Source: Clostridia bacterium (GTDB taxonomy: Bacteria > Bacillota > Clostridia > UMGS1883). From it: a stretch of 64,000 nt of DNA. Under the pieces are notes generated by a model that saw only the letters and a list, made by a program, of their open reading frames with translations, was not told the DNA's origin and searched no databases. Below, piece after piece: positions 1-64,000 of the stretch. A program made the translations under genes and the position numbers. The stretch is taken from contig JAUNBL010000006.1 of the NCBI GenBank assembly GCA_030527235.1, positions 1-64,000 on the forward strand, given 5' to 3'. The first letter of the stretch is position 1. Each line of letters begins with the position of its first letter.

Positions 1-4
1 GACA

Positions 5-667
5 ATGAAAAACCGGAGCAATGAACAGCTCTGCGCTCTGGCTCAGAAGGGAGATGTGAACGCCCGTGATCTTCTTCTGGAAAGCAATTTAGGCTTTATT
101 CGCAAAACTGCCAATGAGTTTTATTTTAGTATGAATCTCGGCGAAAGCGAACTCAGTATCGACAAGGACGATTTGGAACAGGAAGGCTGTATTGGTTTGT
201 TGGATGCCATTCCCCGCTTTGATGTCAGCAAAGGCATTAAGTTTCTGACCTATGCTGCAACATCCATCCGAAACGCCATGACCGACCTGATACGGGATGC
301 GTTTTCTCAATACGAACAACGGATAACAAATACCACAGACGGACTTGCTTTTCAGAAAATCCGTCTTGATGAGTTTGTCCCCGGCGAGGAACGGATGCTG
401 CGTATCGAAGCGATTGCAGACCCTATTGCCAAGTCACCGGAGCAGATTTATATAGAGCGGGAAACCTTGCGCGAACTCTATGAGGGTCTGGACAGGATCG
501 AAGAACGAGAGCAAACCTATCTGCTGTATCGCTATGGCTTCACAGACGGAATCGAACACCCAATGATTGGTACGGCGCTCCATTTCCATTTGCGGGAGAG
601 CCGCGCAAAGCAGTTGGAGGAACAGGCCATGGACAACCTATGGCTGGAGCTGCCGTGGTGGTTTTAG
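5..667 (+). CDS. Sigma-70 family RNA polymerase sigma factor, mobile-element type
   Basis: A 220-residue protein whose first about 110 residues read as sigma-70 region 2: an N-terminal helix, then an acidic/aromatic stretch (DLEQEGCIGLLDAIPRFD) and the -10-binding helix (KFLTYAATSIRNAMTDLI). The C-terminal third (residues 150-205) has the spacing of a region-4 helix-turn-helix but diverges after RIEEREQTYLLYRYG, so promoter -35 recognition may be altered. Such short sigma-like proteins are common on Clostridia conjugative elements, where they are thought to drive element genes. The ATG is only four bases from the window edge, so the ribosome binding site cannot be checked and the true start could lie further upstream. 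Confidence 0.75.
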   Translation: MKNRSNEQLCALAQKGDVNARDLLLESNLGFIRKTANEFYFSMNLGESELSIDKDDLEQEGCIGLLDAIPRFDVSKGIKFLTYAATSIRNAMTDLIRDAFSQYEQRITNTTDGLAFQKIRLDEFVPGEERMLRIEAIADPIAKSPEQIYIERETLRELYEGLDRIEEREQTYLLYRYGFTDGIEHPMIGTALHFHLRESRAKQLEEQAMDNLWLELPWWF

Positions 668-1295
668 AGCGTGTCGCTGCGGCGGGACGGGGGCTTATAT
701 ATACCATTGTTCCTCTTCCGGTCGAACACAAATCTGCACACTCCCGTTCGCAGTTTTATGTCCGCCCTACTGACGCTCAAAGGCGTGTTGCCCAACGTGC
801 GGCATCACCCCTTTGAGCGTCAGCCGGAACAAAGGTATAACACACTAGACTTTGCAAGCAAAATCGTGTGCCAACAGGGATGCTCTCGCCCCTATTGGAA
901 ACCCAGAGCCAAGGGGATTCCTCCCCTTTGGATACCCCATCATTTTCTCGCAAATGGTACCCACATCGGAAAAATGTGTTTTTCCATGTCCGTACATTTC
1001 TCAAAAATGGCACAGCATACGCTCTCCATTTTGCATGAGTTATGCAAAAATTTCAAGCTGCGCTGTGGTGTGCCGATGAAAATTCTATGCCCATCGACAC
1101 AGAATATTTTTTCGCCACGCTGCTGTGGCAGGAGCGGCTATGTATCAAAATGATATATAGGGAACTATGCTTGATAAAATCCAAGCTATACAGACAAACC
1201 ATTGGCACATTTTCTATATTATTTTTTTACACGCCATACTGCTGTCGTACTGCTATGATATAATTCAGATAAATGAACAGAGGAGAACATCCATT
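668..1295. other. 628-base non-coding stretch with dyads
   Basis: I see no convincing gene here; the longest open frames have random-looking composition. It does contain several dyads: a perfect 13-base inverted repeat at 771-822, a short one around 968-985 (GGAAAAA/TTTTTCC), and partly complementary blocks near 1060-1100. It lies between the sigma-like gene and the cargo operon and may hold a structured RNA, a transfer or replication site, or regulatory DNA. The promoter of the HTH gene at 1296 is presumably in the AT-rich last 100 bases. Confidence 0.5.
771..822. repeat. Perfect 13-base inverted repeat
   Basis: TGACGCTCAAAGG at 771-783 is the exact reverse complement of CCTTTGAGCGTCA at 810-822, with a 26-base loop that itself holds a smaller dyad (GTTG...CAAC). 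There is no T-run after the right arm, so it does not look like a simple terminator of the sigma-like gene. Confidence 0.8.
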
Positions 1296-1928
1296 ATGGA
1301 ATATTTTCTTGCACCGAATGGAAAGCACATACCCATTCCAGCAGGCAGGGTAACGACTTTCGGTTTGACTGAGGAACAAAACGAACTGATCCGGGGTGCT
1401 TTTCCCACAAAAGATTATGAGCTTTTAGATACCGATGCACCTACCGATTTGATTGCCGTTTATGCTACATCTCAAATTATCAATGCTTCCGCTTTGGATG
1501 CAGATGGTTTGGAACTGCTGTTTGAGTATTATAACGAAGTAATTGACCATATGGGTGAAACCGTTTTTTGGTTGGGCTATCCGAAGCCACCGCATCCATT
1601 ACGCATCAAGTTTCGGTGCTATGAAAACTTCGGTGAATTGGCGGTCAATCTAAAATATCATTTATTGACTGCACAGGGCAAAGCTAAAAAGATAAAAGAT
1701 TTTAGTAAGAGATTGGCTGACAGTTTGCTCATTCTCTCTTTGATTCGTCTGCATCCGGGAATTAAAACACGGGAACTTGCTGAAAAAACGGAGCAATCTA
1801 TCCGTACTGTCCAGCGGTATATCGCAACCCTGCAAGCAACGGGGGAGTGGATTGAGTACAATACAGCATCAAAGGGATGGGAACTGCAAAGCGGCATATC
1901 TGTTTTGTTTGGTGACCATCTGAAATAA
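1296..1928 (+). CDS. HTH-domain protein, probable transcriptional regulator
   Basis: A 210-residue protein. The C-terminal about 70 residues carry a winged-helix-type HTH of the DeoR/HTH_11 kind: helix (LLILSLIRLHPG), helix (KTRELAEKTEQ), recognition helix (SIRTVQRYIATLQATGE) and a short wing. The N-terminal about 130 residues are of unknown function. The ATG at 1296 is chosen because AGGAGA sits at the right distance upstream; an in-frame upstream start at 1167 has no such site. It is the first gene of a three-gene same-strand group with the glycosylase-like gene (2002) and the PolC-DnaB fusion (2716), and may control them. No specific family name can be given. Confidence 0.7.
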   Translation: MEYFLAPNGKHIPIPAGRVTTFGLTEEQNELIRGAFPTKDYELLDTDAPTDLIAVYATSQIINASALDADGLELLFEYYNEVIDHMGETVFWLGYPKPPHPLRIKFRCYENFGELAVNLKYHLLTAQGKAKKIKDFSKRLADSLLILSLIRLHPGIKTRELAEKTEQSIRTVQRYIATLQATGEWIEYNTASKGWELQSGISVLFGDHLK

Positions 1929-2001
1929 GAATTTTTTGTAATGATTGAGGAGGCAATTTAGCTGCTCAATCGTATACACTGTTGGAATGGAGGAATCATT
2001 T

Positions 2002-2709
2002 ATGAATCAAGCGATGGAGTATCAAGCCAAAATTCAGAGTCTGTTTAACGAATGGAAAGCAAAGCCCGAAAAGAATGGTATTGATCATCAAAACAGTATT
2101 TTTGTCAGGGATGGTATCGTATGCCCAGAGCAATGGTATTCGCAAGAGACCCGACCAATGTTTTTGCTGAAAGAAGCTTATGGTGGTAATGGTGATTGGG
2201 ATTTGATTGCCGACCACCTGCTTACCTCTGGCAAAATGGGACGAGGTACCTGGCGTCGTGTTACAGAATGGACAAGAGGATTGCTGTCCACCTCAAGCAG
2301 CTACATTGAACCGTATGCTGATGACTCCGCAAACTGCTATGGAAATCAGTGCTTGAAAAAAATCGCTGTTGTAAATGTAAGAAAGAGTGGTGGTACACCT
2401 TCATCCAATATGGAATGCATCAATAATTATGCCCGAACAGATGCATCTGAACTCAAGTGTGAAATTGAGTTGATCGACCCGACTGTTATTGTCTGCGGGT
2501 ACACTATATCATCACTCAATATTATTATGGGTCATGATATCAAAAATTACGGCAAAACCAATTCTAATCTATATTACCACATGACGCTAAACAAACATGA
2601 TGTTATCGTTTTGGATTACTGGCATCCTTCCAATCATTATCCAGACATTATGAATTACTATGGTTTGATTGGAATATACCAGCAGGCACTCCTTCAGAAA
2701 GGCAAGTGA
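2002..2709 (+). CDS. Hypothetical protein, possible uracil-DNA glycosylase-like fold
   Basis: A 235-residue cytosolic protein that I do not recognise with certainty. Three blocks appear in the order seen in family 4/5-type uracil-DNA glycosylases: RPMFLLKEAYGG (position of the GEAPG loop), IAVVNVRKSGG followed by IDPTVIVCGYT (central strands), and DYWHPSNHYP (position of the catalytic HPS loop). This is a pattern reading, not a proven homology; the canonical first motif is poorly kept. The ATG at 2002 is preceded by GGAGGAAT; an upstream ATG in frame at 1945 lacks this. The next gene starts only six bases after the stop, so the two are surely co-transcribed, pointing to a shared DNA-related role. 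Confidence 0.6.
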   Translation: MNQAMEYQAKIQSLFNEWKAKPEKNGIDHQNSIFVRDGIVCPEQWYSQETRPMFLLKEAYGGNGDWDLIADHLLTSGKMGRGTWRRVTEWTRGLLSTSSSYIEPYADDSANCYGNQCLKKIAVVNVRKSGGTPSSNMECINNYARTDASELKCEIELIDPTVIVCGYTISSLNIIMGHDIKNYGKTNSNLYYHMTLNKHDVIVLDYWHPSNHYPDIMNYYGLIGIYQQALLQKGK

Positions 2710-2715
2710 GGTTCC

Positions 2716-4479
2716 ATGCCGATTGAATTTGATACTATTTATAAAGAAAAATCCCCAGAAGAAATACTCTCTCTACTATGGGATACTGTTCAATCCGCAG
2801 TGTCTGATCAGTACGGTAATACTCCCGACTCAGAAATTACCGAAAGAGTGCGTCAAGAATGGAACGCCATGGAACGAAGCAATAGCGTTCTTGATGTAGC
2901 TGCATTGTTTGAATTAACTCTTTGGCTGAAAGAAAACAATATTCCATATATGGTTCGTGGCTGTGGAGGCTCCAGTTTCATCCTGTTCCTTTTGGGTGTC
3001 ACTTTCGGGAATCCGATGCCGCCCCATTATCATTGTCCTCACTGCCACACAATTCATTGGGCCACAAACCACTTAGATGGATTCGATTTGCCGCAGGGCA
3101 AAGTGTGTGAACGTGATGGAAGACAACTTACTTCCGATGGTCACAATATTCCGTGGCAAACGCTTTTTGGATATGGCGAATATATTCCGGTTTTTGATAT
3201 TGATTTACCTGCATACTTGTATGATGATTTCGTGAGTGCAGTAGAAACACATTGGTTGAACAAGTATAAATCTGATACCGAGCATGATATGCCGAATGAT
3301 ACAAGTAAAATCAGCAAGCACTTCTTTAACCTTAACTTCATATTTTTATTGGACAATGTATTGATTCACAAGTCGTTTCACACAAAGGCTCTAAATGTGT
3401 CCTGTGTCGAATTAGCATTAAATGCATGGCAGACACTTTTGAAATACACAGAGTATTATAAAGAGCATTATGATGATGAAGTGATGCCGCCGCCGGATTC
3501 CTTTGCAGATTTGATTTCACTTTTTGGTATTATGCATTCGACAGGAACATGGGATGAGGCGGCATCGGCGATGAACCTCTACCTTGATTACAGTTTGTCC
3601 GATATGATTGCATTTCGGGATGATGTATACCACTATCTGCTGGCGCATAATTTTCTGGAAAAAGATGCGTGGCGAGAAATGAATCGAGTACGCATGGGCA
3701 ATAATTTACGTGCTGTCACGGATGAAATGAAAATCTCCCGCGATAAATGGGTGCTGAACCGGTGCGAGAGAATAGCATATCTATTTCCCAAGTCTCACGC
3801 CGTTGAGTATATATTGTTTTGGTTGAAAGCAATGGTTCTCCCAGAGACAGAGCATGGATTGACAACAGGGTATTCAGAATTAGACAGAAGCCTTTCAGGC
3901 ATTGACAAAACAGATGTCATTCTTCTTGGGGGAAGACCCGCCATGGGGAAAACGCAGCTTTCATTGGGTATTGCCAAACATATTGCCGCAAACGGAGATA
4001 AAAAGATAATTGTGTTTACCGAACCCAAAGAAACAGCACGATGGATGAAGATACCCACAGTTACAATTTACGCAGGAAATCCCATGAGTATTGATACGAT
4101 CCGAGATAAAATCAGAACAACAGATTTTGATCTTGCGATAATTGACACGCTCCAATTGGTTAAGGAGTTTGACAATAAAGCCAAATGGTTAATGAGAGAA
4201 ATCAAAGTCATCGCAAAAGAAACCGAAACCCCTATTATGCTTACATCTAATCTTTCCAGAAGAATTGAACGCCGAAACGACCATATCCCGCGGCTGGAAG
4301 ATATCCCTAATTATAGGAACGTGGAACCATATACCGACAGGATATATTTCCTGTATCGTGAAGCATACTACACCTATGATGCTGACCGTTCCGAAGCATG
4401 GCTCTTTTCCATTAAAAACGTTCGGGGTAATATTGGCGAGAGTCTCTTAACAATCAACTGGGATGATGAATATGAATGA
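2716..4479 (+). CDS. PolC-like polymerase segments fused to a DnaB-like helicase ATPase
   Basis: A 587-residue protein with two parts. Residues about 60-372 match blocks of Gram-positive PolC in PolC order: the RGCGGSSF loop, NPMPPHYHCPHC and GFDLPQGKVC (zinc-knuckle region), DGHNIPWQTLFGYG, then DID at 161-163 where PolC has its catalytic DID, a possible third aspartate at D213 (LLDNVLIH against PolC LDILGH), FADLISLFGIMHSTGTW, SDMIAFRDDVYHYLL and ERIAYLFPKSHAVEY. Exonuclease, PHP and most of the fingers are missing. Residues about 378-587 are a RecA fold of DnaB type: Walker A GGRPAMGKT (405-413), VFTEP with E436, Walker B LAIIDTLQLV, and DNA-binding loops ending in DRIYFLYREAYY. The DnaB N-terminal domain is absent. 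Whether the polymerase part is active cannot be decided from sequence. Its start follows the previous stop by six bases. Confidence 0.85.
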   Translation: MPIEFDTIYKEKSPEEILSLLWDTVQSAVSDQYGNTPDSEITERVRQEWNAMERSNSVLDVAALFELTLWLKENNIPYMVRGCGGSSFILFLLGVTFGNPMPPHYHCPHCHTIHWATNHLDGFDLPQGKVCERDGRQLTSDGHNIPWQTLFGYGEYIPVFDIDLPAYLYDDFVSAVETHWLNKYKSDTEHDMPNDTSKISKHFFNLNFIFLLDNVLIHKSFHTKALNVSCVELALNAWQTLLKYTEYYKEHYDDEVMPPPDSFADLISLFGIMHSTGTWDEAASAMNLYLDYSLSDMIAFRDDVYHYLLAHNFLEKDAWREMNRVRMGNNLRAVTDEMKISRDKWVLNRCERIAYLFPKSHAVEYILFWLKAMVLPETEHGLTTGYSELDRSLSGIDKTDVILLGGRPAMGKTQLSLGIAKHIAANGDKKIIVFTEPKETARWMKIPTVTIYAGNPMSIDTIRDKIRTTDFDLAIIDTLQLVKEFDNKAKWLMREIKVIAKETETPIMLTSNLSRRIERRNDHIPRLEDIPNYRNVEPYTDRIYFLYREAYYTYDADRSEAWLFSIKNVRGNIGESLLTINWDDEYE

Positions 4480-4595
4480 TTTGGACTGTTGTTTCCTTTC
4501 TGTGCTGTTCAACTTCTTGCCGCTCACTGATTATACTGGATGGTTTTGATTGCCTTGTAATTAAGGGCTTTGAATAAAGCGAATGTAAGTTCAAC

Positions 4596-4651
4596 ATTAT
4601 GCACCGCCGCCTGTGGGGGCTTTACAGTCCCTGCGGGCGGCGGTGCATAAT
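4596..4651. repeat. Perfect 16-base inverted repeat near the element end
   Basis: ATTATGCACCGCCGCC (4596-4611) and its exact reverse complement (4636-4651) flank a 24-base loop. It stands alone in a 190-base gap between the convergent PolC-DnaB and DUF6061-type genes. It could act as a bidirectional terminator, but there is no T-run on either side, so a REP-like or element-end structure is equally possible. Confidence 0.8.
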
Positions 4652-4671
4652 TAGCTGTCTAACTGTTTATA

Positions 4672-4899
4672 CTACGTGACCGCTTTCAGATATTTCACTG
4701 GATCGCTGCTCAATATCAGGTCGGCATATTCCCACTGCGCATTATAAATCATATAGCCCAGTTCAGAGCGTTCATACATATTATCGGCTATCTCTTTCTC
4801 CACGGCAATGGTGTCAATGGCAATCATCGTACCGTCTGCAAAACACAGTTCAACACAGGCAGTGCCTATGTTGAACTCACAGGAAAATAAACACCTCAT
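4672..4899 (-). CDS. DUF6061-type small protein
   Basis: A 75-residue protein resembling the DUF6061 family of small proteins common beside Clostridia mobile elements, with the typical core CVELCFADGTMIAIDTIAVE and the following DNMYERSELGYMIYN block. Function is unknown. The start at 4899 is chosen because AAGGATGG precedes it; a further ATG at 4923 lies inside the rlmD coding end. It begins 10 bases after the rlmD stop on the same strand, so it is likely co-transcribed with, or translationally linked to, the rlmD tail; both seem to have arrived with the element. Confidence 0.7.
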   Translation of the reverse strand: MRCLFSCEFNIGTACVELCFADGTMIAIDTIAVEKEIADNMYERSELGYMIYNAQWEYADLILSSDPVKYLKAVT

Positions 4900-4909
4900 T
4901 TTACCATCC

Positions 4910-6520
4910 TTAAACCATCCCAAAGTACCGCAACGCCTCTGTAATTGCCTTTTCCTTTTCAGGAGGGCATTTCGGCTGTTTAGTATTATCAGACTTCGAC
5001 TTGTTGTAATTTTCGCGTTCGATAATGCCGTGCTTCTGCTTAATCTGGGCGATATAGAGGGAGGACACTTTCAAGCCGGTCTGTTCCAGCACACGTTCTT
5101 TTATCTGCCCGTATGTGGCATCCTTCTGGAAACCGGACATATCCATGTTTTCCAAAGAGAATTCCACACGCACTTTCTTCGAGTCGATTTCTCCCTTGGA
5201 AAGAAGAACAACCGTCTCCACATGCATGGTATGCGGAAATTGGTCAAAGGGATGAACCTCTTTGAGAGTATAGCCTCCATCACACAGGACCCGAACGTCC
5301 CGTGCAAGCGTGGCGCTGTTGCAAGAGACATATACTATGCGCTTGGGCGTGGCGTTTACAACACAGTCTAAGAGGCTTTTGTCGCACCCTCTGCGTGGAG
5401 GGTCAAGCACAACGACGCCGCAGGGCTTGTCGGATATTATCTGAGGAACAATCTCCTCAGCGGCGCCTTCGTAGAAGCGGACGTTCGTTATGTTGTTTAT
5501 ATAAGCGTTTTCGGCTGCGTCCTTTACCGCAGAAGGAACAATCTCCACTCCAATAACTTCACGTGCGGCTCTTGCCAGAAAAAGGCTTATCGTGCCGCAG
5601 CCGCAGTAAAGGTCGAACACCGTTTCACCGCGCGGCGCGGCAAGTTCCAGGACTTTTTCGTACAGCGGAAGCGTCGTATGTGGATTTACCTGGTAAAATG
5701 ACTTGTAGCTGATTTTATAATTAATTTTTCCTATGTTGTCCATTATAAAACGTCTGCCAAACAGCAGTTTATCGCGCTTGCCAAAAACCACGTTAGTGCG
5801 CTCTTTGTTAATATTTTGCACCACGCCGCAAAGACGCGTACCCAGCCTCTCGGTAAGCGCTTTTACAAATTCATGTTCATAAGGCAAAACAGAGGTATTT
5901 GTGACTATAACAACGATGGTATCGCTTTTTCCCGAGCGTGTACACACGTGCCGCACAATCCCGTCCCCGCTCTTTTCGTCGTAGGGCATGACGCCGAATT
6001 TTTTCATATATTCTTCTGTAACATTGAGTACCGCAGCCGAGACTATGTCCTGCAGGGCGCAATTTTGCGCACTTACAACATTGTGGCTCGCGCGCATGAA
6101 AAAACCCGCTCCGCGCGGTGTTATCGGATATTGGGCTTTATTCCTATAATGTGTGTTTGGTACAGAAGGTACTATCGGAAAAACATCCGGCTCGGAAAAT
6201 CCGCCCACGCGCTCCAGCGCATCGCGTACGATGCGCTCTTTTATTTCAAGCTGTTTTTCATAGCCGATATTAAGCATCGCACACCCGCCGCAGACACCAA
6301 ATGAGCTGCACTGCGGCTCGACACGGCTTTTCGATGGCTCCACAATCTCCAGCAAAGCTGCAAAGCCGTAGCTCTTATTGAGCTTTGTCACTCGGACGCG
6401 TGCTAAATCTCCCTCCACTGCGCCACGGACAAAAAGCGCAAAGCCTTCCGGACGGCATACTCCCTCTCCGGACGCGCCCATAGCGTCAATGCGAGTTTCA
6501 TAAATATCCCCTACTCTCAT
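4910..6520 (-). CDS. rlmD: 23S rRNA (uracil-C5)-methyltransferase with element-derived C-terminal tail
   Basis: A 536-residue SAM-dependent RNA m5U methyltransferase of the RlmD/RumA type. It has an N-terminal TRAM domain (residues 1-60), four cysteines for a 4Fe-4S cluster (C71, C77, C80, C154), the SAM loop DLYCGCG (303-309), VLDPPR (371-376) and the catalytic nucleophile C400 in YVSCNSATLARD. The normal enzyme core ends near HVETVVLLSK (residue 442); the remaining about 95 residues are an extra charged tail ending in PPEKEKAITEALRYFGMV. I recall similar tails on other Clostridia RlmD proteins next to mobile elements, which fits replacement of the 3' end on integration. It overlaps the GH13 gene start by four bases, so the two form an operon. 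Confidence 0.9.
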   Translation of the reverse strand: MRVGDIYETRIDAMGASGEGVCRPEGFALFVRGAVEGDLARVRVTKLNKSYGFAALLEIVEPSKSRVEPQCSSFGVCGGCAMLNIGYEKQLEIKERIVRDALERVGGFSEPDVFPIVPSVPNTHYRNKAQYPITPRGAGFFMRASHNVVSAQNCALQDIVSAAVLNVTEEYMKKFGVMPYDEKSGDGIVRHVCTRSGKSDTIVVIVTNTSVLPYEHEFVKALTERLGTRLCGVVQNINKERTNVVFGKRDKLLFGRRFIMDNIGKINYKISYKSFYQVNPHTTLPLYEKVLELAAPRGETVFDLYCGCGTISLFLARAAREVIGVEIVPSAVKDAAENAYINNITNVRFYEGAAEEIVPQIISDKPCGVVVLDPPRRGCDKSLLDCVVNATPKRIVYVSCNSATLARDVRVLCDGGYTLKEVHPFDQFPHTMHVETVVLLSKGEIDSKKVRVEFSLENMDMSGFQKDATYGQIKERVLEQTGLKVSSLYIAQIKQKHGIIERENYNKSKSDNTKQPKCPPEKEKAITEALRYFGMV

Positions 6521-8436
6521 ACTCCATTCTCCACAATAAAAATCTTCACATCGAGCGGACTTAAAGATATTGTCAGCTTATGTTCGTCCGCCTTAAGCAG
6601 TTCGCCGCTCGTCACGCCGCGCAGCTTTTCAACGCCGTAGCGCCCTAATTCAAGCGCCAAATCACAGCTGTCATGCGTTGAAGCGTTAACCGCGACAAAA
6701 AAGCGTTCGCTCTTGAACGGGCGGCCGAACACATCTTTTCCATCCACTATCGCCCTGCTGTAGCAGACGGAGCTTTCAAAATAGTACACCAGGGAATAAT
6801 CTCCGGTACGCAAAGCGGCATGAGAATTGCGCAGGGCGGCAAGCTCTCTGTACCAATTCAAAAGGTCCGTGTCGCCGCTGCCGGGTACAAAACAAGCTCT
6901 GTTAAACGGGTCTGCGTATCCTTCCATGGCAATTTCGTCACCGTAATATATACACGGAACACCGGGCATAGTCATCTGAACGGCTGCGGCAATGCGCATC
7001 CGCGCTGCGGCAGTCGCGCGCTTATCGGGCGGTATTTTATAGCTGTGCTGCGCCTCCCTTGAAAGCGATTTGACGCTCGGCGCATCGGAAAGCACGGTAA
7101 ATGCGCGCGGTACATCGTGCGAAGATATAAGATTCATAGATGCGTACAAGGCCTCAGCGGGATAGTTCTGGACTATGCTTCCTATGCGGCGCACATATAG
7201 CTGCGCGTCCTGTGAGGTGAGATAGTCGAGCAGCGCGCCGCGAAACACATAGTTCATCACGCCGTCAAGCTCATTACCCCAAAAAAACGCCCGCTGCTTA
7301 CCATAACTGATTTTGTTGGACGCGTCCTCCCAAACTTCTCCTATCAACAGTGCGTCAGAATCCTCTTCTTTCAGCGCCTTTCGCAAATGCACGATAAACT
7401 CATCCGGCAATTCGTCCGCAACGTCCAGCCTCCAGCCTGAAGCTCCGCTGCGCACCCATCGCTTTATAATAGAGTTTTCGCCCCTGACAATATAGTCGAG
7501 AAATCCTTCGTCGGCTTCGTTCGTGTTGGGAAGCGTTTTGAATCCCCACCATGACGAATACTCATCGGGGTATTTTGTAAAGCTGTACCACGAATAAAAG
7601 GGCGAGGCCGGCGACTGGTACGCGCCTACGCTGTCATAGTGATTATACCGGTTAAAATAGCGGCTGTCCGAACCGGTATGGCTGAATACCCCGTCCAAAA
7701 TAATACGGATTCCCTTCTTTTTCGCCTCGGCGCAAAGGCGCTCAAAATCCGCGTTTGTGCCAAGCGTTTCATCTACGTTCTCATAGTCCCCAGTGTCATA
7801 ACGGTGGTTTGAAAACGCTTTGAAAATCGGGTTTAGATAGATAACGCTGACACCAAGCGTCTTCAAATAGTCAAGCCTTTGCTCAATACCTTTGAAGTTG
7901 CCGCCGAAAAAGTCATTTGCCAAATAAGCGCCTCCAAACTGCTGCGCTGTGTAAAACGGCTCCTCTCCCCACTTACGCTCCGTGCCGTGTATAGGCGTTT
8001 TTCCCTCCCTGCAAAAGCGGTCGGGGAAAATCTGATACATAATCGCATCCTTCATCCAGTCGGGCGTTTTGAAACTCTCGGCGTACACCGTAATCTGATA
8101 TCTGTATTTGGGTACGGTTTCATACATCTCGCCGATACCACCGAGCAGCGTTTCGTCATTCCCGTAGTACGCCGTCTCTCCGTCCGCCTCAACCCCAAAA
8201 TAGTACCAAATGAGCTTACCTTCTGAAGGCATTTTCACGTTGCATTCGTAAAGGCGCGCGGTACCAAAATCCTCCACATAATACATGGGTATCGGTTTCT
8301 CGTCCAGATACGCCACGACGGAATCGGGAATTTTGAAGCTCGCTATCGAAATTCTGAGCATCAGAGACGAATTGCATCGCAGCGCGCCGATAGGATTCCT
8401 ATACATTGCGCTGCGCGAATGATGCGTGATGTTCAT
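6517..8436 (-). CDS. GH13 alpha-amylase family glycosidase, neopullulanase-like
   Basis: A 639-residue cytosolic enzyme (no signal peptide) for alpha-glucan or maltodextrin breakdown. Residues 1-115 form a CBM34-like beta domain as in neopullulanases and cyclomaltodextrinases. The (beta/alpha)8 barrel follows: MYQIFPDRF, LDGVFSHTG (region I), GWRLDVADE with nucleophile D338, LIGEVWED with acid/base E367, and SSHDVPR with D441. A C-terminal beta domain ends the protein. Pullulanase, cyclodextrinase or maltogenic activity cannot be separated by sequence. Its stop overlaps the rlmD ATG by four bases. Confidence 0.92.
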   Translation of the reverse strand: MNITHHSRSAMYRNPIGALRCNSSLMLRISIASFKIPDSVVAYLDEKPIPMYYVEDFGTARLYECNVKMPSEGKLIWYYFGVEADGETAYYGNDETLLGGIGEMYETVPKYRYQITVYAESFKTPDWMKDAIMYQIFPDRFCREGKTPIHGTERKWGEEPFYTAQQFGGAYLANDFFGGNFKGIEQRLDYLKTLGVSVIYLNPIFKAFSNHRYDTGDYENVDETLGTNADFERLCAEAKKKGIRIILDGVFSHTGSDSRYFNRYNHYDSVGAYQSPASPFYSWYSFTKYPDEYSSWWGFKTLPNTNEADEGFLDYIVRGENSIIKRWVRSGASGWRLDVADELPDEFIVHLRKALKEEDSDALLIGEVWEDASNKISYGKQRAFFWGNELDGVMNYVFRGALLDYLTSQDAQLYVRRIGSIVQNYPAEALYASMNLISSHDVPRAFTVLSDAPSVKSLSREAQHSYKIPPDKRATAAARMRIAAAVQMTMPGVPCIYYGDEIAMEGYADPFNRACFVPGSGDTDLLNWYRELAALRNSHAALRTGDYSLVYYFESSVCYSRAIVDGKDVFGRPFKSERFFVAVNASTHDSCDLALELGRYGVEKLRGVTSGELLKADEHKLTISLSPLDVKIFIVENGV

Positions 8437-8462
8437 TGTTACAACCTCGTCTTTCCATCAAT

Positions 8463-8969
8463 TTATTTCAGAATGGCTTTTTTGATTCCCGGAAGGATAA
8501 GCATTGCCGCCGTTGTACCTATCAGCGCCGTAACCGCCTGCGGCCAGCCAAATGCAAAGCTCATTGCCGCCGCGCTTGGTTCGGGAAGCTGCATAACGCG
8601 CACCATAATGTTTATAGACACAAACAAAAACACAAACTTCACCGCTGCGGGAACTATGAGCGATAGAATCTTTTTCTCTTTCAACAAAGAATAAAGCGTT
8701 ACAAGCAAGGCGTTGCCTATCGCTATAAACGGAGTGAAAAACGGCTGTGATAAGCTCAACGCGAGCGCTATAAACGGCGTCACAACGCCTACCGCAGCTC
8801 CGCTCCAAAGTCCCGCCAGTCCCGCCGATATGATAAGGCACATATTGACGCAGGAACCGGTCACAAACTGTTTTGCCGCACCAAGCGGAAGGTTGCTTGT
8901 AGTGAGCTGCAAAACCACCGTAACAGCTATCATCAGCGCTGTCGTTGTAATAAATTTTGTTTTACTCAT
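8463..8969 (-). CDS. ECF transporter S component, substrate unknown
   Basis: A 168-residue, very hydrophobic protein with five to six membrane segments, consistent with the substrate-binding S subunit of an energy-coupling factor transporter. The N-terminal helix (TTTALMIAVTVVLQLTT) and the following loop plus helix pattern are typical; no EcfA or EcfT genes are nearby, as expected when a shared energy module sits elsewhere. The start overlaps the DtxR-type regulator stop by eight bases, so it is translated from the same mRNA and its ligand may be linked to what the regulator senses. An unrelated small membrane protein is possible. Confidence 0.7.
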   Translation of the reverse strand: MSKTKFITTTALMIAVTVVLQLTTSNLPLGAAKQFVTGSCVNMCLIISAGLAGLWSGAAVGVVTPFIALALSLSQPFFTPFIAIGNALLVTLYSLLKEKKILSLIVPAAVKFVFLFVSINIMVRVMQLPEPSAAAMSFAFGWPQAVTALIGTTAAMLILPGIKKAILK

Positions 8970-9351
8970 TTATATCACCATTCCTTTTTGTGTTTTGAGC
9001 ATGCCTCTTTATCGCCTCAAATGTTTCATCGCTTATAACATGTTCAATCTTGCACGCGTCCTTCGCGGCCGTCTTTCTGTCCACACCCAGCCGGCTGAAG
9101 AACTCCGTAAGCATGGTGTGCCGCTCATATGTCTTTTCGGCAATCTCTTTGCCGATTTGCGTCAACGAAAGGCTTCCGTTTTCACCCACGACAACATAGC
9201 CCCCCGTTTTCAAAAGCCCTATAGCGCGGCTCACACTCGGCTTGGAGTAACCCATGTACTCGCCGACGTCTATGGCGCGGACAAATGTCATCTCTTTATT
9301 CAATATGTGTATGGTTTCCAAATACATTTCTCCCGATTCCTGCAAGTGCAT
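8962..9351 (-). CDS. DtxR/MntR-family metal-dependent regulator
   Basis: A 129-residue DNA-binding regulator. Residues 1-65 form the winged HTH (YLETIHIL, then VRAIDVGEYMGYSKPSVSRAIG as the HTH and GGYVVVG as the wing); residues 70-120 form the short dimerisation and metal-binding domain with the typical H/E/C ligands (RHTMLTEFF, CKIEHVIS, FEAIKRH). It lacks the SH3-like third domain of DtxR and is closer to MntR or other short family members. The metal, probably Mn or Fe, is not decidable. AGAGGTGAG precedes the ATG. It leads a two-gene operon with the ECF S component. Confidence 0.88.
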   Translation of the reverse strand: MHLQESGEMYLETIHILNKEMTFVRAIDVGEYMGYSKPSVSRAIGLLKTGGYVVVGENGSLSLTQIGKEIAEKTYERHTMLTEFFSRLGVDRKTAAKDACKIEHVISDETFEAIKRHAQNTKRNGDINE

Positions 9352-9412
9352 ATATGCTCACCTCTTTTTTCTTCCAATAATACTATCACACATCCGCAAA
9401 AAAAACAAGCAC

Positions 9413-9455
9413 AAAAAGGCGCAGCGCAAAGATTATCTCTTAGCGCCGCGCCTTT
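9413..9455 (-). terminator. Intrinsic terminator after ppdK
   Basis: On the minus strand a 13-base stem with one mismatch (9443-9455 with 9415-9427) around a 15-base loop is followed by TTTTTGTGC. It lies just downstream of the ppdK stop codon. Confidence 0.85.
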
Positions 9456-9469
9456 CCGATTCTTATTGC

Positions 9470-12094
9470 TTATTTACCCTCTTTGACCTTTGCCTGAGCC
9501 GCCGCAAGGCGTGCAATAGGCACGCGGAAGGGCGAGCAGGAAACATAGTTAAGACCTATGTTGTGGCAAAACTCAATCGTAGATGGGTCTCCGCCGTGCT
9601 CACCGCAGATTCCGAGCTTGATGTCAGGGCGCGTTTTTCTTCCAAGCTCAACCGCCATCTTTACCAAGCGGCCCACACCGACATGGTCCAGCTTCACAAA
9701 CGGGTCCGATTCAAAAATCTTTGTATCGTAATACTCACCGAGGAACTTGCCCGCGTCATCACGCGAAAAGCCGTATGTCATCTGCGTAAGATCGTTTGTG
9801 CCAAAGCTGAAAAATTCAGCTTCTTTTGCCAGCTCGTCCGCCGTAATAGCGGCGCGCGGTATCTCAATCATAGTTCCCACTTTATAGCTGAGCTTGACAC
9901 CATTTTTCGCAATAATCTTGTCCGCCGTATCGGTAACGGTCTTTTTAACATATGCCAGCTCTTTGATATCGCCCACAAGAGGAATCATTATCTCCGGCAC
10001 AACATTCATACCTTCGCTGTTAACCTTAATCGCCGCCTGAATTACAGCAGTGGTCTGCATCGCGGCAATTTCGGGATATGTTACCGCAAGGCGGCAGCCG
10101 CGATGTCCAAGCATCGGGTTAAACTCGTGCAGGTTCTCAACCGTTGTCTTAAGCTCTTCAAAGCTCAGCGACATTTCCTTTGCCAAATCCGCAATCTCCT
10201 CGTCCGTCTGCGGCACAAACTCGTGCAGCGGCGGGTCTAAGAAGCGAATTGTGACAGGTCTGCCTCCAAGAGCACGGTAAAGCTCTTCAAAATCGCCCTG
10301 CTGCATCGGCAGTATCTTATCGAGAGCCTTTGAGCGCTCCTCTACCGTTTTACCGACTATCATTTCACGAACGGCTCTAATCCTGTTCTCTTCAAAGAAC
10401 ATATGCTCTGTGCGGCACAGCCCTATACCCTCTGCGCCGAACTTAACAGCCTGCTTGGCATCACGCGGAGTGTCGGCGTTTGTTCTGACCTGAAGAGTGC
10501 GGATGTCGTCCGCCCACTCCATAAACGTGCCGAAATCCCCCGTAAGCTCAGCGTCCTGCGTGTCTATCATACCCGCGTAAACGTTGCCGGTGCTGCCGTC
10601 AAGTGAAATGGCATCGTTTTCCGTATACGTCTTTCCGTTTATAACAAGCTTCTTCGCCGCATCGTCCACCTTAATTTCACCTGCGCCCGCAACACAGCAT
10701 TTTCCCATTCCGCGAGCCACAACCGCCGCATGCGACGTCATGCCGCCGCGCGCCGTAAGAACACCCTGGGCGCTGTCCATTCCCTCAATGTCCTCAGGTG
10801 AAGTTTCAAGACGCACAAGCACGACCTTTTCGCCGTTTTTCGCACGCTCAATGGCTTCGTCCGCAGTAAAGGCAATTTTGCCGCACGCCGCACCTGGAGA
10901 GGCCGGAAGCCCGCGTGTGATAACCGTGGCGCTCGCAAGCGCCGAGGGCACAAAGCCAGGGTGCAAAAGCGTGTCCAGCTGCTTGGGATCAACTTTGAGA
11001 ATTGCCTCTTCTTTTGTGTTCATGCCCTCGGCAACAAGGTCAACCGCTATCTTAAGCGCCGCCTGGGCTGTGCGCTTGCCGTTTCTCGTCTGCAGCATAT
11101 AGAGCTTCTCATTTTCAATCGTAAACTCCATATCCTGCATATCCTTATAATGGTCCTCCAGCTTGCCTGCGATGTCGATAAACTGCTCGTACACCTTGGG
11201 CATGACCTGCTTAAGCGTTTCAATGGGCTGTGGCGTTCTGATGCCTGCCACAACGTCCTCGCCCTGCGCATTGATGAGGTACTCACCGTAGAGCTTTTTC
11301 TCACCTGTAGAAGGGTTACGCGTAAACGCAACGCCCGTACCGGATGTGTTGCCCATGTTTCCGAACACCATCGCCTGCACGTTTACAGCTGTACCCCAGT
11401 CGGAAGGGATGTCGTTCATGCGGCGGTAGTAAATGGCGCGTGGGTTGTCCCACGAGCGGAACACCGCCTTAACCGACTCTATGAGCTGCACCTTGGGGTC
11501 CTGCGGAAACTCAACGCCCTTTTGCGCTTTGTAATAGTCCTTAAAACGCACAATCATCTCTTTGAGGTCGGAGGCTGAAAACTCGATGTCAAGCTTTATG
11601 CCTCGGCTTTCCTTCATCTCATCGATGATTTTTTCAAAATTGCTCTTCGGCAGCTCCATAACCACGTCTGAAAACATCTGGATAAAGCGCCTGTAGCTGT
11701 CATACGCAAAACGGGGGTTATCCGTCTTCTTCGCCAGCGCCTCAACCGCCATATCGTTAAGTCCGAGATTCAATATGGTATCCATCATTCCCGGCATCGA
11801 CGCTCTGGCGCCGCTGCGCACGGAAACAAGGAACGGATTCTCGTTATCTCCAAATTTTTTGCCGACGTTTTTCTCCGTAACAGCAAGCTGTGCGTAAATC
11901 TCCTTGATAATATCATCGCCTATTTTCTTGCCGTCCGTATAATAACGCGTACAAGCCTCTGTAGAAACCGTAAAACCTTGTGGTACCGGAAATCCGAGTT
12001 TGGTCATTTCGGCAAGGTTTGCTCCTTTGCCGCCGAGAAGATTACGCATAGATGCGTCGCCCTCGGAAAATAAGTATACATATTTTTTAGCCAT
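9470..12094 (-). CDS. ppdK: Pyruvate, phosphate dikinase
   Basis: An 874-residue enzyme interconverting pyruvate, ATP and phosphate with PEP, AMP and pyrophosphate, a key PEP/pyruvate step in anaerobic Clostridia glycolysis. The N-terminal ATP-grasp domain contains LLGGKGANLAEM and SVRSGARASMPGMMDT; the central swivelling domain has the phosphohistidine motif GGMTSHAAVVARGMGKCC; the C-terminal TIM barrel has the PEP-utiliser block IPRAAITADELAKEAEFFSF with GTNDLTQMTYGFSRDD. Full family length. AAGGAGGTAATAA precedes the ATG. It stands alone between terminators. Confidence 0.97.
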   Translation of the reverse strand: MAKKYVYLFSEGDASMRNLLGGKGANLAEMTKLGFPVPQGFTVSTEACTRYYTDGKKIGDDIIKEIYAQLAVTEKNVGKKFGDNENPFLVSVRSGARASMPGMMDTILNLGLNDMAVEALAKKTDNPRFAYDSYRRFIQMFSDVVMELPKSNFEKIIDEMKESRGIKLDIEFSASDLKEMIVRFKDYYKAQKGVEFPQDPKVQLIESVKAVFRSWDNPRAIYYRRMNDIPSDWGTAVNVQAMVFGNMGNTSGTGVAFTRNPSTGEKKLYGEYLINAQGEDVVAGIRTPQPIETLKQVMPKVYEQFIDIAGKLEDHYKDMQDMEFTIENEKLYMLQTRNGKRTAQAALKIAVDLVAEGMNTKEEAILKVDPKQLDTLLHPGFVPSALASATVITRGLPASPGAACGKIAFTADEAIERAKNGEKVVLVRLETSPEDIEGMDSAQGVLTARGGMTSHAAVVARGMGKCCVAGAGEIKVDDAAKKLVINGKTYTENDAISLDGSTGNVYAGMIDTQDAELTGDFGTFMEWADDIRTLQVRTNADTPRDAKQAVKFGAEGIGLCRTEHMFFEENRIRAVREMIVGKTVEERSKALDKILPMQQGDFEELYRALGGRPVTIRFLDPPLHEFVPQTDEEIADLAKEMSLSFEELKTTVENLHEFNPMLGHRGCRLAVTYPEIAAMQTTAVIQAAIKVNSEGMNVVPEIMIPLVGDIKELAYVKKTVTDTADKIIAKNGVKLSYKVGTMIEIPRAAITADELAKEAEFFSFGTNDLTQMTYGFSRDDAGKFLGEYYDTKIFESDPFVKLDHVGVGRLVKMAVELGRKTRPDIKLGICGEHGGDPSTIEFCHNIGLNYVSCSPFRVPIARLAAAQAKVKEGK

Positions 12095-12137
12095 TGGGGT
12101 TTATTACCTCCTTGTAAAAAGTGTTTTTATTTATTTT

Positions 12138-12165
12138 ACACTATTTTCTTATAAAAAGATAGTGT
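12138..12165. promoter_or_regulatory. 28-base imperfect dyad upstream of ppdK
   Basis: ACACTAT and ATAGTGT form the outer arms, with a nearly palindromic AT-rich centre, about 45 bases upstream of the ppdK ATG. Its position in the promoter region makes it a candidate operator or a leader hairpin; no known binding motif is recognised. Confidence 0.4.
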
Positions 12166-12201
12166 TTTTTTATAAAAATCACAAAAACTTTTCAGAAGCG
12201 A

Positions 12202-12228
12202 AAGCGGCACCCGTTGGGGATGCCGCTT
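12202..12228 (-). terminator. Terminator after tsf
   Basis: A GC-rich hairpin with 8-base outer arms AAGCGGCA/TGCCGCTT and an inner CCC/GGG extension around GTTG follows the tsf stop. On the minus strand it is followed by TTTCGCTTC and then a TTTTTG tract. Confidence 0.75.
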
Positions 12229-12244
12229 CATACAGCGGTTGCGC

Positions 12245-13162
12245 TTATTTTATCATGCTTGCGACTTCGTCGGCAAAGTTATCGTCTTTCTTTTCAAGAC
12301 CCTCGCCTTTTTCAAGGCGCGCAAACTCAACGATTTCAATGGAAGTTCCTATTTGGCTCGCAATACCCTTGGTGTAGCTTGCAACATTCTGCTCCGGGTC
12401 CTTTACGAACTCCTGGTCAACAAGGCAAAACTCCTTGTAGTATTTCTCTATGCGCCCTTGCACCATCTTTTCGGCAATGTTTTCAGGCTTGCCCTCATTC
12501 ATTGCCTGCGCCTTAAAGATTTCGCGCTCCTTTTCGAGTACGTCCGCAGGAATATCCTCTCTCTTCACATAGCGCGGGTAAAGCGCCGCTATCTGCATAG
12601 CCACGTCCTTTGCGTACGCCTTAAACGCCTCGTCCTCGCTCTTGGAAGAATCTCCGAGAGCAAATTTTACCAGAACGCCGATTCTGCCTCCGCCATGGAC
12701 ATATCCGACAAGCGTACCCTCGTATCTCACGAAGCGGCGGATATTCATATTCTCGCCGATTGTGGCTATCTTCTCTTTAAGAGCCTCGTCAACGCTCTGC
12801 GCGCTGTTCTCTATATACTTCGACGCCAAAAGCGCGTCTACATCGGCAGGGTTCTCCTTGATAATTTGCTTCGCCAGCGCTTTTACAAAGCCTTGGAAGT
12901 CCGCGTTCTTGCCGACAAAGTCGGTCTCGGAATTAACCTCTAAAACCGCGCCCACATTGCCTTCCACGATAACGTCCACAATACCCTCGGACGCAATCCT
13001 GCCCGCTTTCTTCTGAGCGGAAGCAAGGCCTTTTTCACGAAGATATTCCACGGCCTTGTCCATATCTCCTCCGGATTCGGAAAGCGCCTTTTTACAGTCC
13101 ATCATTCCGCAGCCGGTCATCTCTCTGAGCTCTTTAACCGTTTGTGCACTGATAACTCCCAT
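12245..13162 (-). CDS. tsf: Elongation factor Ts
   Basis: A 305-residue guanine nucleotide exchange factor for EF-Tu. The N-terminal UBA-like domain has ELREMTGCGMMDCKKALSE; the core has VLEVNSETDFVGKN, the TDFV motif that contacts EF-Tu. C-terminal EKMVQGRIEKYYKEFCLVDQ is the conserved coiled-coil or dimerisation block. Length is slightly above B. subtilis EF-Ts. AGGAGGATAAAACC precedes the ATG. It follows rpsB with a 19-base gap, the standard rpsB-tsf operon, and ends at a terminator. Confidence 0.98.
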   Translation of the reverse strand: MGVISAQTVKELREMTGCGMMDCKKALSESGGDMDKAVEYLREKGLASAQKKAGRIASEGIVDVIVEGNVGAVLEVNSETDFVGKNADFQGFVKALAKQIIKENPADVDALLASKYIENSAQSVDEALKEKIATIGENMNIRRFVRYEGTLVGYVHGGGRIGVLVKFALGDSSKSEDEAFKAYAKDVAMQIAALYPRYVKREDIPADVLEKEREIFKAQAMNEGKPENIAEKMVQGRIEKYYKEFCLVDQEFVKDPEQNVASYTKGIASQIGTSIEIVEFARLEKGEGLEKKDDNFADEVASMIK

Positions 13163-13181
13163 TGGTTTTATCCTCCTAATA

Positions 13182-13931
13182 TTATAATGTAATATCTATC
13201 TCTTCGCCGTCTTCGTCGCCGTCTTCTTCCGTTTCTTTCGCCATGGAAACGCCTTCTTTTCCTTCCATAACAGCATTCGCCATTGTAGAGGCAACCAGTT
13301 TAACGGCACGGATAGCATCGTCGTTTCCGGGGATTACATAGTCAACCTCTTCAGGGTCACAGTTTGTGTCAACGATGGCAACAACGGGAATGTTGAGCTT
13401 TTTCGCTTCGGCTATGGCAATCTTCTCTTTCCTTGGGTCTACAACAAAGATAGCCGCCGGGGGTCTCTTCATATTCTTGATGCCGCCCAGATACTTCTCC
13501 AGCTTCTCCATTTCGGCACGAAGCCCGATGACTTCTTTTTTGGGCAGCAGGTCAAACGTTCCGTCCGTCTCCATTGTATGAAGCTGTTCAAGGCGCTCTA
13601 TCCTCTTTTTAATCGTCTTAAAGTTGGTAAGCATTCCGCCAAGCCATCTCGCGTCCACAAAATGCATACCGACGCGCATAGCTTCCTCACGAATGGTTTC
13701 CTGCGCCTGCTTCTTGGTTCCAACGAAAAGAACCTCTCCGCCCTGCGCGGTGATTTCACGGATGAAGTCGTATGCTTCTTCTACCTTCTTGACCGTTTTC
13801 TGAAGGTCAATAATGTAGATACCGTTCCTCTCCGTGAAAATGTACTCCGCCATTTTGGGGTTCCATCTTCTTGTCTGGTGTCCGAAATGAACACCTGCTT
13901 CCAAAAGCTGTTTCATAGATATAACCGACAT
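13182..13931 (-). CDS. rpsB: 30S ribosomal protein S2
   Basis: A 249-residue ribosomal protein of the small subunit. Conserved blocks are [53 protein letters not shown] and [20 protein letters not shown]. The acidic tail ([12 protein letters not shown]) is typical of Clostridia S2. GGAGGTG lies seven bases before the ATG. First gene of rpsB-tsf, transcribed from the promoter at 14082-14110 with a leader of roughly 145 bases. Confidence 0.98.
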
Positions 13932-14075
13932 GTATCAACACCTCCATATTATTTGTTTTTTCGCCGGCACACCCATGTCAAAACGCACCGACGCCGCCAC
14001 TCGGTTCAACACGCCTGCCCACCGCGATTTTCACGGCACACGGCTGCGCTCAACGAGTGTGAGTATTTTTTGTGC
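13932..14075 (-). promoter_or_regulatory. Structured 5' leader of rpsB
   Basis: The expected transcript from the promoter at 14082-14110 has an about 140-base untranslated leader rich in GC and short complementary blocks. Ribosomal protein mRNA leaders are often autoregulatory binding sites for the encoded protein; that role here is inference from position and composition. Confidence 0.35.
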
Positions 14076-14081
14076 TTTGAT

Positions 14082-14110
14082 ATGTTACCACAGTCACAGT
14101 GAAATTGCAA
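14082..14110 (-). promoter_or_regulatory. Promoter of rpsB-tsf
   Basis: Reading the minus strand: TTGCAA, 17-base spacer, TAACAT. The -10 element is preceded by TG-rich sequence (TGTGG). No competing promoter is seen nearer to rpsB. Confidence 0.65.
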
Positions 14111-14151
14111 GCATTTTTTTTATAATTAATTAGTTTTTAATAAAACAATTT

Positions 14152-17100
14152 TTATCCGCCGCATTGCATGTTTACCTGCGCGCCGTCCGGAACGTCTCTG
14201 AGATAAATTACCCTGTACCCTCCGCGCGGCACCGAGGCCTGTTTGGCAATTATGCCGCCATCAGTCTCGGCCCACATAAGCGCCGTCACTGTGTCACGGT
14301 CAGTGTTGACCACCACCGCAGTGGCGTCGCGCGACACCTTTGACGCAGCCGTGTAAAATGTAAGCGGTCCATTGGGTACGAGCTTCGCGTCCGCCCAAAC
14401 AGCAAGATTGAGCTCCTCGCTTGAGGGCTTGGTTACAAGCTTCAGCTCCTTCGCGCCTGTAACGTCCACGCTGACTCTGACGCTCCCGTCCCTGAACGAA
14501 AAGCCGCGCCGAGCGTAGACCTCCTCGCCGTCAAGATAGACCAGGTAGTCAATAACAGCGTCAAACATACCTCTGCCCCAGCCGCGCATGGACGCAAATA
14601 TCGATGTATCAATGCCTATAACTGCCTCAAACGTACGCTCGCCGTAGGATGATACGTCAATTACCACCTCTGATTCTCCCGTAGCGCAGATGCCTTTCTC
14701 GTAAACCGTATCCTCCTCACCTCTCCAGCGGTCGCCCATAAAAGTTATGGGACTTCCGGAGCTGCTCTTGTCAAACACCACATTCTCCTGAGCTTCGGCA
14801 ATATCCGAAAGGTATACGTTCTTCGGCACAAAATGAACTCTGTACTCCTCTGTCCTGTCGTCCAATACAAGCGAAATCACGGCGGTGCCGGGTATTGACT
14901 GCGGCATTTGCACGCTGCACGCTGCTCCCTCGCAGACGGCTGCATCAATTTCCAAAAGCGAATCGGCATATACCACGTAGTCGTTTCTTCCGACCGCGAA
15001 ATTCAATTTTTCGCCGCCCGCAAATATCGCGGAACACAATGCTCCGTGCGAAGCGCGGGCTATATCCGCCTCTGTGCTGTCGCTTGTCAAAGCGCCCTTT
15101 ATTCTCAACGAAAACGCGCCTTCGCCCGAAACCGCAATATAGCGATACCCGTCATCGCTCAAGTCCTCCCTGTGGCTCGCGTACTCAAGCATGTCAAAAC
15201 TGTATGGGGAGGCGGTGAAATCAAACGGCACATCCGAGGCGATAAGCAAAGCTTTGTCATCGTTCTGAGCCTTGACGTACTGCGCGCTGCGCCGCGTATT
15301 AACGCTGCGCGGCTCGGCATGTGAAATAAACTCCTGCGCAAAGCTTGAGCTGTATTTGCCGGCAAAGCCGTCTTTGAAGCCAAAATACTCCAGTTCTTCA
15401 TACTCCCGCGGCAGCTTAAAGGTCGTTCCTAAAAGTCCGCTCACTCCCGCAGTATCTGTCACGGCTGAAACTTCAAGCGTGCCGTCGGGATAAACGTCGT
15501 ACGTATCCTGCCTTGCCGCACCCGTGTAGATATTTTTTGAAAATGCGCTGATTCGCACCATGTCGGCGGAATTTTCAATTTCCACTTCATAGGTTTCAAA
15601 GTAACGCTGTTCCCATCCGTCATTCTCTCCGAAGGCAATCTCCGAACCCGAAATAAGTTCATCGCCGTCGAAAACGTACGACAAAAGCGCGCCGCTGTAT
15701 TCGTCAAACACGGCGGTAAAGTTTTCTCCGAAAACGCGCATTCCGTCTATGCTCAGCGCGCCTTCCGGACGCGCGTCCGCCTTTCTGGGCGCCGTGGCAG
15801 ACACAAACTGCTCATGGGAGAAGCATTTTCCGCCGCGCATGAATCTGACGTTAAAATATGCATCGCCCCACTGCGGCCGTGCGGGATTTGCGCCCAAAGT
15901 AACCTCCGCCTCGGTATGAGGCAAAATCGGCAAAAGGTGTACGGTGTTGCTCTCAGTGACAGTCCCTCCGATATCGGTATCCCATTCTACCGTATATTCC
16001 GCAGCGTCGGTAAAGGACATTCTGTTTTTTATTCTCACCGTTCCCTCGCTTCCTATAAGCTCGGCTGTAATCGGGCGGTACAGATGCCAAAGCGCCCGCG
16101 CTTCCTCGTAAGGTTCGCGTTCGGCGCTGAAAATTCCAAAAGCGCACTCCGACCCGTTGGATGGGTAGTCGCCCCAATCACCGCCATAACCCAAAAACTC
16201 ACTTGACAAATCCTCTGTAATGTTTACGGCGGAAAAATCAAACTCCGCAGCCGCCTCTACGGCGCCTTCTATCAATTCGTCAAGGGAAAGCGCCCTATCA
16301 TAGAGCGCACACGCTACTATCGCACCGTTTTTATGCTGCTCGCCGCCCATCCTCCAGTCAAAAGAAGCGGGAGCCGCAACGGAATTTGCACAAAACTCAT
16401 CCTCGCAGAAAAGCTGCATCTCGCCGTCAGAGTACACTCCGGCTATGTGCTGGATTCTCCCGTAAAAATTATTCCCCACATGCGCGGAAATAACACTGTC
16501 CCCCATGGCGAACTCTATCTGTCCGTCCTGCATTCTCAAAAACGCGCCGTCCGCACTCGCAAACACATCGTCTTCGTACGCGGGATGCACATACACCTCA
16601 ATCGTAAAGGCTTCGCCGCTTTTTCCCATCGTACCGTAGCCTTCGTTAAGACTCGGCACACCGTTCAGCTTGCCGATAACTCCGCGTCCAGCGCCAAGCG
16701 GCGTTGTAAATGTACACAGGTTGCGTTTTGTCCACAAAAGCTTGTCGGCAAACTCCCTATAAAAACCGCCGCGCTCTGAATCGAAGCCGGAAAAATCGTC
16801 GTAATACGGCTCAACGGCTATCTGCTCAAGTGTCGGCAAATCGCAAAACTCCGCCTCGTCACTCGCCGCCACTGCGCTCGCGTGGTTTTGCGCAATATCA
16901 TATGCCGCCCTAAACCGCGCCTCGCGCTCTTGGGGAGAAATGGCGTAGCTGCTGTTTATATCTATCGCGCTTTGTACGCAAACATAGAGCCCCGCCTCAT
17001 CAGCCGCAGCGTAAAGAGCCTCCGTCGCCGCACCGTTAATGACGCGCACCGCGTTTATGTTGTACTCTTTCATCAGCGCAAAATCACGCTTAATTTCCTC

Positions 17101-18015
17101 AGCGCTCATCACAAGCGCGCCACGCGGAGAAATGGGCGAATAACACACTCCGAAAAGGGTTATCGGAACGCCGTTGAGTACAAGACGGCCGTTTTGCACT
17201 TCCGAAGTGCGAAACCCGACTTTGTATTCCTTTGTTTCCTCCACGTTGCCTCGTATGTCACAAGCTTCAATTCTCAAAGTATAAAGCTTAGGATTTTCCG
17301 CACTCCATAGCTCAACATCCGCTAAGGTGTTCTCGCCGAAGGACAAATCCGCTTTTTTCTCACTGCCGTCGTAAAGACTCGCCCTGACATCGCCTGTAGT
17401 CACGGCGCTGAGGCTGAGCGCTCCGTTCGCCGAGGCGGAAAACACCACGTCTCTGATACGGGAGCGTTCAAGGTACACATCGCCGTATATGCCTGTCAGG
17501 TTAAAGCCGTCAAAGTCCTCTATATACGAAAACTCCCCGTACTTGTCAATGCTCACCTCAAGCGTGTTTTTGCCTTTTACGGCTATGTTCTTTACTAAAA
17601 CTCGTATCTGCCTGCCCATAATGCTGCTTTGGGCAACCTGAGTATTGTTGAGTGAAATCTGCGCGCCGCCCGCAACAGCGTCAAAGCAAAGATATATGTC
17701 GTCTGACACGTCCCACGCAGCGGGCAGTGTGAACTCTTTTGTATAGACCGCCTTGAGAACGTCCTCTGGTACCTTGCCCGCTTCAATGCGCTCTTGTTCC
17801 CAAACAGAGGGCATTGAAATATAAGACGGATAGTCGTACCCTTGCATCTGCAAACACGAAGGCACCTCAATCATACCGCTTTCCCCGTTTGAAAGCGCCA
17901 CGCTCCACTCGCCGCAAAGCGACTCGCGCACAGGCACCAAAGCAGCGGACGATGCCGGCGGCAGCATTGCCCCAAGCATCATACATATTGTCAAAACCGC
18001 AGCAAATCTTTTCAC
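14152..18015 (-). CDS. Secreted LacZ-like GH2 protein with LamG and NPCBM modules, active site degenerate
   Basis: A 1287-residue protein with a signal peptide (residues 1-24). GH2 sugar-binding domain about 30-185, Ig-like domain about 186-270 (ending KVGFRTSEVQNGRLVLNG, the usual GH2 junction), then a TIM-barrel start (residues 275-380). The GH2 acid/base motif, normally WSLGNE, reads AASDEAE at 383-389; the usual Trp, Gly and Asn are lost. The barrel half with the nucleophile is absent, and a LamG-like module (about 435-585) sits there. The LacZ domain-4 motif GYGGDWGDYPSNG returns at 609-621. A beta-galactosidase small-chain-like region and an NPCBM module (about 1130-1240) follow. Probably a carbohydrate-binding protein derived from a beta-galactosidase; residual activity is not excluded. 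It is 25 bases from the PBP gene's stop. Confidence 0.8.
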   Translation of the reverse strand: MKRFAAVLTICMMLGAMLPPASSAALVPVRESLCGEWSVALSNGESGMIEVPSCLQMQGYDYPSYISMPSVWEQERIEAGKVPEDVLKAVYTKEFTLPAAWDVSDDIYLCFDAVAGGAQISLNNTQVAQSSIMGRQIRVLVKNIAVKGKNTLEVSIDKYGEFSYIEDFDGFNLTGIYGDVYLERSRIRDVVFSASANGALSLSAVTTGDVRASLYDGSEKKADLSFGENTLADVELWSAENPKLYTLRIEACDIRGNVEETKEYKVGFRTSEVQNGRLVLNGVPITLFGVCYSPISPRGALVMSAEEIKRDFALMKEYNINAVRVINGAATEALYAAADEAGLYVCVQSAIDINSSYAISPQEREARFRAAYDIAQNHASAVAASDEAEFCDLPTLEQIAVEPYYDDFSGFDSERGGFYREFADKLLWTKRNLCTFTTPLGAGRGVIGKLNGVPSLNEGYGTMGKSGEAFTIEVYVHPAYEDDVFASADGAFLRMQDGQIEFAMGDSVISAHVGNNFYGRIQHIAGVYSDGEMQLFCEDEFCANSVAAPASFDWRMGGEQHKNGAIVACALYDRALSLDELIEGAVEAAAEFDFSAVNITEDLSSEFLGYGGDWGDYPSNGSECAFGIFSAEREPYEEARALWHLYRPITAELIGSEGTVRIKNRMSFTDAAEYTVEWDTDIGGTVTESNTVHLLPILPHTEAEVTLGANPARPQWGDAYFNVRFMRGGKCFSHEQFVSATAPRKADARPEGALSIDGMRVFGENFTAVFDEYSGALLSYVFDGDELISGSEIAFGENDGWEQRYFETYEVEIENSADMVRISAFSKNIYTGAARQDTYDVYPDGTLEVSAVTDTAGVSGLLGTTFKLPREYEELEYFGFKDGFAGKYSSSFAQEFISHAEPRSVNTRRSAQYVKAQNDDKALLIASDVPFDFTASPYSFDMLEYASHREDLSDDGYRYIAVSGEGAFSLRIKGALTSDSTEADIARASHGALCSAIFAGGEKLNFAVGRNDYVVYADSLLEIDAAVCEGAACSVQMPQSIPGTAVISLVLDDRTEEYRVHFVPKNVYLSDIAEAQENVVFDKSSSGSPITFMGDRWRGEEDTVYEKGICATGESEVVIDVSSYGERTFEAVIGIDTSIFASMRGWGRGMFDAVIDYLVYLDGEEVYARRGFSFRDGSVRVSVDVTGAKELKLVTKPSSEELNLAVWADAKLVPNGPLTFYTAASKVSRDATAVVVNTDRDTVTALMWAETDGGIIAKQASVPRGGYRVIYLRDVPDGAQVNMQCGG

Positions 18016-18040
18016 CGTATTTTCCCTCCTTCCAAAACGC

Positions 18041-19441
18041 CTACTCCGATAAAATTTTAAGCCCCATCCTGAGTATCTCCCGCGCGATGGGCGCGCAAAC
18101 GCTTCCTCCGCCTGAACCGCTGTATTCGCACATCACCGCCACCGCCACCGTGGGGTTTTCATAGGGCGCGTAGCCGATAAACCACGCGTGCTCCTTGTCC
18201 GCCCGCTCGTTCTCGGCGGTACCCGTTTTCCCTGCAACAGCTGTGCCGGAAAGCGCCGCTCTGGCGCCGGTGCCGCTTACCACGCACTCTCGCATAAGCT
18301 CGCCCACCTTGTCCGCCGCTGCGGCGGAACACACGGTAGTGAGCGCCTGCGGTCTGGCTCGATACAGAATCCCGCCCGATGACAGCGTCGCGCTTTCCAC
18401 AAGATACGGCTTCATCATTACTCCCCCGTTCGCTATGCTCTGCGCGATGAGCGCCATATTAAGCGGCGTAACCAAGAGTTTGCCCTGACCGATTCCTACA
18501 CTTGCCATATCCGTCCGGCTCATGGCCGTATCGTAAGGGAAGCGGCTTTTGGAAGTCGAAATATCAAACTCTATTTCGTTACCTATCCAAAAACGTGATA
18601 CCACATCTCTAAGCACGCTTTCCCCAAGCTGTACGCCAAGCGTGGCAAACATCACGTTGGACGACTTTGCGAACCCGGATTTCAGGTCAATGCTTCCGTA
18701 GACATGTTCTCCGCTGTTTTTGAAGTCCTTGCCGTCTATCCTCACCACGCCGGTATCCTCCATCGAAAAATCCGCAAGCCCGTTCTCAGCCGCCGCAGCA
18801 GCAATCACGGTCTTGAACGTACTCCCCGGCGCGTACAGCCCGCTTGTGGCGCGCGCCACAAAAGGCGAATCGTCATCATCGGCAAGGTTCGCCCACTCAT
18901 CGGCCAGCTTGCTCTCATTGGGGTCGAAGGTGGGGTTTGAATACATGCACAAAATCTCTCCGGTCTTCACGCCAATCGCTATAACAGAACCGTTTCGTCC
19001 GCGAAGAAGCGACGCCGCCTTCTTCGTCATCTCATTGTCCGCACTCAGGCGCAGCGTTGCGCCTGTCTGTTTTACATCCGGCGAGAACACCTCGCTCACA
19101 ACATCAGTATATAAAAGCTCCTTATTGTACCGCAGCTCCAGCGCGCTTTTACCGTAATTGCGCGAACTGTAGCCTATAGTATGAGTATACAGACCGCCCT
19201 GAGTGTACTCGCGTACCTGCTTGCCGTCCTCCATAAAGCTTTTTGCAAGTACCGTACCGCTTCGGTCTGTGACAGAGCCGCGAATAACCTTGTCCTCCGC
19301 TTCAAATAAGCGGCGATTATAGCTCGACTGCACCACCTTCGGCGCTTCTGCAAGCGTATAATACGTCAAATACACTGCCAGCGAAAGGAACAGCACGCAT
19401 ATAGCAACCATGAGAGTTATTATTCGGTTATTATATCTCAT
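18041..19441 (-). CDS. Class B penicillin-binding protein (FtsI/PbpA type)
   Basis: A 466-residue peptidoglycan transpeptidase with one N-terminal membrane helix (residues about 8-28) and all three catalytic motifs: STFK (207-210, Ser nucleophile), SSN (261-263) and KTG (406-408). The pedestal contains RGSVTDRSGTVLA, typical of the PBP family. The ATG at 19441 is chosen because GGAGGTG precedes it by nine bases; a GTG four codons earlier is within the Shine-Dalgarno stretch. It overlaps the ftsW/rodA-like gene end by 11 bases. Shorter than many class B PBPs, close to actinobacterial PbpA. It likely works with the adjacent SEDS glycosyltransferase. Confidence 0.95.
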   Translation of the reverse strand: MRYNNRIITLMVAICVLFLSLAVYLTYYTLAEAPKVVQSSYNRRLFEAEDKVIRGSVTDRSGTVLAKSFMEDGKQVREYTQGGLYTHTIGYSSRNYGKSALELRYNKELLYTDVVSEVFSPDVKQTGATLRLSADNEMTKKAASLLRGRNGSVIAIGVKTGEILCMYSNPTFDPNESKLADEWANLADDDDSPFVARATSGLYAPGSTFKTVIAAAAAENGLADFSMEDTGVVRIDGKDFKNSGEHVYGSIDLKSGFAKSSNVMFATLGVQLGESVLRDVVSRFWIGNEIEFDISTSKSRFPYDTAMSRTDMASVGIGQGKLLVTPLNMALIAQSIANGGVMMKPYLVESATLSSGGILYRARPQALTTVCSAAAADKVGELMRECVVSGTGARAALSGTAVAGKTGTAENERADKEHAWFIGYAPYENPTVAVAVMCEYSGSGGGSVCAPIAREILRMGLKILSE

Positions 19442-20690
19442 CTGCAATGTCACCTCCGCGTGAGCTTATGCCCTGTAAAATACCCAGCGCCGCCAGGCTT
19501 GTGACAAGGCTGCTGCCCCCGTAGCTTATAAACGGCAGCGTTATACCCGTTAAGGGAATGAGCTTTATCACTCCGCCGATAATAATAAACGTCTGCAAAC
19601 CGAACATGGCAGAAATACCCATGGCTACAGCCTTATTAAACTCGTTAGTTGTCGAAAGAGCAATCTTAAAGCCCCTGTACACAAGCACAAAGTAGAGCAT
19701 TATTATGGCCAGTCCGCCCAGGACTCCGGTTTCCTCACAAAGCGCCGAAAATATGAAATCGCTGTGAACCTCAGGTATATAATGCGGGCTTCCGCTGCCT
19801 ATGCCGCGCCCCGCAAGACCTCCCTCGCCTATCGCAAAAAGCGACTGTGTAATCTGGTATCCTGTGCCCGAAGGGTCGTCAAACGGGTGCAGCCATGTGG
19901 CTATGCGGGTTTTAATGTGCGGAGTAAGCAAATAACCCGCCGTAATACCTGCTGCCGCTAACGCGGCGTTCGCCAAAAGAAAGCGCTTGTCAAAGCCATA
20001 TACAAGCAAGAATACTATATATATCATAAAGAACAGCGCCGCCTGACCCCAGTCACGCTGGAGCACCAGAAATCCGACATACAGATATGAAACAGCGCTT
20101 GCCGCCGCGATGCGCCCGGTGTGTGTATTGTAAACCGCGCGTAAGTTTTTCCCCTCGTATACCGTGAGCGGCTTTGTAAATACCGCCGCCAGAGTTAACA
20201 CAAACAGGATTCTGATAAGCTCGCTCGGCTGAAACGACACCTCGCCCAGCATAATCCAGTTTTTGGAGCCGTTACGCACTGTACCCGCAAACCTGGTTAC
20301 GACAAAGAGCGCCACCGACAGACCCACGTAAAACGCGCACAGCTTATTCCAAAGCGTTGTGCTGCGGTATACAAGGCACACCGCAAGAAAACACAGCGTG
20401 CCTATCGCAAACCATATCACCTGGCGCGTACCATATTCGCTTTTCAGTCTGAGCAGCATTATTACTCCCATCAGCGAGAGCATGGTCATAATCAAAAATA
20501 TGTATCTGTCGCCAAGCTCAAATCCCCATATGATGCAATACATCAGCGCCGAGACAAAGCATATCGAGCCCAATAGGAGCCATACCGTGGTGTTGAGCGC
20601 ACCTTCTGCAAGGCACAGCAAAAACGCGCCCATTACAGTTATGAAAACAAGATACAAAAGCGGTCGGGCAGTGCGCAGATTGTCTTGCAT
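19431..20690 (-). CDS. SEDS-family peptidoglycan polymerase (FtsW/RodA/SpoVE)
   Basis: A 419-residue membrane protein with about ten to twelve transmembrane helices. Family blocks are NGSKNWIMLGEVSFQPSE, LQRDWGQAALFF (with the essential Asp region), FALGEGG-like SLFAIGEGGLAGRGIGSG, and LPLTGITLPFISYGGSS near the end. SEDS proteins polymerise glycan strands from lipid II and pair with class B PBPs; the neighbouring PBP gene overlaps it by 11 bases. Which process it serves (elongation, division or spore cortex) is not decidable from sequence. Confidence 0.95.
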   Translation of the reverse strand: MQDNLRTARPLLYLVFITVMGAFLLCLAEGALNTTVWLLLGSICFVSALMYCIIWGFELGDRYIFLIMTMLSLMGVIMLLRLKSEYGTRQVIWFAIGTLCFLAVCLVYRSTTLWNKLCAFYVGLSVALFVVTRFAGTVRNGSKNWIMLGEVSFQPSELIRILFVLTLAAVFTKPLTVYEGKNLRAVYNTHTGRIAAASAVSYLYVGFLVLQRDWGQAALFFMIYIVFLLVYGFDKRFLLANAALAAAGITAGYLLTPHIKTRIATWLHPFDDPSGTGYQITQSLFAIGEGGLAGRGIGSGSPHYIPEVHSDFIFSALCEETGVLGGLAIIMLYFVLVYRGFKIALSTTNEFNKAVAMGISAMFGLQTFIIIGGVIKLIPLTGITLPFISYGGSSLVTSLAALGILQGISSRGGDIADEI

Positions 20691-20691
20691 A

Positions 20692-21150
20692 TCACTTTCC
20701 CTCCGCGGCAGCGTTATTCACAAACAGAAAAACCATCTGCCCAAAAGCTACCTTGTCCCCGTCCAAAAGCTCTATCGCATCGCCCTCTATCTTCTCACCG
20801 TTGAGGAGAGTGCCGTTCGTGCTTTTCAAATCTTCCAGGTAGTAGCTGCCATCTTGCTCAAACACTCGACAGTGCTTTAGCGAAAGCGTATCATCTTCAA
20901 TTTTTATGCTGCAGCCCTTGCCGCGCCCTATAATAACGCTGTCCTTCAATTCGTAGCTCTCGGATACGGCAAAAGGAAGCGCGCGGCGTATATTTACCAG
21001 CTTGAGATACGCCCCGTCGGACGCGATAACGGTTTTCTTCTTCGCCATAGCGCGAATGTCAAGAAATATCATCCGTATAATCGCATATATAAACAAGTAC
21101 ACAACGATGACAAAGATATACGTTATACCTTTGGATACAATTTCCTGCAT
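20692..21150 (-). CDS. Membrane-anchored FHA-domain protein
   Basis: A 152-residue protein with an N-terminal membrane helix (about residues 7-30), a basic cytosolic linker (RAMAKKK) and an FHA phosphothreonine-binding domain (about 60-145). Key FHA residues are present: IIGRGKGCSIKI (Gly-Arg), LSLKHCRV (Ser...His) and STNGTLLNG. It precedes the SEDS and PBP genes by one base, an arrangement like fhaB-rodA-pbpA of actinobacteria, where phospho-signalling tunes wall synthesis. No Ser/Thr kinase gene is in the window. AGGAGTGATTGT precedes the ATG. Confidence 0.9.
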   Translation of the reverse strand: MQEIVSKGITYIFVIVVYLFIYAIIRMIFLDIRAMAKKKTVIASDGAYLKLVNIRRALPFAVSESYELKDSVIIGRGKGCSIKIEDDTLSLKHCRVFEQDGSYYLEDLKSTNGTLLNGEKIEGDAIELLDGDKVAFGQMVFLFVNNAAAEGK

Positions 21151-21154
21151 ACAA

Positions 21155-22528
21155 TCACTCCTTCAGCTTCCGCATTTCCCGCCAAATCAGAGCCGCCGTC
21201 ACAAGAATAGCTATAGCGTCGCTCACAGGCGAAGCATACGCCACGCCCATAACTCCAAAGCGCATCGGAAGCAGGATAACAAGCGGAATCAGCAATATCA
21301 CCTGGCGAAGCAGCGACAGAAAAATGGAAATCTTCGCCTTCCCGACCACGGTGAAATAGTTTGCGGAAATAATCTGAAACGCCACCAGCGGCAAAAAGAA
21401 CGAAATAGCTCGCATTGCCTCCACACCAAAACCCATAATCCGCTCGTTTTTCGTAAACACCCCGATACACGCCTGCGGGAAAATCATCACAATCAAAAAC
21501 CCAATCGCGGCAACGGCCATCCCCGCTGCCACTGCCATAAAATAACTGCGGCGTACACGCTTGTAAAGACGCGCCCCGTAATTGTATCCTATAATCGGCT
21601 GAGCGCCCTGGTTTATTCCAAAAATAGGCATCAAAATCATCTGAATAACGCTGTTTATCGCCGTGTACGCACTCTGGGCTCCGCTGCCTCCGACCTCCGC
21701 CGCCTCACCGTAGGTATAAAGGCTGTTGTTAGATATTGTCTGCACCACGCTTGCCGCAAGCTGCAGCAAAAACGGAGACATGCCAATCGCTATCATCTCG
21801 CCGCACAGCCTCTTTTGAAGCTTAAATCTGCGGAGAGAAAGCTGTATCCGGCTTTTCTTGCCCGTCATAAACAAAAGGACCCATATCATGGACACGAATT
21901 GCGAAAATACCGTTGCGGCGGCAGCGCCTCGCACTCCCCAGTCAAAAACAAAAATAAGGAGCGGGTCCAGCGCAGTGTTTATAATCGCGCCTATGAGCAT
22001 AGTTACCATCGCCATTTTCGGCGAGCCTGAGGCGCGTATCGCATGGTTAAGTCCAAAACCCACGAACTGGAAAACCGAACACGACACAATTATTGTCATA
22101 TACTGTATGCCGTACTCAAGCACAGCCGCGTCCTTCGCGCCGAAAAGCGCCAGCAGCGGTTCCATGAAAAGCAGACCCAGACCCGTTACCACGGCGGCAA
22201 ATATAAGCTGCATAACAAGCATGTGCGCAAGCACTTGCTTGGCATCAGTGTATTTGCCCTCGCCCATTTTGAGGGAAACAAGGTTTGAGCCGCCAGTGCC
22301 CACCAGCATAGCGAAGGCCATTAGAATCGAAAAAAACGGGAATGATATACTGAGCGCGGCCAAAGCATCGTCACCCACGCCTTGTCCCACAAAAATGCGG
22401 TCTACCACATTATACAGCGCCTGTACCACCATACCCGTTATCGCAGGAACGGAAAAGCGCCACAGCAGCTTTGAAATTTTTTCCTCACCGAGGAAGCTCG
22501 CCTTTTGTTGAGCCTGTTCCATCTGCAT
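21155..22528 (-). CDS. MATE family efflux transporter
   Basis: A 457-residue membrane protein with twelve transmembrane helices in two homologous halves. The N-terminal half has WRFSVPAITGMVVQALYNVVDR-type sequence, the second half NQGAQPIIGYNYGA and RAISFFLPLVAFQI. Such proteins export drugs or metabolites using a Na+ or H+ gradient; the substrate is unknown. It stands five bases upstream of the FHA gene and has its own consensus promoter (22582-22610), so the FHA-SEDS-PBP cluster may be read from it. Confidence 0.93.
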   Translation of the reverse strand: MQMEQAQQKASFLGEEKISKLLWRFSVPAITGMVVQALYNVVDRIFVGQGVGDDALAALSISFPFFSILMAFAMLVGTGGSNLVSLKMGEGKYTDAKQVLAHMLVMQLIFAAVVTGLGLLFMEPLLALFGAKDAAVLEYGIQYMTIIVSCSVFQFVGFGLNHAIRASGSPKMAMVTMLIGAIINTALDPLLIFVFDWGVRGAAAATVFSQFVSMIWVLLFMTGKKSRIQLSLRRFKLQKRLCGEMIAIGMSPFLLQLAASVVQTISNNSLYTYGEAAEVGGSGAQSAYTAINSVIQMILMPIFGINQGAQPIIGYNYGARLYKRVRRSYFMAVAAGMAVAAIGFLIVMIFPQACIGVFTKNERIMGFGVEAMRAISFFLPLVAFQIISANYFTVVGKAKISIFLSLLRQVILLIPLVILLPMRFGVMGVAYASPVSDAIAILVTAALIWREMRKLKE

Positions 22529-22581
22529 ACTACTCCATTCGACATTAAGCTTAATGTATCTTATGTTTTTATATTATGTAT

Positions 22582-22610
22582 ATTATATACCCTTTTATAT
22601 AGAATGTCAA
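22582..22610 (-). promoter_or_regulatory. Consensus promoter of the MATE gene
   Basis: On the minus strand TTGACA, a 17-base spacer and TATAAT, a perfect housekeeping consensus, about 55 bases upstream of the MATE start. Confidence 0.85.
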
Positions 22611-22628
22611 AACTTTTAACAATTTTTG

Positions 22629-22657
22629 TGGACAATCCGCACCGCTTGTGCTATACT
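22629..22657 (+). promoter_or_regulatory. Promoter of valS
   Basis: TGGACA, 17-base spacer, TATACT. The predicted leader of about 30 bases is too short for a T-box, so valS does not appear to be controlled by tRNA-sensing attenuation. Confidence 0.75.
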
Positions 22658-22691
22658 TAATAATCAATGTAACTCTACGGAGGTGTTTCCC

Positions 22692-25304
22692 TTGAAAAAC
22701 TTAGAAAAAACCTACGAGCCTCGGAGCGTGGAAAAGCGCCTTTATAAAAAATGGGAGGAAGGCGGCTATTTTCATGCCGAGGTTGACACGTCAAAGCAGC
22801 CCTACGCAGTCGTCATTCCTCCGCCCAATGTAACGGGGCAGCTTCATATGGGTCACGCGCTGGACGAAACGCTGCAGGATATTCTGATACGGTTTCGCCG
22901 TATGCAGGGTTTTAACGCGCTGTGGCTACCCGGCACTGACCACGCAGGCATCGCCACACAAATTCGCGTGGAGCAGGCTCTGCGAGAGGAGGGACTGACG
23001 CGTTTTGATTTGGGCCGCGAGAAGTTCCTTGAGCGCGTTTGGGATTGGAAGGAAAAGTACGGCGGCAGAATCATAGAGCAGCTGAAAGCCATCGGCTCTT
23101 CATGCGACTGGGACCGCACCCGTTTCACGATGGACGAAGGATGCAGCCACGCCGTACGCGAGGTGTTTGTCAACCTCTACGACAAGGGGCTTATCTACCG
23201 CGGCTACCGCATCATAAACTGGTGCCCGCGCTGCCTTACCGCTCTTTCTGACGCGGAGGTAGAGTACGAGGAGCACACGGGTCATTTTTGGCATATAAAA
23301 TACCCTGTTAAAAATTCTCACGAGTATATCGTTATCGCAACAACGCGTCCCGAAACGCTTCTGGGCGATACTGCCGTTGCTGTACACCCCGATGATACGC
23401 GTTACGCGCACCTTTTGGGGAAAACGCTTGTTCTTCCGCTGGTCAACCGCGAGATACCCGTTATAGCGGACGAATACGTGGACAAGGAGTTTGGCACGGG
23501 CGCAGTGAAAATCACTCCCGCGCACGACCCCAACGACTTCGAGGTGGGCAAACGCCACAATCTTGAATGCATAAAGATTATGGACTCCGAAGCCCGTATC
23601 AATGCGGCCGGAGGCGCCTATGAAGGGCTTGACAGATACGAGGCGCGCAAAAAAATCGTTGAGGACCTGGAAAAACTCTCCCTGCTGCTTAAAGTCGAGG
23701 AGCACAAGCACAACGTAGGCGAATGCCACCGCTGCCATACTGTAGTAGAGCCCACGGCGTCCGACCAATGGTTTGTCAAAATGGAGCCGCTTGCAAAAGA
23801 GGCCATCCGCGTTGTCGAGGACGGCGAAATAAAATTTGTCCCCGAACGGTTTTCAAAAATATACCTCAACTGGATGAACAACGTGCATGACTGGTGCATT
23901 TCACGCCAACTGTGGTGGGGGCACCGAATCCCCGCGTTTTACTGCGATAGCTGCGGCGAGATGACCGTCTCAAAAACGGATATAACTGCTTGTCCCGGCT
24001 GCGGCGCTAAGGTGCGCCAGGAGGAGGATGTGCTTGACACATGGTTTTCCTCTGCGCTGTGGCCCTTTTCCACGCTGGGTTTTCCCGAAAAAACGCCTGA
24101 GCTGGACTATTTCTACCCCACGGCCACACTCGTCACAGGCTATGACATCATCTTTTTCTGGGTAGCGCGTATGATATTCTCCGGCATGGAGCATATGGGT
24201 AAAATACCCTTTAAGCACGTATTTATTCATGGGCTCGTGCGTGATTCGCAGGGGCGGAAAATGTCAAAGTCGCTCGGCAACGGGATTGACCCGATAGAAA
24301 TTATAGACAAATACGGGGCGGACGCTATGCGCTTTACGCTTGCCACAAACAATTCGCCCGGCAACGACATGCGCTTTTCCGACGAGCGCGTAGAGGCGAG
24401 CCGCAACTTTGCCAACAAGGTGTGGAACGCTTCCCGCTTTGTGCTTATGAATCTTCAGGTGGAAAAATGCGAGCTGCCCTGCAATCCGCGCCTTGAGGAC
24501 AAATGGATTTTGTCTCGTCTTAACAACACCGTTAAAGCCGTGACCGAAAATCTTGAACGCTTTGAGCTCGGCATTGCCCTTGGAAAGCTCTACGACTTTA
24601 TCTGGGACGAATTCTGCGACTGGTATATAGAGCTTGTAAAGCCGCGTCTTTACGGTGAAGATGAGAGCAGCAAGGCGGACGCGCAGAGGACTCTGGTTTA
24701 TGTGCTTGCAAATACCATGAAGCTTTTGCACCCGTTTATGCCCTTTATTACCGAAGAGATATACTGCGCGCTTCCCACAGGCGATGAGACTGTAATGACA
24801 GCGGCATGGCCTGTCTACACGAAAGAGCTTTCCTATCCGCAGGAGGAGCGCGAAATGCGCACAATCTCGAATGCGATAAGCGCAGTGAGGAACCGCCGCG
24901 CCGAGATGAACGTCGCCCCCTCCCGCCGCGCCGATATGTATATAGTAACAAACGAAAGCTCAGTTTTTGAAAAAGGCGCCGTGTTCTTTGAGAAGCTGGC
25001 CGGCGCGGAGCGCGTTATTATCCAAAGCGAGGAAGCTTTGCACGAAGGCTGCGTATGCGTTGTAGTGGAGGGCGCAAAAATATTTATCCCTCTCTCCGAC
25101 CTCATAGATGTCGCAGCAGAACGCGAAAGACTTACAAAGGAGAAGGAGCGCCTTGAGAGCGAGATAGCGCGGGTGGACCAAAAGCTATCGAACGACGGCT
25201 TTGTTTCCAAAGCTCCTGAAAAGGTAATTGCCGCAGAACGTGAAAAGGCCGAAAAATACCGTGAAATGTATAAAAAAGTATTAGAGTCAATCGAAAAGCT
25301 GTAA
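22692..25304 (+). CDS. valS: Valine-tRNA ligase
   Basis: An 870-residue class I aminoacyl-tRNA synthetase charging tRNA-Val. [15 protein letters not shown] carries the HIGH signature; [11 protein letters not shown] is the KMSKS loop; the editing domain includes [18 protein letters not shown] and [15 protein letters not shown]. The C-terminal coiled coil ([19 protein letters not shown] to the end) is the ValRS tRNA arm. The start is a TTG at 22692, six bases after GGAGGTG; an upstream in-frame ATG would lie in the promoter. It ends at a strong terminator. Confidence 0.98.
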
Positions 25305-25308
25305 TTAA

Positions 25309-25346
25309 ATACGCAGACTCCAAAATCGGAGTCTGCGTATTTTAAT
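25309..25346 (+). terminator. Terminator after valS
   Basis: A perfect 13-base stem (25309-25321 with 25328-25340) and a six-base loop, followed by TTTAATG, directly after the valS stop. Confidence 0.9.
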
Positions 25347-25426
25347 GTCACAAAAGAGCAACAATGTGGCACGCGTATACCATTGACTGATATTTCCGCC
25401 GTATTGTATAATGGGCTTAAGGAGGA

Positions 25427-27448
25427 ATGAACATGAAATGTTTACTGGCGCTGTTTTCACTTGCCGCCATGCTCTTTGCTTCGTACTGCGCATCCGCACA
25501 GGACGCACAGTTTGTGCATCCCGGCCTTTTGCACACAGAGGAGGACTTGGCTCGCATTCGTGAAAAGCTTGCGGCCGGAGAGGAGCCTTACGTCAGCGGC
25601 TGGAAGAAGCTTGAAGAAAGCAGTTTTTCTCAGGCGGGCCAGGGCAATCGTGCCACTGAAACCATTGTCCGCGGCGGCAACGGTTCCAACTACTCACTGC
25701 TCTATACGGACATTGCAAAAGCGTACCAGTGCGCGCTGCGCTGGAAGATAACGGGCAGCGTTGCGCACGCAGATACAGCGCGCGATATTCTTAACGCGTG
25801 GTCCGCTACGCTCAAAGCGATTTCCGGAAATGCCGACCGCTTTCTTGCTGCGGGCATATATGGCTATGAATTGGCGTGCGCTGCGGAGCTGATGCGCGAT
25901 TACGAGGGCTTTGAGCTTGAGCGTATGCAAAATATGATGCTTGAGGTTTTTTACAAGCCGCTTTCGGAGCGTTTCTTAATATCAAATGAATTTGGCAGCG
26001 ACCACAACGACGCTTACATCACAAACTACTGGGCCAACTGGGATTTATGCAACATGGCGTGCGCTGTGGCTGTCGGCGTTCTTTGCGACAGGCGCGATAT
26101 ATACGATATCGGCGTAGAGTATTTCAAGCACGGCGCGGGCAACGGCTCTATTTATAATGCCATTCCCTACCTATATCCCGGCTCGCTGGCGCAGTGGCAG
26201 GAATCCGGCCGCGACCAGGGACATGCGCAGCTCGGAATAGGCCTTATGGCGGCCACCTGCGAAATGGCGTGGAATCAGGGAGACGACCTTTACGGATGGG
26301 CAAACAACCGCTTTATGTACGCCGCCGAATACGTGGCCCGTTACAACAACGGCAAGGACGTGCCGTTTGTAACATACGACTGGGGGAGCGGACAAAAGGG
26401 GGATTGGCAGTACCAGGAATCCGTCTCGTCCATCACGCGGGGCGAATCACGTCCGATTTGGGAAATGATTTATAACCACTATGCAAACCGCCGCGGCATG
26501 AATGTTCCGAGCATAAAAGAGCGCGCCGAAAAAGGCCGTCCGGAGGGCGGGGCCGGAGGTCACGCCACAACTTTTGACCAGGTGGGCTTCGGAACGCTTT
26601 TGTACACCAGGGACAGTGAAATTGTTTCCACCGCGTCACTTCCCGATGGCAACATACAAGAGGGTACATATAAAATCCGCTTGAAAAGCGGCGGCAAATT
26701 TCTCGCTGTGAAAGACAGCGCTCTGATTGTTTCAGACACCGCCGCGGAATGGGTAGTTGCCCATCTTGGCGGAGGACAGTACGCCATCAGCGATAAAGCA
26801 AGCTCGCTTGTACTCGGCGTCAAAGACTACTCTTTTGATAACGGCGCAGCGGTAATCTTAGACGGCTACAGAGCGTCTGAAAGTCAAAAGTGGGCGTTCA
26901 TTCCCGTTGAGGACGGCTTTTATAGAATTACCGCCGTACACAATAACAAAGTTCTTGATTTCGCCGCCGCCCAAGACGCGCTCGTACAGTGGCGTTATCT
27001 GCTCGGCGAAAACCAAAAATGGTCGCTCGAAGCTGTGAAACTTTTTGACGCAGATACTCCCGTGAATGCGGACGCGCAAAAAATTTACGTCACCTTGAAC
27101 GGAATTCCGATTGAGTCAAACGCCGAGCCTTTTATCCAAAATGACAGGACCATGATTCCCATGCGCGCCATATTTGAAGCGCTCGGCGCCATTGTCGAAT
27201 GGGACGGGGAAACGCGCTCCATATCATGCATACGAAAAGATACGTTTCTTGACCTTAGGATTGACTGCGATACCGCGTATCTCAACGATGAGGCGGTTGC
27301 GCTTGATTCGCCGCCCATACTTGTAAACGACCGCACTTTTGTTCCGCTTAGATTTGTCGCGCAATCGCTTGGAGCTACGGTTTCCTGGAACGAAGCGACG
27401 CGGACAGCGGAAATCCTGACAAACGATATAGCCGAACTCAATAACTGA
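25427..27448 (+). CDS. Secreted alginate-lyase-domain polysaccharide lyase with beta-trefoil and copper-amine-oxidase N-like domains
   Basis: A 673-residue secreted protein. Signal peptide 1-24 (cleavage near ASA). Residues about 26-410 form an alpha-helical toroid of the alginate_lyase type: HPGLLHTEEDLARIREKL at the start, ANWDLCNMACAVAVGVLC and QESGRDQGHAQLGIG, the last carrying the Arg and His expected at the active site. Members of this fold act on uronate polymers such as alginate or glucuronan (PL5, PL38 and relatives); the actual substrate is open. Residues about 415-545 are a ricin-type beta-trefoil-like module, and 550-665 two copper-amine-oxidase-N repeats (RTMIPMRAIFEALGAIVEWD and RTFVPLRFVAQSLGATVSW), which in Firmicutes secreted proteins are wall-associated rather than catalytic. 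Single gene between two terminators. Confidence 0.85.
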   Translation: MNMKCLLALFSLAAMLFASYCASAQDAQFVHPGLLHTEEDLARIREKLAAGEEPYVSGWKKLEESSFSQAGQGNRATETIVRGGNGSNYSLLYTDIAKAYQCALRWKITGSVAHADTARDILNAWSATLKAISGNADRFLAAGIYGYELACAAELMRDYEGFELERMQNMMLEVFYKPLSERFLISNEFGSDHNDAYITNYWANWDLCNMACAVAVGVLCDRRDIYDIGVEYFKHGAGNGSIYNAIPYLYPGSLAQWQESGRDQGHAQLGIGLMAATCEMAWNQGDDLYGWANNRFMYAAEYVARYNNGKDVPFVTYDWGSGQKGDWQYQESVSSITRGESRPIWEMIYNHYANRRGMNVPSIKERAEKGRPEGGAGGHATTFDQVGFGTLLYTRDSEIVSTASLPDGNIQEGTYKIRLKSGGKFLAVKDSALIVSDTAAEWVVAHLGGGQYAISDKASSLVLGVKDYSFDNGAAVILDGYRASESQKWAFIPVEDGFYRITAVHNNKVLDFAAAQDALVQWRYLLGENQKWSLEAVKLFDADTPVNADAQKIYVTLNGIPIESNAEPFIQNDRTMIPMRAIFEALGAIVEWDGETRSISCIRKDTFLDLRIDCDTAYLNDEAVALDSPPILVNDRTFVPLRFVAQSLGATVSWNEATRTAEILTNDIAELNN

Positions 27449-27464
27449 TAATAGAAAATTTTTC

Positions 27465-27502
27465 AAAAAACTTTATGGCGAAAAAATGCCGTAAAGTTTT
27501 TT
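27465..27502 (+). terminator. Terminator after the polysaccharide lyase
   Basis: A 15-base stem with one G-T/A-G mismatch (27465-27479 with 27488-27502) whose right arm ends in a T-tract. It is symmetric enough to stop transcription both ways. Confidence 0.85.
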
Positions 27503-27518
27503 ATATTATTTTCTTTTC

Positions 27519-27529
27519 GGGTAATACTA
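27519..27529 (+). promoter_or_regulatory. Possible forespore sigma (SigF/SigG) -10 element for the spoVA genes
   Basis: GGGTAATACTA resembles the SigF/SigG -10 consensus and sits about 20 bases before the first gene of the spoVA group. The expected -35 element is weak, so this is a candidate only. Confidence 0.3.
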
Positions 27530-27550
27530 CTTTTGAAAGGACTGATTGAG

Positions 27551-27664
27551 ATGAAAAAACAGCTTGCCATATTCGCACTGCTCTTGGTTTTTGTATCTCT
27601 TATCGGGCTGCGTGTCTTTGCCTGCGGTATTGCCGGCGAAAGCGCGGCGGCAATGTTTATATGA
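27551..27664 (+). CDS. 37-residue hydrophobic peptide, coupled to spoVAC
   Basis: A short gene encoding a peptide with a lysine-containing start, a hydrophobic core of about 18 residues (LAIFALLLVFVSLIGLRVF) and a short polar end: a signal-peptide or single-membrane-segment shape. Its TGA overlaps the spoVAC ATG (ATGA at 27661-27664), and spoVAC has no ribosome binding site of its own, so translational coupling is likely. AAAGGA lies about 10 bases upstream of its ATG. Function unknown; it could be only a leader for coupling. Confidence 0.6.
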   Translation: MKKQLAIFALLLVFVSLIGLRVFACGIAGESAAAMFI

Positions 27665-28095
27665 ACAAACAGCAATATGACAAGGTCGTAAAGAAGCACT
27701 CACCGCCCTCACCCACCCTTACGGACACGCTTAAAGCATTCGTCGTCGGCGGACTTATATGCGCGCTCGGCGAGCTTTTGAAAACGATTTATCTCCCTTT
27801 GTTTGAACTTGAGAAAAACGCCTCGGCGCTTGTAAGCGTAACACTTGTTTTTGCGGCCTCGCTTCTCACCGCCGTTGGCGTATTTGACAAAATAGCCAAG
27901 TTTGCCGGCGCAGGCACCCTGGTTCCCATCACCGGCTTTTCCAATGCCATGACGAGCAGCGCAATGGAACACAAGTCCGAAGGCGCGGTTCTCGGCGTCG
28001 GAGCTCAGATGTTCGCAATAGCGGGGCCGGTAATATCCTATGGCACAATCTCCTCCATAGCTGCTGGACTTATATACTATTTCTTTTTGAGATAG
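27661..28095 (+). CDS. spoVAC: Stage V sporulation protein AC
   Basis: A 144-residue inner-membrane protein of the SpoVA channel, which moves dipicolinic acid into the forespore and out at germination. It has four membrane segments; the conserved blocks are AFVVGGLICALGELLK and GAGTLVPITGFSNAMTSSAMEHKSEGAVLG with the GFSN and ME(H/Y)KSEG signatures. Start overlaps the small peptide gene. It is followed after a 119-base structured gap by spoVAD. Confidence 0.95.
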   Translation: MNKQQYDKVVKKHSPPSPTLTDTLKAFVVGGLICALGELLKTIYLPLFELEKNASALVSVTLVFAASLLTAVGVFDKIAKFAGAGTLVPITGFSNAMTSSAMEHKSEGAVLGVGAQMFAIAGPVISYGTISSIAAGLIYYFFLR

Positions 28096-28214
28096 CGGAC
28101 AGTCTGAAAAAGCTTTCAAGCTGTAAATTTGTGTCTTGACGGTCACAGACCGTCATTTCAGAAAGCCGAAACCGCTGCAAAGCTTGCGGTTCGACGGAAA
28201 GGAATGCTCATATT
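28096..28214 (+). other. Structured gap between spoVAC and spoVAD
   Basis: Unusually long for an operon internal gap. It holds two dyads: GACGGT/ACCGTC (28138-28154) and AACCGC/GCGGTT (28170-28191), and a longer-range pair TCTGAAA (28103) with TTTCAGA (28155). No T-run follows. GAAAGGAATG near 28198 supplies the spoVAD ribosome binding site. Confidence 0.5.
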
Positions 28215-29210
28215 ATGTATCAAGGAAACCAAACCATTTGCTTTGACAACCCGCCGCACATTCTTTCCCACTACGCAGTGGTTGGCAAAAAAGAGGGGGA
28301 GGGTCCGCTGCGAGACCTTTTTGACCGCATTGAAAATGACCCCTATATGGGTGAAGATAATTGGGAAAAGGGCGAGAGTTCCTTTCTCAAGGCGGCAATA
28401 GAAGGCGCGCTCTCAAAAAGCGAAACGGCGAACGCCGACTTCATTATCGCAGGTGATTTGCTCAACCAGTGTACCGCCTCTGGCTACGGCATCCGCGGGA
28501 TGAACTGCGCGTTTTTGGGCATATACGGCGCGTGCTCCACCATGGCGGAAAGTCTGATAGTCGGCTCAGCTCTCGTTTCCGGAAAAAGCGCACGCAGGGC
28601 GCTTTGCGCCACAAGCAGCCACTTCTGCGGCGCGGAAAAACAGTTCCGCCTCCCGCTTGAATACGGCGGTCAGCGCACTCCTACCGCGCAATGGACAGTT
28701 ACCGGAAGCGGCGCCGTAATCCTCGGCGAAGACGGAGGGAAGGTGCGTATCACTCACGCCACTGCCGGAAAGATAACCGACATGGGGGTAAGCGATGCCA
28801 ACAACATGGGCGGCGCAATGGCGCCCGCGTTTATAGATACTCTCGAAGCGCACCTTGCCGCTTCCGGACGCAGCGCCGGCTACTACGACGCTATCTTTTC
28901 CGGCGATTTGGGCTTTGTGGGCAAGGATATAGCTATAGAGCTTGCGCATAACGACAACATAGACCTGTCCCGAAATTACGAGGACTGCGGCTGCTTAATG
29001 TTCGACTCTCAAACCCAGGACACTCATGCAGGCGGCAGTGGCTGCGGCTGCAGCGCAAGCGTACTCTGCTCGTATATTTTACCACGCCTTGAGAGCGGCA
29101 AATATAAAAAGGTTCTGTTCATCGCTACGGGCGCGCTTATGAGTCCTGTTTCTTCCATGCAGGGCGAAAGCATCCCCGCCATAGCCCACGCGGTGGCTTT
29201 TGAATCGTAA
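28215..29210 (+). CDS. spoVAD: Stage V sporulation protein AD
   Basis: A 331-residue thiolase-fold protein that binds dipicolinic acid in the SpoVA complex. Conserved blocks are FIIAGDLLNQCTASGYG, FLGIYGACSTMAESL, ATSSHFCGAEKQFR, NNMGGAMAPAF and GGSGCGCSASVLCSYILP. The usual partner spoVAE does not follow; a terminator comes 39 bases after the stop. Confidence 0.96.
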   Translation: MYQGNQTICFDNPPHILSHYAVVGKKEGEGPLRDLFDRIENDPYMGEDNWEKGESSFLKAAIEGALSKSETANADFIIAGDLLNQCTASGYGIRGMNCAFLGIYGACSTMAESLIVGSALVSGKSARRALCATSSHFCGAEKQFRLPLEYGGQRTPTAQWTVTGSGAVILGEDGGKVRITHATAGKITDMGVSDANNMGGAMAPAFIDTLEAHLAASGRSAGYYDAIFSGDLGFVGKDIAIELAHNDNIDLSRNYEDCGCLMFDSQTQDTHAGGSGCGCSASVLCSYILPRLESGKYKKVLFIATGALMSPVSSMQGESIPAIAHAVAFES

Positions 29211-29248
29211 AGTAAAAACCTCCGCAAAAACATACGGCCAAAAACTTG

Positions 29249-29290
29249 AAAAAGTGAGGACTTTTGCAATCGCAATCGTCCTCACTTTTT
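29249..29290. terminator. Bidirectional terminator between spoVAD and the vWA-like gene
   Basis: A perfect 13-base stem (AAAAAGTGAGGAC with GTCCTCACTTTTT) and a 16-base loop, with A/T tracts at both ends, between two convergent genes. Confidence 0.9.
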
Positions 29291-29310
29291 CACAAAACTG
29301 CCGCAAACTG

Positions 29311-29868
29311 TTATCTTTCCGCAGTAATAACCTTGTTAATTGCTTCAAAAGCTTTCGCAATGTCCTTCTTTGTTATCTTGGAAAGGAACATGCCGTCCGC
29401 AATATTGATATCCTCTCCGCCTGTGCCATAAAAGCGGAAATCCCACTTATATGTAAAGCGCTGGCATCCCACCTTGTCATACAGCGCCTCACGGGTAAAA
29501 ACCGTACTTGCATCATCGGCAGAGCTTATAACAAACACCGACACCTTCTCCGGACGCTCTGCTTCTTCTGCCGCGTCAAGCCTTTCACCAACCAAGTCAA
29601 TAACCTCACCCAAAGCATCGTACAGCGCGCTGCCGCCCTTGGGAGCATACGTCTTGGAGTTGTACTTTCTCATCAGGCTCATCGGCTTGCCGTTTGCGCT
29701 TATTCTCGGCTCGTTGGAAAAGAACGCCAGAGTAAACGCCGTTTCCTTGTCGCTGCTTTTTTGCGCGTCAACAATCGCATTAAAACCCGCGATAACCTCT
29801 TCCTGTACGTTAGCGAATGCTTCGCTCTTGTTGATAACAAAAACGTACTCTCTAAATCCCTTTTTCAA
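29311..29868 (-). CDS. vWA-like domain protein with degenerate MIDAS
   Basis: A 185-residue cytosolic protein with the outline of a von Willebrand factor A domain: first strand EYVFVINKSEAF, a middle GGSALYDALG loop and a later strand KVSVFVISSADDAST. The metal-binding motif DxSxS is replaced by NKSEA and the third metal site Asp by Ser, while the Thr/Ser of GGSALYDAL is kept. It therefore probably does not bind metal in the usual way. Start is a TTG with a weak ribosome site. It is monocistronic and has no informative neighbour; function unknown. Confidence 0.7.
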   Translation of the reverse strand: MKKGFREYVFVINKSEAFANVQEEVIAGFNAIVDAQKSSDKETAFTLAFFSNEPRISANGKPMSLMRKYNSKTYAPKGGSALYDALGEVIDLVGERLDAAEEAERPEKVSVFVISSADDASTVFTREALYDKVGCQRFTYKWDFRFYGTGGEDINIADGMFLSKITKKDIAKAFEAINKVITAER

Positions 29869-29986
29869 TGAAATCTACCCTTTCGTTTTTTAATTACATG
29901 ATAAGAATATAATAATTTCAAAGCAACATCAAGCCTTAAACTGTACAAAAACTTGCCTCAAACAAAGCTTGGTTTGTAAAAAACTC

Positions 29987-30736
29987 CTACAATATTATAG
30001 TTTTTTCTTCGGTTTCAATACGCCATGCCGGCACAAGGGTTACATCCGAGGCATCTTGCTGAAGCTTATAGCAAAGCGATATGCCGGTAATCTTTCCGCC
30101 CTGTCCCATGGCCGCCTCTATCTGCGGAATTTTCTGCGCAATATGTTCCACGTCCTCATTCTCCCTCAGCACCTCAACATTAGGCCAGACTCCGCTCACG
30201 GCACACAAATCTCCGCGTTCGTCAAACGCCGCTCTTATATAGAGTCCTTCGCACTTGCGGCGGTCGTGATATCGGTAAAACGTATCCTGCATAGCGTCAT
30301 AAACGGCGTCTTCCATGTCAAATCCTTTTGCGGCAAGCGCTTTTCGCAGCTCCGCCTCTCCGAAATTTATCCGAAGCTGTGAGCCGTTTGTATATGAAAA
30401 TGAATTCCCGTCAATCGTGAGCGTTGTCCCATTTTCCGAAATTACTACGTTCTTGCCGTCACTCCCGTAGCTCACAGGGTTCTCAAAAAACATCTGCGAA
30501 AGCTCGCTGATAGTGAAAAAATCCACGCTTAAAATATCGGCCGCAGCGTAGTATTTGGGAATTATATCCATCGAGCATTCTATTCCCTTATCCGCAAGGA
30601 CTTGTACGGCGCTTTGCAGCACCCGCTCGTCAACTCTCGTATGTTCAAAATTCAACGTAAATATATTCGCAAGCAAAAAGACGTTCACGGCAACAAGCAG
30701 ACCTATCATAATGCTTTTTACACTTCTCCAGTTCAT
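29987..30736 (-). CDS. YycI/WalI-like membrane-anchored protein
   Basis: A 249-residue protein with one N-terminal membrane helix (residues 7-28) and an extracytoplasmic region with YycI-type repeats. It starts with NWRSVKSIMIGLLVAVNVFLL, close to the YycI N-terminus. In bacilli YycI and YycH restrain the wall-stress kinase WalK. The assignment rests on the membrane anchor, size and pairing with a YycH-like gene; sequence identity to classical YycI seems low. The stop of the upstream YycH-like gene overlaps its start by four bases. Confidence 0.65.
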   Translation of the reverse strand: MNWRSVKSIMIGLLVAVNVFLLANIFTLNFEHTRVDERVLQSAVQVLADKGIECSMDIIPKYYAAADILSVDFFTISELSQMFFENPVSYGSDGKNVVISENGTTLTIDGNSFSYTNGSQLRINFGEAELRKALAAKGFDMEDAVYDAMQDTFYRYHDRRKCEGLYIRAAFDERGDLCAVSGVWPNVEVLRENEDVEHIAQKIPQIEAAMGQGGKITGISLCYKLQQDASDVTLVPAWRIETEEKTIIL

Positions 30737-32163
30737 TGCTCAATCCTCCGCTCATATATCTCCCCGCCGCGAAGGCGCGCTACCCACGAGGCGGTAAGCT
30801 GCTCCTGCGTACCGCTATCCATGTATCCCAAAAAGAGGTCCTCAATAACAACGCTTTCCTCGCGTTGTGAAAACTCCGACACAAAATAGTCCAGCGCGGT
30901 GACAAAATTCACGCTGCGTTCTGAATACTGAGTTTTGGTATAGTTTCTCAAGAGCTGGCGGTAGCTTACAAGCCGTCCGTCCAAAATTTCAAGCTCTATG
31001 CCGCTTTTCATTGCCTCACGGTCTGCGCCCTCGATATTCACGACAATCGGCCGCCCATCAAAATAATAGTCAAACGTTATGGTGCGCCTTCCGTCGTTCT
31101 CCTCATCGAGCAAATCTCCGGACACGAGAACATTGAGCGCTGTTTGAGTGTTGCACGCCGCCCAAACTCTCTCGGCAAAATCGATAGCGGCATTTACCGT
31201 TTCGTAAAGCGGCGCATCCGCGTCACACAGGCGTATCCCGCGCTGTGGGCTTATCGCGCTGTATTCCAGCAGCTCATCGGGGTATATCTTGATTGTGGCA
31301 TAGTTTTCCACAAAATTAACACTCATATCACTGTCCGTATAATGGCGCAGCGGCTGCGCGTTAAAGTAAAACGCGTTCAAAATCGAAGAATAGTCGCCGT
31401 CCGATATAACGCTCATAGGATAAATCGCGCTCGCCGTCTGCTCCGTATCCGAGAAAAGCACCATGTCATCAAGCTGCACCTGCCTCTCTTCCGACAAGCC
31501 GAGCAAAGTTGAAAACGCGAACTCATAGTACCCGTCCGACGGGTTTGTACGAGAGTACTCTACCAGATAGCTTTCGGGGAACGAGTACAGCGTCCTGTCA
31601 AACGAATACATGATGATTCTGTCCTCATTACGAGCCAGAAGCCGCACACCGTTTGATGCGTCTGACGGCAGAATCAGCATCTCCTTTATCGCCGACAAAT
31701 CATCGTCTATATCAGTCGCCGTTATACCCATCGTCCGCGCGAGCAGTGTGGGCGCCATGGCAATGGGATACTCGGCATAAAGGCTTCTTTCGCTCATATA
31801 GTCGAGCCACTGGGCATATGTCAGCGAACCTTCCCGCTTCGCACTTCCCCTCAGGAATGCGCTGACAAAAAAACGGGCGCGGGCCGCCAACGCATCAAAC
31901 GACGAGTCGGTGTTATAATATGCCACCCAAAGCGAGCCATCGTTTATTACAAGACGTCTTGGGCGCGAAAGGTTTTCCCTCGGCACGCTGAGCGTTGCCT
32001 GACGCGGCGCAAAAAAACGAAAAACCGGATTGTTTGTCCAAGACGAAAAAACGCTCTCGGCATCCTGCCACACCATGTTTCCCAGCCACAGCTGCGAAAC
32101 GAGGAAGAGAGCGTTCGCAATCAACGCCACTATCAGCGCACTTTTAATACGTTCCTTAAACAA
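30733..32163 (-). CDS. YycH/WalH-like membrane-anchored protein
   Basis: A 476-residue protein with an N-terminal membrane helix (about residues 8-30) followed by a long extracytoplasmic part arranged like YycH: an N-terminal alpha/beta region and a C-terminal repeat domain. It overlaps the YycI-like gene by four bases. The start is taken as TTG at 32163 with AAAGGGG eight bases upstream; an earlier TTG at 32184 lies inside the preceding terminator's T-tract. No walR or walK is adjacent, unlike in bacilli. Confidence 0.6.
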   Translation of the reverse strand: MFKERIKSALIVALIANALFLVSQLWLGNMVWQDAESVFSSWTNNPVFRFFAPRQATLSVPRENLSRPRRLVINDGSLWVAYYNTDSSFDALAARARFFVSAFLRGSAKREGSLTYAQWLDYMSERSLYAEYPIAMAPTLLARTMGITATDIDDDLSAIKEMLILPSDASNGVRLLARNEDRIIMYSFDRTLYSFPESYLVEYSRTNPSDGYYEFAFSTLLGLSEERQVQLDDMVLFSDTEQTASAIYPMSVISDGDYSSILNAFYFNAQPLRHYTDSDMSVNFVENYATIKIYPDELLEYSAISPQRGIRLCDADAPLYETVNAAIDFAERVWAACNTQTALNVLVSGDLLDEENDGRRTITFDYYFDGRPIVVNIEGADREAMKSGIELEILDGRLVSYRQLLRNYTKTQYSERSVNFVTALDYFVSEFSQREESVVIEDLFLGYMDSGTQEQLTASWVARLRGGEIYERRIEQ

Positions 32164-32187
32164 CGCACAGACCCCTTTTTTCAAAAA

Positions 32188-32213
32188 ACGCGGGCGGTTT
32201 TATCCGCCCGCGT
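32188..32213 (-). terminator. Terminator after the small secreted protein gene
   Basis: A perfect 10-base GC-rich stem, ACGCGGGCGG with CCGCCCGCGT, loop of six, followed on the minus strand by TTTTTTGAAAAAAGG. It lies between the secreted protein and the YycH-like gene. Confidence 0.9.
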
Positions 32214-32224
32214 TCCTCTAAATA

Positions 32225-32698
32225 CTAATTTAACCAACCGTTGTATACAGACTGCACATCCTGCGTAAACGCCTTGATATTTTCAAGAATGTCCTGATTA
32301 AGTACGTTTATGTCGAAATAAACAATCTGACTGTTGCCGTACACATCCTCCGCGCGCACGCAAAAATAATTATGTCCCTCACCGAGCGTTACCTGCTTAT
32401 AAAACACGCCCGCCGCACCTATCGATGACTCAAAAACATTACCCTCGCTGTTCTTTATCGCGATGTAATTTGCACCATCAAATCTGTAATACGACACTTT
32501 TACGCCCGCACTGCCTATACCGGTTATGCCGTACACAGTGCGAGTCGTTGCGCTTGAAGAAGATTCGGGCTTGCGCACAACTATTAAATTAGAAGCCGTT
32601 CCGCTCTGTCCCGGCGTTATCATCTCCGGCGCGCCAAAAACCGTTTGCGCCGCTGCCAGAACAAAAAGGGCGGCTAAAACAGCACACAGCCTTTTCAT
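32225..32698 (-). CDS. Small secreted protein of unknown function
   Basis: A 157-residue protein with a signal peptide (residues 1-22, cleavage near VFGA). The mature part is a serine- and glycine-rich beta-strand protein (about residues 40-130) resembling an Ig-like or bacterial surface domain (SYYRFDGANYIAIKN, EGHNYFCVRAEDVYGN) with a short C-terminal helix. I do not recognise a family. GGAG lies 10 bases before the ATG; a strong terminator follows. Confidence 0.75.
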   Translation of the reverse strand: MKRLCAVLAALFVLAAAQTVFGAPEMITPGQSGTASNLIVVRKPESSSSATTRTVYGITGIGSAGVKVSYYRFDGANYIAIKNSEGNVFESSIGAAGVFYKQVTLGEGHNYFCVRAEDVYGNSQIVYFDINVLNQDILENIKAFTQDVQSVYNGWLN

Positions 32699-32926
32699 AA
32701 TAAGCCAACTCCAAAAATAATTTCAAGCATTCCTCTGATACCATATATATTATAGCGCATAAATGTTACAAAACAATAACATTGAATTTAACGTTATATA
32801 ACAAATACTTCTCCCGTTTTCGGGTATCTTTATTATATACCATCTCTGCTGAAATTGCAATAGGAAATTTCATCGAATATGCGCACCAAACAGCGGGCTG
32901 ATGAATATAAATATATGGGTGATAAT

Positions 32927-33631
32927 ATGCGTATGCGTATAGGCGGGCGCATGTATTTTTCCGACTCGTCCCGCCGCCGCTTTTGGCGCGGCGTGATATT
33001 CGCTGTGTTCGCCTTTGTTTTGATTTACACTGCCTTGGGCTTTTTCACACGGCTTCGTCCGATGATGAAGTCCGTTTCGCAAAGCTACGCCACAAACCTC
33101 GTGAGAATAAACATTAACAAAATCGTGGCGCAAAAAATGCTTACCGACGGCGCGCGGTATTCCGATTTGGCAAATATACAAGAAAGCGCCGACGGACGAG
33201 TAATGTCGCTTTCCGCAAACGTAGTCGCGCTCAACGTATTAAAAAGCGAGCTTGAGGGCGAGATTACAAAAAGCATCGCACAAATGGACACGCTGCACGC
33301 GTCACTTCCGCTCGGAAACCTCCTCGGAAACGATTTGTTCTCGGGTCTGGGACCGCGCATACCAATGAAATTCACGCTGCTTTCAAACGCCGTTACCTCG
33401 CTGAGCGATGAATTTATTTCGGGCGGCATAAACCAAACGCTGCACATCATAAACCTCAATGTAGAAACGCGGGTTACGGTGCTGATGCCAACACTGAATT
33501 CCGTCGTCAAAGTCACAACAGACATCCCTATAGCTCAAACTCTCATCGTAGGCGAAGTTCCGACAACGTATACCTCCGTCACAGGGACTACCGAAACCGC
33601 GCCAGATACAGTGCTCAACATGATGCCTTAA
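32927..33631 (+). CDS. yunB: Sporulation protein YunB
   Basis: A 234-residue protein with one N-terminal membrane helix (WRGVIFAVFAFVLIYTALGFF) and an extracytoplasmic beta domain typical of YunB: MKSVSQSYATNLVRININKIV, PLGNLLGNDLFSGLGPRIPM and ETRVTVLMPTLNSVVKVTTDIPIAQTLIVGEVP. In B. subtilis yunB belongs to the SigE regulon and is needed for normal sporulation; its molecular role is unclear. The start at 32927 is chosen for GGGTGAT just upstream; ATGs at 32915 and 32879 are alternatives. Confidence 0.92.
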   Translation: MRMRIGGRMYFSDSSRRRFWRGVIFAVFAFVLIYTALGFFTRLRPMMKSVSQSYATNLVRININKIVAQKMLTDGARYSDLANIQESADGRVMSLSANVVALNVLKSELEGEITKSIAQMDTLHASLPLGNLLGNDLFSGLGPRIPMKFTLLSNAVTSLSDEFISGGINQTLHIINLNVETRVTVLMPTLNSVVKVTTDIPIAQTLIVGEVPTTYTSVTGTTETAPDTVLNMMP

Positions 33632-33688
33632 TTGTTAAATGTACACAAAAGTCAAAAAAAACTGGCTCTGATTTATGCATAGTGACGG

Positions 33689-33718
33689 TTGACAAATTTG
33701 TTGTTTATAAGCTAAAAT
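33689..33718 (+). promoter_or_regulatory. Promoter of the HPr gene
   Basis: TTGACA, 18-base spacer and TAAAAT, about 33 bases before the HPr start. Confidence 0.7.
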
Positions 33719-33751
33719 TAATTTATCTAATTGTCGAAGGAGAGCGTAAAT

Positions 33752-34018
33752 ATGGTAACAAAAGATGTAGTCGTGCAGAACCAGGTAGGTCTTCACGCGC
33801 GTCCCGTGACTTTCTTTATACAGAAAGCAAGCGAGTTTTCTTCCAGCATATCCGTTTCGTGCGATGACAGAACGGTGAACGCAAAAAGCCTTTTGGGCGT
33901 GCTCTCTTTGGGCGTTAACCGCGGTATGACAATTACGCTTAAAGCCGAGGGCGCGGACGAAAAAGAGGCGGTTGCGGCGCTTGCGGACTTAATCGAAACG
34001 AATTTCGCGGAAAAATAA
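33752..34018 (+). CDS. ptsH: HPr phosphocarrier protein
   Basis: An 88-residue HPr. GLHARPV carries the phosphocarrier His15, phosphorylated by enzyme I in the PTS; KSLLGVLSLG carries Ser46, the target of HPr kinase in Gram-positive catabolite control. Both sites are intact, so it can serve sugar transport and regulation rather than being a Crh. AAGGAGA precedes the ATG at 33752. Enzyme I is not adjacent; the gene stands alone between its own promoter and a terminator. Confidence 0.93.
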   Translation: MVTKDVVVQNQVGLHARPVTFFIQKASEFSSSISVSCDDRTVNAKSLLGVLSLGVNRGMTITLKAEGADEKEAVAALADLIETNFAEK

Positions 34019-34042
34019 TTCGCGCCAAAGTATTAGCCGAAA

Positions 34043-34073
34043 ACGTGTGTAAAGTGTTTAGCTTTACACACGT
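34043..34073. terminator. Bidirectional terminator between HPr and AraC genes
   Basis: A perfect 12-base stem (ACGTGTGTAAAG with CTTTACACACGT), loop of seven, followed on the plus strand by GTTTTATTTT. The convergent araC-type gene ends just inside the right flank. Confidence 0.9.
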
Positions 34074-34076
34074 GTT

Positions 34077-34838
34077 TTATTTTAATTCTTTAATATATGC
34101 CGAGGGCGATTTTCCTATATGCGCCTTAAAGACTTTGCTGAAATGGTACTCATCGCAAAAGCCGCATTGCATCGCCACGCTATGTATAGACGTATCGCCT
34201 GAGGAAAAGCGCTCGCAGGCGACGTTAAGACGAATCCGCATTATATATGCGGGGATGGAGCAGCCCTCATATTTTTTGAAAAGCTTTCCGCAATACGATG
34301 GAGAAAGTCCGACAACGAACCCCAGTTCTTCCGCGCTCAGAGGGTGCATATAGTTTTCGATTACATACATTTTCATCTTTTCAACCGCCCCGTTCTGCTC
34401 ACCGGCGGTTATTCTCATAAGGCGGACCACAATCTGCATAGCGAGAGAATCTATCATCTGCTGATTATAAGAATGCCGGCTCATTCGCTCTTTCGTTATC
34501 TCGCCTATCATATAATTGACAGAGCTTGTAGCGCTCAAATTAAAAATCTTGTACCCCGCCTCGCCGTGGTTGGGAGTGTAAAAATCCAGGCACGAAAGCT
34601 TAACACCGTCAGCAATCGGTTTTATTATCCGATACTGCGCAGGCGCAGTGAATAAAAGCTGCCCGGGACGCAAAACAAACTTCTCCTCATCAAGAGCGTA
34701 GCTTAACAGCCCCCCCTGGAGCAGCGTAACCGTCCAGTGCGCCAAATACCGGTCAACATACCACTTGGACGAATGCGTTTGATTGTAGAGCGAATACATA
34801 ACGTGCGGATGAAAATTTTCATCTATAACAAATTCCAT
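34077..34838 (-). CDS. AraC-family transcriptional regulator
   Basis: A 253-residue regulator. Residues 1-140 form a cupin-like sensor domain (PGQLLFTAPAQYRIIKP and LDFYTPNHGE); residues 155-253 carry two HTH motifs: LSAEELGFVVGLSPSYCGKLF and SIHSVAMQCGFCDEYHFSKV, with the family end FKAHIGKSPSAYIKEL. The start at 34838 follows GGAGGAAGCG; an ATG 19 codons earlier lacks this. It is divergent from the tandem GH43 genes, each with a consensus promoter in the 150-base gap, so it is a plausible sugar-responsive activator of those genes. Confidence 0.9.
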   Translation of the reverse strand: MEFVIDENFHPHVMYSLYNQTHSSKWYVDRYLAHWTVTLLQGGLLSYALDEEKFVLRPGQLLFTAPAQYRIIKPIADGVKLSCLDFYTPNHGEAGYKIFNLSATSSVNYMIGEITKERMSRHSYNQQMIDSLAMQIVVRLMRITAGEQNGAVEKMKMYVIENYMHPLSAEELGFVVGLSPSYCGKLFKKYEGCSIPAYIMRIRLNVACERFSSGDTSIHSVAMQCGFCDEYHFSKVFKAHIGKSPSAYIKELK

Positions 34839-34927
34839 CGCTTCCTCCGTTTCCCTCTCTCGCCTTCGAGTACCGCTAAAAAATACCTGCCGCAAAATCT
34901 ATGTTCATTCTTCCTCGACCCAATTAA

Positions 34928-34956
34928 ATTATACTTCACGAATTTACGTTTGTCAA
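34928..34956 (-). promoter_or_regulatory. Consensus promoter of the AraC gene
   Basis: On the minus strand TTGACA, 17-base spacer, TATAAT: perfect consensus. Confidence 0.85.
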
Positions 34957-34998
34957 ATCATTTGTTCTAAAAAACACAAATTCATACTAAAACTTTCA

Positions 34999-35028
34999 TT
35001 GACTAAAAGCCGGAGCGAAATTTATAAT
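34999..35028 (+). promoter_or_regulatory. Promoter of the tandem GH43 genes
   Basis: TTGACT, 18-base spacer and TATAAT, 24 bases upstream of the GH43 ATG. Divergent from the AraC promoter. Confidence 0.75.
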
Positions 35029-35051
35029 AGAGTAAAAGGGAGGAGTGGAAA

Positions 35052-37205
35052 ATGAAAATGAATATAAAAAAGATTTTGCGCTTTGCTTTAATTATGTCGC
35101 TCATACTCAGCTGCGCCGCTTTCGGTGCGGAGCCCGAATACGAAGAGGATGAGTTCAATTTGAACTGCTTTCGGATTTCGCTTGTTTCAACGGGCAAATG
35201 CATTGATGTTGAAAACGCCTCTGTTGAGGACAGCGCCAAAATAACGGCTGCCGAATCAAACGAAAGCGACTCGCAAATATGGACGCTGATTTCAAAGGGC
35301 GATAACTGCTACACGCTGACGAACAATAACAGCCTTCGCTCCATCGATGTCCCTTCTTCCAATATGGAAGCGGGCACAGGCCTTATTCAGTACGCGACCA
35401 ACGGAGATGACAACCAGCAAATAAGGCTTGTTAAAAATGATGACGGGAGCTATCTGCTTCAAATGAAGCATTCCAATCTTTATCTTACGGTTTCGGACGG
35501 ATTTATAACTCAAGAGGCGCTTGGAGCAAGCGAGAACCAGCGGTTTGCCTTTCACTATATCGGCAAGAGCGATATAAAGCTGAACGCTGTTTCGGCAACG
35601 CTGTTCATGCTCAAGGGCGCTCAGACCGTAACAAACGCGAAGCTGCAGTGGAGCGCTGTTGCGGGTGCAGACGAGTATATGGTGTATCGAAGCGTCGGCG
35701 GCCAAGCGGAGGAGTATCTTGACTCTCTCTCAGGTTTTTCTTACGATGACTATGGTTTGGAAATTGGCGCCGTATACAAATACATAGTAAAGGCCACCTC
35801 GCAAAATCGTATAATAGCCGTTTCCGAATCCGCCGAGCTTGTGCCCTACGAGCTGCCTGATGTAGAGCTGCAAACATACAGCAACATCATTCCTTCGAGT
35901 CTGAACCGTCCCAATTCACTTTACGCAGACGGCCTGTACTACCGTTTTTACACCAAGGGCAGGACGGACGGCGGCGCCGGTTTTGGTTCCCTCATGGCTG
36001 CGACGTCCGAGGACGGCATTACATACGGCAACGATATGGAGGTTCTCAGCGTTGCCGACATTCTTGCAAACCCCGCAAGCGAAGGCATTGAAGATTGCCG
36101 GTTTGAAAGCAACAACTTTATCTATAACGCAGAAACAAATATGTTTTACTGGTGGGCGCATATGGAAAAAAGCAGCGGCTACGGCTACGCAAGAATGTCC
36201 GTTGCCTACGGCAAGCCGGGAGAAAGGTTTGTTTTTGGTACAAGCGTCCGTCCGGAAGGCGATGATGCGCGCGATTTGAACGTTTTTATCGACGATGACA
36301 ACTCTGCGTATATAATGGCGGCCATTCACGGCAACGCCGACCTGGCTCTCTACAAGCTCACCGAGGACTGGACGAACGTTGAGAAAAGGCTGACCATCGT
36401 AAACAAAGGCAAATGGAGAGAGCTTCCGAGCATGATTAAGAAGGACGGCGTTTACTATCTCTTCTCCTCCGGCACGGCGGGCTGGTATCCTACGCAGTCA
36501 ATGTACAACGCGGCCACCAATCTCGCCGGCCCGTGGTCAGAGCTTCGCAGGATGGGCAACAGGTCAACATTTTCAGCACAGTCCGGCTCTGTAAGTAATC
36601 TGAAAAAGGGCGCAAGCAAATCACTCATGATAACCTACCGCTGGATGTATTATTGGAAAGACGCTATGCTAAAACGTACTACCAACAGGCTTATGCCTCT
36701 GACCTTTGCTGACGGATATGCCTTTTTCGACTTTTATAACGAGGCCCTGTACAACGTAGACAATGATATTTTGATTCCGGTTCAAAACGGCAGACTGCTT
36801 TCTCAAGGCAAGAGCGCGACAGCCTCAAGCAACGCGGAGAACGCATATCGAGTAAACGATGGCGACTACCAAACGAGCTGGGCAGGAGAAAATGTATGGC
36901 CTTCTACATGGAGCGTGGATTTGGGGCAGGTGTATTCACTCTCAGAAATACAAATTTCATGGTTCACCAAAATCGGCTCCGAGGCCTATTACAACTATGT
37001 GCTCGAAGGCAGTGAGGACGGCGTAAACTACTCCATCATTTTAGACCGTGCTGACGGCTACAGTGACTATGGCTTTACCGTAGATGACCTTTACAAAGCA
37101 ACGGCGCGTTACGTGCGGCTCAACATAATGGACGCCAATCCCCGCAACTCTTCTGAAAACACCTATACGCCCGAAGTATTCGAGGTCAAGATTTTCGGTT
37201 TATAA
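35052..37205 (+). CDS. Secreted GH43-like protein with beta-trefoil, FN3 and F5/8C modules
   Basis: A 717-residue protein with a signal peptide (residues about 1-24). Ricin-type beta-trefoil about 35-175 (KCIDVENASVEDSAKI, QIWTLISKGDNCYTL), FN3-like about 185-265 (TNAKLQWSAVAGADEYMVYR), five-bladed propeller about 275-575, and an F5/8 type C (CBM32-like) domain about 590-717 with YNYVLEGSEDGVNYS and RYVRLNIMDANPRNSS. The propeller has ARDLNVFIDDDNSAYI (modulating Asp), WRELPSMIKKDGVYYLFSS (acid Glu) and AQSGSVSNL with a Gln where the base is usual, as in exo-beta-1,3-galactanase-type GH43. Galactan or arabinogalactan side-chain action is therefore the best guess. A larger paralogue follows 14 bases downstream. 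Confidence 0.82.
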   Translation: MKMNIKKILRFALIMSLILSCAAFGAEPEYEEDEFNLNCFRISLVSTGKCIDVENASVEDSAKITAAESNESDSQIWTLISKGDNCYTLTNNNSLRSIDVPSSNMEAGTGLIQYATNGDDNQQIRLVKNDDGSYLLQMKHSNLYLTVSDGFITQEALGASENQRFAFHYIGKSDIKLNAVSATLFMLKGAQTVTNAKLQWSAVAGADEYMVYRSVGGQAEEYLDSLSGFSYDDYGLEIGAVYKYIVKATSQNRIIAVSESAELVPYELPDVELQTYSNIIPSSLNRPNSLYADGLYYRFYTKGRTDGGAGFGSLMAATSEDGITYGNDMEVLSVADILANPASEGIEDCRFESNNFIYNAETNMFYWWAHMEKSSGYGYARMSVAYGKPGERFVFGTSVRPEGDDARDLNVFIDDDNSAYIMAAIHGNADLALYKLTEDWTNVEKRLTIVNKGKWRELPSMIKKDGVYYLFSSGTAGWYPTQSMYNAATNLAGPWSELRRMGNRSTFSAQSGSVSNLKKGASKSLMITYRWMYYWKDAMLKRTTNRLMPLTFADGYAFFDFYNEALYNVDNDILIPVQNGRLLSQGKSATASSNAENAYRVNDGDYQTSWAGENVWPSTWSVDLGQVYSLSEIQISWFTKIGSEAYYNYVLEGSEDGVNYSIILDRADGYSDYGFTVDDLYKATARYVRLNIMDANPRNSSENTYTPEVFEVKIFGL
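36909..36997 (+). repeat. 89-base near-identical repeat, copy 1
   Basis: Matches 41452-41540 at 86 of 89 positions by eye; encodes the WSVDLGQVYSLSEIQISW segment of the F5/8C domain. The identity is far above the rest of the paralogous genes and suggests recent duplication or gene conversion. Confidence 0.85.
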
Positions 37206-37218
37206 GGAGGGCACACCC

Positions 37219-40200
37219 ACGAAAAAACATTTAGCGTTATTTGCATTATCATTTTTGTTCGTCGGACTTTTTCTCTCTACCCCTTGCTTCGCGTCAGAAA
37301 TTGACGCGAAGCTTTTTGGCGTGGTGAACGGCAGCGCTCTCGAAGCTGTCGCCGCATTAAAAAACATGTCGGAGGAAGCGGCGAGCGTAAAAATATATTC
37401 CGCCGTAATGAAGGGCGACATACTGCAATCGGTGACAACGGAGCGTATCACACTTCCTGCGGCTATGCTTGATGAGCAAAACTACGATATAAGCATACCT
37501 TTTGATAAAGCGGGCGGCGAAGCTGTCCGGATGTTTGTTTTAGATTATGACATAACGCCGCTCGCTGCCCCTCTCTCCTCGTCAGACTGCGCCGAAAGGT
37601 CATACCTGGGGGCGAAGCTGCCGCTTACCGGCGCAAACGTCTGGGCAAGCTCGGAGGCGGAATCGTGGAACCCATGCGAGAACACGGCGGACGGCAGCCT
37701 GTCAACCGTATGGTCGGCGAGCAACGTTTCGCCCGATTCGCCGCAAAGCCTTGTCTATGTGTTAGACGGAGAACACCTCATTACAAGAGTCGGCATCGCT
37801 TTCGGAATGGGCAATGAAAGAACGCATTACTATCGCGTTCAGACAAGCACGGACGGTATAGAATACACCGATTTAACCGGCACGCTTCAGGCAAAGAGGA
37901 CAAACGACATCCAATATACAGACATTGCTCCCATTCACGCGAGCCATATAAAATATACCGTACTGGGGCGAGACTCTATGGAGCCTGCCTGGATTCGCGT
38001 CTCCGAGATAGAAGCCTTTGGCATATCTCTCAGGGAATCGGCTACCATATCCTATAAAGCGCCTTTGTCCTCTTCACCTAATGAAGAGGGCTGGGTGATA
38101 GCGGCGGCGGACGATGGAATTTTCGGCGGTTTTGAGCCGCGCTTAGGCACTGATTTGGGAGCTGAGTTCGCCCCTTCGCCGCAAGACGAAGCACAAAGTC
38201 TACGCCTTTACGACTATTGCACCAACTATTCTAATACGGCCTCCGGCAAAGCGGCTGTTATCGCCGTGTCCGCCACTGCTGAACCCGAACCTCAAAACAG
38301 CGCTTTAATGGCGGCGGACGGTGATTTGTCCACCAAATGGACGGCAAGCAATGTTGGAGAAAGCTCGCCCCAAAGCATTACCGCCACTCTCGCCGGCAGT
38401 GTGAAAATTGACCGGCTTGGAATCGCCTTTGGCTTAGGTTCTTCCAGAACGCATATTTTCTCGGTGGACATAAGCTCCGACGGCGAAAATTACACAAATG
38501 TGCTCGACCACACATCTTCGGTAAATTCGGACGCAATAGTCTATTACGATATCGAGCCTACGCTTGGCCGATATATACGCCTCACCGTTTACGGGCGCGA
38601 AGACGTTGACTTTGGCTGGATACAGCTTTCAGAGATAGAGGCATTTTACACCAACGACCTGCTCACAGGCGGTACGGGCGGTGTCTTTGCGAGCTTAACG
38701 CGCCCCGAACTTGACAGCGACGTTGGGCATAAGATATCCTTCAATCTTTACATCCCCCTTCTTGAAGACGATTCTCAAGCTATAGGCGGAATTGCCCTGA
38801 CCGACGGGCCTATAAATAGCGATATGCACAGCGCGGTTCAGTTAAGGTTTTTACACAGCGGCGGCAAGGTAAAGATAGGAGCTCTATCCTCCAACGTGTT
38901 TGGCGAGGGCAGCATAGACGAGCTGTTTGAAAGCAGCTTCACACCAGGGTGCAGCTGGTCGTTTGTTTTAGATGTTTCGCCTTCTGCACGTCAGGTTGAG
39001 ATAACCGTATCGGACGGTGAAGTAAGTGAAACACAGCTCTTGTACTACTCATATTCAAACGCAGACGGCTCAATACGCACCACCTGGCGCGGGACGATAT
39101 CCGACCATATAATCTTTCATACCGGTGCGGACAGCAAATGTGAGCTTTACATAAGCAATCTGACGATTGCGCACAAGAGCGACAGTGAATTCAAACATGT
39201 CCGCGCCTCGCACTCGCTTGTGCGTCTGGAGTCGCCGCGTCTTGCGGGCGACCCCGAAATGAGTGAAGCGTATTTCGGGAGATACGTCTATCACAACGGA
39301 GCCGGCAAGGCGATTAACATTGAATCGGGCATAGACAGGCAAAACACTTTGTTTGTGGAGCGCTCCGGACTGATTGACGCCTCCGGCATATCGTTTGAGC
39401 TTGTGAATCTGCCGGGGTATTTCATCGCCTATTCACAAGGCGGTTTTATCGCGCAGAAATTTGAGAATACTGCTAATTTCAAATCCGCAGCGACATTTTA
39501 TCTCAGCTATGCGCAAACCGCCGGATACTACGAAGGTTCGTCAGCATCTTATTCGTTTTACCAAGATCGGTCTTGGAATCTCTTTGACAGCACAGTCAAC
39601 CGCAAAACGGGCGCCCTTGTGCTTTCGGACAATAAAACTGCGTTCTACGTAAGGGACGAAAATTGGACGATTCCCGATGCGGCGAACGTGTCACTGAGCG
39701 GAAACTACTACAGATTAACGCAGGCGGGTACGGAAAAAAGCGTGGCTGTTGAAGGTGGCTCTTCGGAAAACAGCGCTAAAATAGCGCTCGCAGATTTTGC
39801 ATATTCCGACACACAGCGCTGGGCGTTTATGGCACATGGCAACCACTACTATACCGTTACGAACAAAAGCAGCGGAAAGTCGCTTGACTTGCCTGCCGCA
39901 AGCAAAAATGCAGGCGTGGGTTTGACTCAATACACAACCAACAACAATGCCAACCAAACGGTAAAAGCTATTAAAAACTCTGACGGGACATATTCGTTCC
40001 AATTAAAACACTCAGAGCTTTACCTCACGGTTAAGGACAATTTCTTGGTTCAAGACGTTTTTACAGGCGAGGACAGCCAGCGCTTCACCGTCTCCTTTGT
40101 TGCCAAAAACCTGGATAAGGCCATGGGCGCCGCGGCCGAATTGTTTGCGCTTCGCGGAGAAAACAAAGCGACCAATGCAAAGCTTCAGTGGAACAGTGTT

Positions 40201-41745
40201 TCCGGCGCGACAGCATATGAGATTCTGCGTTCGGAAAACGGAGGCGACTACGAATCTGTCGCAAAGCTTTCCGGAGGCTGCACATATGATGATTACGATT
40301 TGAACCTTGACAGCAGCTACAAATATACGGTAAAGGCGTACAAGCAAAATTCCCTCATCGCCTCAGAGGAAACCGAAGAGCTTGTGACGTTCATTCTGCC
40401 CGGCAACTTATTGACATACAGCAATCTGACGGCATCGAGCCTGCAAAGGCCCAATTCACTGTGTGTAGACGGCGTGTACTACCGTTTCTCGTCCCAGAGC
40501 CGGACGGACGGAGGCAGCGGGTTCGGTCGGCTGATGATGACTACGTCCACTGACGGGGTTAATTACGGCAACTCGACCGAGGTACTCAATATTCAGGACA
40601 TTTTGACACATCCGACTAACACAGAGTTTTCGGACTGTAAGTTTGAGAGCAGCAACTTTATATACAACCCGAAAACCAACAAGTTTTACTGGTGGGCGCA
40701 TTTTGAAAAAGCCTCCGGCTACAGCGCTGCCAGAGTTTCGGTCGCCTATGCAACGCCCGGGCAGCCCTTCATCTACGGCGGTTCTTTCCGGCCTATGGGT
40801 GATGACGCCAGGGATATGAATATTTTCATCGACGATGATAACCGCGCGTATCTGATAGCGGCAATCAACGGCAACGCCGACTTGGCGCTCTACAGGCTGA
40901 CCGAGGACTGGACAAACGTGGAAAAGAGGCTGCTGATAGTAAACGACAACAACTGGCGTGAGCTGCCTAACATTCTCAAAAAGGACGGCATATACTACCT
41001 CTTTTCCTCCGGCACGGCGGGCTGGTATCCTACGCAGTCGATGTACAACGTTGCAACAAATATCGCCGGCCCGTGGTCGGGGCTGCGCAGAGTCGGAAAC
41101 AGAAGCACCTTCTCGGCACAGTCCGGCTCCGTAAGTTATCTGCGCAGAGGTCTTGCCAACAGTCCGCTGATGATAACTTATCGCTGGAAGTCGCATTGGA
41201 GCGACGCTGTGCCGCGCAGCAATTCCAACAGGCTGCTGCCTATTTCCGCATCCAACGGGTACGCATTCTTCGATTTTTACGATGAGGTTTTATATAACGT
41301 GGAGGACAGTCTGCTTGTCCCCGTCCAAAGCGGCAAACTGCTCTCACAGCGCCAGCCTGCCGAGGCTCCGAGCAATTCCTCATCCGCGGGATTGGTAAAT
41401 GACGGAGATTATCAGACCAGCTGGAGTGCGGAAAATGAATGGCCAACCTCTTGGAGCGTGGATTTGGGACAGGTGTATTCACTCTCAGAAATACAAATTT
41501 CATGGTACACCAAAATCGGCTCCGAGGCGTATTACAACTACACCGTAGAAGTCAGCGCCGATGGCATTGAATACAGGACAATTCTTGACAAATCTTCCAC
41601 CTATAGTGACTACGGCTTCACCGCGGATTTACTTTCCGGCAGCGGAAGATACGTACGGCTCAACATATTAGACGCCAAACTGCGCAACAGCAGTACAAAC
41701 ACATATACTCCGCAGCTGTATGAAGTGAAGGTTTTCGGGTTTTAA
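37219..41745 (+). CDS. Giant secreted GH43-like protein, probable ACG start
   Basis: A paralogue of the previous gene enlarged to 1508 residues. From the N-terminus: signal peptide (KKHLALFALSFLFVGLFL, cleavage near CFA), a short linker, two F5/8C-like domains (about 125-270 and 335-480), a concanavalin-like beta-sandwich (about 490-650), an AbfB/CBM42-like trefoil (about 655-815), ricin-type trefoil (about 825-965), FN3-like (about 975-1050), GH43 propeller (about 1060-1365; ARDMNIFIDDDNRAYL, WRELPNILKKDGIYYLFSS, AQSGSVSYL) and a C-terminal F5/8C domain. No ATG, GTG or early TTG gives a whole signal peptide; the frame opens with ACG at 37219, eight bases after AAGGAGG. The first normal start, TTG at 37255, would cut the signal peptide. 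Confidence 0.8.
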   Translation, partial: TKKHLALFALSFLFVGLFLSTPCFASEIDAKLFGVVNGSALEAVAALKNMSEEAASVKIYSAVMKGDILQSVTTERITLPAAMLDEQNYDISIPFDKAGGEAVRMFVLDYDITPLAAPLSSSDCAERSYLGAKLPLTGANVWASSEAESWNPCENTADGSLSTVWSASNVSPDSPQSLVYVLDGEHLITRVGIAFGMGNERTHYYRVQTSTDGIEYTDLTGTLQAKRTNDIQYTDIAPIHASHIKYTVLGRDSMEPAWIRVSEIEAFGISLRESATISYKAPLSSSPNEEGWVIAAADDGIFGGFEPRLGTDLGAEFAPSPQDEAQSLRLYDYCTNYSNTASGKAAVIAVSATAEPEPQNSALMAADGDLSTKWTASNVGESSPQSITATLAGSVKIDRLGIAFGLGSSRTHIFSVDISSDGENYTNVLDHTSSVNSDAIVYYDIEPTLGRYIRLTVYGREDVDFGWIQLSEIEAFYTNDLLTGGTGGVFASLTRPELDSDVGHKISFNLYIPLLEDDSQAIGGIALTDGPINSDMHSAVQLRFLHSGGKVKIGALSSNVFGEGSIDELFESSFTPGCSWSFVLDVSPSARQVEITVSDGEVSETQLLYYSYSNADGSIRTTWRGTISDHIIFHTGADSKCELYISNLTIAHKSDSEFKHVRASHSLVRLESPRLAGDPEMSEAYFGRYVYHNGAGKAINIESGIDRQNTLFVERSGLIDASGISFELVNLPGYFIAYSQGGFIAQKFENTANFKSAATFYLSYAQTAGYYEGSSASYSFYQDRSWNLFDSTVNRKTGALVLSDNKTAFYVRDENWTIPDAANVSLSGNYYRLTQAGTEKSVAVEGGSSENSAKIALADFAYSDTQRWAFMAHGNHYYTVTNKSSGKSLDLPAASKNAGVGLTQYTTNNNANQTVKAIKNSDGTYSFQLKHSELYLTVKDNFLVQDVFTGEDSQRFTVSFVAKNLDKAMGAAAELFALRGENKATNAKLQWNSVSGATAYEILRSENGGDYESVAKLSGGCTYDDYDLNLDSSYKYTVKAYKQNSLIASEETEELVTFILPGNLLTYSNLTASSLQRPNSLCVDGVYYRFSSQSRTDGGSGFGRLMMTTSTDGVNYGNSTEVLNIQDILTHPTNTEFSDCKFESSNFIYNPKTNKFYWWAHFEKASGYSAARVSVAYATPGQPFIYGGSFRPMGDDARDMNIFIDDDNRAYLIAAINGNADLALYRLTEDWTNVEKRLLIVNDNNWRELPNILKKDGIYYLFSSGTAGWYPTQSMYNVATNIAGPWSGLRRVGNRSTFSAQSGSVSYLRRGLANSPLMITYRWKSHWSDAVPRSNSNRLLPISASNGYAFFDFYDEVLYNVEDSLLVPVQSGKLLSQRQPAEAPSNSSSAGLVNDGDYQTSWSAENEWPTSWSVDLGQVYSLSEIQISWYTKIGSEAYYNYTVEVSADGIEYRTILDKSSTYSDYGFTADLLSGSGRYVRLNILDAKLRNSSTNTYTPQLYEVKVFGF
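41452..41540 (+). repeat. 89-base near-identical repeat, copy 2
   Basis: See copy 1 at 36909-36997; three mismatches by eye. Confidence 0.85.
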
Positions 41746-41930
41746 GGAGGCGATGTGAGATTCGAAAGGCGAAACCTGCAGCGAGATTATAAACGTCCGC
41801 GCGCTGAGCGATTCTCTGCAATTTTGCGCGCTGTCCTATACTGCGGTCTTTGCGGCGTTTTACGAAAAAGACGGAGCCCTCGCGCCCGTCTTTTTCAAGC
41901 CGATGAGCCGGAGCTTTGTTATACAAAAAA
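41746..41930 (+). other. Coding-like remnant after the giant GH43 gene
   Basis: AAGGAGGCG is followed at once by ATG TGA, a start-stop pair; the same frame then runs open for over 50 codons with neighbour-like codon use (GCG, CTG, GTC, GAC). A GTG in another frame at 41755 opens a very basic reading. It may be a decayed third gene or a short leader. Not annotated as a CDS. Confidence 0.3.
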
Positions 41931-41932
41931 TA

Positions 41933-41959
41933 CCGAGAAAACTTTTACAGTTTTCTCGG
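41933..41959 (-). terminator. Terminator after the CapD-like gene
   Basis: A perfect 10-base stem, CCGAGAAAAC with GTTTTCTCGG, loop of seven, followed on the minus strand by TATTTTTTG. It can also end transcription from the GH43 pair. Confidence 0.85.
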
Positions 41960-42016
41960 CGCTCTCTTTGCATTTATCCTTGTAATGTCCGATGGCTGCG
42001 CGCGTTATCGCCGTCG

Positions 42017-43912
42017 CTATTTTGCCGCTTCCTGAACGTCTTTCAAATGGAAAGTGTTTACGAGCCAGTCCGACATTTCAGAATACATTGTGCAGTCACA
42101 GCCCAGACGTTTCCGCAGCGCATTTATTTCGCGAATCAGCGCGTCACAGGATTCTACGGGCGGCTCCACAAAAATTCTGTCGTGCTTTGTCGCCGTTTGC
42201 TTCTGGCGGTCAAGCAAAAGCTCTTCATACATCTTTTCGCCCGGTCTGAGTCCCGTATATACAATTTTAATATCCACATCCGGCTCATAACCGCTGAGCT
42301 TGATGAGGTTCTTCGCCAAATCCACTATCTTAACAGGCTGTCCCATATCGAGGATGAATATCTCTCCGCCTGTAGCATATGCGCCCGCCTGCATTACAAG
42401 CTGCGCCGCTTCGGGAATCGTCATGAAAAAGCGATTAATCTCCGGGTGCGTTACCGTAACAGGGCCGCCCTGGCGTATCTGCTGCTTAAAAAGCGGGATA
42501 ACGCTGCCGTTTGAACCCAGCACGTTGCCAAAACGAACCGCTGCAAAAATCGTTTTTGCGGACGCCATGGCAAGCTGCTGAACCACTATCTCCGCAAGCC
42601 TCTTGCTTGTACCCATTATATTTGTTGGGTTCACCGCTTTGTCTGTCGAAATCAGCACAAACCGGTCCGCACCGTGCTTTGCCGCACAGCTTGCCACGTT
42701 ATAGGTTCCGTACACATTATTCTTTATAGCCTCATTGGGGCTGTCCTCCATCAGCGGCACGTGCTTGTGGGCTGCCGCATGGAATATAACCTCCGGCGAG
42801 TATTCGTCAAACACTTCGTCAAGCCGCTCCTTATCGCGTACAGAGCCGATAAGGACGATAAGATTAAGCATGTCCGGATAATCGCGCAAAAGCTCATATT
42901 GAAGCTCATAGACATTGTTCTCGTATATATCAAACACTATCAGCCTCTTTGGCGAAAACTTGGCTATCTGGCGGCAGAGCTCAGAGCCTATCGAGCCGCC
43001 TCCGCCCGTTACAAGAACTGTTTTATCACGTATGTAGTCAAAAATATCCTGCGAGTCAACGAGCAGCTCCTTGCGCCCGAGCAAATCCTTTATATCCACC
43101 TCGTTTAGCTGGCTCAGCTTTGCGCCGGAAAGAAGCTCAAAGAGCGATGGCACCGAATGGACTTTCTTGCCTGTCTGCCAGCATATCTCCATTATCTCAC
43201 GCATGTTTTTCTCGTCTGCCGAGGGGATTGCAATAACTATTTCTTCCACATCGTAACGCTCCACACACTCGGGGATATAGTTCCTGCCCCCTCCTATCGG
43301 AACGTTCATAAGGCGCAGCCCGTGCTTGCTCATATCATCATCAATTACGACAACCGGCCTGAATGTGTTTTTTTCGGTTATCATGCTCTTTATAAGAGCC
43401 AGTCCCGTATCACCGCCGCCGACAATCATCACGTGCTTACGCTTCCCCGAACTGGTAAAGGTACTGCGGCTGTAGCGGTGCTTTAGCTGCCCTCCGCATA
43501 TACGCATCGCTGTTGTAAAAAACAGCGTCAAAAGCAGCCACATCGCATAAAACATGTGCGTAAGGTCAGCGTTGTCCGAAAAAGCAAATACAACAAAATT
43601 GCCGCGCCTGACCACGAGGTATGTCAGCGCAACGCTCACCGTAACAGCCGCCACATGGCGCATATAATCTACTCCGCTGGCATAGCGCCAAGATGTCACA
43701 TACCCGCGTGTGAGTATTGACATCAGCACATTGCAAAGCGCACAGCAGAGGACAATGTCCCAATGTGTGGCAAGTGTGCCGCCTGTCCCGGTAAAAATAT
43801 CACTTGAGCGCAACAGCACGGCGAACCAAAACGAAGCAGCTATTAAAATTGTGTCCGCCAGTATTATCCCCAGGACACGATAAAGCTGCGTCAGAGCATT
43901 TTTTCTACTCAT
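42017..43912 (-). CDS. Nucleoside-diphosphate sugar 4,6-dehydratase, CapD/FlaA1 family
   Basis: A 631-residue membrane enzyme making 4-keto-6-deoxy UDP-sugar for surface polysaccharide. Four N-terminal membrane helices (about residues 10-120), a first Rossmann-like region (MIVGGGDTGLALIKSM), then the SDR domain with VTGGGGSIGSELCRQI and the dehydratase signature ISTDKAVNPTNIMGTSKRLAE. The start at 43912 follows GGAAGGGG; a start seven codons earlier is less likely. No other capsule genes are adjacent. Confidence 0.93.
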   Translation of the reverse strand: MSRKNALTQLYRVLGIILADTILIAASFWFAVLLRSSDIFTGTGGTLATHWDIVLCCALCNVLMSILTRGYVTSWRYASGVDYMRHVAAVTVSVALTYLVVRRGNFVVFAFSDNADLTHMFYAMWLLLTLFFTTAMRICGGQLKHRYSRSTFTSSGKRKHVMIVGGGDTGLALIKSMITEKNTFRPVVVIDDDMSKHGLRLMNVPIGGGRNYIPECVERYDVEEIVIAIPSADEKNMREIMEICWQTGKKVHSVPSLFELLSGAKLSQLNEVDIKDLLGRKELLVDSQDIFDYIRDKTVLVTGGGGSIGSELCRQIAKFSPKRLIVFDIYENNVYELQYELLRDYPDMLNLIVLIGSVRDKERLDEVFDEYSPEVIFHAAAHKHVPLMEDSPNEAIKNNVYGTYNVASCAAKHGADRFVLISTDKAVNPTNIMGTSKRLAEIVVQQLAMASAKTIFAAVRFGNVLGSNGSVIPLFKQQIRQGGPVTVTHPEINRFFMTIPEAAQLVMQAGAYATGGEIFILDMGQPVKIVDLAKNLIKLSGYEPDVDIKIVYTGLRPGEKMYEELLLDRQKQTATKHDRIFVEPPVESCDALIREINALRKRLGCDCTMYSEMSDWLVNTFHLKDVQEAAK

Positions 43913-43941
43913 TAAATCCCCTTCCAATACCATTTTATTTT

Positions 43942-43970
43942 ATTCTATCAATAAGTCGCAATTTTGTCAA
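43942..43970 (-). promoter_or_regulatory. Promoter of the CapD-like gene
   Basis: Minus strand: TTGACA, 17-base spacer, TAGAAT. Confidence 0.75.
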
Positions 43971-43990
43971 TACAAAAACACAATTACCCC

Positions 43991-44019
43991 TTCACAAATA
44001 AAGTTTTTTATGTTATCAT
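43991..44019 (+). promoter_or_regulatory. Promoter of the cytosolic GH43 gene
   Basis: TTCACA, 17-base spacer, TATCAT, 22 bases before the ATG. Confidence 0.6.
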
Positions 44020-44040
44020 ATTGAAAACGGAGGTGCAAAG

Positions 44041-45333
44041 ATGGGTATATTTAACGGAAAAACTTTATACGCAACAGACGGAAGCGTCCTTCACGCGCAT
44101 GGGGCGGGTTTTCTTGAAGCGGACGGGTATTATTACATGTTCGGTGAAGTCCGGGACAAGAGCGAGCGTGTTAACTGCTATCGCAGCCGTGATTTGATGA
44201 ACTGGGAGTTTCGTGCGTGTGTGCTCTCGCTCGATTCTCACGCGGAACCGTACTATGTGCGGACAACGCTTTCGCTTAAAGAGCGAGAGTGCGGGGCAAA
44301 TATAGAACGGCCCAAGGTTATTTATTGTGAAAAGACCAAAAAATATGTGATGTGGATGCACTATGAAAACGGACTTGACTACAACGCCGCGCGCTGCGCT
44401 GTGGCATCGTGCGATACGCCGGATGGCGAGTACACGTATCACGGCTCATTCAATCCCGTAGGCAATATGAGCCGCGACTGTACGCTTTTTGTAGACGATG
44501 ATAAAACGGCTTACTTCATATCCGCCGCGCGAGACAACGCGGACATGATAATCTACCGTCTCACAGACGACTATATGGCGATAGACGAGCAGGTAAAAAC
44601 GCTCTGGAGCTCACAGTATCGCGAAGCTCCAGCTATTTTCAAGCGCGGTAAATACTACTTCATGATAACGAGTATGTGTACGGGTTGGTTTCCGAATCAA
44701 TGCGCATATGCCGTAGCGGAGAAAATAGACGGGCGCTGGTCATCGCTCAGGCCGTTTGGCCCCGCCACTGCCTTTAACACGCAGCCCACCTACGTTATCA
44801 AGCTCGGAGGCAGCTACATATATGTCGGAGACCGCTGGGACCCCGCCGACTACAATAATTCGACATACGCTTTCCTCCCGATTGAGTTTGACGCTCCTGA
44901 CAGTTGCTTTATACAATGGGCGGGAGAGACGACCATTGACGTGAAAAAGAAAGATGTCCGCACTATCGTAGGCACCTCGGACGCGGTGCGGTTGTCCTGC
45001 TCAAACTACAGAGAATATCTTGCTTCGGACGGATATGATGTTTTCGGCTTTCCTCTTGGATATGCCAACGAGGAGCTGCTCTGGAGCGTTGAGAACGAAG
45101 GTGAGCGATTCCGCCTTCGCCACATAAAGAGCGGAAAATACCTTACCTCCGAGGGTATCGTATCCGAAGGCGGGGATTCGCCCGCGCAGCGCTGGAAAGC
45201 GAAAGCTTTGGGCAAAACCGTTCAGCTTGTAAATGCACATACGAAAAAAGCGCTTACTGTACACCGCCGCAGAGTGATACTGACAGACGGCGAAAATGCA
45301 AATGATGGTTTTTATATAGTCCCCGAATATTAA
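44041..45333 (+). CDS. Cytosolic GH43 glycosidase with C-terminal trefoil-like domain
   Basis: A 430-residue protein without signal peptide. Residues about 1-300 are a GH43 propeller of the exo-beta-1,3-galactanase type: HGAGFLEADGYYYMFGEVRDK at the first blade, SRDCTLFVDDDKTAYFIS (modulating Asp), YREAPAIFKRGKYYFMITS (acid Glu), AFNTQPTYV (Gln in the base position) and YVGDRWDPADYNNSTYAFLP. Residues about 320-430 look like a ricin-type beta-trefoil (NYREYLASDGYDVFGFP, RLRHIKSGKYLTSEG). GGAGGTGCAAAG precedes the ATG. It probably acts on imported oligosaccharides. Confidence 0.85.
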   Translation: MGIFNGKTLYATDGSVLHAHGAGFLEADGYYYMFGEVRDKSERVNCYRSRDLMNWEFRACVLSLDSHAEPYYVRTTLSLKERECGANIERPKVIYCEKTKKYVMWMHYENGLDYNAARCAVASCDTPDGEYTYHGSFNPVGNMSRDCTLFVDDDKTAYFISAARDNADMIIYRLTDDYMAIDEQVKTLWSSQYREAPAIFKRGKYYFMITSMCTGWFPNQCAYAVAEKIDGRWSSLRPFGPATAFNTQPTYVIKLGGSYIYVGDRWDPADYNNSTYAFLPIEFDAPDSCFIQWAGETTIDVKKKDVRTIVGTSDAVRLSCSNYREYLASDGYDVFGFPLGYANEELLWSVENEGERFRLRHIKSGKYLTSEGIVSEGGDSPAQRWKAKALGKTVQLVNAHTKKALTVHRRRVILTDGENANDGFYIVPEY

Positions 45334-45341
45334 ATAACAAA

Positions 45342-45369
45342 CGAGCCCGCAGCGGACGCTGCGGGCTCG
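45342..45369 (-). terminator. Terminator between the GH43 and CorC-like genes
   Basis: A perfect 12-base stem (CGAGCCCGCAGC with GCTGCGGGCTCG), loop of four; on the minus strand followed by TTTGTTATTT. Serves the minus-strand gene best. Confidence 0.85.
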
Positions 45370-45372
45370 GTC

Positions 45373-46698
45373 TCATTCCTCCGCGCCCTTTTCCTTTTCG
45401 CTTTTGCCGCTGTTGTCCTCCTCGTGCGGCGGAAGCTTTTTCACAATCGCGCGCTCTATGCGCCGGTCTTGGATTTTAATAACATGCACCGAGATTCCGT
45501 CCGTCTCCACATCAAACATAGCTCCGTCGTCCGGCACATAGTCTATCTTATCGTAAACAAGTCCCCCGAGCGTATCAAATTCGTCCGTCGGGAGCGTCAC
45601 TCCCATTTCTTCCTCCAGCTCATCAAGCGGCGCAGTGCCGCTCACCTTCCATGTGTTTTCATCAATGCGAATAATCTCGGGAACATCCTCCTCGCCGTCA
45701 GACTCATCATCCATCTCGCCCACTATCTCCTCAAGCAAATCATCGAGCGTGACAATACCGGAAAATCCGCCGTACTCGTCCACAACTATCGCCATATGGC
45801 TTTTTTCCCGCTGCATATTACGGAACAAAACGTCGGTCGCCACAGTCTCCGGCACAACGTAGGGCGGACGAATCAAACTCTTTGCGTCGCCGCTGCCGTC
45901 GTATAAAAATTCATACAGCTCGCGCGCGTGCAAAACTCCCACAATATCGTCAATGTTTTCTCCGCACACGGGAAAGCGCGAATATCCCGTATCGCGCACA
46001 ATTTTCTCCCACTCCTGCGGTGTGTCTTTCTCCATGAGTACAGCGACTTCTGTGCGATGGGTCATAACATTTTCGGCGCGCATATTATCAAACTCGAATA
46101 TGTTCTGAATGAGCACCTTCTCCTCCGGCGCAATGACTCCCTTTTCACTGCCTATATCCACCATCATGCGGATTTCCTCTTCCGTTACCTTTTCGGCTTC
46201 ATCATGCGGGTTTATCCCGAACAAGCGAAGCGTTATATACGAGACCGCGTTTATAACCGCCGTGAGCGGCGTCAGCACAATACGCAGCGCACCAATAAAC
46301 GGTGTAAGCGCCAATGCGTGCTTGTCCGGGTCCTTCAGCGCAAGGCGCTTAGGCACCATTTCTCCGAAAACTGCCGTCACCGTTGCAATAATCAGAGCAA
46401 GAAGCGCGGCTGAAACCGCCTCTGTAAAGGGGAAATACTTTACGAAGCTCCATGCCCCGTATGCGCCCGCAAGCACAGTACATAACAAGATGCACGACTG
46501 CACGGCGCCAATAACTTTTGATTCCCTGCGCGAGAGGGACAGCAGCTTAACAGCGCGCTTGTCACCGTCCTCGGCAAGAGCTTTTATCCTATAATCGTTA
46601 TAAGATATGAGCGCAACTTCCGCGCTTGTGAAAAGCGCGGACAAGATTAGCAGTACAATCTGAAGTAATAACGCAGGTAGCGGGTCCACTATCATCAT
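45373..46698 (-). CDS. CNNM/CorC-type membrane transporter (hemolysin C family)
   Basis: A 441-residue protein: CNNM membrane domain (about residues 5-185, three to four helices), a CBS pair (about 200-330, MTHRTEVAVLMEKDTPQEW and VVPETVATDVLFRNMQREKSHMA) and a CorC_HlyC domain (about 345-425, WKVSGTAPLDELEEEMGV). Family members export Mg2+ or Co2+ or tune their transport. The C-terminal tail is charged. It lies 16 bases after the hemolysin-III gene, on the same strand. Confidence 0.93.
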   Translation of the reverse strand: MMIVDPLPALLLQIVLLILSALFTSAEVALISYNDYRIKALAEDGDKRAVKLLSLSRRESKVIGAVQSCILLCTVLAGAYGAWSFVKYFPFTEAVSAALLALIIATVTAVFGEMVPKRLALKDPDKHALALTPFIGALRIVLTPLTAVINAVSYITLRLFGINPHDEAEKVTEEEIRMMVDIGSEKGVIAPEEKVLIQNIFEFDNMRAENVMTHRTEVAVLMEKDTPQEWEKIVRDTGYSRFPVCGENIDDIVGVLHARELYEFLYDGSGDAKSLIRPPYVVPETVATDVLFRNMQREKSHMAIVVDEYGGFSGIVTLDDLLEEIVGEMDDESDGEEDVPEIIRIDENTWKVSGTAPLDELEEEMGVTLPTDEFDTLGGLVYDKIDYVPDDGAMFDVETDGISVHVIKIQDRRIERAIVKKLPPHEEDNSGKSEKEKGAEE

Positions 46699-46714
46699 CC
46701 TTTTTTAAGTAATT

Positions 46715-47383
46715 TTATTGCACGACGTAAAGCAATATGAAGAAGAAGTGCAGTATGCTTCCGCCAAGAACAAACAAATGCCAAATCGCGTGCGCATAGC
46801 GCTTTTTCAAAGCGTAAAATATCAATCCAAGCATGTAAACTATGCCGCCGCCAAGCAGTAGCGACTTCGCCGGCAGGCTCATCGCCCAAAGAACGTCCCA
46901 TCTTGCCAGCGCCGACCAGCCGAGCATCACATAGAGTACCATGCTCAGCTTTGAAAAGCGATGTAAATCTATCGCATTTAAGATTATGCCCACTATCGCT
47001 GTGGTCCACTGGACGCATAGAAGTGACAGCGCCCATGCCGCTCCGGCCTGCGTACGCATAGTACACAGCATTATAGGGGTATATGTGCCAGCTATCAGCA
47101 AAAAAATCGAACAATGGTCAATTACTCTGAAAACACGCTTCGCACGGGGCGTCGTTACTGAATGATACAGCGTGCTCATAGCGTAGAGGATAATGAGTGT
47201 CGCCCCGTACACGGCGCTGCCCACAATTCCCCATGTATCGCTGTTTAGCGCCGCGACAACGCACAGCGCCACTGTTGCCGCTACGCCTAATAACACTCCG
47301 ATGCCGTGAGATACGCTTGAAAAAATTTCTTCGCCGAGAGTGTACATTTTCGTCTTTTCAGTATTAGACATCCCATTTTCCAC
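46715..47383 (-). CDS. Hemolysin III family membrane protein (PAQR-like)
   Basis: A 222-residue protein with seven membrane helices. Family motifs are EEIFSSVSHGIGVLLG near the start, YAMSTLYHSV with its His, VFRVIDHCSIFLLIAGTYTP and the C-terminal HAIWHLFVLGGSILHFFF, which keep the Ser/His/Asp metal ligands. Function in bacteria is uncertain (proposed channel or hydrolase). The frame opens at GTG 47383; an ATG four codons later is possible. Confidence 0.9.
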   Translation of the reverse strand: MENGMSNTEKTKMYTLGEEIFSSVSHGIGVLLGVAATVALCVVAALNSDTWGIVGSAVYGATLIILYAMSTLYHSVTTPRAKRVFRVIDHCSIFLLIAGTYTPIMLCTMRTQAGAAWALSLLCVQWTTAIVGIILNAIDLHRFSKLSMVLYVMLGWSALARWDVLWAMSLPAKSLLLGGGIVYMLGLIFYALKKRYAHAIWHLFVLGGSILHFFFILLYVVQ

Positions 47384-47395
47384 TTCCTCATTATA

Positions 47396-47424
47396 AAGAT
47401 ATATCTATTTTCATCTTCTGTCAA
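47396..47424 (-). promoter_or_regulatory. Promoter of the hemolysin-III gene
   Basis: Minus strand: TTGACA, 17-base spacer, TATCTT. Confidence 0.6.
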
Positions 47425-47432
47425 GTTTTTTA

Positions 47433-47461
47433 TTGCAATTTGGGAAAACATATGCTAAACT
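47433..47461 (+). promoter_or_regulatory. Possible promoter of the GH27 gene
   Basis: TTGCAA, 17-base spacer, TAAACT, 21 bases before the ATG. Confidence 0.45.
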
Positions 47462-47482
47462 TCATCGCGAAAGGGTGATTTT

Positions 47483-48736
47483 ATGCAGCATTTGAAACTG
47501 GCCAAAACTCCGCCGATGGGCTGGAACAGCTGGGACTGCTTCGGCGCGTCGGTAAGAGAATCTGAGGTTATGGCAAACGCCGATTACATGGCGCAAAAAC
47601 TCAAAAGCTACGGTTGGGAATACATAATCGTTGACATACAATGGTACGAGCCGAACGCCATAAGCGATATCTATAATACCGGAGCGCAGCTTGAGATGGA
47701 CGAATGGAGCCGGCTCATCCCTGCGGCAAACCGTTTCCCCTCATCGGCAGGCGGCAAAGGGCTGCGCCCTTTGGCGGACTATGTGCATTCTCTGGGTCTT
47801 AAATTCGGCATACACATCCTGCGCGGCATAGCGCGCCAGGCAGTAAAACTTAACACGCCCATTTTAGGCACGCCCTATCGCGCGGCGGACATTGCCGACA
47901 CAAGCAGCACATGTCAATGGAACGGAGACATGTACGGAGTAAATCCCAATGCAAAGGGCGCGCAGGAATACTACAACTCGATTTTTTCAATGTATGCGCA
48001 GTGGGAAATAGATTTTGTGAAGGTGGACGACATCACCCGCCCGTACCATTCCCAAGAGGCGGAGCTTATCCGGCGCGCCATAGAAAATTCAGGACGCGAT
48101 ATCGTGCTTTCCTTTTCACCGGGAGCGGCGCCGCTTTCCGGCGCGAAGCACCTTTGTGAACACGCAAATATGTGGCGCATGTCAGACGACTTTTGGGACA
48201 CATGGGAGCAGCTGCACCAGATGTTTGAACTGTGCCGCAACTGGCAAAGCCTGCGCACAGAAGGCGCGTGGCCGGACTGCGACATGCTTCCGCTGGGGAA
48301 AATAGGAATCCGTTCCCGCGGCGGTGTTAGGAATACCAATTTCACACCCGACGAACAGCGCACGATGATGGCGCTGTGGTGCATGTTTCGCTCACCGCTC
48401 TTTTTCGGAGGAGACATGCCTCAGAACGATTCGGAAACCGAAAAACTCATTACAAACCGCGAGCTCATATGGATAAATCAGCATTCTCACGGCAACCGCG
48501 AGCTATACCGCGACGAACGCGGCATCATAGTCTGGATTGCCAAAGGCAGCGACAAGCATTACGTTGCACAGTTTAACACCTCGTCAATCCCGCTTTGCGC
48601 CGAGACGCCGCTCAGTCTTTTGGGGATTTCCGGCACAAAAGCCACCGAAGTATTTGACGGGACCTGCGCCGCTGTTGGCAAAACGCTCTGCTCAGAAATA
48701 CCACCGCACGGAGTCTGTCTGTGGAGGCTGGAATAG
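47483..48736 (+). CDS. GH27 alpha-galactosidase
   Basis: A 417-residue cytosolic enzyme (no signal peptide) releasing alpha-linked galactose, or N-acetylgalactosamine in some members. Family signature TPPMGWNSWDCFG at 9-21; DFVKVDDI with nucleophile D182; WRMSDDFWDTW with acid/base at D235 or D236; a C-terminal beta-sandwich (WIAKGSDKHYVAQFN). The catalytic barrel is followed by the usual length of C-terminal domain. It fits uptake and intracellular breakdown of galactosides with the neighbouring glycosidases. Confidence 0.94.
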   Translation: MQHLKLAKTPPMGWNSWDCFGASVRESEVMANADYMAQKLKSYGWEYIIVDIQWYEPNAISDIYNTGAQLEMDEWSRLIPAANRFPSSAGGKGLRPLADYVHSLGLKFGIHILRGIARQAVKLNTPILGTPYRAADIADTSSTCQWNGDMYGVNPNAKGAQEYYNSIFSMYAQWEIDFVKVDDITRPYHSQEAELIRRAIENSGRDIVLSFSPGAAPLSGAKHLCEHANMWRMSDDFWDTWEQLHQMFELCRNWQSLRTEGAWPDCDMLPLGKIGIRSRGGVRNTNFTPDEQRTMMALWCMFRSPLFFGGDMPQNDSETEKLITNRELIWINQHSHGNRELYRDERGIIVWIAKGSDKHYVAQFNTSSIPLCAETPLSLLGISGTKATEVFDGTCAAVGKTLCSEIPPHGVCLWRLE

Positions 48737-48737
48737 G

Positions 48738-49211
48738 TTACTCTCGGCGCAGCTCGCCCGACACGGCATACGTTGCCGCCATGCAGACAGAATACGCTAT
48801 CCAAATATTCTGTGTAAATAAGAGTGTAAACGGGTACAGGAAAAGGAGCGCTCCCACTGCCTTGTCAGCTGTTGTATGCGGCGAGTCAAACCGCTTGTTT
48901 TTGAAAAAGGCGCGTACCTTTAATACGGCAATTATTATTACCCACGTTACAAGGAGCGAATTGTACGGGATTAAATCTCTGAGCGTTATAAGCGCCGCAA
49001 GAATTACTGCCGCGTCGGCCAAGGTATCTAACTTGCTGCCGAAACTGCTCTGAGCATGCAATGCCCGCGCACAAAGTCCGTCCAACACATCGCTTGCGCC
49101 GCAGATAAAATAGAATACGATATAAATTACGGAAAGCGGCGGTACGAAGAAGAGTACCGCCGCTGCCGCTATTCTCAGGAATGTGAGTGTGTTCGGAATG
49201 TATTTCATCAC
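48738..49211 (-). CDS. CDP-alcohol phosphatidyltransferase
   Basis: A 157-residue membrane enzyme of the phospholipid-synthesis family, with the signature D-x2-DG-x2-AR-x8-G-x3-D-x3-D complete in DVLDGLCARALHAQ followed by GSKLDTLAD, and four to five membrane helices. It may make phosphatidylglycerophosphate or another headgroup lipid. Shorter than PgsA (about 180-200). It overlaps the htpG stop by four bases, so is read with htpG. Confidence 0.88.
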   Translation of the reverse strand: MMKYIPNTLTFLRIAAAAVLFFVPPLSVIYIVFYFICGASDVLDGLCARALHAQSSFGSKLDTLADAAVILAALITLRDLIPYNSLLVTWVIIIAVLKVRAFFKNKRFDSPHTTADKAVGALLFLYPFTLLFTQNIWIAYSVCMAATYAVSGELRRE

Positions 49212-51025
49212 ATTATCTCACTTATGAGATTCGCCAGCTCAGAGGGCGAATCTATCGGCAAGTCCGCAATCAGGCACGCCTCGCCGTAGAGAATTTTCAC
49301 TATTGTCGCAGCGCGCTCCTTATCCGAGTCAAATGCATCGCACAGTGCGCGAAACGCTTTATGAGAGCCGTTTATCTCAAGCACTCTCTGCGCTTTGATT
49401 TCTGTTTGGTTCGGGATGGTGGCAAAATATTTCTCCATTTCTATTGTGACGTCGTTGTCACTCGAAAGACAAACCGGATGGCTCTTCAGCTTGTGCGAAA
49501 GCCGCACATCGGTAACGGCGCTGCCGAGAGTCTCCTTGGCGAAGGTGAGAACATCCTGTGTTTCCTGCGTTTGCTTCTCGACCTCTTCTTTTTTGTCCTC
49601 GCTTTCGAGCGCGGTATCCTTATCGTTTATCGACTTAAACTTCTTGCCGTCAAAATCGCCCAGAATCGAAACCACAAACTCGTCCACATCGTCCGTAAGA
49701 TACAGGATTTCGTAGCCTTTATCCCTTGCCATTTCCGCCTGCGGTAAATCCGCCGCTCTCTCAACGCTCGCTGCACGGGCATAGTATATATACTCCTGAG
49801 CTTCGGGCATTGTATCGACATATTCTTTAAGCGTCTCATACGAGCCGCGGGACGAATGAAACACCAGCAAATCCTTGAGCTCCTGCGCGCGCATACCGTA
49901 GTCTGAAACCATGCCGTATTTGATTTGAAGTCCGAACTGAGTGAAGAACTCCTCGTAACGCACCCTGTCCTCGCGGAGCATCTCTTCAAGCGCGGCTTTT
50001 ATTTTTTTCTCTATGTTCGCTGCAATGACGCGCAGCTGCTTATCGTGCTGAAGCATTTCACGCGATATGTTAAGCGACAGCGACGGCGAATCCACCACCC
50101 CGCGTATAAACCTGAAGCATTCGGGCACCAGGTCTTCGCAGTCAGTCATTATCATAACGCCGGAGGAATACAGCTCAAGTCCCTTTTTGTACTCCGTGGT
50201 GTAGTAGCCCATGGGCGCTTTCTGCGGAACGAAAAGCAGCGCCTTATATTCCACCGTACCCTCGGCGTCCACTCTTATTACTTTCGCATAATCGCTTGAG
50301 GCGGCAAACTTATCTTTGTAGAACTTGTCTAAGTCCTCCTTTGTAACTTCACTCTTGGGCCTTTGCCAAAGCGGAACCATGCTGTTTAATGTTTCACCGT
50401 CTAAAATAATCGGGTATCTTATATAGTCCGAATACTTCTTCACGAGTCCGGTTACGCGCCACTTTTCGCAAAAGTCCGAATACTTTTCATTATCGTCGTC
50501 TTCCTTCAGAATCATCGTAACGCAAGTTCCGACAGTCTCTTTCTCCGCCTCTTTTATCGTATATCCGTCCGCTCCGTTAGAGGACCACTCATATGCCGTG
50601 TCCGAGCCGTATGCACGCGTTAAAACCGTCACGTTTGAGCTGACCATGAACGCGCTGTAAAAGCCAACGCCGAATTGCCCGATGATATCAATATCCTCTG
50701 CATTTTCAAGCGTTGCCTTAAACTCGCCCGAACCGCTTTTTGCAATCGTCCCCAAATTCTGCTCAAGCGTCTCGCGTGTCATGCCTACGCCGTTGTCGGA
50801 AACGGTAAGCTTACGCTGCGAGGGGTCTAACGCAATCTCAATCTTAAAATTCGCGCGGGAAAGTCCGACATTTTCATCGGTCAATGACATATAGCACAGC
50901 TTGTCAATCGCGTCGGAAGCGTTTGAAATAATTTCGCGCAAAAAGATTTCCTTGTGGGTATAGATGGAATTAATCATTAAATCCAAAAGTTTTTTAGACT
51001 CTGCCTTAAATTGTTTTTTCGGCAT
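49208..51025 (-). CDS. htpG: Chaperone HtpG (bacterial Hsp90)
   Basis: A 605-residue ATP-dependent chaperone. The GHKL ATPase domain carries LREIISNASDAIDKL, DNGVGMTRETLEQNLGTIAKSG and QFGVGFYSAFMV; the middle domain has LYSSGVMIMTDC and GVVDSPSLSLNISREMLQ; the C-terminal dimerisation domain follows a charged linker (EDKKEEVEKQTQETQ). The start at 51025 follows TGAGGTGATTTAC; an upstream ATG adds 20 hydrophobic residues not found in the family. It has its own promoter downstream of sigE. Confidence 0.97.
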   Translation of the reverse strand: MPKKQFKAESKKLLDLMINSIYTHKEIFLREIISNASDAIDKLCYMSLTDENVGLSRANFKIEIALDPSQRKLTVSDNGVGMTRETLEQNLGTIAKSGSGEFKATLENAEDIDIIGQFGVGFYSAFMVSSNVTVLTRAYGSDTAYEWSSNGADGYTIKEAEKETVGTCVTMILKEDDDNEKYSDFCEKWRVTGLVKKYSDYIRYPIILDGETLNSMVPLWQRPKSEVTKEDLDKFYKDKFAASSDYAKVIRVDAEGTVEYKALLFVPQKAPMGYYTTEYKKGLELYSSGVMIMTDCEDLVPECFRFIRGVVDSPSLSLNISREMLQHDKQLRVIAANIEKKIKAALEEMLREDRVRYEEFFTQFGLQIKYGMVSDYGMRAQELKDLLVFHSSRGSYETLKEYVDTMPEAQEYIYYARAASVERAADLPQAEMARDKGYEILYLTDDVDEFVVSILGDFDGKKFKSINDKDTALESEDKKEEVEKQTQETQDVLTFAKETLGSAVTDVRLSHKLKSHPVCLSSDNDVTIEMEKYFATIPNQTEIKAQRVLEINGSHKAFRALCDAFDSDKERAATIVKILYGEACLIADLPIDSPSELANLISEIM

Positions 51026-51044
51026 GTAAATCACCTCAAACCAT

Positions 51045-51072
51045 ATTATACTCACAAAAAAAAAATTGTCAA
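51045..51072 (-). promoter_or_regulatory. Promoter of htpG
   Basis: Minus strand: TTGACA, 16-base spacer including a T-tract, TATAAT. Confidence 0.75.
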
Positions 51073-51105
51073 CCGCACAAATCAAACTTTACAATTCGTT
51101 AAAAC

Positions 51106-51804
51106 CTATATGTTTTTGGCGATGTCCTTTCGCAGCCGTGAAATAATACGCTTTTCAAGACGTGAAATATAGCTTTGGCTTATACCGAGCATATCTGCCA
51201 CTTCCTTTTGCGTTTTTTCCTCCCCGCCCGCCAGCCCGAAGCGCAGCGTAACTATCTCCCGCTCCCGCTCCTCCAGCCGGCGTACTGCGCTGCGAAGCAG
51301 CTCACGCTCTATCTGTTCCTCAATATTCTTGTTCACAACATCCTCCTCGGTGCCAAGAATATCGGACAGCAGCAGCTCGTTCCCGTCGTAGTCGATGTTA
51401 AGCGGTTCATCAAACGAAACCTCGCTTTTTTGCGCGCCGATTTTTCTTAAATGCATTAGTATCTCGTTTTCTATACAGCGGCTTGCATATGTGGCAAGCT
51501 TGATATTTTTGTCTGTCTTGAAAGTGTTTATTGCTTTTATAAGGCCTATTGTGCCGATTGATATAAGGTCCTCAATAGACGCACTCGTGTTTTCAAAACG
51601 CCGCGCAATATAAACCACGAGGCGAAGGTTTCGCTCTATCAGCGTATCGCGGACGCTTTTTTCCGACATATCGCTCAAAAGACGAGCTTCCTCCTCCTTG
51701 TCAAGCGGCGGCGGAAGCGTATCGGGGCCTCCTATGTAAAAAACGTCCCTGCCAAAGCCCATTATCCGCGCAATGCGCTCAAAAACTGCTCTCATGTTAA
51801 TCAT
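51106..51804 (-). CDS. sigE: Sporulation sigma factor SigE
   Basis: A 232-residue mother-cell sigma factor. It begins with a short pro-sequence (residues about 1-25) removed by SpoIIGA. Region 2: [53 protein letters not shown]; region 4: [49 protein letters not shown] is placed five bases before the ATG. It overlaps the spoIIGA stop by eight bases. The sigG gene that follows it in bacilli is absent; htpG is next. Confidence 0.97.
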
Positions 51805-52687
51805 TGTCCATTCCTCCCGTTAAAGTTGGATTGATAAGCGCACGATAGCTTCCGTCCGCAGCAAGTCTGCCCTCGTATGCGCACACTACGCATTTTGGCG
51901 CACTTTGTCCGTCCAGAAACACTTCGTCGGGTAAAAAACCGAGCAAAACTCCGCCCTGTACGCCCACCGCGTGAAACGGTATGATGCGAAGCGGCGCTGC
52001 TTTGCCGCAATAATCTCCGCCTCCCTTAAAGAGACATTTTGCTGTTTCAGGAATTATTTTCTCTATTGCCTCGTATTCGGCTACAATTACTGGCGTACCG
52101 TCAAAGGGGTCGCAGAGGGAGTTTCCTGTGTCAAGCAGCGCTGTTATTTCCACACATTTTCCCATACAGTGTATTGTGACAGTACGCATGAAGCGCGTCC
52201 GCATGGCGTTGTCGCGCAGCAGCTTTTGCGTTATGTAAAGCACCGCGTATATCGCGCATACTGCAAGCGCAAGTACGCTTATGGGCAATTCCGCGTAGAG
52301 CACGCCGTTTGAGTACAGCGCATTTGCGCCGGCGCCTGCCCCGCTCATTGTGAATACGGCAAGAGCGCCGCCTCCGAATACAAGTGTGACGGCGTAAAAA
52401 ATTGCCGCCTTCTTCAACGCCTCACGTGCAGAACGCACGTCAAACGCCACAACAACCAGCACCACGCCGACAAGCAGCTTAACGGCAGTACTGTAGAAAA
52501 TATGCATATGGGGGAAGAACACACAGACGCAATACAGTGCGCCGAGCGTTGCCGCTGCAAAAACTCTGCGCGCGCTGACTCTTGCCGAGCAGACCACAGC
52601 CGTCGCAACCAAGAGGAGAAAGTTTACGGCAAAATTGACGGCGAACAGCACATCAATATACACAGTCATTTCCATCACCACACACAT
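51797..52687 (-). CDS. spoIIGA: Sigma-E processing peptidase SpoIIGA
   Basis: A 296-residue membrane aspartic protease that cleaves pro-SigE. The N-terminal half has five membrane helices ([21 protein letters not shown] at the start); the C-terminal domain has [12 protein letters not shown] with the catalytic D186, and [25 protein letters not shown] precedes the ATG at 52687; ATGs at codons 5 and 7 are alternatives. Paired with sigE as usual. Confidence 0.95.
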
Positions 52688-52745
52688 TATAACACCCTCA
52701 CCGCGCGCTATTTGTCACAAGGCGGTCGGAGTTTCAAAAAAAATA

Positions 52746-52774
52746 TAGACAAATTTCGCCTTTGGGTATATAAT
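52746..52774 (+). promoter_or_regulatory. Promoter of the glycyl radical activase-enzyme operon
   Basis: TAGACA, 17-base spacer, TATAAT, 31 bases before the activase ATG and divergent from spoIIGA. Confidence 0.7.
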
Positions 52775-52805
52775 ATATCGTATGAAAATATCGGAGGCGC
52801 TATTG

Positions 52806-53531
52806 ATGGCACTTATCACCAACATACAACGGTTTTCCGTTCACGACGGGCCGGGAATAAGAACTACGGTCTTTCTGAAAGGCTGTCCTCTGCACTGTGA
52901 GTGGTGCCACAATCCCGAAACGCAGCGCTTTGAGCGAGAGTGCGGCGAGCTTGGCGGGCGCGAATATACGGCGCGCGAAGTGTTTGAAATTGTAAAACGC
53001 GACGAGGCGTTTTACATAAACTCAGGCGGCGGCGTAACCTTTGGCGGCGGTGAACCCATGGCGCAGGCGGATTTTCTCTGCGAGGCGCTGCGGCTTTGCC
53101 GCGAAGATGGGCTCCACTGCGCAGTAGACACGTCCGGGTTTGCGCCGTTTGAGGATTTCGAGCGGGCGCTGAAGCTTACCGACTTATTTTTGTTTGATAT
53201 TAAGCACCCGGATAATGAGGCTCATAAACGCTTTACGGGAGAGGGAAACTCCCTTATCCTGGACAACCTGCGCCGGCTTTGCGCGGCAGGAGCCGCAGTG
53301 CGGATAAGAGTACCGGTAATCGTTGGTGTAAACGCTGATGAAGCCGTGTTTTACGATATCGCAAAAATTTTGCGGGAATACCGCCTGAAAGCGGAATTGC
53401 TGCCGTACCACGCTTACGGCGTTCATAAATACGCGGCGTTGGGCAGAGAATACAAGGGCGGCGCGTTTTGTGCGCCGAGCGATGAGGCGATGGCGCACTA
53501 CCGCAGCATATTGGAGGGTTTACTGCTATGA
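52806..53531 (+). CDS. Glycyl radical enzyme activase (radical SAM), short form
   Basis: A 241-residue radical SAM enzyme that installs the glycyl radical on the next gene's product. VHDGPGIRTTVFLKGCPLHCEWC holds the CxxxCxxC cluster motif (C27, C31, C34); GGGVTFGGGEPMAQ is the SAM-binding GGE region. Unlike most activases of non-PFL glycyl enzymes it lacks the inserted ferredoxin domain with two extra 4Fe-4S clusters: HNPETQRFERE leads straight into YTAREVFEIV, as in pyruvate formate-lyase activase. GGAGGCG precedes the ATG at 52806. Its stop overlaps the enzyme start (ATGA). Confidence 0.93.
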   Translation: MALITNIQRFSVHDGPGIRTTVFLKGCPLHCEWCHNPETQRFERECGELGGREYTAREVFEIVKRDEAFYINSGGGVTFGGGEPMAQADFLCEALRLCREDGLHCAVDTSGFAPFEDFERALKLTDLFLFDIKHPDNEAHKRFTGEGNSLILDNLRRLCAAGAAVRIRVPVIVGVNADEAVFYDIAKILREYRLKAELLPYHAYGVHKYAALGREYKGGAFCAPSDEAMAHYRSILEGLLL

Positions 53532-55873
53532 GAGGATATACCGAAAGGACAAAAAAACTTCGTGAAAAGAGCGTTTCTACCGCGCCGACTCTCTCTATCG
53601 AAAGGGCGCGCTCTTTTACTGCGAGCTATAAGCAATATGAGGGCTCCTGCGATGTGCCCGTTTTGCGCGCGCGGGCGTTTTACGACTATATGACAACGCG
53701 TGAGATTCACATTGAAGACGGTGAGCTTATTGTCGGCGAGAAAGGCGTAAGTGCACAATGCGCTCCCACGTTTCCGGAGCTTTGCTGCCACAGCGTTGAG
53801 GACATGCGCGTTATGAACGACCGCGAGCTGATAAATTTCAAGGTAAGCGAGGACGACATCAGAATCCAGCGCGAGGAGATTATACCCTACTGGGGGATGC
53901 GCAGCATCCGTGAAAAAATTATGCGTTCCATGTCGCAAGAGTGGAAAGACTGCTACAGCGCCGGGATGTTTACAGAGTTTATGGAGCAGCGCGGACCCGG
54001 TCACACGGGCTGCGGCGGCAATATATACAAAAAAGGCTTCTCCGACTTTAAGGCGGAGATTGAAGCGTGTCTTGAATGTCTTGACTTTAAGCGCGACCTT
54101 GACGCATATGACAAGCGTACTGAATACGAGGCGATGAAGATTTGCTGCGACGCAATCATAAAATATGGCGAGCGTTACGCCGCTCTTGCCGCAAAAATGG
54201 CCGAGAGCGAGCAGGACCCTGTCCGCAGGGCCGAGCTGCTGCAAATTGCCGAAAACTGCCGCGTTGTACCGGCGAAAGCGCCGCAGACGTTTTGGCAGGC
54301 GCTCCAAATGTATTGGTTTGTCCACATTGGAGTGACAACGGAGGTTAACCCGTGGGACGCGTTCACGCCGGGCAGACTTGACCAGCACTTGTTCCCGTTT
54401 TACGAGAAAGACTCCATCGGCTATGATATGGCGCGCGAGCTGCTCGAATGTCTGTGGATAAAGTTTAACAATCAGCCGGCTCCGCCAAAGGTGGGAATAA
54501 CTCTTAAAGAAAGCAGCACCTATACGGATTTTGCGAATATAAATACCGGCGGCATAACCGAGAGCGGTCAAAACGGCGTTAATGCCGTGAGTTACATTAT
54601 TCTGGATGTCATGGAAGAAATGCGCCTTCTGCAGCCCTCGTCCAACGTACAGATTTCGCGCAAGACCCCGCCGCGGTTTTTGAACAGGGCTTGTGAGATT
54701 TCGCGTCAGGGCTGGGGTCAGCCCGCGTTTTACAACACCGAAGCTATAGTAGCGGAGCTTTTGAATGCCGGCAAGAGCATTGAGGACGCGCGCTGCGGAA
54801 GCGCCACGGGCTGCGTGGAAACCGGGTGTTTGGGTAAGGAAAGCTATGTCTTGACCGGATATTTCAACATTCCCAAAGTTTTGGCTATCACCTTAAACGA
54901 TGGATTTGACACCTATACCAACAAGCAGCTTGGCCTTCGCACCGGAACGGAATTTGCAACATACGAAGCCTTATACGATGCCTTTGTGCGCCAGATGCAC
55001 CATTTTATAGACATCAAGATTCAAGGCAATAATATTATTGAAAAAATATTTGCCAAATATATGCCGGTGCCGTTTTTGTCCATAGTAATGGACGACTGTA
55101 TAAAAAAAGGCGTTGACTACAACGCCGGCGGCGCGCGTTATAATACTAACTATATACAGGGCGTGGGAATCGGCACGATAACGGATTCGCTCTCCGCGCT
55201 GCGCTACTGCGTGTATGACAAAAAAATGTTTTCGCTCTCCGCGCTGCGCGCGGCTTTGGCAAACGATTTTGAAGGCGCGGCCGACATACTGGACGCTGTG
55301 AACAACGCGCCCAAATACGGCAACGACGACGATTACGCGGACAGCATCATGAAAGCGGTGTTTGACGAATACTGCGATTATATAACCGGCACGCCTACAG
55401 TTAAGGGCGGGGTGTACAAAGTAGACATGCTGCCGACCACTTGCCATGTGTATTTTGGCTCTGTTATCGGCGCTCTCCCCTGCGGGCGAAAGGCACAAAA
55501 GCCTGTCAGCGAAGGCATTTCCCCTGAAAAGGGAGCTGATAGGCACGGACCCACCGCTGTTATAAATTCCTGCGCTAAGATGGATCACCTAAAAACCGGC
55601 GGCACACTTTTGAACCAGAAGTTTACGCCCTCCGTGCTGAAGGGTGAAGAAGGGATTAATAATCTCGGCGCGCTTATAAAGACATATTTTGAGCTTGATG
55701 GGCATCATATACAGTTTAACGTTATCGACCGCGCGACGCTTCTTGACGCGCAGAAGCGGCCCGAAGAATACCGCGAGCTTATAGTTCGTGTAGCGGGGTA
55801 CAGCGATTATTTTTGCAACCTTTCCAAGGCGCTTCAGGACGAGATTATTGAAAGAACGGAGCAGTCGTTTTAA
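53528..55873 (+). CDS. Glycyl radical enzyme, trans-4-hydroxyproline dehydratase-like
   Basis: A 781-residue glycyl radical enzyme. The thiyl cysteine and catalytic glutamate are C429 and E431 in SATGCVETGCLG; the radical glycine is G757 in IVRVAGYSDYF. PFL proper would have two adjacent cysteines, so it is a dehydratase or lyase relative. Blocks such as PTFPELCCHSVEDMRVMN, EEIIPYWGMRS and FTEFMEQRGPGHTG recall the HypD group that dehydrates trans-4-hydroxy-L-proline; other GCVE members (choline lyase, propanediol dehydratase) are alternatives. No proC, needed to reduce the HypD product, is adjacent. Activase overlaps upstream by four bases. Confidence 0.9.
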   Translation: MRGYTERTKKLREKSVSTAPTLSIERARSFTASYKQYEGSCDVPVLRARAFYDYMTTREIHIEDGELIVGEKGVSAQCAPTFPELCCHSVEDMRVMNDRELINFKVSEDDIRIQREEIIPYWGMRSIREKIMRSMSQEWKDCYSAGMFTEFMEQRGPGHTGCGGNIYKKGFSDFKAEIEACLECLDFKRDLDAYDKRTEYEAMKICCDAIIKYGERYAALAAKMAESEQDPVRRAELLQIAENCRVVPAKAPQTFWQALQMYWFVHIGVTTEVNPWDAFTPGRLDQHLFPFYEKDSIGYDMARELLECLWIKFNNQPAPPKVGITLKESSTYTDFANINTGGITESGQNGVNAVSYIILDVMEEMRLLQPSSNVQISRKTPPRFLNRACEISRQGWGQPAFYNTEAIVAELLNAGKSIEDARCGSATGCVETGCLGKESYVLTGYFNIPKVLAITLNDGFDTYTNKQLGLRTGTEFATYEALYDAFVRQMHHFIDIKIQGNNIIEKIFAKYMPVPFLSIVMDDCIKKGVDYNAGGARYNTNYIQGVGIGTITDSLSALRYCVYDKKMFSLSALRAALANDFEGAADILDAVNNAPKYGNDDDYADSIMKAVFDEYCDYITGTPTVKGGVYKVDMLPTTCHVYFGSVIGALPCGRKAQKPVSEGISPEKGADRHGPTAVINSCAKMDHLKTGGTLLNQKFTPSVLKGEEGINNLGALIKTYFELDGHHIQFNVIDRATLLDAQKRPEEYRELIVRVAGYSDYFCNLSKALQDEIIERTEQSF

Positions 55874-57784
55874 GTGAAAGATTTTCTTCCCGTCTCAAAG
55901 GCGGACATGGTTAGGCGTGGTTGGGATTACTACGATATACTTTTTATCAGCGCCGATGCGTACGTTGACCACCCCTCTTTCGGAGCAGCCATTTTGACTC
56001 GCCTTTTGGAAAGCGAGGGATACCATGTGGCGGTACTCGCGCAGCCGGATTTTCATACGCCGGACGCTGTGCGTGCCATGGGGCGGCCGAGACTTTGCGT
56101 TATGATTTCCGGCGGAGTTGCAGACTCCATGGTGAACCACTATACTGCCGCGAAAAAGCCACGTTCGCGGGATGTCTACAGTCCGGGAGGGCTTAAAGGG
56201 CTTCGTCCCGACAGATGCGTAATTGTATATTCTGCCCTTGTACGAAAAGCGTTTGGCGACATTCCGATTGTGATAGGCGGCACCGAGGCCAGTCTGCGCC
56301 GCTTTGCGCATTATGACTACCATTCCGACAGCGTTAAAAGGAGCGTGCTTTTTGACTCCGGAGCAGATATAATTTCGTTTGGCATGGGCGAAAAAAGCAT
56401 TGTCGAAATTGCAGACACTCTCGCGCAGGGCGGAACGGTACGCGACCTTTATCGTTTGCGCGGCGTATGCTATGCGGCACAGACGCCGCCGGGCAATGCC
56501 GTTTTACTGCCTTCTTTTGAAGAGTGCAAAAGCGACAAGAGAGCGTATGCTCTGGCGGCAAAACTACAGTATGAAGAAGCGGACAGCGTACGAGGCGCGG
56601 CGCTGGCACAAAGACATGGAGATATGTTTTTGGTGCAAAACGCCATGTCGCCTCCGCTTACTCAGAGCGAAATGGACCGTGTCTATGCGCTTCCCTACCG
56701 CCGCGAATACCATCCCATGTACGAGAGCATGGGCGGCGTACCGGCGCTTGAGGAAGTTAAGTTTTCAATAACATCGTCAAGGGGATGCTTTGGTTCATGC
56801 GCGTTTTGCGCACTGACATTTCATCAGGGGCGTATTGTCCAGTCGCGAAGTCATGCTTCCATACTTCAGGAAGCTAAAGAGCTTACTTATATGAGTGATT
56901 TTAAGGGGTACATCCACGATGTGGGCGGACCAACGGCGAATTTTCGCTTCCCCGCGTGCAAAAAGCAGCTCAAGGAGGGCGCCTGCAAGGACAGGCAGTG
57001 CCTCTACCCCTCGCTTTGCCCTAACGCAACGGTTTCGCACACGGATTACCTGGAACTGCTGCGTAAGCTGCGCGCTCTGCCGGGGGTGAAGAAAGTATTC
57101 ATAAGAAGCGGGATACGCTATGACTACTTGCTTGCCGACAAAGACGACACGTTTTTTAGGGAGCTGTGCCGCCATCATATAAGCGGGCAGCTCAAAGTAG
57201 CGCCCGAGCACGTGTCCGACAGCGTTTTATACTACATGGGCAAACCCTCACGCAAGGTCTATGACCGCTTTGCGAAAAAGTTTTACGACATCAATGAACA
57301 GGAGGGGAAACGGCAGTATCTTGTACCATATTTGATGAGCGCTCATCCGGGCAGCACTATACTCGACGCGATAGAGCTGGCCGTGTATCTGCGGGAGCAC
57401 AATATGCGCCCTGAGCAGGTGCAGGACTTCTACCCTACGCCCGGAACACTTGCCACGGCAGATTTCTATACTGAGACTGATGTGCGGAGCGGAAAACGGA
57501 TTTACGTTGCCAAAACACCGCACGAAAAGGCTCTCCAGCGGGCGCTGCTTCAGTCAGGCGCGCCGCACAATTATACGCTTGTGAAAGAGGCTTTGCTCTC
57601 TGCCGGACGCGCCGATCTTATCGGCTACGGTCCGCACTGTTTGATAAAGCCCGAAAGGAGTAAAGGATATGGCAAAGATTTTGGACGGAAAGGCGCTGGC
57701 AGCAAAAATCAAAACCGCACTTCGGGAAGAAGCGGCGCAAATGGGAAAGGAAATAACACTCGCCGTAATAATAGTGGGCGATGA
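55874..57784 (+). CDS. YgiQ-family radical SAM protein
   Basis: A 636-residue protein of the uncharacterised YgiQ family. N-terminal DILFISADAYVDHPSFGAAI is the family signature and could bind cobalamin; the radical SAM core has SSRGCFGSCAFCALTFHQG with CxxxCxxC, followed by GGPTANF and the cysteine-rich block CKKQLKEGACKDRQC. The C-terminal about 45 residues are basic and low in complexity (GKGNNTRRNNSGR at the end). Start is GTG directly after the previous stop. The frame overlaps folD by 116 bases. Confidence 0.92.
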   Translation: MKDFLPVSKADMVRRGWDYYDILFISADAYVDHPSFGAAILTRLLESEGYHVAVLAQPDFHTPDAVRAMGRPRLCVMISGGVADSMVNHYTAAKKPRSRDVYSPGGLKGLRPDRCVIVYSALVRKAFGDIPIVIGGTEASLRRFAHYDYHSDSVKRSVLFDSGADIISFGMGEKSIVEIADTLAQGGTVRDLYRLRGVCYAAQTPPGNAVLLPSFEECKSDKRAYALAAKLQYEEADSVRGAALAQRHGDMFLVQNAMSPPLTQSEMDRVYALPYRREYHPMYESMGGVPALEEVKFSITSSRGCFGSCAFCALTFHQGRIVQSRSHASILQEAKELTYMSDFKGYIHDVGGPTANFRFPACKKQLKEGACKDRQCLYPSLCPNATVSHTDYLELLRKLRALPGVKKVFIRSGIRYDYLLADKDDTFFRELCRHHISGQLKVAPEHVSDSVLYYMGKPSRKVYDRFAKKFYDINEQEGKRQYLVPYLMSAHPGSTILDAIELAVYLREHNMRPEQVQDFYPTPGTLATADFYTETDVRSGKRIYVAKTPHEKALQRALLQSGAPHNYTLVKEALLSAGRADLIGYGPHCLIKPERSKGYGKDFGRKGAGSKNQNRTSGRSGANGKGNNTRRNNSGR

Positions 57785-58499
57785 CAGCGCAAGCCGTGTT
57801 TATGTGGATGGTAAAAAGCGCGACTGCGCGGAAATCGGAATAAAGAGCGAGGAGCACGCTTTAAGTGCGGACACCACGGAGCAGGAGCTGCTCGCGCTCA
57901 TAGATTCTCTTAACGCGCGAAGCGATGTGGATGGGATTTTGGTGCAGCTGCCGCTGCCAAAGCATATTAACGCGCAAAATGTTATCATGCGCATCGACCA
58001 CCAAAAGGACGTGGACGCATTCCATCCGATTAATGTCGGTAAAATAATGGTTGGAAATTTCAGCTTTTTACCGTGTACGCCCGCCGGGGTTATGGAGCTT
58101 ATTAAGGAATCGGGCGTATCAATAGAGGGTAAAGAGTGCGTGGTTGTCGGGCGCAGCAATATTGTAGGCAAGCCGCAGGCGATGCTCCTTTTGCACGAAA
58201 ACGGCACGGTCACCATATGCCACAGCCGCACAAAAAACCTTGCAGATGTATGCCGCAGGGCCGACATTCTCGTAGTGGCCGTAGGCAAGAGCCGTTTTAT
58301 TACCGCCGATATGGTAAAGGATGGCGCAGTGGTAATAGATGTAGGTATGAACCGCGAGGACGGCAAGCTGTGCGGCGATGTGGACTTTGAGAGCGTTAAA
58401 GAAAAAGCGTTCGCCATAACTCCCGTACCCGGCGGCGTCGGACCCATGACCCGCGCCATTTTGATGCGAAACACAGTTACAGCGGCAAAGCTGCGTTAA
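57669..58499 (+). CDS. folD: Methylene-THF dehydrogenase/cyclohydrolase
   Basis: A 276-residue bifunctional enzyme of one-carbon folate metabolism. Catalytic motif SRVYVDGKKRDC with the active Lys (position of K56 in human enzyme), DGILVQLPLPKHIN, and the Rossmann block VVGRSNIVGKPQAMLLL; C-terminal ITPVPGGVGPMTRAILM. AAAGGAGTAAAGGAT precedes the ATG, so the start is firm although it lies inside the YgiQ frame. Nothing shows a functional link to the radical SAM gene. Confidence 0.97.
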   Translation: MAKILDGKALAAKIKTALREEAAQMGKEITLAVIIVGDDSASRVYVDGKKRDCAEIGIKSEEHALSADTTEQELLALIDSLNARSDVDGILVQLPLPKHINAQNVIMRIDHQKDVDAFHPINVGKIMVGNFSFLPCTPAGVMELIKESGVSIEGKECVVVGRSNIVGKPQAMLLLHENGTVTICHSRTKNLADVCRRADILVVAVGKSRFITADMVKDGAVVIDVGMNREDGKLCGDVDFESVKEKAFAITPVPGGVGPMTRAILMRNTVTAAKLR

Positions 58500-58511
58500 T
58501 ATAAAATTTTC

Positions 58512-58540
58512 TTGCATTGTATATTGGTTTGATTTATAAT
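58512..58540 (+). promoter_or_regulatory. Promoter of the cyclic-nucleotide module
   Basis: TTGCAT, 17-base spacer, TATAAT, 38 bases before the first gene of the group. Confidence 0.8.
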
Positions 58541-58578
58541 GTAGTCATAAAGTTTTATAATTAAAAGGAGGAATCGCA

Positions 58579-59556
58579 ATGGAAACCATCAGCTACAAAG
58601 CAAATTCTGTAATCTTCAGCAAAGGAGATCAAGCCGACTGCCTGTACTTTATCAATAAGGGAGCTGTCGCCATAGTCGCCGACCATGACGGCAACGAAAC
58701 CGAGCTTGCTCAGCTCAAGAAAGGTGATTTCTTCGGCGAGATGGGCGTTATAGAGGGCGAGCCTCGCAGTGCGACGGCAAGAGCCGTAAACGATGTGGAG
58801 CTGCTCAAAGTTACTGCCAAAGATTTCCCGACATTTGTCCAACAGAATCCTTCCGAAGCCGAAACAATCGTAAAGGGCTTGTCAAAAGCGCTCCGTTCAA
58901 CATCTTCTCAGCTCGCAGATGCCCAGAAGGCTGTTGCGGAACTTACGGAAATCTCGCCTAAGAAGGACGGCATTTGGTCCAAGCTGCGCAGCATCGCCGC
59001 AAGCTATCGCGACCGCCTTGCAGAGAGCAAAACTTCCGTTGCCGAAGCGAACAAGACCAAATTCGGCAAGGGCGAATACATATTTCACAAGGGTGAGAAG
59101 TCTGACAGGCTGTATCGCATTTTGACCGGCGAGGTTGGGCTTTATTCCTCCTATGAGCCCGATGCCGACAATTTGATAGCCGTTTGCAAACCGGGTGACA
59201 TTTTCGGTGAGATGGGCGTTGTTGAAGATGAACGCCGCAACGCGACGGCGGTTTCCCTTGTAGACAAAACAGAGCTTTATGCAATGGCAAACACAAATCT
59301 TACAGAGTTTATTGCTCTTTATCCGGAGGACGCGCTCAGAATACTGCGCAACCTCTCGCGCTCACTCCGCTCCACAACCGATAAATATATTGAAACGCTG
59401 TGTATAGTAGACGAGCTCATTCGTGCCGACAGGAGCAACTATCTTTCTTATCCCGAATGGGATCGCCTTATCCAATACTCAGACATGTACCGCGACTATC
59501 AGGCGCACACATTCAATAACCCGATGCTCTACACATCGTTTTTCGGTCAGTGGTAA
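58579..59556 (+). CDS. Double cyclic-nucleotide-binding protein without effector domain
   Basis: A 325-residue protein with two CRP-type cNMP-binding domains, about residues 1-115 and 160-270. Each has the phosphate-binding cassette: FGEMGVIEGEPRSATA (52-67) and FGEMGVVEDERRNATA (209-224); the first keeps Arg63 and Ser64, the second Arg220 with Asn221. A helical linker joins them and a 55-residue C-terminal region has no HTH, kinase or channel domain. It may act as a cNMP sensor through protein contact. First gene of a tight group with a TIM-barrel enzyme and a nucleotide cyclase. GGAGGAATCGCA precedes the ATG. Confidence 0.9.
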   Translation: METISYKANSVIFSKGDQADCLYFINKGAVAIVADHDGNETELAQLKKGDFFGEMGVIEGEPRSATARAVNDVELLKVTAKDFPTFVQQNPSEAETIVKGLSKALRSTSSQLADAQKAVAELTEISPKKDGIWSKLRSIAASYRDRLAESKTSVAEANKTKFGKGEYIFHKGEKSDRLYRILTGEVGLYSSYEPDADNLIAVCKPGDIFGEMGVVEDERRNATAVSLVDKTELYAMANTNLTEFIALYPEDALRILRNLSRSLRSTTDKYIETLCIVDELIRADRSNYLSYPEWDRLIQYSDMYRDYQAHTFNNPMLYTSFFGQW

Positions 59557-59571
59557 AACAGGTGACTTTAG

Positions 59572-60351
59572 ATGATTCTTCTTCAGCCCACCGCACAGTC
59601 GCGCGGCGACTATCTTAACTTTGCGCGCACGCACTCTCTCGGACTTGAGCTTATGGATTTTGCCTTTCCCGTCATTTTGAAAAATGACAGTATGGCACAG
59701 GCGCTTTATTCTAAGTACGACGGCGTATTGGTGCGTGCTTTTCACGGCCCTTTTGTGGATTTGAACTATTCCGGAGGGGACGATGAGATATTTGAAATTT
59801 CGAAGAGGCGCATTAGAAAATGCGCCTCTCACGCTTATGCTATGGGGGTTCGGGGAATTGTTATTCACTCGTGCTTTTTTCCCACACTCACCAGGGATGA
59901 TCCTCTTTACGCCATGTGGAGTGAAGAGGCGGCAGTGCTGCTTCGCTCCGTGGCGGAGGAGTACAATGTCGGTTTTTTCATTGAAAACGTGCTCGACATG
60001 ACGCCGGACATCATTAGCATGATGGTGCGCGAGGCAAATCATCCATGCGTCAAGGTGTGCCTTGACATTGGGCACGCAAATCTTTCGCGCACAAGCCTTG
60101 AGGGCTGGATGGAAGCGCTGCATGAGCATATTGTGCATGTGCACCTAAGCGACAACAACGCTTTCTACGATGACCACATCGCGCTCGGGACCGGCAGCGT
60201 AGATTGCGGAAAGTTTGACCGACTGGCAAAGTTTTATCGTCTTAAAGCGGACTACACGATTGAGGTCAAGCCTTTTGGCGCGGTGACCGCGTCCTTCGAG
60301 TACATAAAGGAAAATATGCCTTACGTTTTTACGGAGGGAAGCAAAGCATGA
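59572..60351 (+). CDS. Sugar phosphate isomerase/epimerase-like TIM-barrel protein
   Basis: A 259-residue xylose-isomerase-like TIM barrel (AP_endonuc_2 fold). Metal-ligand blocks are HGPFVDLNY, VIHSCFF, FFIENVLDM (Glu), VCLDIGHANL (Asp, His), HVHLSDN (His) and DDHIALGTGSVD, then YTIEVKP with the final Glu. Family members isomerise sugars or act as endonuclease IV; the sequence does not show which. Its stop overlaps the cyclase start by four bases. Confidence 0.85.
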   Translation: MILLQPTAQSRGDYLNFARTHSLGLELMDFAFPVILKNDSMAQALYSKYDGVLVRAFHGPFVDLNYSGGDDEIFEISKRRIRKCASHAYAMGVRGIVIHSCFFPTLTRDDPLYAMWSEEAAVLLRSVAEEYNVGFFIENVLDMTPDIISMMVREANHPCVKVCLDIGHANLSRTSLEGWMEALHEHIVHVHLSDNNAFYDDHIALGTGSVDCGKFDRLAKFYRLKADYTIEVKPFGAVTASFEYIKENMPYVFTEGSKA

Positions 60352-61727
60352 ACCACGAGGAGTTCTTTATCTATAAAAGCATTGTCAAGGACATGACAGA
60401 AGGCGTTTTGACAATAAATATGCAGGGACGGATTACGAGCATTAACGCGGCCTCCAACCGCATACTTTCTCTTGAGGAAGATATTTGCGGCATGCCCTTT
60501 GCACAAGTGTTTTTTAAGCACGAAGAAAACGATGCGTTTAACCAGACCATACTTAACGCAGTTTACGAGCGCACTGTTGCGCACAACGAAATAGTGGACT
60601 TTTATAATGGCGAGACGAGCAAAAAGCTTTTTGTCTCAACCTCTTTCCTGCACGACGGAGATAACAAAATAGGCGTTGTCGCAGTTATAAACGACGTTAC
60701 CGAGCTGATAGCGTTAAAGGACGCCATCAAAGCCATGGAGCACATTAAGCTGCTCAACAGCGAGCTCCAAAGGAGAAATGAGTTTATAAAAAAGATGTTC
60801 GGACGCTACCTCTCAGATGAAATTGTGGAGAAGGTGCTTGAACAGCAAACCAACATTAAAATAGGCGGCGAAAAGAAGTGCGTTACCGTTATGTTCAGCG
60901 ACCTGCGCTCTTTCACCTCTATTTCAGAGAACATGGAGGCTCACGCTTTAATAAAAATGCTTAACGCCTACCTTGAACGCATGATTGCTGTCATTCAGCG
61001 GCACAACGGGACAATTCTTGAATTTATCGGAGACGCCATCGTTGCTGTGTTCGGCGCGCCGATAGAATTGCCCAGCGCACAGACCGATGCGGTACGCTGC
61101 GCCATAGAAATGCAGCGCGCCATGGCGGATGTGAACGAGTACAACTTGAAAATGGGCTATGAACACCTTGAGATGGGTATAGGCATACACACCGGCGATG
61201 TTATTATCGGCAATATAGGCTCCGAAAAGAAACTCAAGTACGATATTATCGGCTCAAATGTAAATCTTGCGTCCCGAATCGAGACCTACACGTTAGGCGG
61301 TCAGGTTTTGATAAGCGAGGCAACTAAAAACGGGGTCGTGGGCGATTTAAGCATACGCTCATCCCGCAGCGTGCTCCCGAAAGGCGTTAAAAACACCATT
61401 ACCATCTACGAGGTGGGTGCGCTGGACAAAATTGAAGTGCCGAATTTACGCGGGCAGCTGAAGGAATTGCTTGAGCCTTGCCGGGTGCTGGTGCGAATTA
61501 TAGACGGCAAAGATGTTTCGGGAAGCGCCTGTCCTGCAAAAGTGACGCACTTCTGTCAAAACGAAGCGCGTATCAGCGGGGTTGAGGCTGAGTACGGTAA
61601 AAATGTACAGCTTGAGTGCGAGAATGAGAAAATGTTCGCCAAGGTCATAGAATGCGGAGACGGCTATATAGGAATACATTTCTCACATTGTAAAATAACT
61701 TCCCTTGAAAAGGCGCCCACGCTTTGA
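60348..61727 (+). CDS. PAS-class III nucleotide cyclase with PilZ-like tail
   Basis: A 459-residue cytosolic signalling enzyme. PAS sensor about 9-125 (GVLTINMQGRITSINAA), a coiled linker, and a class III cyclase domain about 175-355: metal aspartates D185 (VMFSDLRSFT) and D229 (FIGDAIVAVFG), transition-state N306 and R310 (NVNLASR). The residue normally Lys in adenylate cyclases is E225, as in guanylate cyclases; the second specificity site is D299, as in adenylate cyclases, so the product is uncertain. Residues about 375-450 resemble a PilZ barrel (VQLECENEKMFAKVIE then GYIGIHFS) without the RxxxR motif for c-di-GMP. No membrane segment. Last gene of the cNMP group. Confidence 0.9.
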   Translation: MNHEEFFIYKSIVKDMTEGVLTINMQGRITSINAASNRILSLEEDICGMPFAQVFFKHEENDAFNQTILNAVYERTVAHNEIVDFYNGETSKKLFVSTSFLHDGDNKIGVVAVINDVTELIALKDAIKAMEHIKLLNSELQRRNEFIKKMFGRYLSDEIVEKVLEQQTNIKIGGEKKCVTVMFSDLRSFTSISENMEAHALIKMLNAYLERMIAVIQRHNGTILEFIGDAIVAVFGAPIELPSAQTDAVRCAIEMQRAMADVNEYNLKMGYEHLEMGIGIHTGDVIIGNIGSEKKLKYDIIGSNVNLASRIETYTLGGQVLISEATKNGVVGDLSIRSSRSVLPKGVKNTITIYEVGALDKIEVPNLRGQLKELLEPCRVLVRIIDGKDVSGSACPAKVTHFCQNEARISGVEAEYGKNVQLECENEKMFAKVIECGDGYIGIHFSHCKITSLEKAPTL

Positions 61728-61753
61728 TATACTTAAATTTAAGGAGTGATTTT

Positions 61754-63076
61754 ATGGACAGAACACGTGCAATATGTCTGATAACGGCGGTAATAATGCT
61801 GTTTTCATCGGCATCGGTCCTTGCGGACGGCGAAATCGTATTTTCGGACGAAATGAACGCGGCGTACGGACTCGGAGATACTGTTGTGGTAAAGGGAACC
61901 ACCTCGTTCCCGTATATAAACGTTTTGCTCAATTTACCGGAAGCTGCCGGTGGCGGTACAAGGTACATGACATCGGTTTCCAAAAGCGATTTTGAGCGCG
62001 GCATCTTAATCAACATCGGCACGGACTTAGCCGCCTGGCCCATTGGAACCTATACCATTATTGTCGGTTCCTCAAATATCAGCGCAACCTTTGAATTTGA
62101 GCTGGGAGAAGAAAGCGTAAGCGGTTATATTGACCCCGACGAATACTACAACAGCGATGACGACGAACCCACAGAAGCCACAAGCTCCACTACCTCCGGC
62201 GGAAACACAGGCACTTCTCTCTACGTTACTGCCGACAAGCCTCAGATTACTCTTGCGGTCGGAGAAAGCGAAACGGTTAAAATAACTGTTTTGCCGGCCG
62301 CAACGCGGAGTATCTCGTGGATTACAGAGGATAACGACATTGTTTCGCTTTCCGGCAGCGGAGATACCGCCACGATAACGGCAAAAAAAGTCGGCGCGGC
62401 AACAGTGTGGGCATATGTCGGCGAGTTTTACGCGCAAATTAACGTCACCGTACGGCGCGCCGCTGTAGTGCCCACAGAATCAACCGAAACGACTGAGGCT
62501 ACTGAAGCTACTGAAGCGTCTGAGGCAACCGAGCCTACAGAGAATGCCTTCCCGCTTTTTTCGGATATGGACGAAGCGGCCTGGGCAACAGATGCTGTTA
62601 TGTTTCTTGCAAATCGCGGTATAGTCCAGGGGTACGACGGTAAATTTAACCCCAACGGTGCGGTCACACGGGCGGAATTTGCGGCGATGCTTATCCGAGC
62701 GCTGGATGTCGAGATGCTCTCCCCTGCCGTTGTCTTTTCCGATGTTACGCAGGACGACTGGTTTTACACTGTTGTAACGCAGGCGCAGCGCGCTAATATA
62801 GTACAGGGCTACGGCGGTCTTTTCAACCCGCTTGCCAATGTTACCAGGCAGGATGCGGCTGTGATGGCATGTCGGGCATGGCCTGATGCGCCTGTGAGCG
62901 ATATGACGGTTATTTTTGACGACCACACTTCAATCGCTTCGTATGCGATTGAGTCAGTCTACTCCATGAAGAACGCCGGCATCATCAATGGCATGACAGC
63001 ATCGATTTTTGCGCCGCTTGAAAATACTACCCGCGCACAAGCCGCAAAAATCGTGTACGAGCTTATTAGCAGGTAG
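61754..63076 (+). CDS. S-layer homology protein with Big2-type domain
   Basis: A 440-residue secreted protein: signal peptide (about 1-25), an N-terminal beta domain, an acidic/Thr linker (EPTEATSSTTSGG), a Big_2 Ig-like domain (about 152-230), a Thr-Glu repeat linker (TESTETTEATEATEASEATE) and three SLH repeats (about 268-440) with DWFYTVVTQAQRANIVQGYG, TRAEFAAMLIRAL and TRAQAAKIVYEL. SLH repeats anchor proteins to pyruvylated wall polymers. AAGGAGTGATTTT precedes the ATG at 61754; an upstream in-frame ATG is not used. Confidence 0.93.
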   Translation: MDRTRAICLITAVIMLFSSASVLADGEIVFSDEMNAAYGLGDTVVVKGTTSFPYINVLLNLPEAAGGGTRYMTSVSKSDFERGILINIGTDLAAWPIGTYTIIVGSSNISATFEFELGEESVSGYIDPDEYYNSDDDEPTEATSSTTSGGNTGTSLYVTADKPQITLAVGESETVKITVLPAATRSISWITEDNDIVSLSGSGDTATITAKKVGAATVWAYVGEFYAQINVTVRRAAVVPTESTETTEATEATEASEATEPTENAFPLFSDMDEAAWATDAVMFLANRGIVQGYDGKFNPNGAVTRAEFAAMLIRALDVEMLSPAVVFSDVTQDDWFYTVVTQAQRANIVQGYGGLFNPLANVTRQDAAVMACRAWPDAPVSDMTVIFDDHTSIASYAIESVYSMKNAGIINGMTASIFAPLENTTRAQAAKIVYELISR

Positions 63077-63163
63077 AACAAAAGAGTTTTGATGCCTTTG
63101 CCTTTACACGGCGGCGCTCTCAATATAATAACTGGCAACAGCGCTGCGGACAGCGCGCACAAG

Positions 63164-63195
63164 AAAACGGCATAGCTTTTAGGCTATGCCGTTTT
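63164..63195. terminator. Bidirectional terminator between the SLH gene and secF
   Basis: A perfect 13-base stem (AAAACGGCATAGC with GCTATGCCGTTTT), loop of six, A-tract on the left, T-tract on the right, between convergent genes. Confidence 0.9.
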
Positions 63196-63225
63196 GTGGT
63201 TGCTAAAAACATGGCAGCTTGCTTT

Positions 63226-64000
63226 CTATCTGCCTGTTCTCTTGCCCTTTACGCCGCTTTCTTTCCAAAACGCCCAGAAGTTCGGAGCGATGAAAAGCGA
63301 AGAGTAGGTCCCGCAGAAGATACCGATTATAATCGGCAGAGCGAACTGACGTATGCTCGTTACGCCCAGAATATAAAGCGCGCCTATGGTAAAGAGCGTG
63401 GTGAGCGAAGAATTAATTGCACGGGTATACGACTGGTAAATAGATTTTGATGCAATCTCATTATAAGACGATTTGCGCATCATCTTTGTATTCTCCCTCA
63501 CACGGTCAAATACAACAATCGTGGCATTAATCGAGTAACCCACAATAGTAAGCACCGCCGCGATAAAACTCGTGCTAATCGGGAGCTGGAAGAGCGAATA
63601 TGCGCCAAGCATGAGGATTACATCCTGCGCAAGCGCAATAACGGCGCTTGTCCCCGACTGAAAATCAAAGCGGAACGTAATGTAAATCAGCATGAGGATA
63701 ATGGCTATCAGGACAGCCTTAAACGAGTCCCCGATAAGACGCTTGCTGACGGTTTCGCCCACCTTCTCAACATTGAGGATACCGCTTTGGTCTATGCCGA
63801 AGCTCTCTTTAAGCTTTTCCACAACCTCTGTCTGCTGCTCATTTGTAAGCTCACTGGTCTTAATCAGCATCTCCGTACCATCGCCGGTTTTTTGAATCTG
63901 GGCAGTATTGCCGGAAATCTCGCTGATTATAGAATTAACCGTATCCTCCATATCGCTTGTGTACTCTTTGCCCAAAGCGATTTGGAACGACGTGCCGCCC
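63226..64000 (-). CDS. secF: Protein translocase subunit SecF, N-terminus outside window
   Basis: The C-terminal 258 residues of SecF, which with SecD helps protein export by proton motive force. The frame runs through the window end, where GGTSFQIALG shows the conserved N-terminal SecD/F motif. It keeps the periplasmic domain, LIYITFRFDFQSG, the catalytic-region helix VLTIVGYSINATIVVFDRVREN and TRAINSSLTTLFTIGALYILG. The gene is incomplete only because of the window edge. Confidence 0.96.
   Translation of the reverse strand, partial: GGTSFQIALGKEYTSDMEDTVNSIISEISGNTAQIQKTGDGTEMLIKTSELTNEQQTEVVEKLKESFGIDQSGILNVEKVGETVSKRLIGDSFKAVLIAIILMLIYITFRFDFQSGTSAVIALAQDVILMLGAYSLFQLPISTSFIAAVLTIVGYSINATIVVFDRVRENTKMMRKSSYNEIASKSIYQSYTRAINSSLTTLFTIGALYILGVTSIRQFALPIIIGIFCGTYSSLFIAPNFWAFWKESGVKGKRTGR

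Follow-up and report, generated by a model that had tools for sequence, protein, structure and literature searches.

What kind of protein is encoded by a gene that carries motifs of PolC, the replicative DNA polymerase III alpha subunit of Firmicutes, followed in the same frame by motifs of the replicative helicase DnaB, and what might it do for its host? To address this we analyzed the first 64,000 nucleotides of contig JAUNBL010000006.1 from a Clostridia bacterium (GCA_030527235.1), a stretch referred to here as the window. The relevant features are the following.

1296–1928, forward strand: probable regulator, 210 aa, with a C-terminal HTH_11 domain (Pfam, 5.6e-7) and an N-terminal domain in common with small proteins of WYL islands
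2002–2709, forward strand: putative UDG-like (uracil-DNA glycosylase superfamily-like) protein, 235 aa, from its family profile against the PDB; ends 6 bases before the fusion gene
2716–4479, forward strand: mini-PolC-DnaB fusion protein, 587 aa, single ORF (NCBIfam PolC, 1e-43; Pfam DnaB_C, 6.5e-32)
2758–3207, forward strand: first PolC palm block, residues 15–164, with the GSSF loop, zinc-region cysteines and FDID (D161, D163)
3487–3831, forward strand: PolC fingers block, residues 258–372, with GIMHSTGTW, FRDDV, VRMGN and YLFPKSHAVEY
3847–4476, forward strand: DnaB RecA-type ATPase domain, residues 378–587, from Pfam DnaB_C, Foldseek and motif comparison
4596–4651, no strand: G+C-rich inverted repeat (26-nt arms, 4-nt loop, 85% complementary) between the fusion gene and the chromosomal genes

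Architecture of the fusion gene

The frame at 2716–4479 runs from an ATG start through 587 codons with zero internal stops, and all of the motifs quoted in an earlier note on this DNA were present in the order given there, PolC-type before DnaB-type. Those of the PolC half are RGCGGSSF (residues 81–88), PPHYHCPHC (102–110), CERDG (131–135), FDIDL (160–164), LLDNV (211–215), GIMHSTGTW (271–279), FRDDV (300–304) and YLFPKSH (355–361). NCBIfam PolC models matched the protein at 1e-43 and 1.9e-42 in two stretches (24–164 and 260–370), although the score of 149 bits is far below the equivalog cut-off of 873, and Pfam DNA_pol3_alpha scored 23.6, just below its cut-off of 23.9. The best solved relatives in the PDB were PolC (8.9e-31) and DnaB (5e-21). 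We therefore consider the architecture firm: a cut-down piece of PolC joined to the motor half of DnaB, as the note had proposed. Since the host genome also encodes a long PolC, a polymerase of DnaE size and a DnaB at other loci, the fusion protein is an accessory one.

Compared with PolC (~24–25% identity), the fusion retains the helices preceding the GSSF loop, the loop itself, the zinc region, the FDID strand and the fingers block, but lacks the NTD, OB, Exo, PHP and thumb regions, the GVKRTTGQHPGG (template-binding) block, the palm strand with the third aspartate, the HhH and the clamp motif. Cysteines 107, 110 and 131 of the zinc region are in place, with Asp 134 at the fourth ligand position, which is likewise Asp in a relative from Phascolarctobacterium (L007). 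Two details of the earlier note had to be revised. D161 and D163 align with catalytic aspartates of PolC, but its candidate for the third, D213, has no alignment support. Furthermore, the fingers are not mostly missing: in related mini-PolCs, Pfam DNA_pol3_finger matches the part equivalent to the second block, which marks this block as the fingers domain. What was lost is the thumb together with the remainder of the palm. Its doubt about polymerase activity was well placed given the missing thumb, GVKRTTGQHPGG block, third aspartate and clamp motif, and the PolC piece is probably inactive. The window copy does keep FDID and Walker A, so some activity may remain.

The second half matched Pfam DnaB_C over residues ~381–579 (6.5e-32; 111 bits versus a cut-off of 27). 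Its Walker A motif (GGRPAMGKT, 405–413) is intact and Walker B (IIDTLQL, 475–481) is recognizable, but the two are separated by 64 residues rather than the 103 seen in two ordinary DnaB proteins, leaving 39 missing. Relative to DnaB, motif H3 carries N in place of Q, the arginine-finger motif KNR reads KNVR, and the N-terminal collar domain is missing, with the mini-PolC in its place. By its sequence, then, the motor is an eroded one. A DnaB tree gave no firm placement for this half. The structural comparison proposed in the note was clear for one half and weakly favorable for the other: the AlphaFold model of the fusion had high confidence in the RecA half, fair confidence at residues 10–140 and poor confidence at 145–380, and Foldseek matched the full model to DnaB via the RecA half (3e-18). 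For a separate model of the PolC half, the top five Foldseek matches were all PolC (1e-9 to 3e-8), which adds little to the sequence evidence because its mean pLDDT was only 47.5.

Relatives and neighbors of the mini-PolC

When 391 genomes of the class were searched with the fusion protein, a mini-PolC was found only in its own genome and in one other (2/391). In the latter (G137), a free-standing 399-aa mini-PolC with FDID kept follows a homolog of the UDG-like gene of the window, with no ATPase partner visible. The Phascolarctobacterium locus (L007) encodes a 300-aa DnaB-like protein and, starting 2 nt after that gene, a 376-aa mini-PolC. What is fused in the window is here split into two genes that stand in reversed order, and genes for a WYL regulator and a PDDEXK_4 nuclease flank the pair. 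A third locus (G694) reads WYL regulator, 196-aa DnaA ATPase fragment (Pfam, 8.5e-38), 360-aa mini-PolC and, by profile comparison with the UDG-like family (hhalign P 3.4e-5), a matching protein; its mini-PolC finds the window protein as best match (3.5e-64, versus 2e-33 for L007). A fourth (G455) combines a mini-PolC with PDDEXK_4, WYL and a PHP-PolC paralog, and a second locus in the same genome carries WYL, FtsH-like, HD, PHP-PolC, PDDEXK_4 and NA37 genes. The WYL regulator is adjacent to the mini-PolC in L007, G455 and G694.

In a tree, the mini-PolCs of the window, L007 and G694 formed a clade (100/100) separate from PolC and from other minis. Its branches are long and attraction is possible, but the identity gap argues against this: the window copy is 36.6% and 33.5% identical to L007 and G694, compared with ~24–25% to PolC. 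A replication ATPase recurs as partner of the mini-PolC, in different physical forms (a fused DnaB in the window, a separate DnaB-like gene in L007, a DnaA fragment in G694), and a UDG-like neighbor recurs in the window, G137 and G694. The fused architecture, which the earlier note suggested seeking in mobile elements, did not turn up there. Searching phage and plasmid collections with the fusion (tblastn) yielded partial PolC-like or DnaB-like matches, none covering >80% of the query; viral contigs contained no relative of the fusion protein or of the mini-PolC alignment, and scanning them with the DnaB half recovered only ordinary phage DnaB (~30%).

The gene immediately upstream of the fusion belongs to a family whose profile best matches a uracil-DNA glycosylase in the PDB (4zbx, E 0.0023). 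Pfam UDG matches were weak and limited to 4/7 members, with none for the window copy, and we regard the UDG assignment as weak and the protein as putatively UDG-like. Elsewhere, members of the family adjoin a WYL gene (L207) or lie near one (L206), and a Vibrio plasmid carries two such genes beside or between restriction enzyme genes. At L206:2415-8782, the UDG-like gene occurs near the WYL gene with a 1,157-aa helicase-like protein and large proteins of unknown kind, a locus looking like an undescribed defense island.

The first 100 residues of the window regulator match small proteins near a WYL gene in L173 (7e-13) and L195 (4e-7), and a profile of this domain also finds L168 and L174. All four of these WYL loci carry replication paralogs, although L168, L173 and L174 are mutually related. 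The window locus is therefore linked to WYL islands by its mini-PolC clade, the N-terminal domain of its regulator and its UDG-like gene. No WYL gene was seen in the window, where 1.3 kb of contig precedes the regulator, and elsewhere in the host genome there was only a weak WYL match. The cassette has a G+C content of ~0.40–0.42 versus 0.48–0.52 downstream, and the inverted repeat that follows the fusion gene is possibly a terminator or the cassette border. At the contig start, beyond which sequence is lost leftward, positions 5–667 hold a sigma-70-type gene whose best match is a phage sigma-factor family (PHROG 351, 1.5e-32).

Replication-protein paralogs in WYL islands

We searched one bacterial order with the WYL protein and found it in 59 of 189 genomes; the order is represented by a single family, presumably Acidaminococcaceae, to which Phascolarctobacterium belongs. 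From these, 34 neighborhoods (L164–L197, ~484 kb) were picked by WYL alone. Shortened paralogs of PolC, DnaE, DnaB or DnaA were enriched, occurring in 10 of the 34; a few are truncated by the end of a contig or region. One further locus has an apparently extra full-length PolC. If the four genes were single-copy in 2.6 Mb, ~0.7 loci would be expected, but the ten are not fully independent because some loci are related. Other cargo among 78 scanned proteins included ADP-ribosylglycohydrolase (7/78) and DUF1643 (5/78), together with PARG, RtcB, RF-1-like genes and pentapeptide repeats. Neighbors also include PDDEXK_4 nucleases, one of which scores as PADLOC PDC-S26 (4.6e-21); the fusion itself gave no specific match to PADLOC models, only weak ones in the ATPase region.

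In one WYL island, L191:10735-12036 encodes 433 aa with two tandem DnaA ATPase domains and no recognized DNA-binding domain, beside an ADP-ribosylglycohydrolase. At L192:4201-8019 and in L193, an apparently extra full-length PolC (1,272 aa) adjoins a WYL-domain gene, and both genomes hold another full-length PolC. PHP-PolC paralogs of 863–928 aa (L050:4745-7435, L074, L075, L076 and L078) keep PHP, palm and fingers and stop before the HhH and clamp motif; several retain DID. Truncated DnaE-like proteins with replaced catalytic aspartates were seen at L173:5705-7402, L168:7400-9505 and in L174 (dN/dS 0.22–0.31).

Catalytic residues have been lost in most relatives. The note had raised conservation of the DID aspartates across homologs, but FDID is present only in the window and G137; the position reads AVR in G694, YLS in L007 and AIT in G455, and is unrecognizable in four longer minis. 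DnaE-like relatives have LPEFKLGY and LPEFYLAY at the catalytic-aspartate site, where the canonical DnaE form is MPDFDVDF, and one DnaB-like relative has GMT replacing GKT. Tested pairs of altered island proteins nevertheless showed dN/dS values of 0.20–0.31, indicating purifying selection, and were therefore retained for something other than catalysis; across related island pairs the range was 0.12–0.31. The PHP-PolC relatives G455a, G659 and G698 keep all three aspartates, and G698 nests within the PolC of its own lineage (99.6/99), implying that host PolC was recruited more than once.

Possible roles of the cassette

Our preferred reading, held with slightly less than even confidence, is that the window contains a cassette of the WYL-island type that pairs a UDG-like DNA enzyme with a largely inactive mimic of the replisome, the latter serving as bait, decoy or poison. 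The cassette would consist of the regulator, the UDG-like enzyme and the mini-PolC-DnaB protein, a kind found in WYL-regulated defense-like islands. Upon infection or DNA stress, the regulator would permit expression, and the fusion would imitate two replisome surfaces, the nucleotide/fingers region of PolC and the RecA ring of DnaB. Lacking a thumb, a clamp motif, a whole active site and a normal motor, it would work either as a poison that stands in for genuine subunits at the invader's replication fork, or as a decoy or bait whose surface is bound by helicase loaders of phages, by factors that recruit PolC or by inhibitors of the replisome; the UDG-like neighbor would be the DNA-acting partner. 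We infer that the window copy is under control of the WYL type, that it interacts with a replisome and that its purpose is directed against invaders. The gene may belong to an undescribed mechanism by which bacteria detect the replication of foreign DNA or stop it. More tentatively still, the DnaA ATPase, DnaB ring domain, DnaE and PolC could have been repeatedly duplicated, stripped of catalysis and selected in WYL islands as anti-invader replisome mimics, with the fusion as the most compact form seen.

Known systems offer partial parallels. WYL regulators co-localize with phage defense, and BrxR/CapW-type loci place a WYL regulator beside variable cargo (PMC9122601, in excerpt), although here the cargo comprises replication-protein paralogs and the window itself shows no WYL gene. 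Brig1, an anti-phage DNA glycosylase, sets the UDG superfamily in a defense context (PMC11078745); the putative UDG-like neighbor can be likened to it at the superfamily level, but Brig1 is sufficient for immunity alone. A replisome-interfering or defense role, as suggested in the earlier note, is plausible.

The most serious alternative, though on balance unlikely, is a DNA-damage-response module modeled on ImuA-ImuB-DnaE2, in which a non-catalytic polymerase relative and a RecA-fold ATPase would scaffold a repair or bypass polymerase while the UDG-like protein would remove damaged bases. The kinds of parts match (inactive polymerase, RecA-fold ATPase, base-excision-like enzyme), the mutasome likewise pairing a non-catalytic polymerase relative with a RecA-fold protein (available text of PMC3919608), and WYL regulators also act in DNA-damage control (PMC10693628, in excerpt). 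NA37 and HD proteins are present in islands, and the PHP-PolCs with three aspartates (G455a, G659, G698) could be the active partner, but no active polymerase adjoins the window gene. ImuB is, however, a Y-family polymerase relative and ImuA a RecA homolog, families other than those of the fusion, and ImuB, ImuA and DnaE2 were absent among profile matches of the window cassette. The very patchy distribution (2/391 genomes of the class) and the PDDEXK_4, PARG and ADP-ribosylglycohydrolase genes in the neighborhoods also count against a repair module.

Decidedly less likely is immunity by target mimicry, in which the paralogs would soak up agents that target replication proteins, whether proteinaceous toxins or modifying enzymes such as ADP-ribosylating ones, and adjacent repair enzymes would reverse the damage. 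The islands do hold ADP-ribosylglycohydrolase, PARG, RtcB and RF-1-like genes beside DnaA, DnaB, DnaE, PolC and FtsH copies, and descent of the G698 PHP-PolC from the PolC of its own lineage is expected of a host-target mimic, but the window cassette is without an ADP-ribose enzyme and no known PolC or DnaB toxin is implicated. A replication gene or remnant of a mobile element (a primase-helicase or initiator analog of an integrative element or satellite) is improbable: the lower G+C and the phage-type sigma-factor gene would fit, but no integrase, relaxase or origin was recognized within 4.5 kb, phage, plasmid and viral collections matched only partial PolC or DnaB, and catalytic residues of relatives are eroded yet under selection. 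It is very improbable that the protein is a functional, pared-down repair polymerase linked to a helicase motor. The window copy does retain Walker A, FDID, the GSSF loop and the motifs of the fingers, but these are offset by the missing polymerase parts, the loss of DID in its nearest relatives, the shortened Walker A–B segment and the altered arginine finger. A pseudogene or assembly artifact, suggested by degenerate motifs and a draft host genome (82% complete), is scarcely credible given the intact 587-codon frame, tight operon spacing and sister proteins with similar boundaries in other genomes, and we reject the pseudogene reading because of the dN/dS of related island pairs.

Returning to the replisome mimic, no description of a PolC-DnaB fusion, a replisome decoy or such WYL islands was found in the open-license literature, although one may exist elsewhere, and the portions available of two C-family surveys (PMC3919608, PMC12926913) mention no mini-PolC, PolC-DnaB fusion or islands of this type. 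This agrees with the earlier note, which knew of no protein of such design. The first survey, in the part available, describes PolC as an evolutionarily compact group, so a selected, non-catalytic family of PolC, DnaE, DnaB and DnaA paralogs is unexpected even if its purpose is DNA repair. If the mimic reading is true, degraded copies of a cell's own replication proteins have been put to use against foreign DNA, either to attack it or to detect it, and these short proteins could help to identify the replisome surfaces that phages have to contact.

Two further candidates were set aside. L050:10555-11247 appeared UDG-like by eye but did not match a two-sequence UDG profile. In the one-contig genome L051, an apparent short PolC paralog proved to be the normal polC locus with its frame split in two: this chromosomal polC (L051:5359-9623) reads as frames of 633 and 788 aa, reflecting an error, a frameshift or a split gene.
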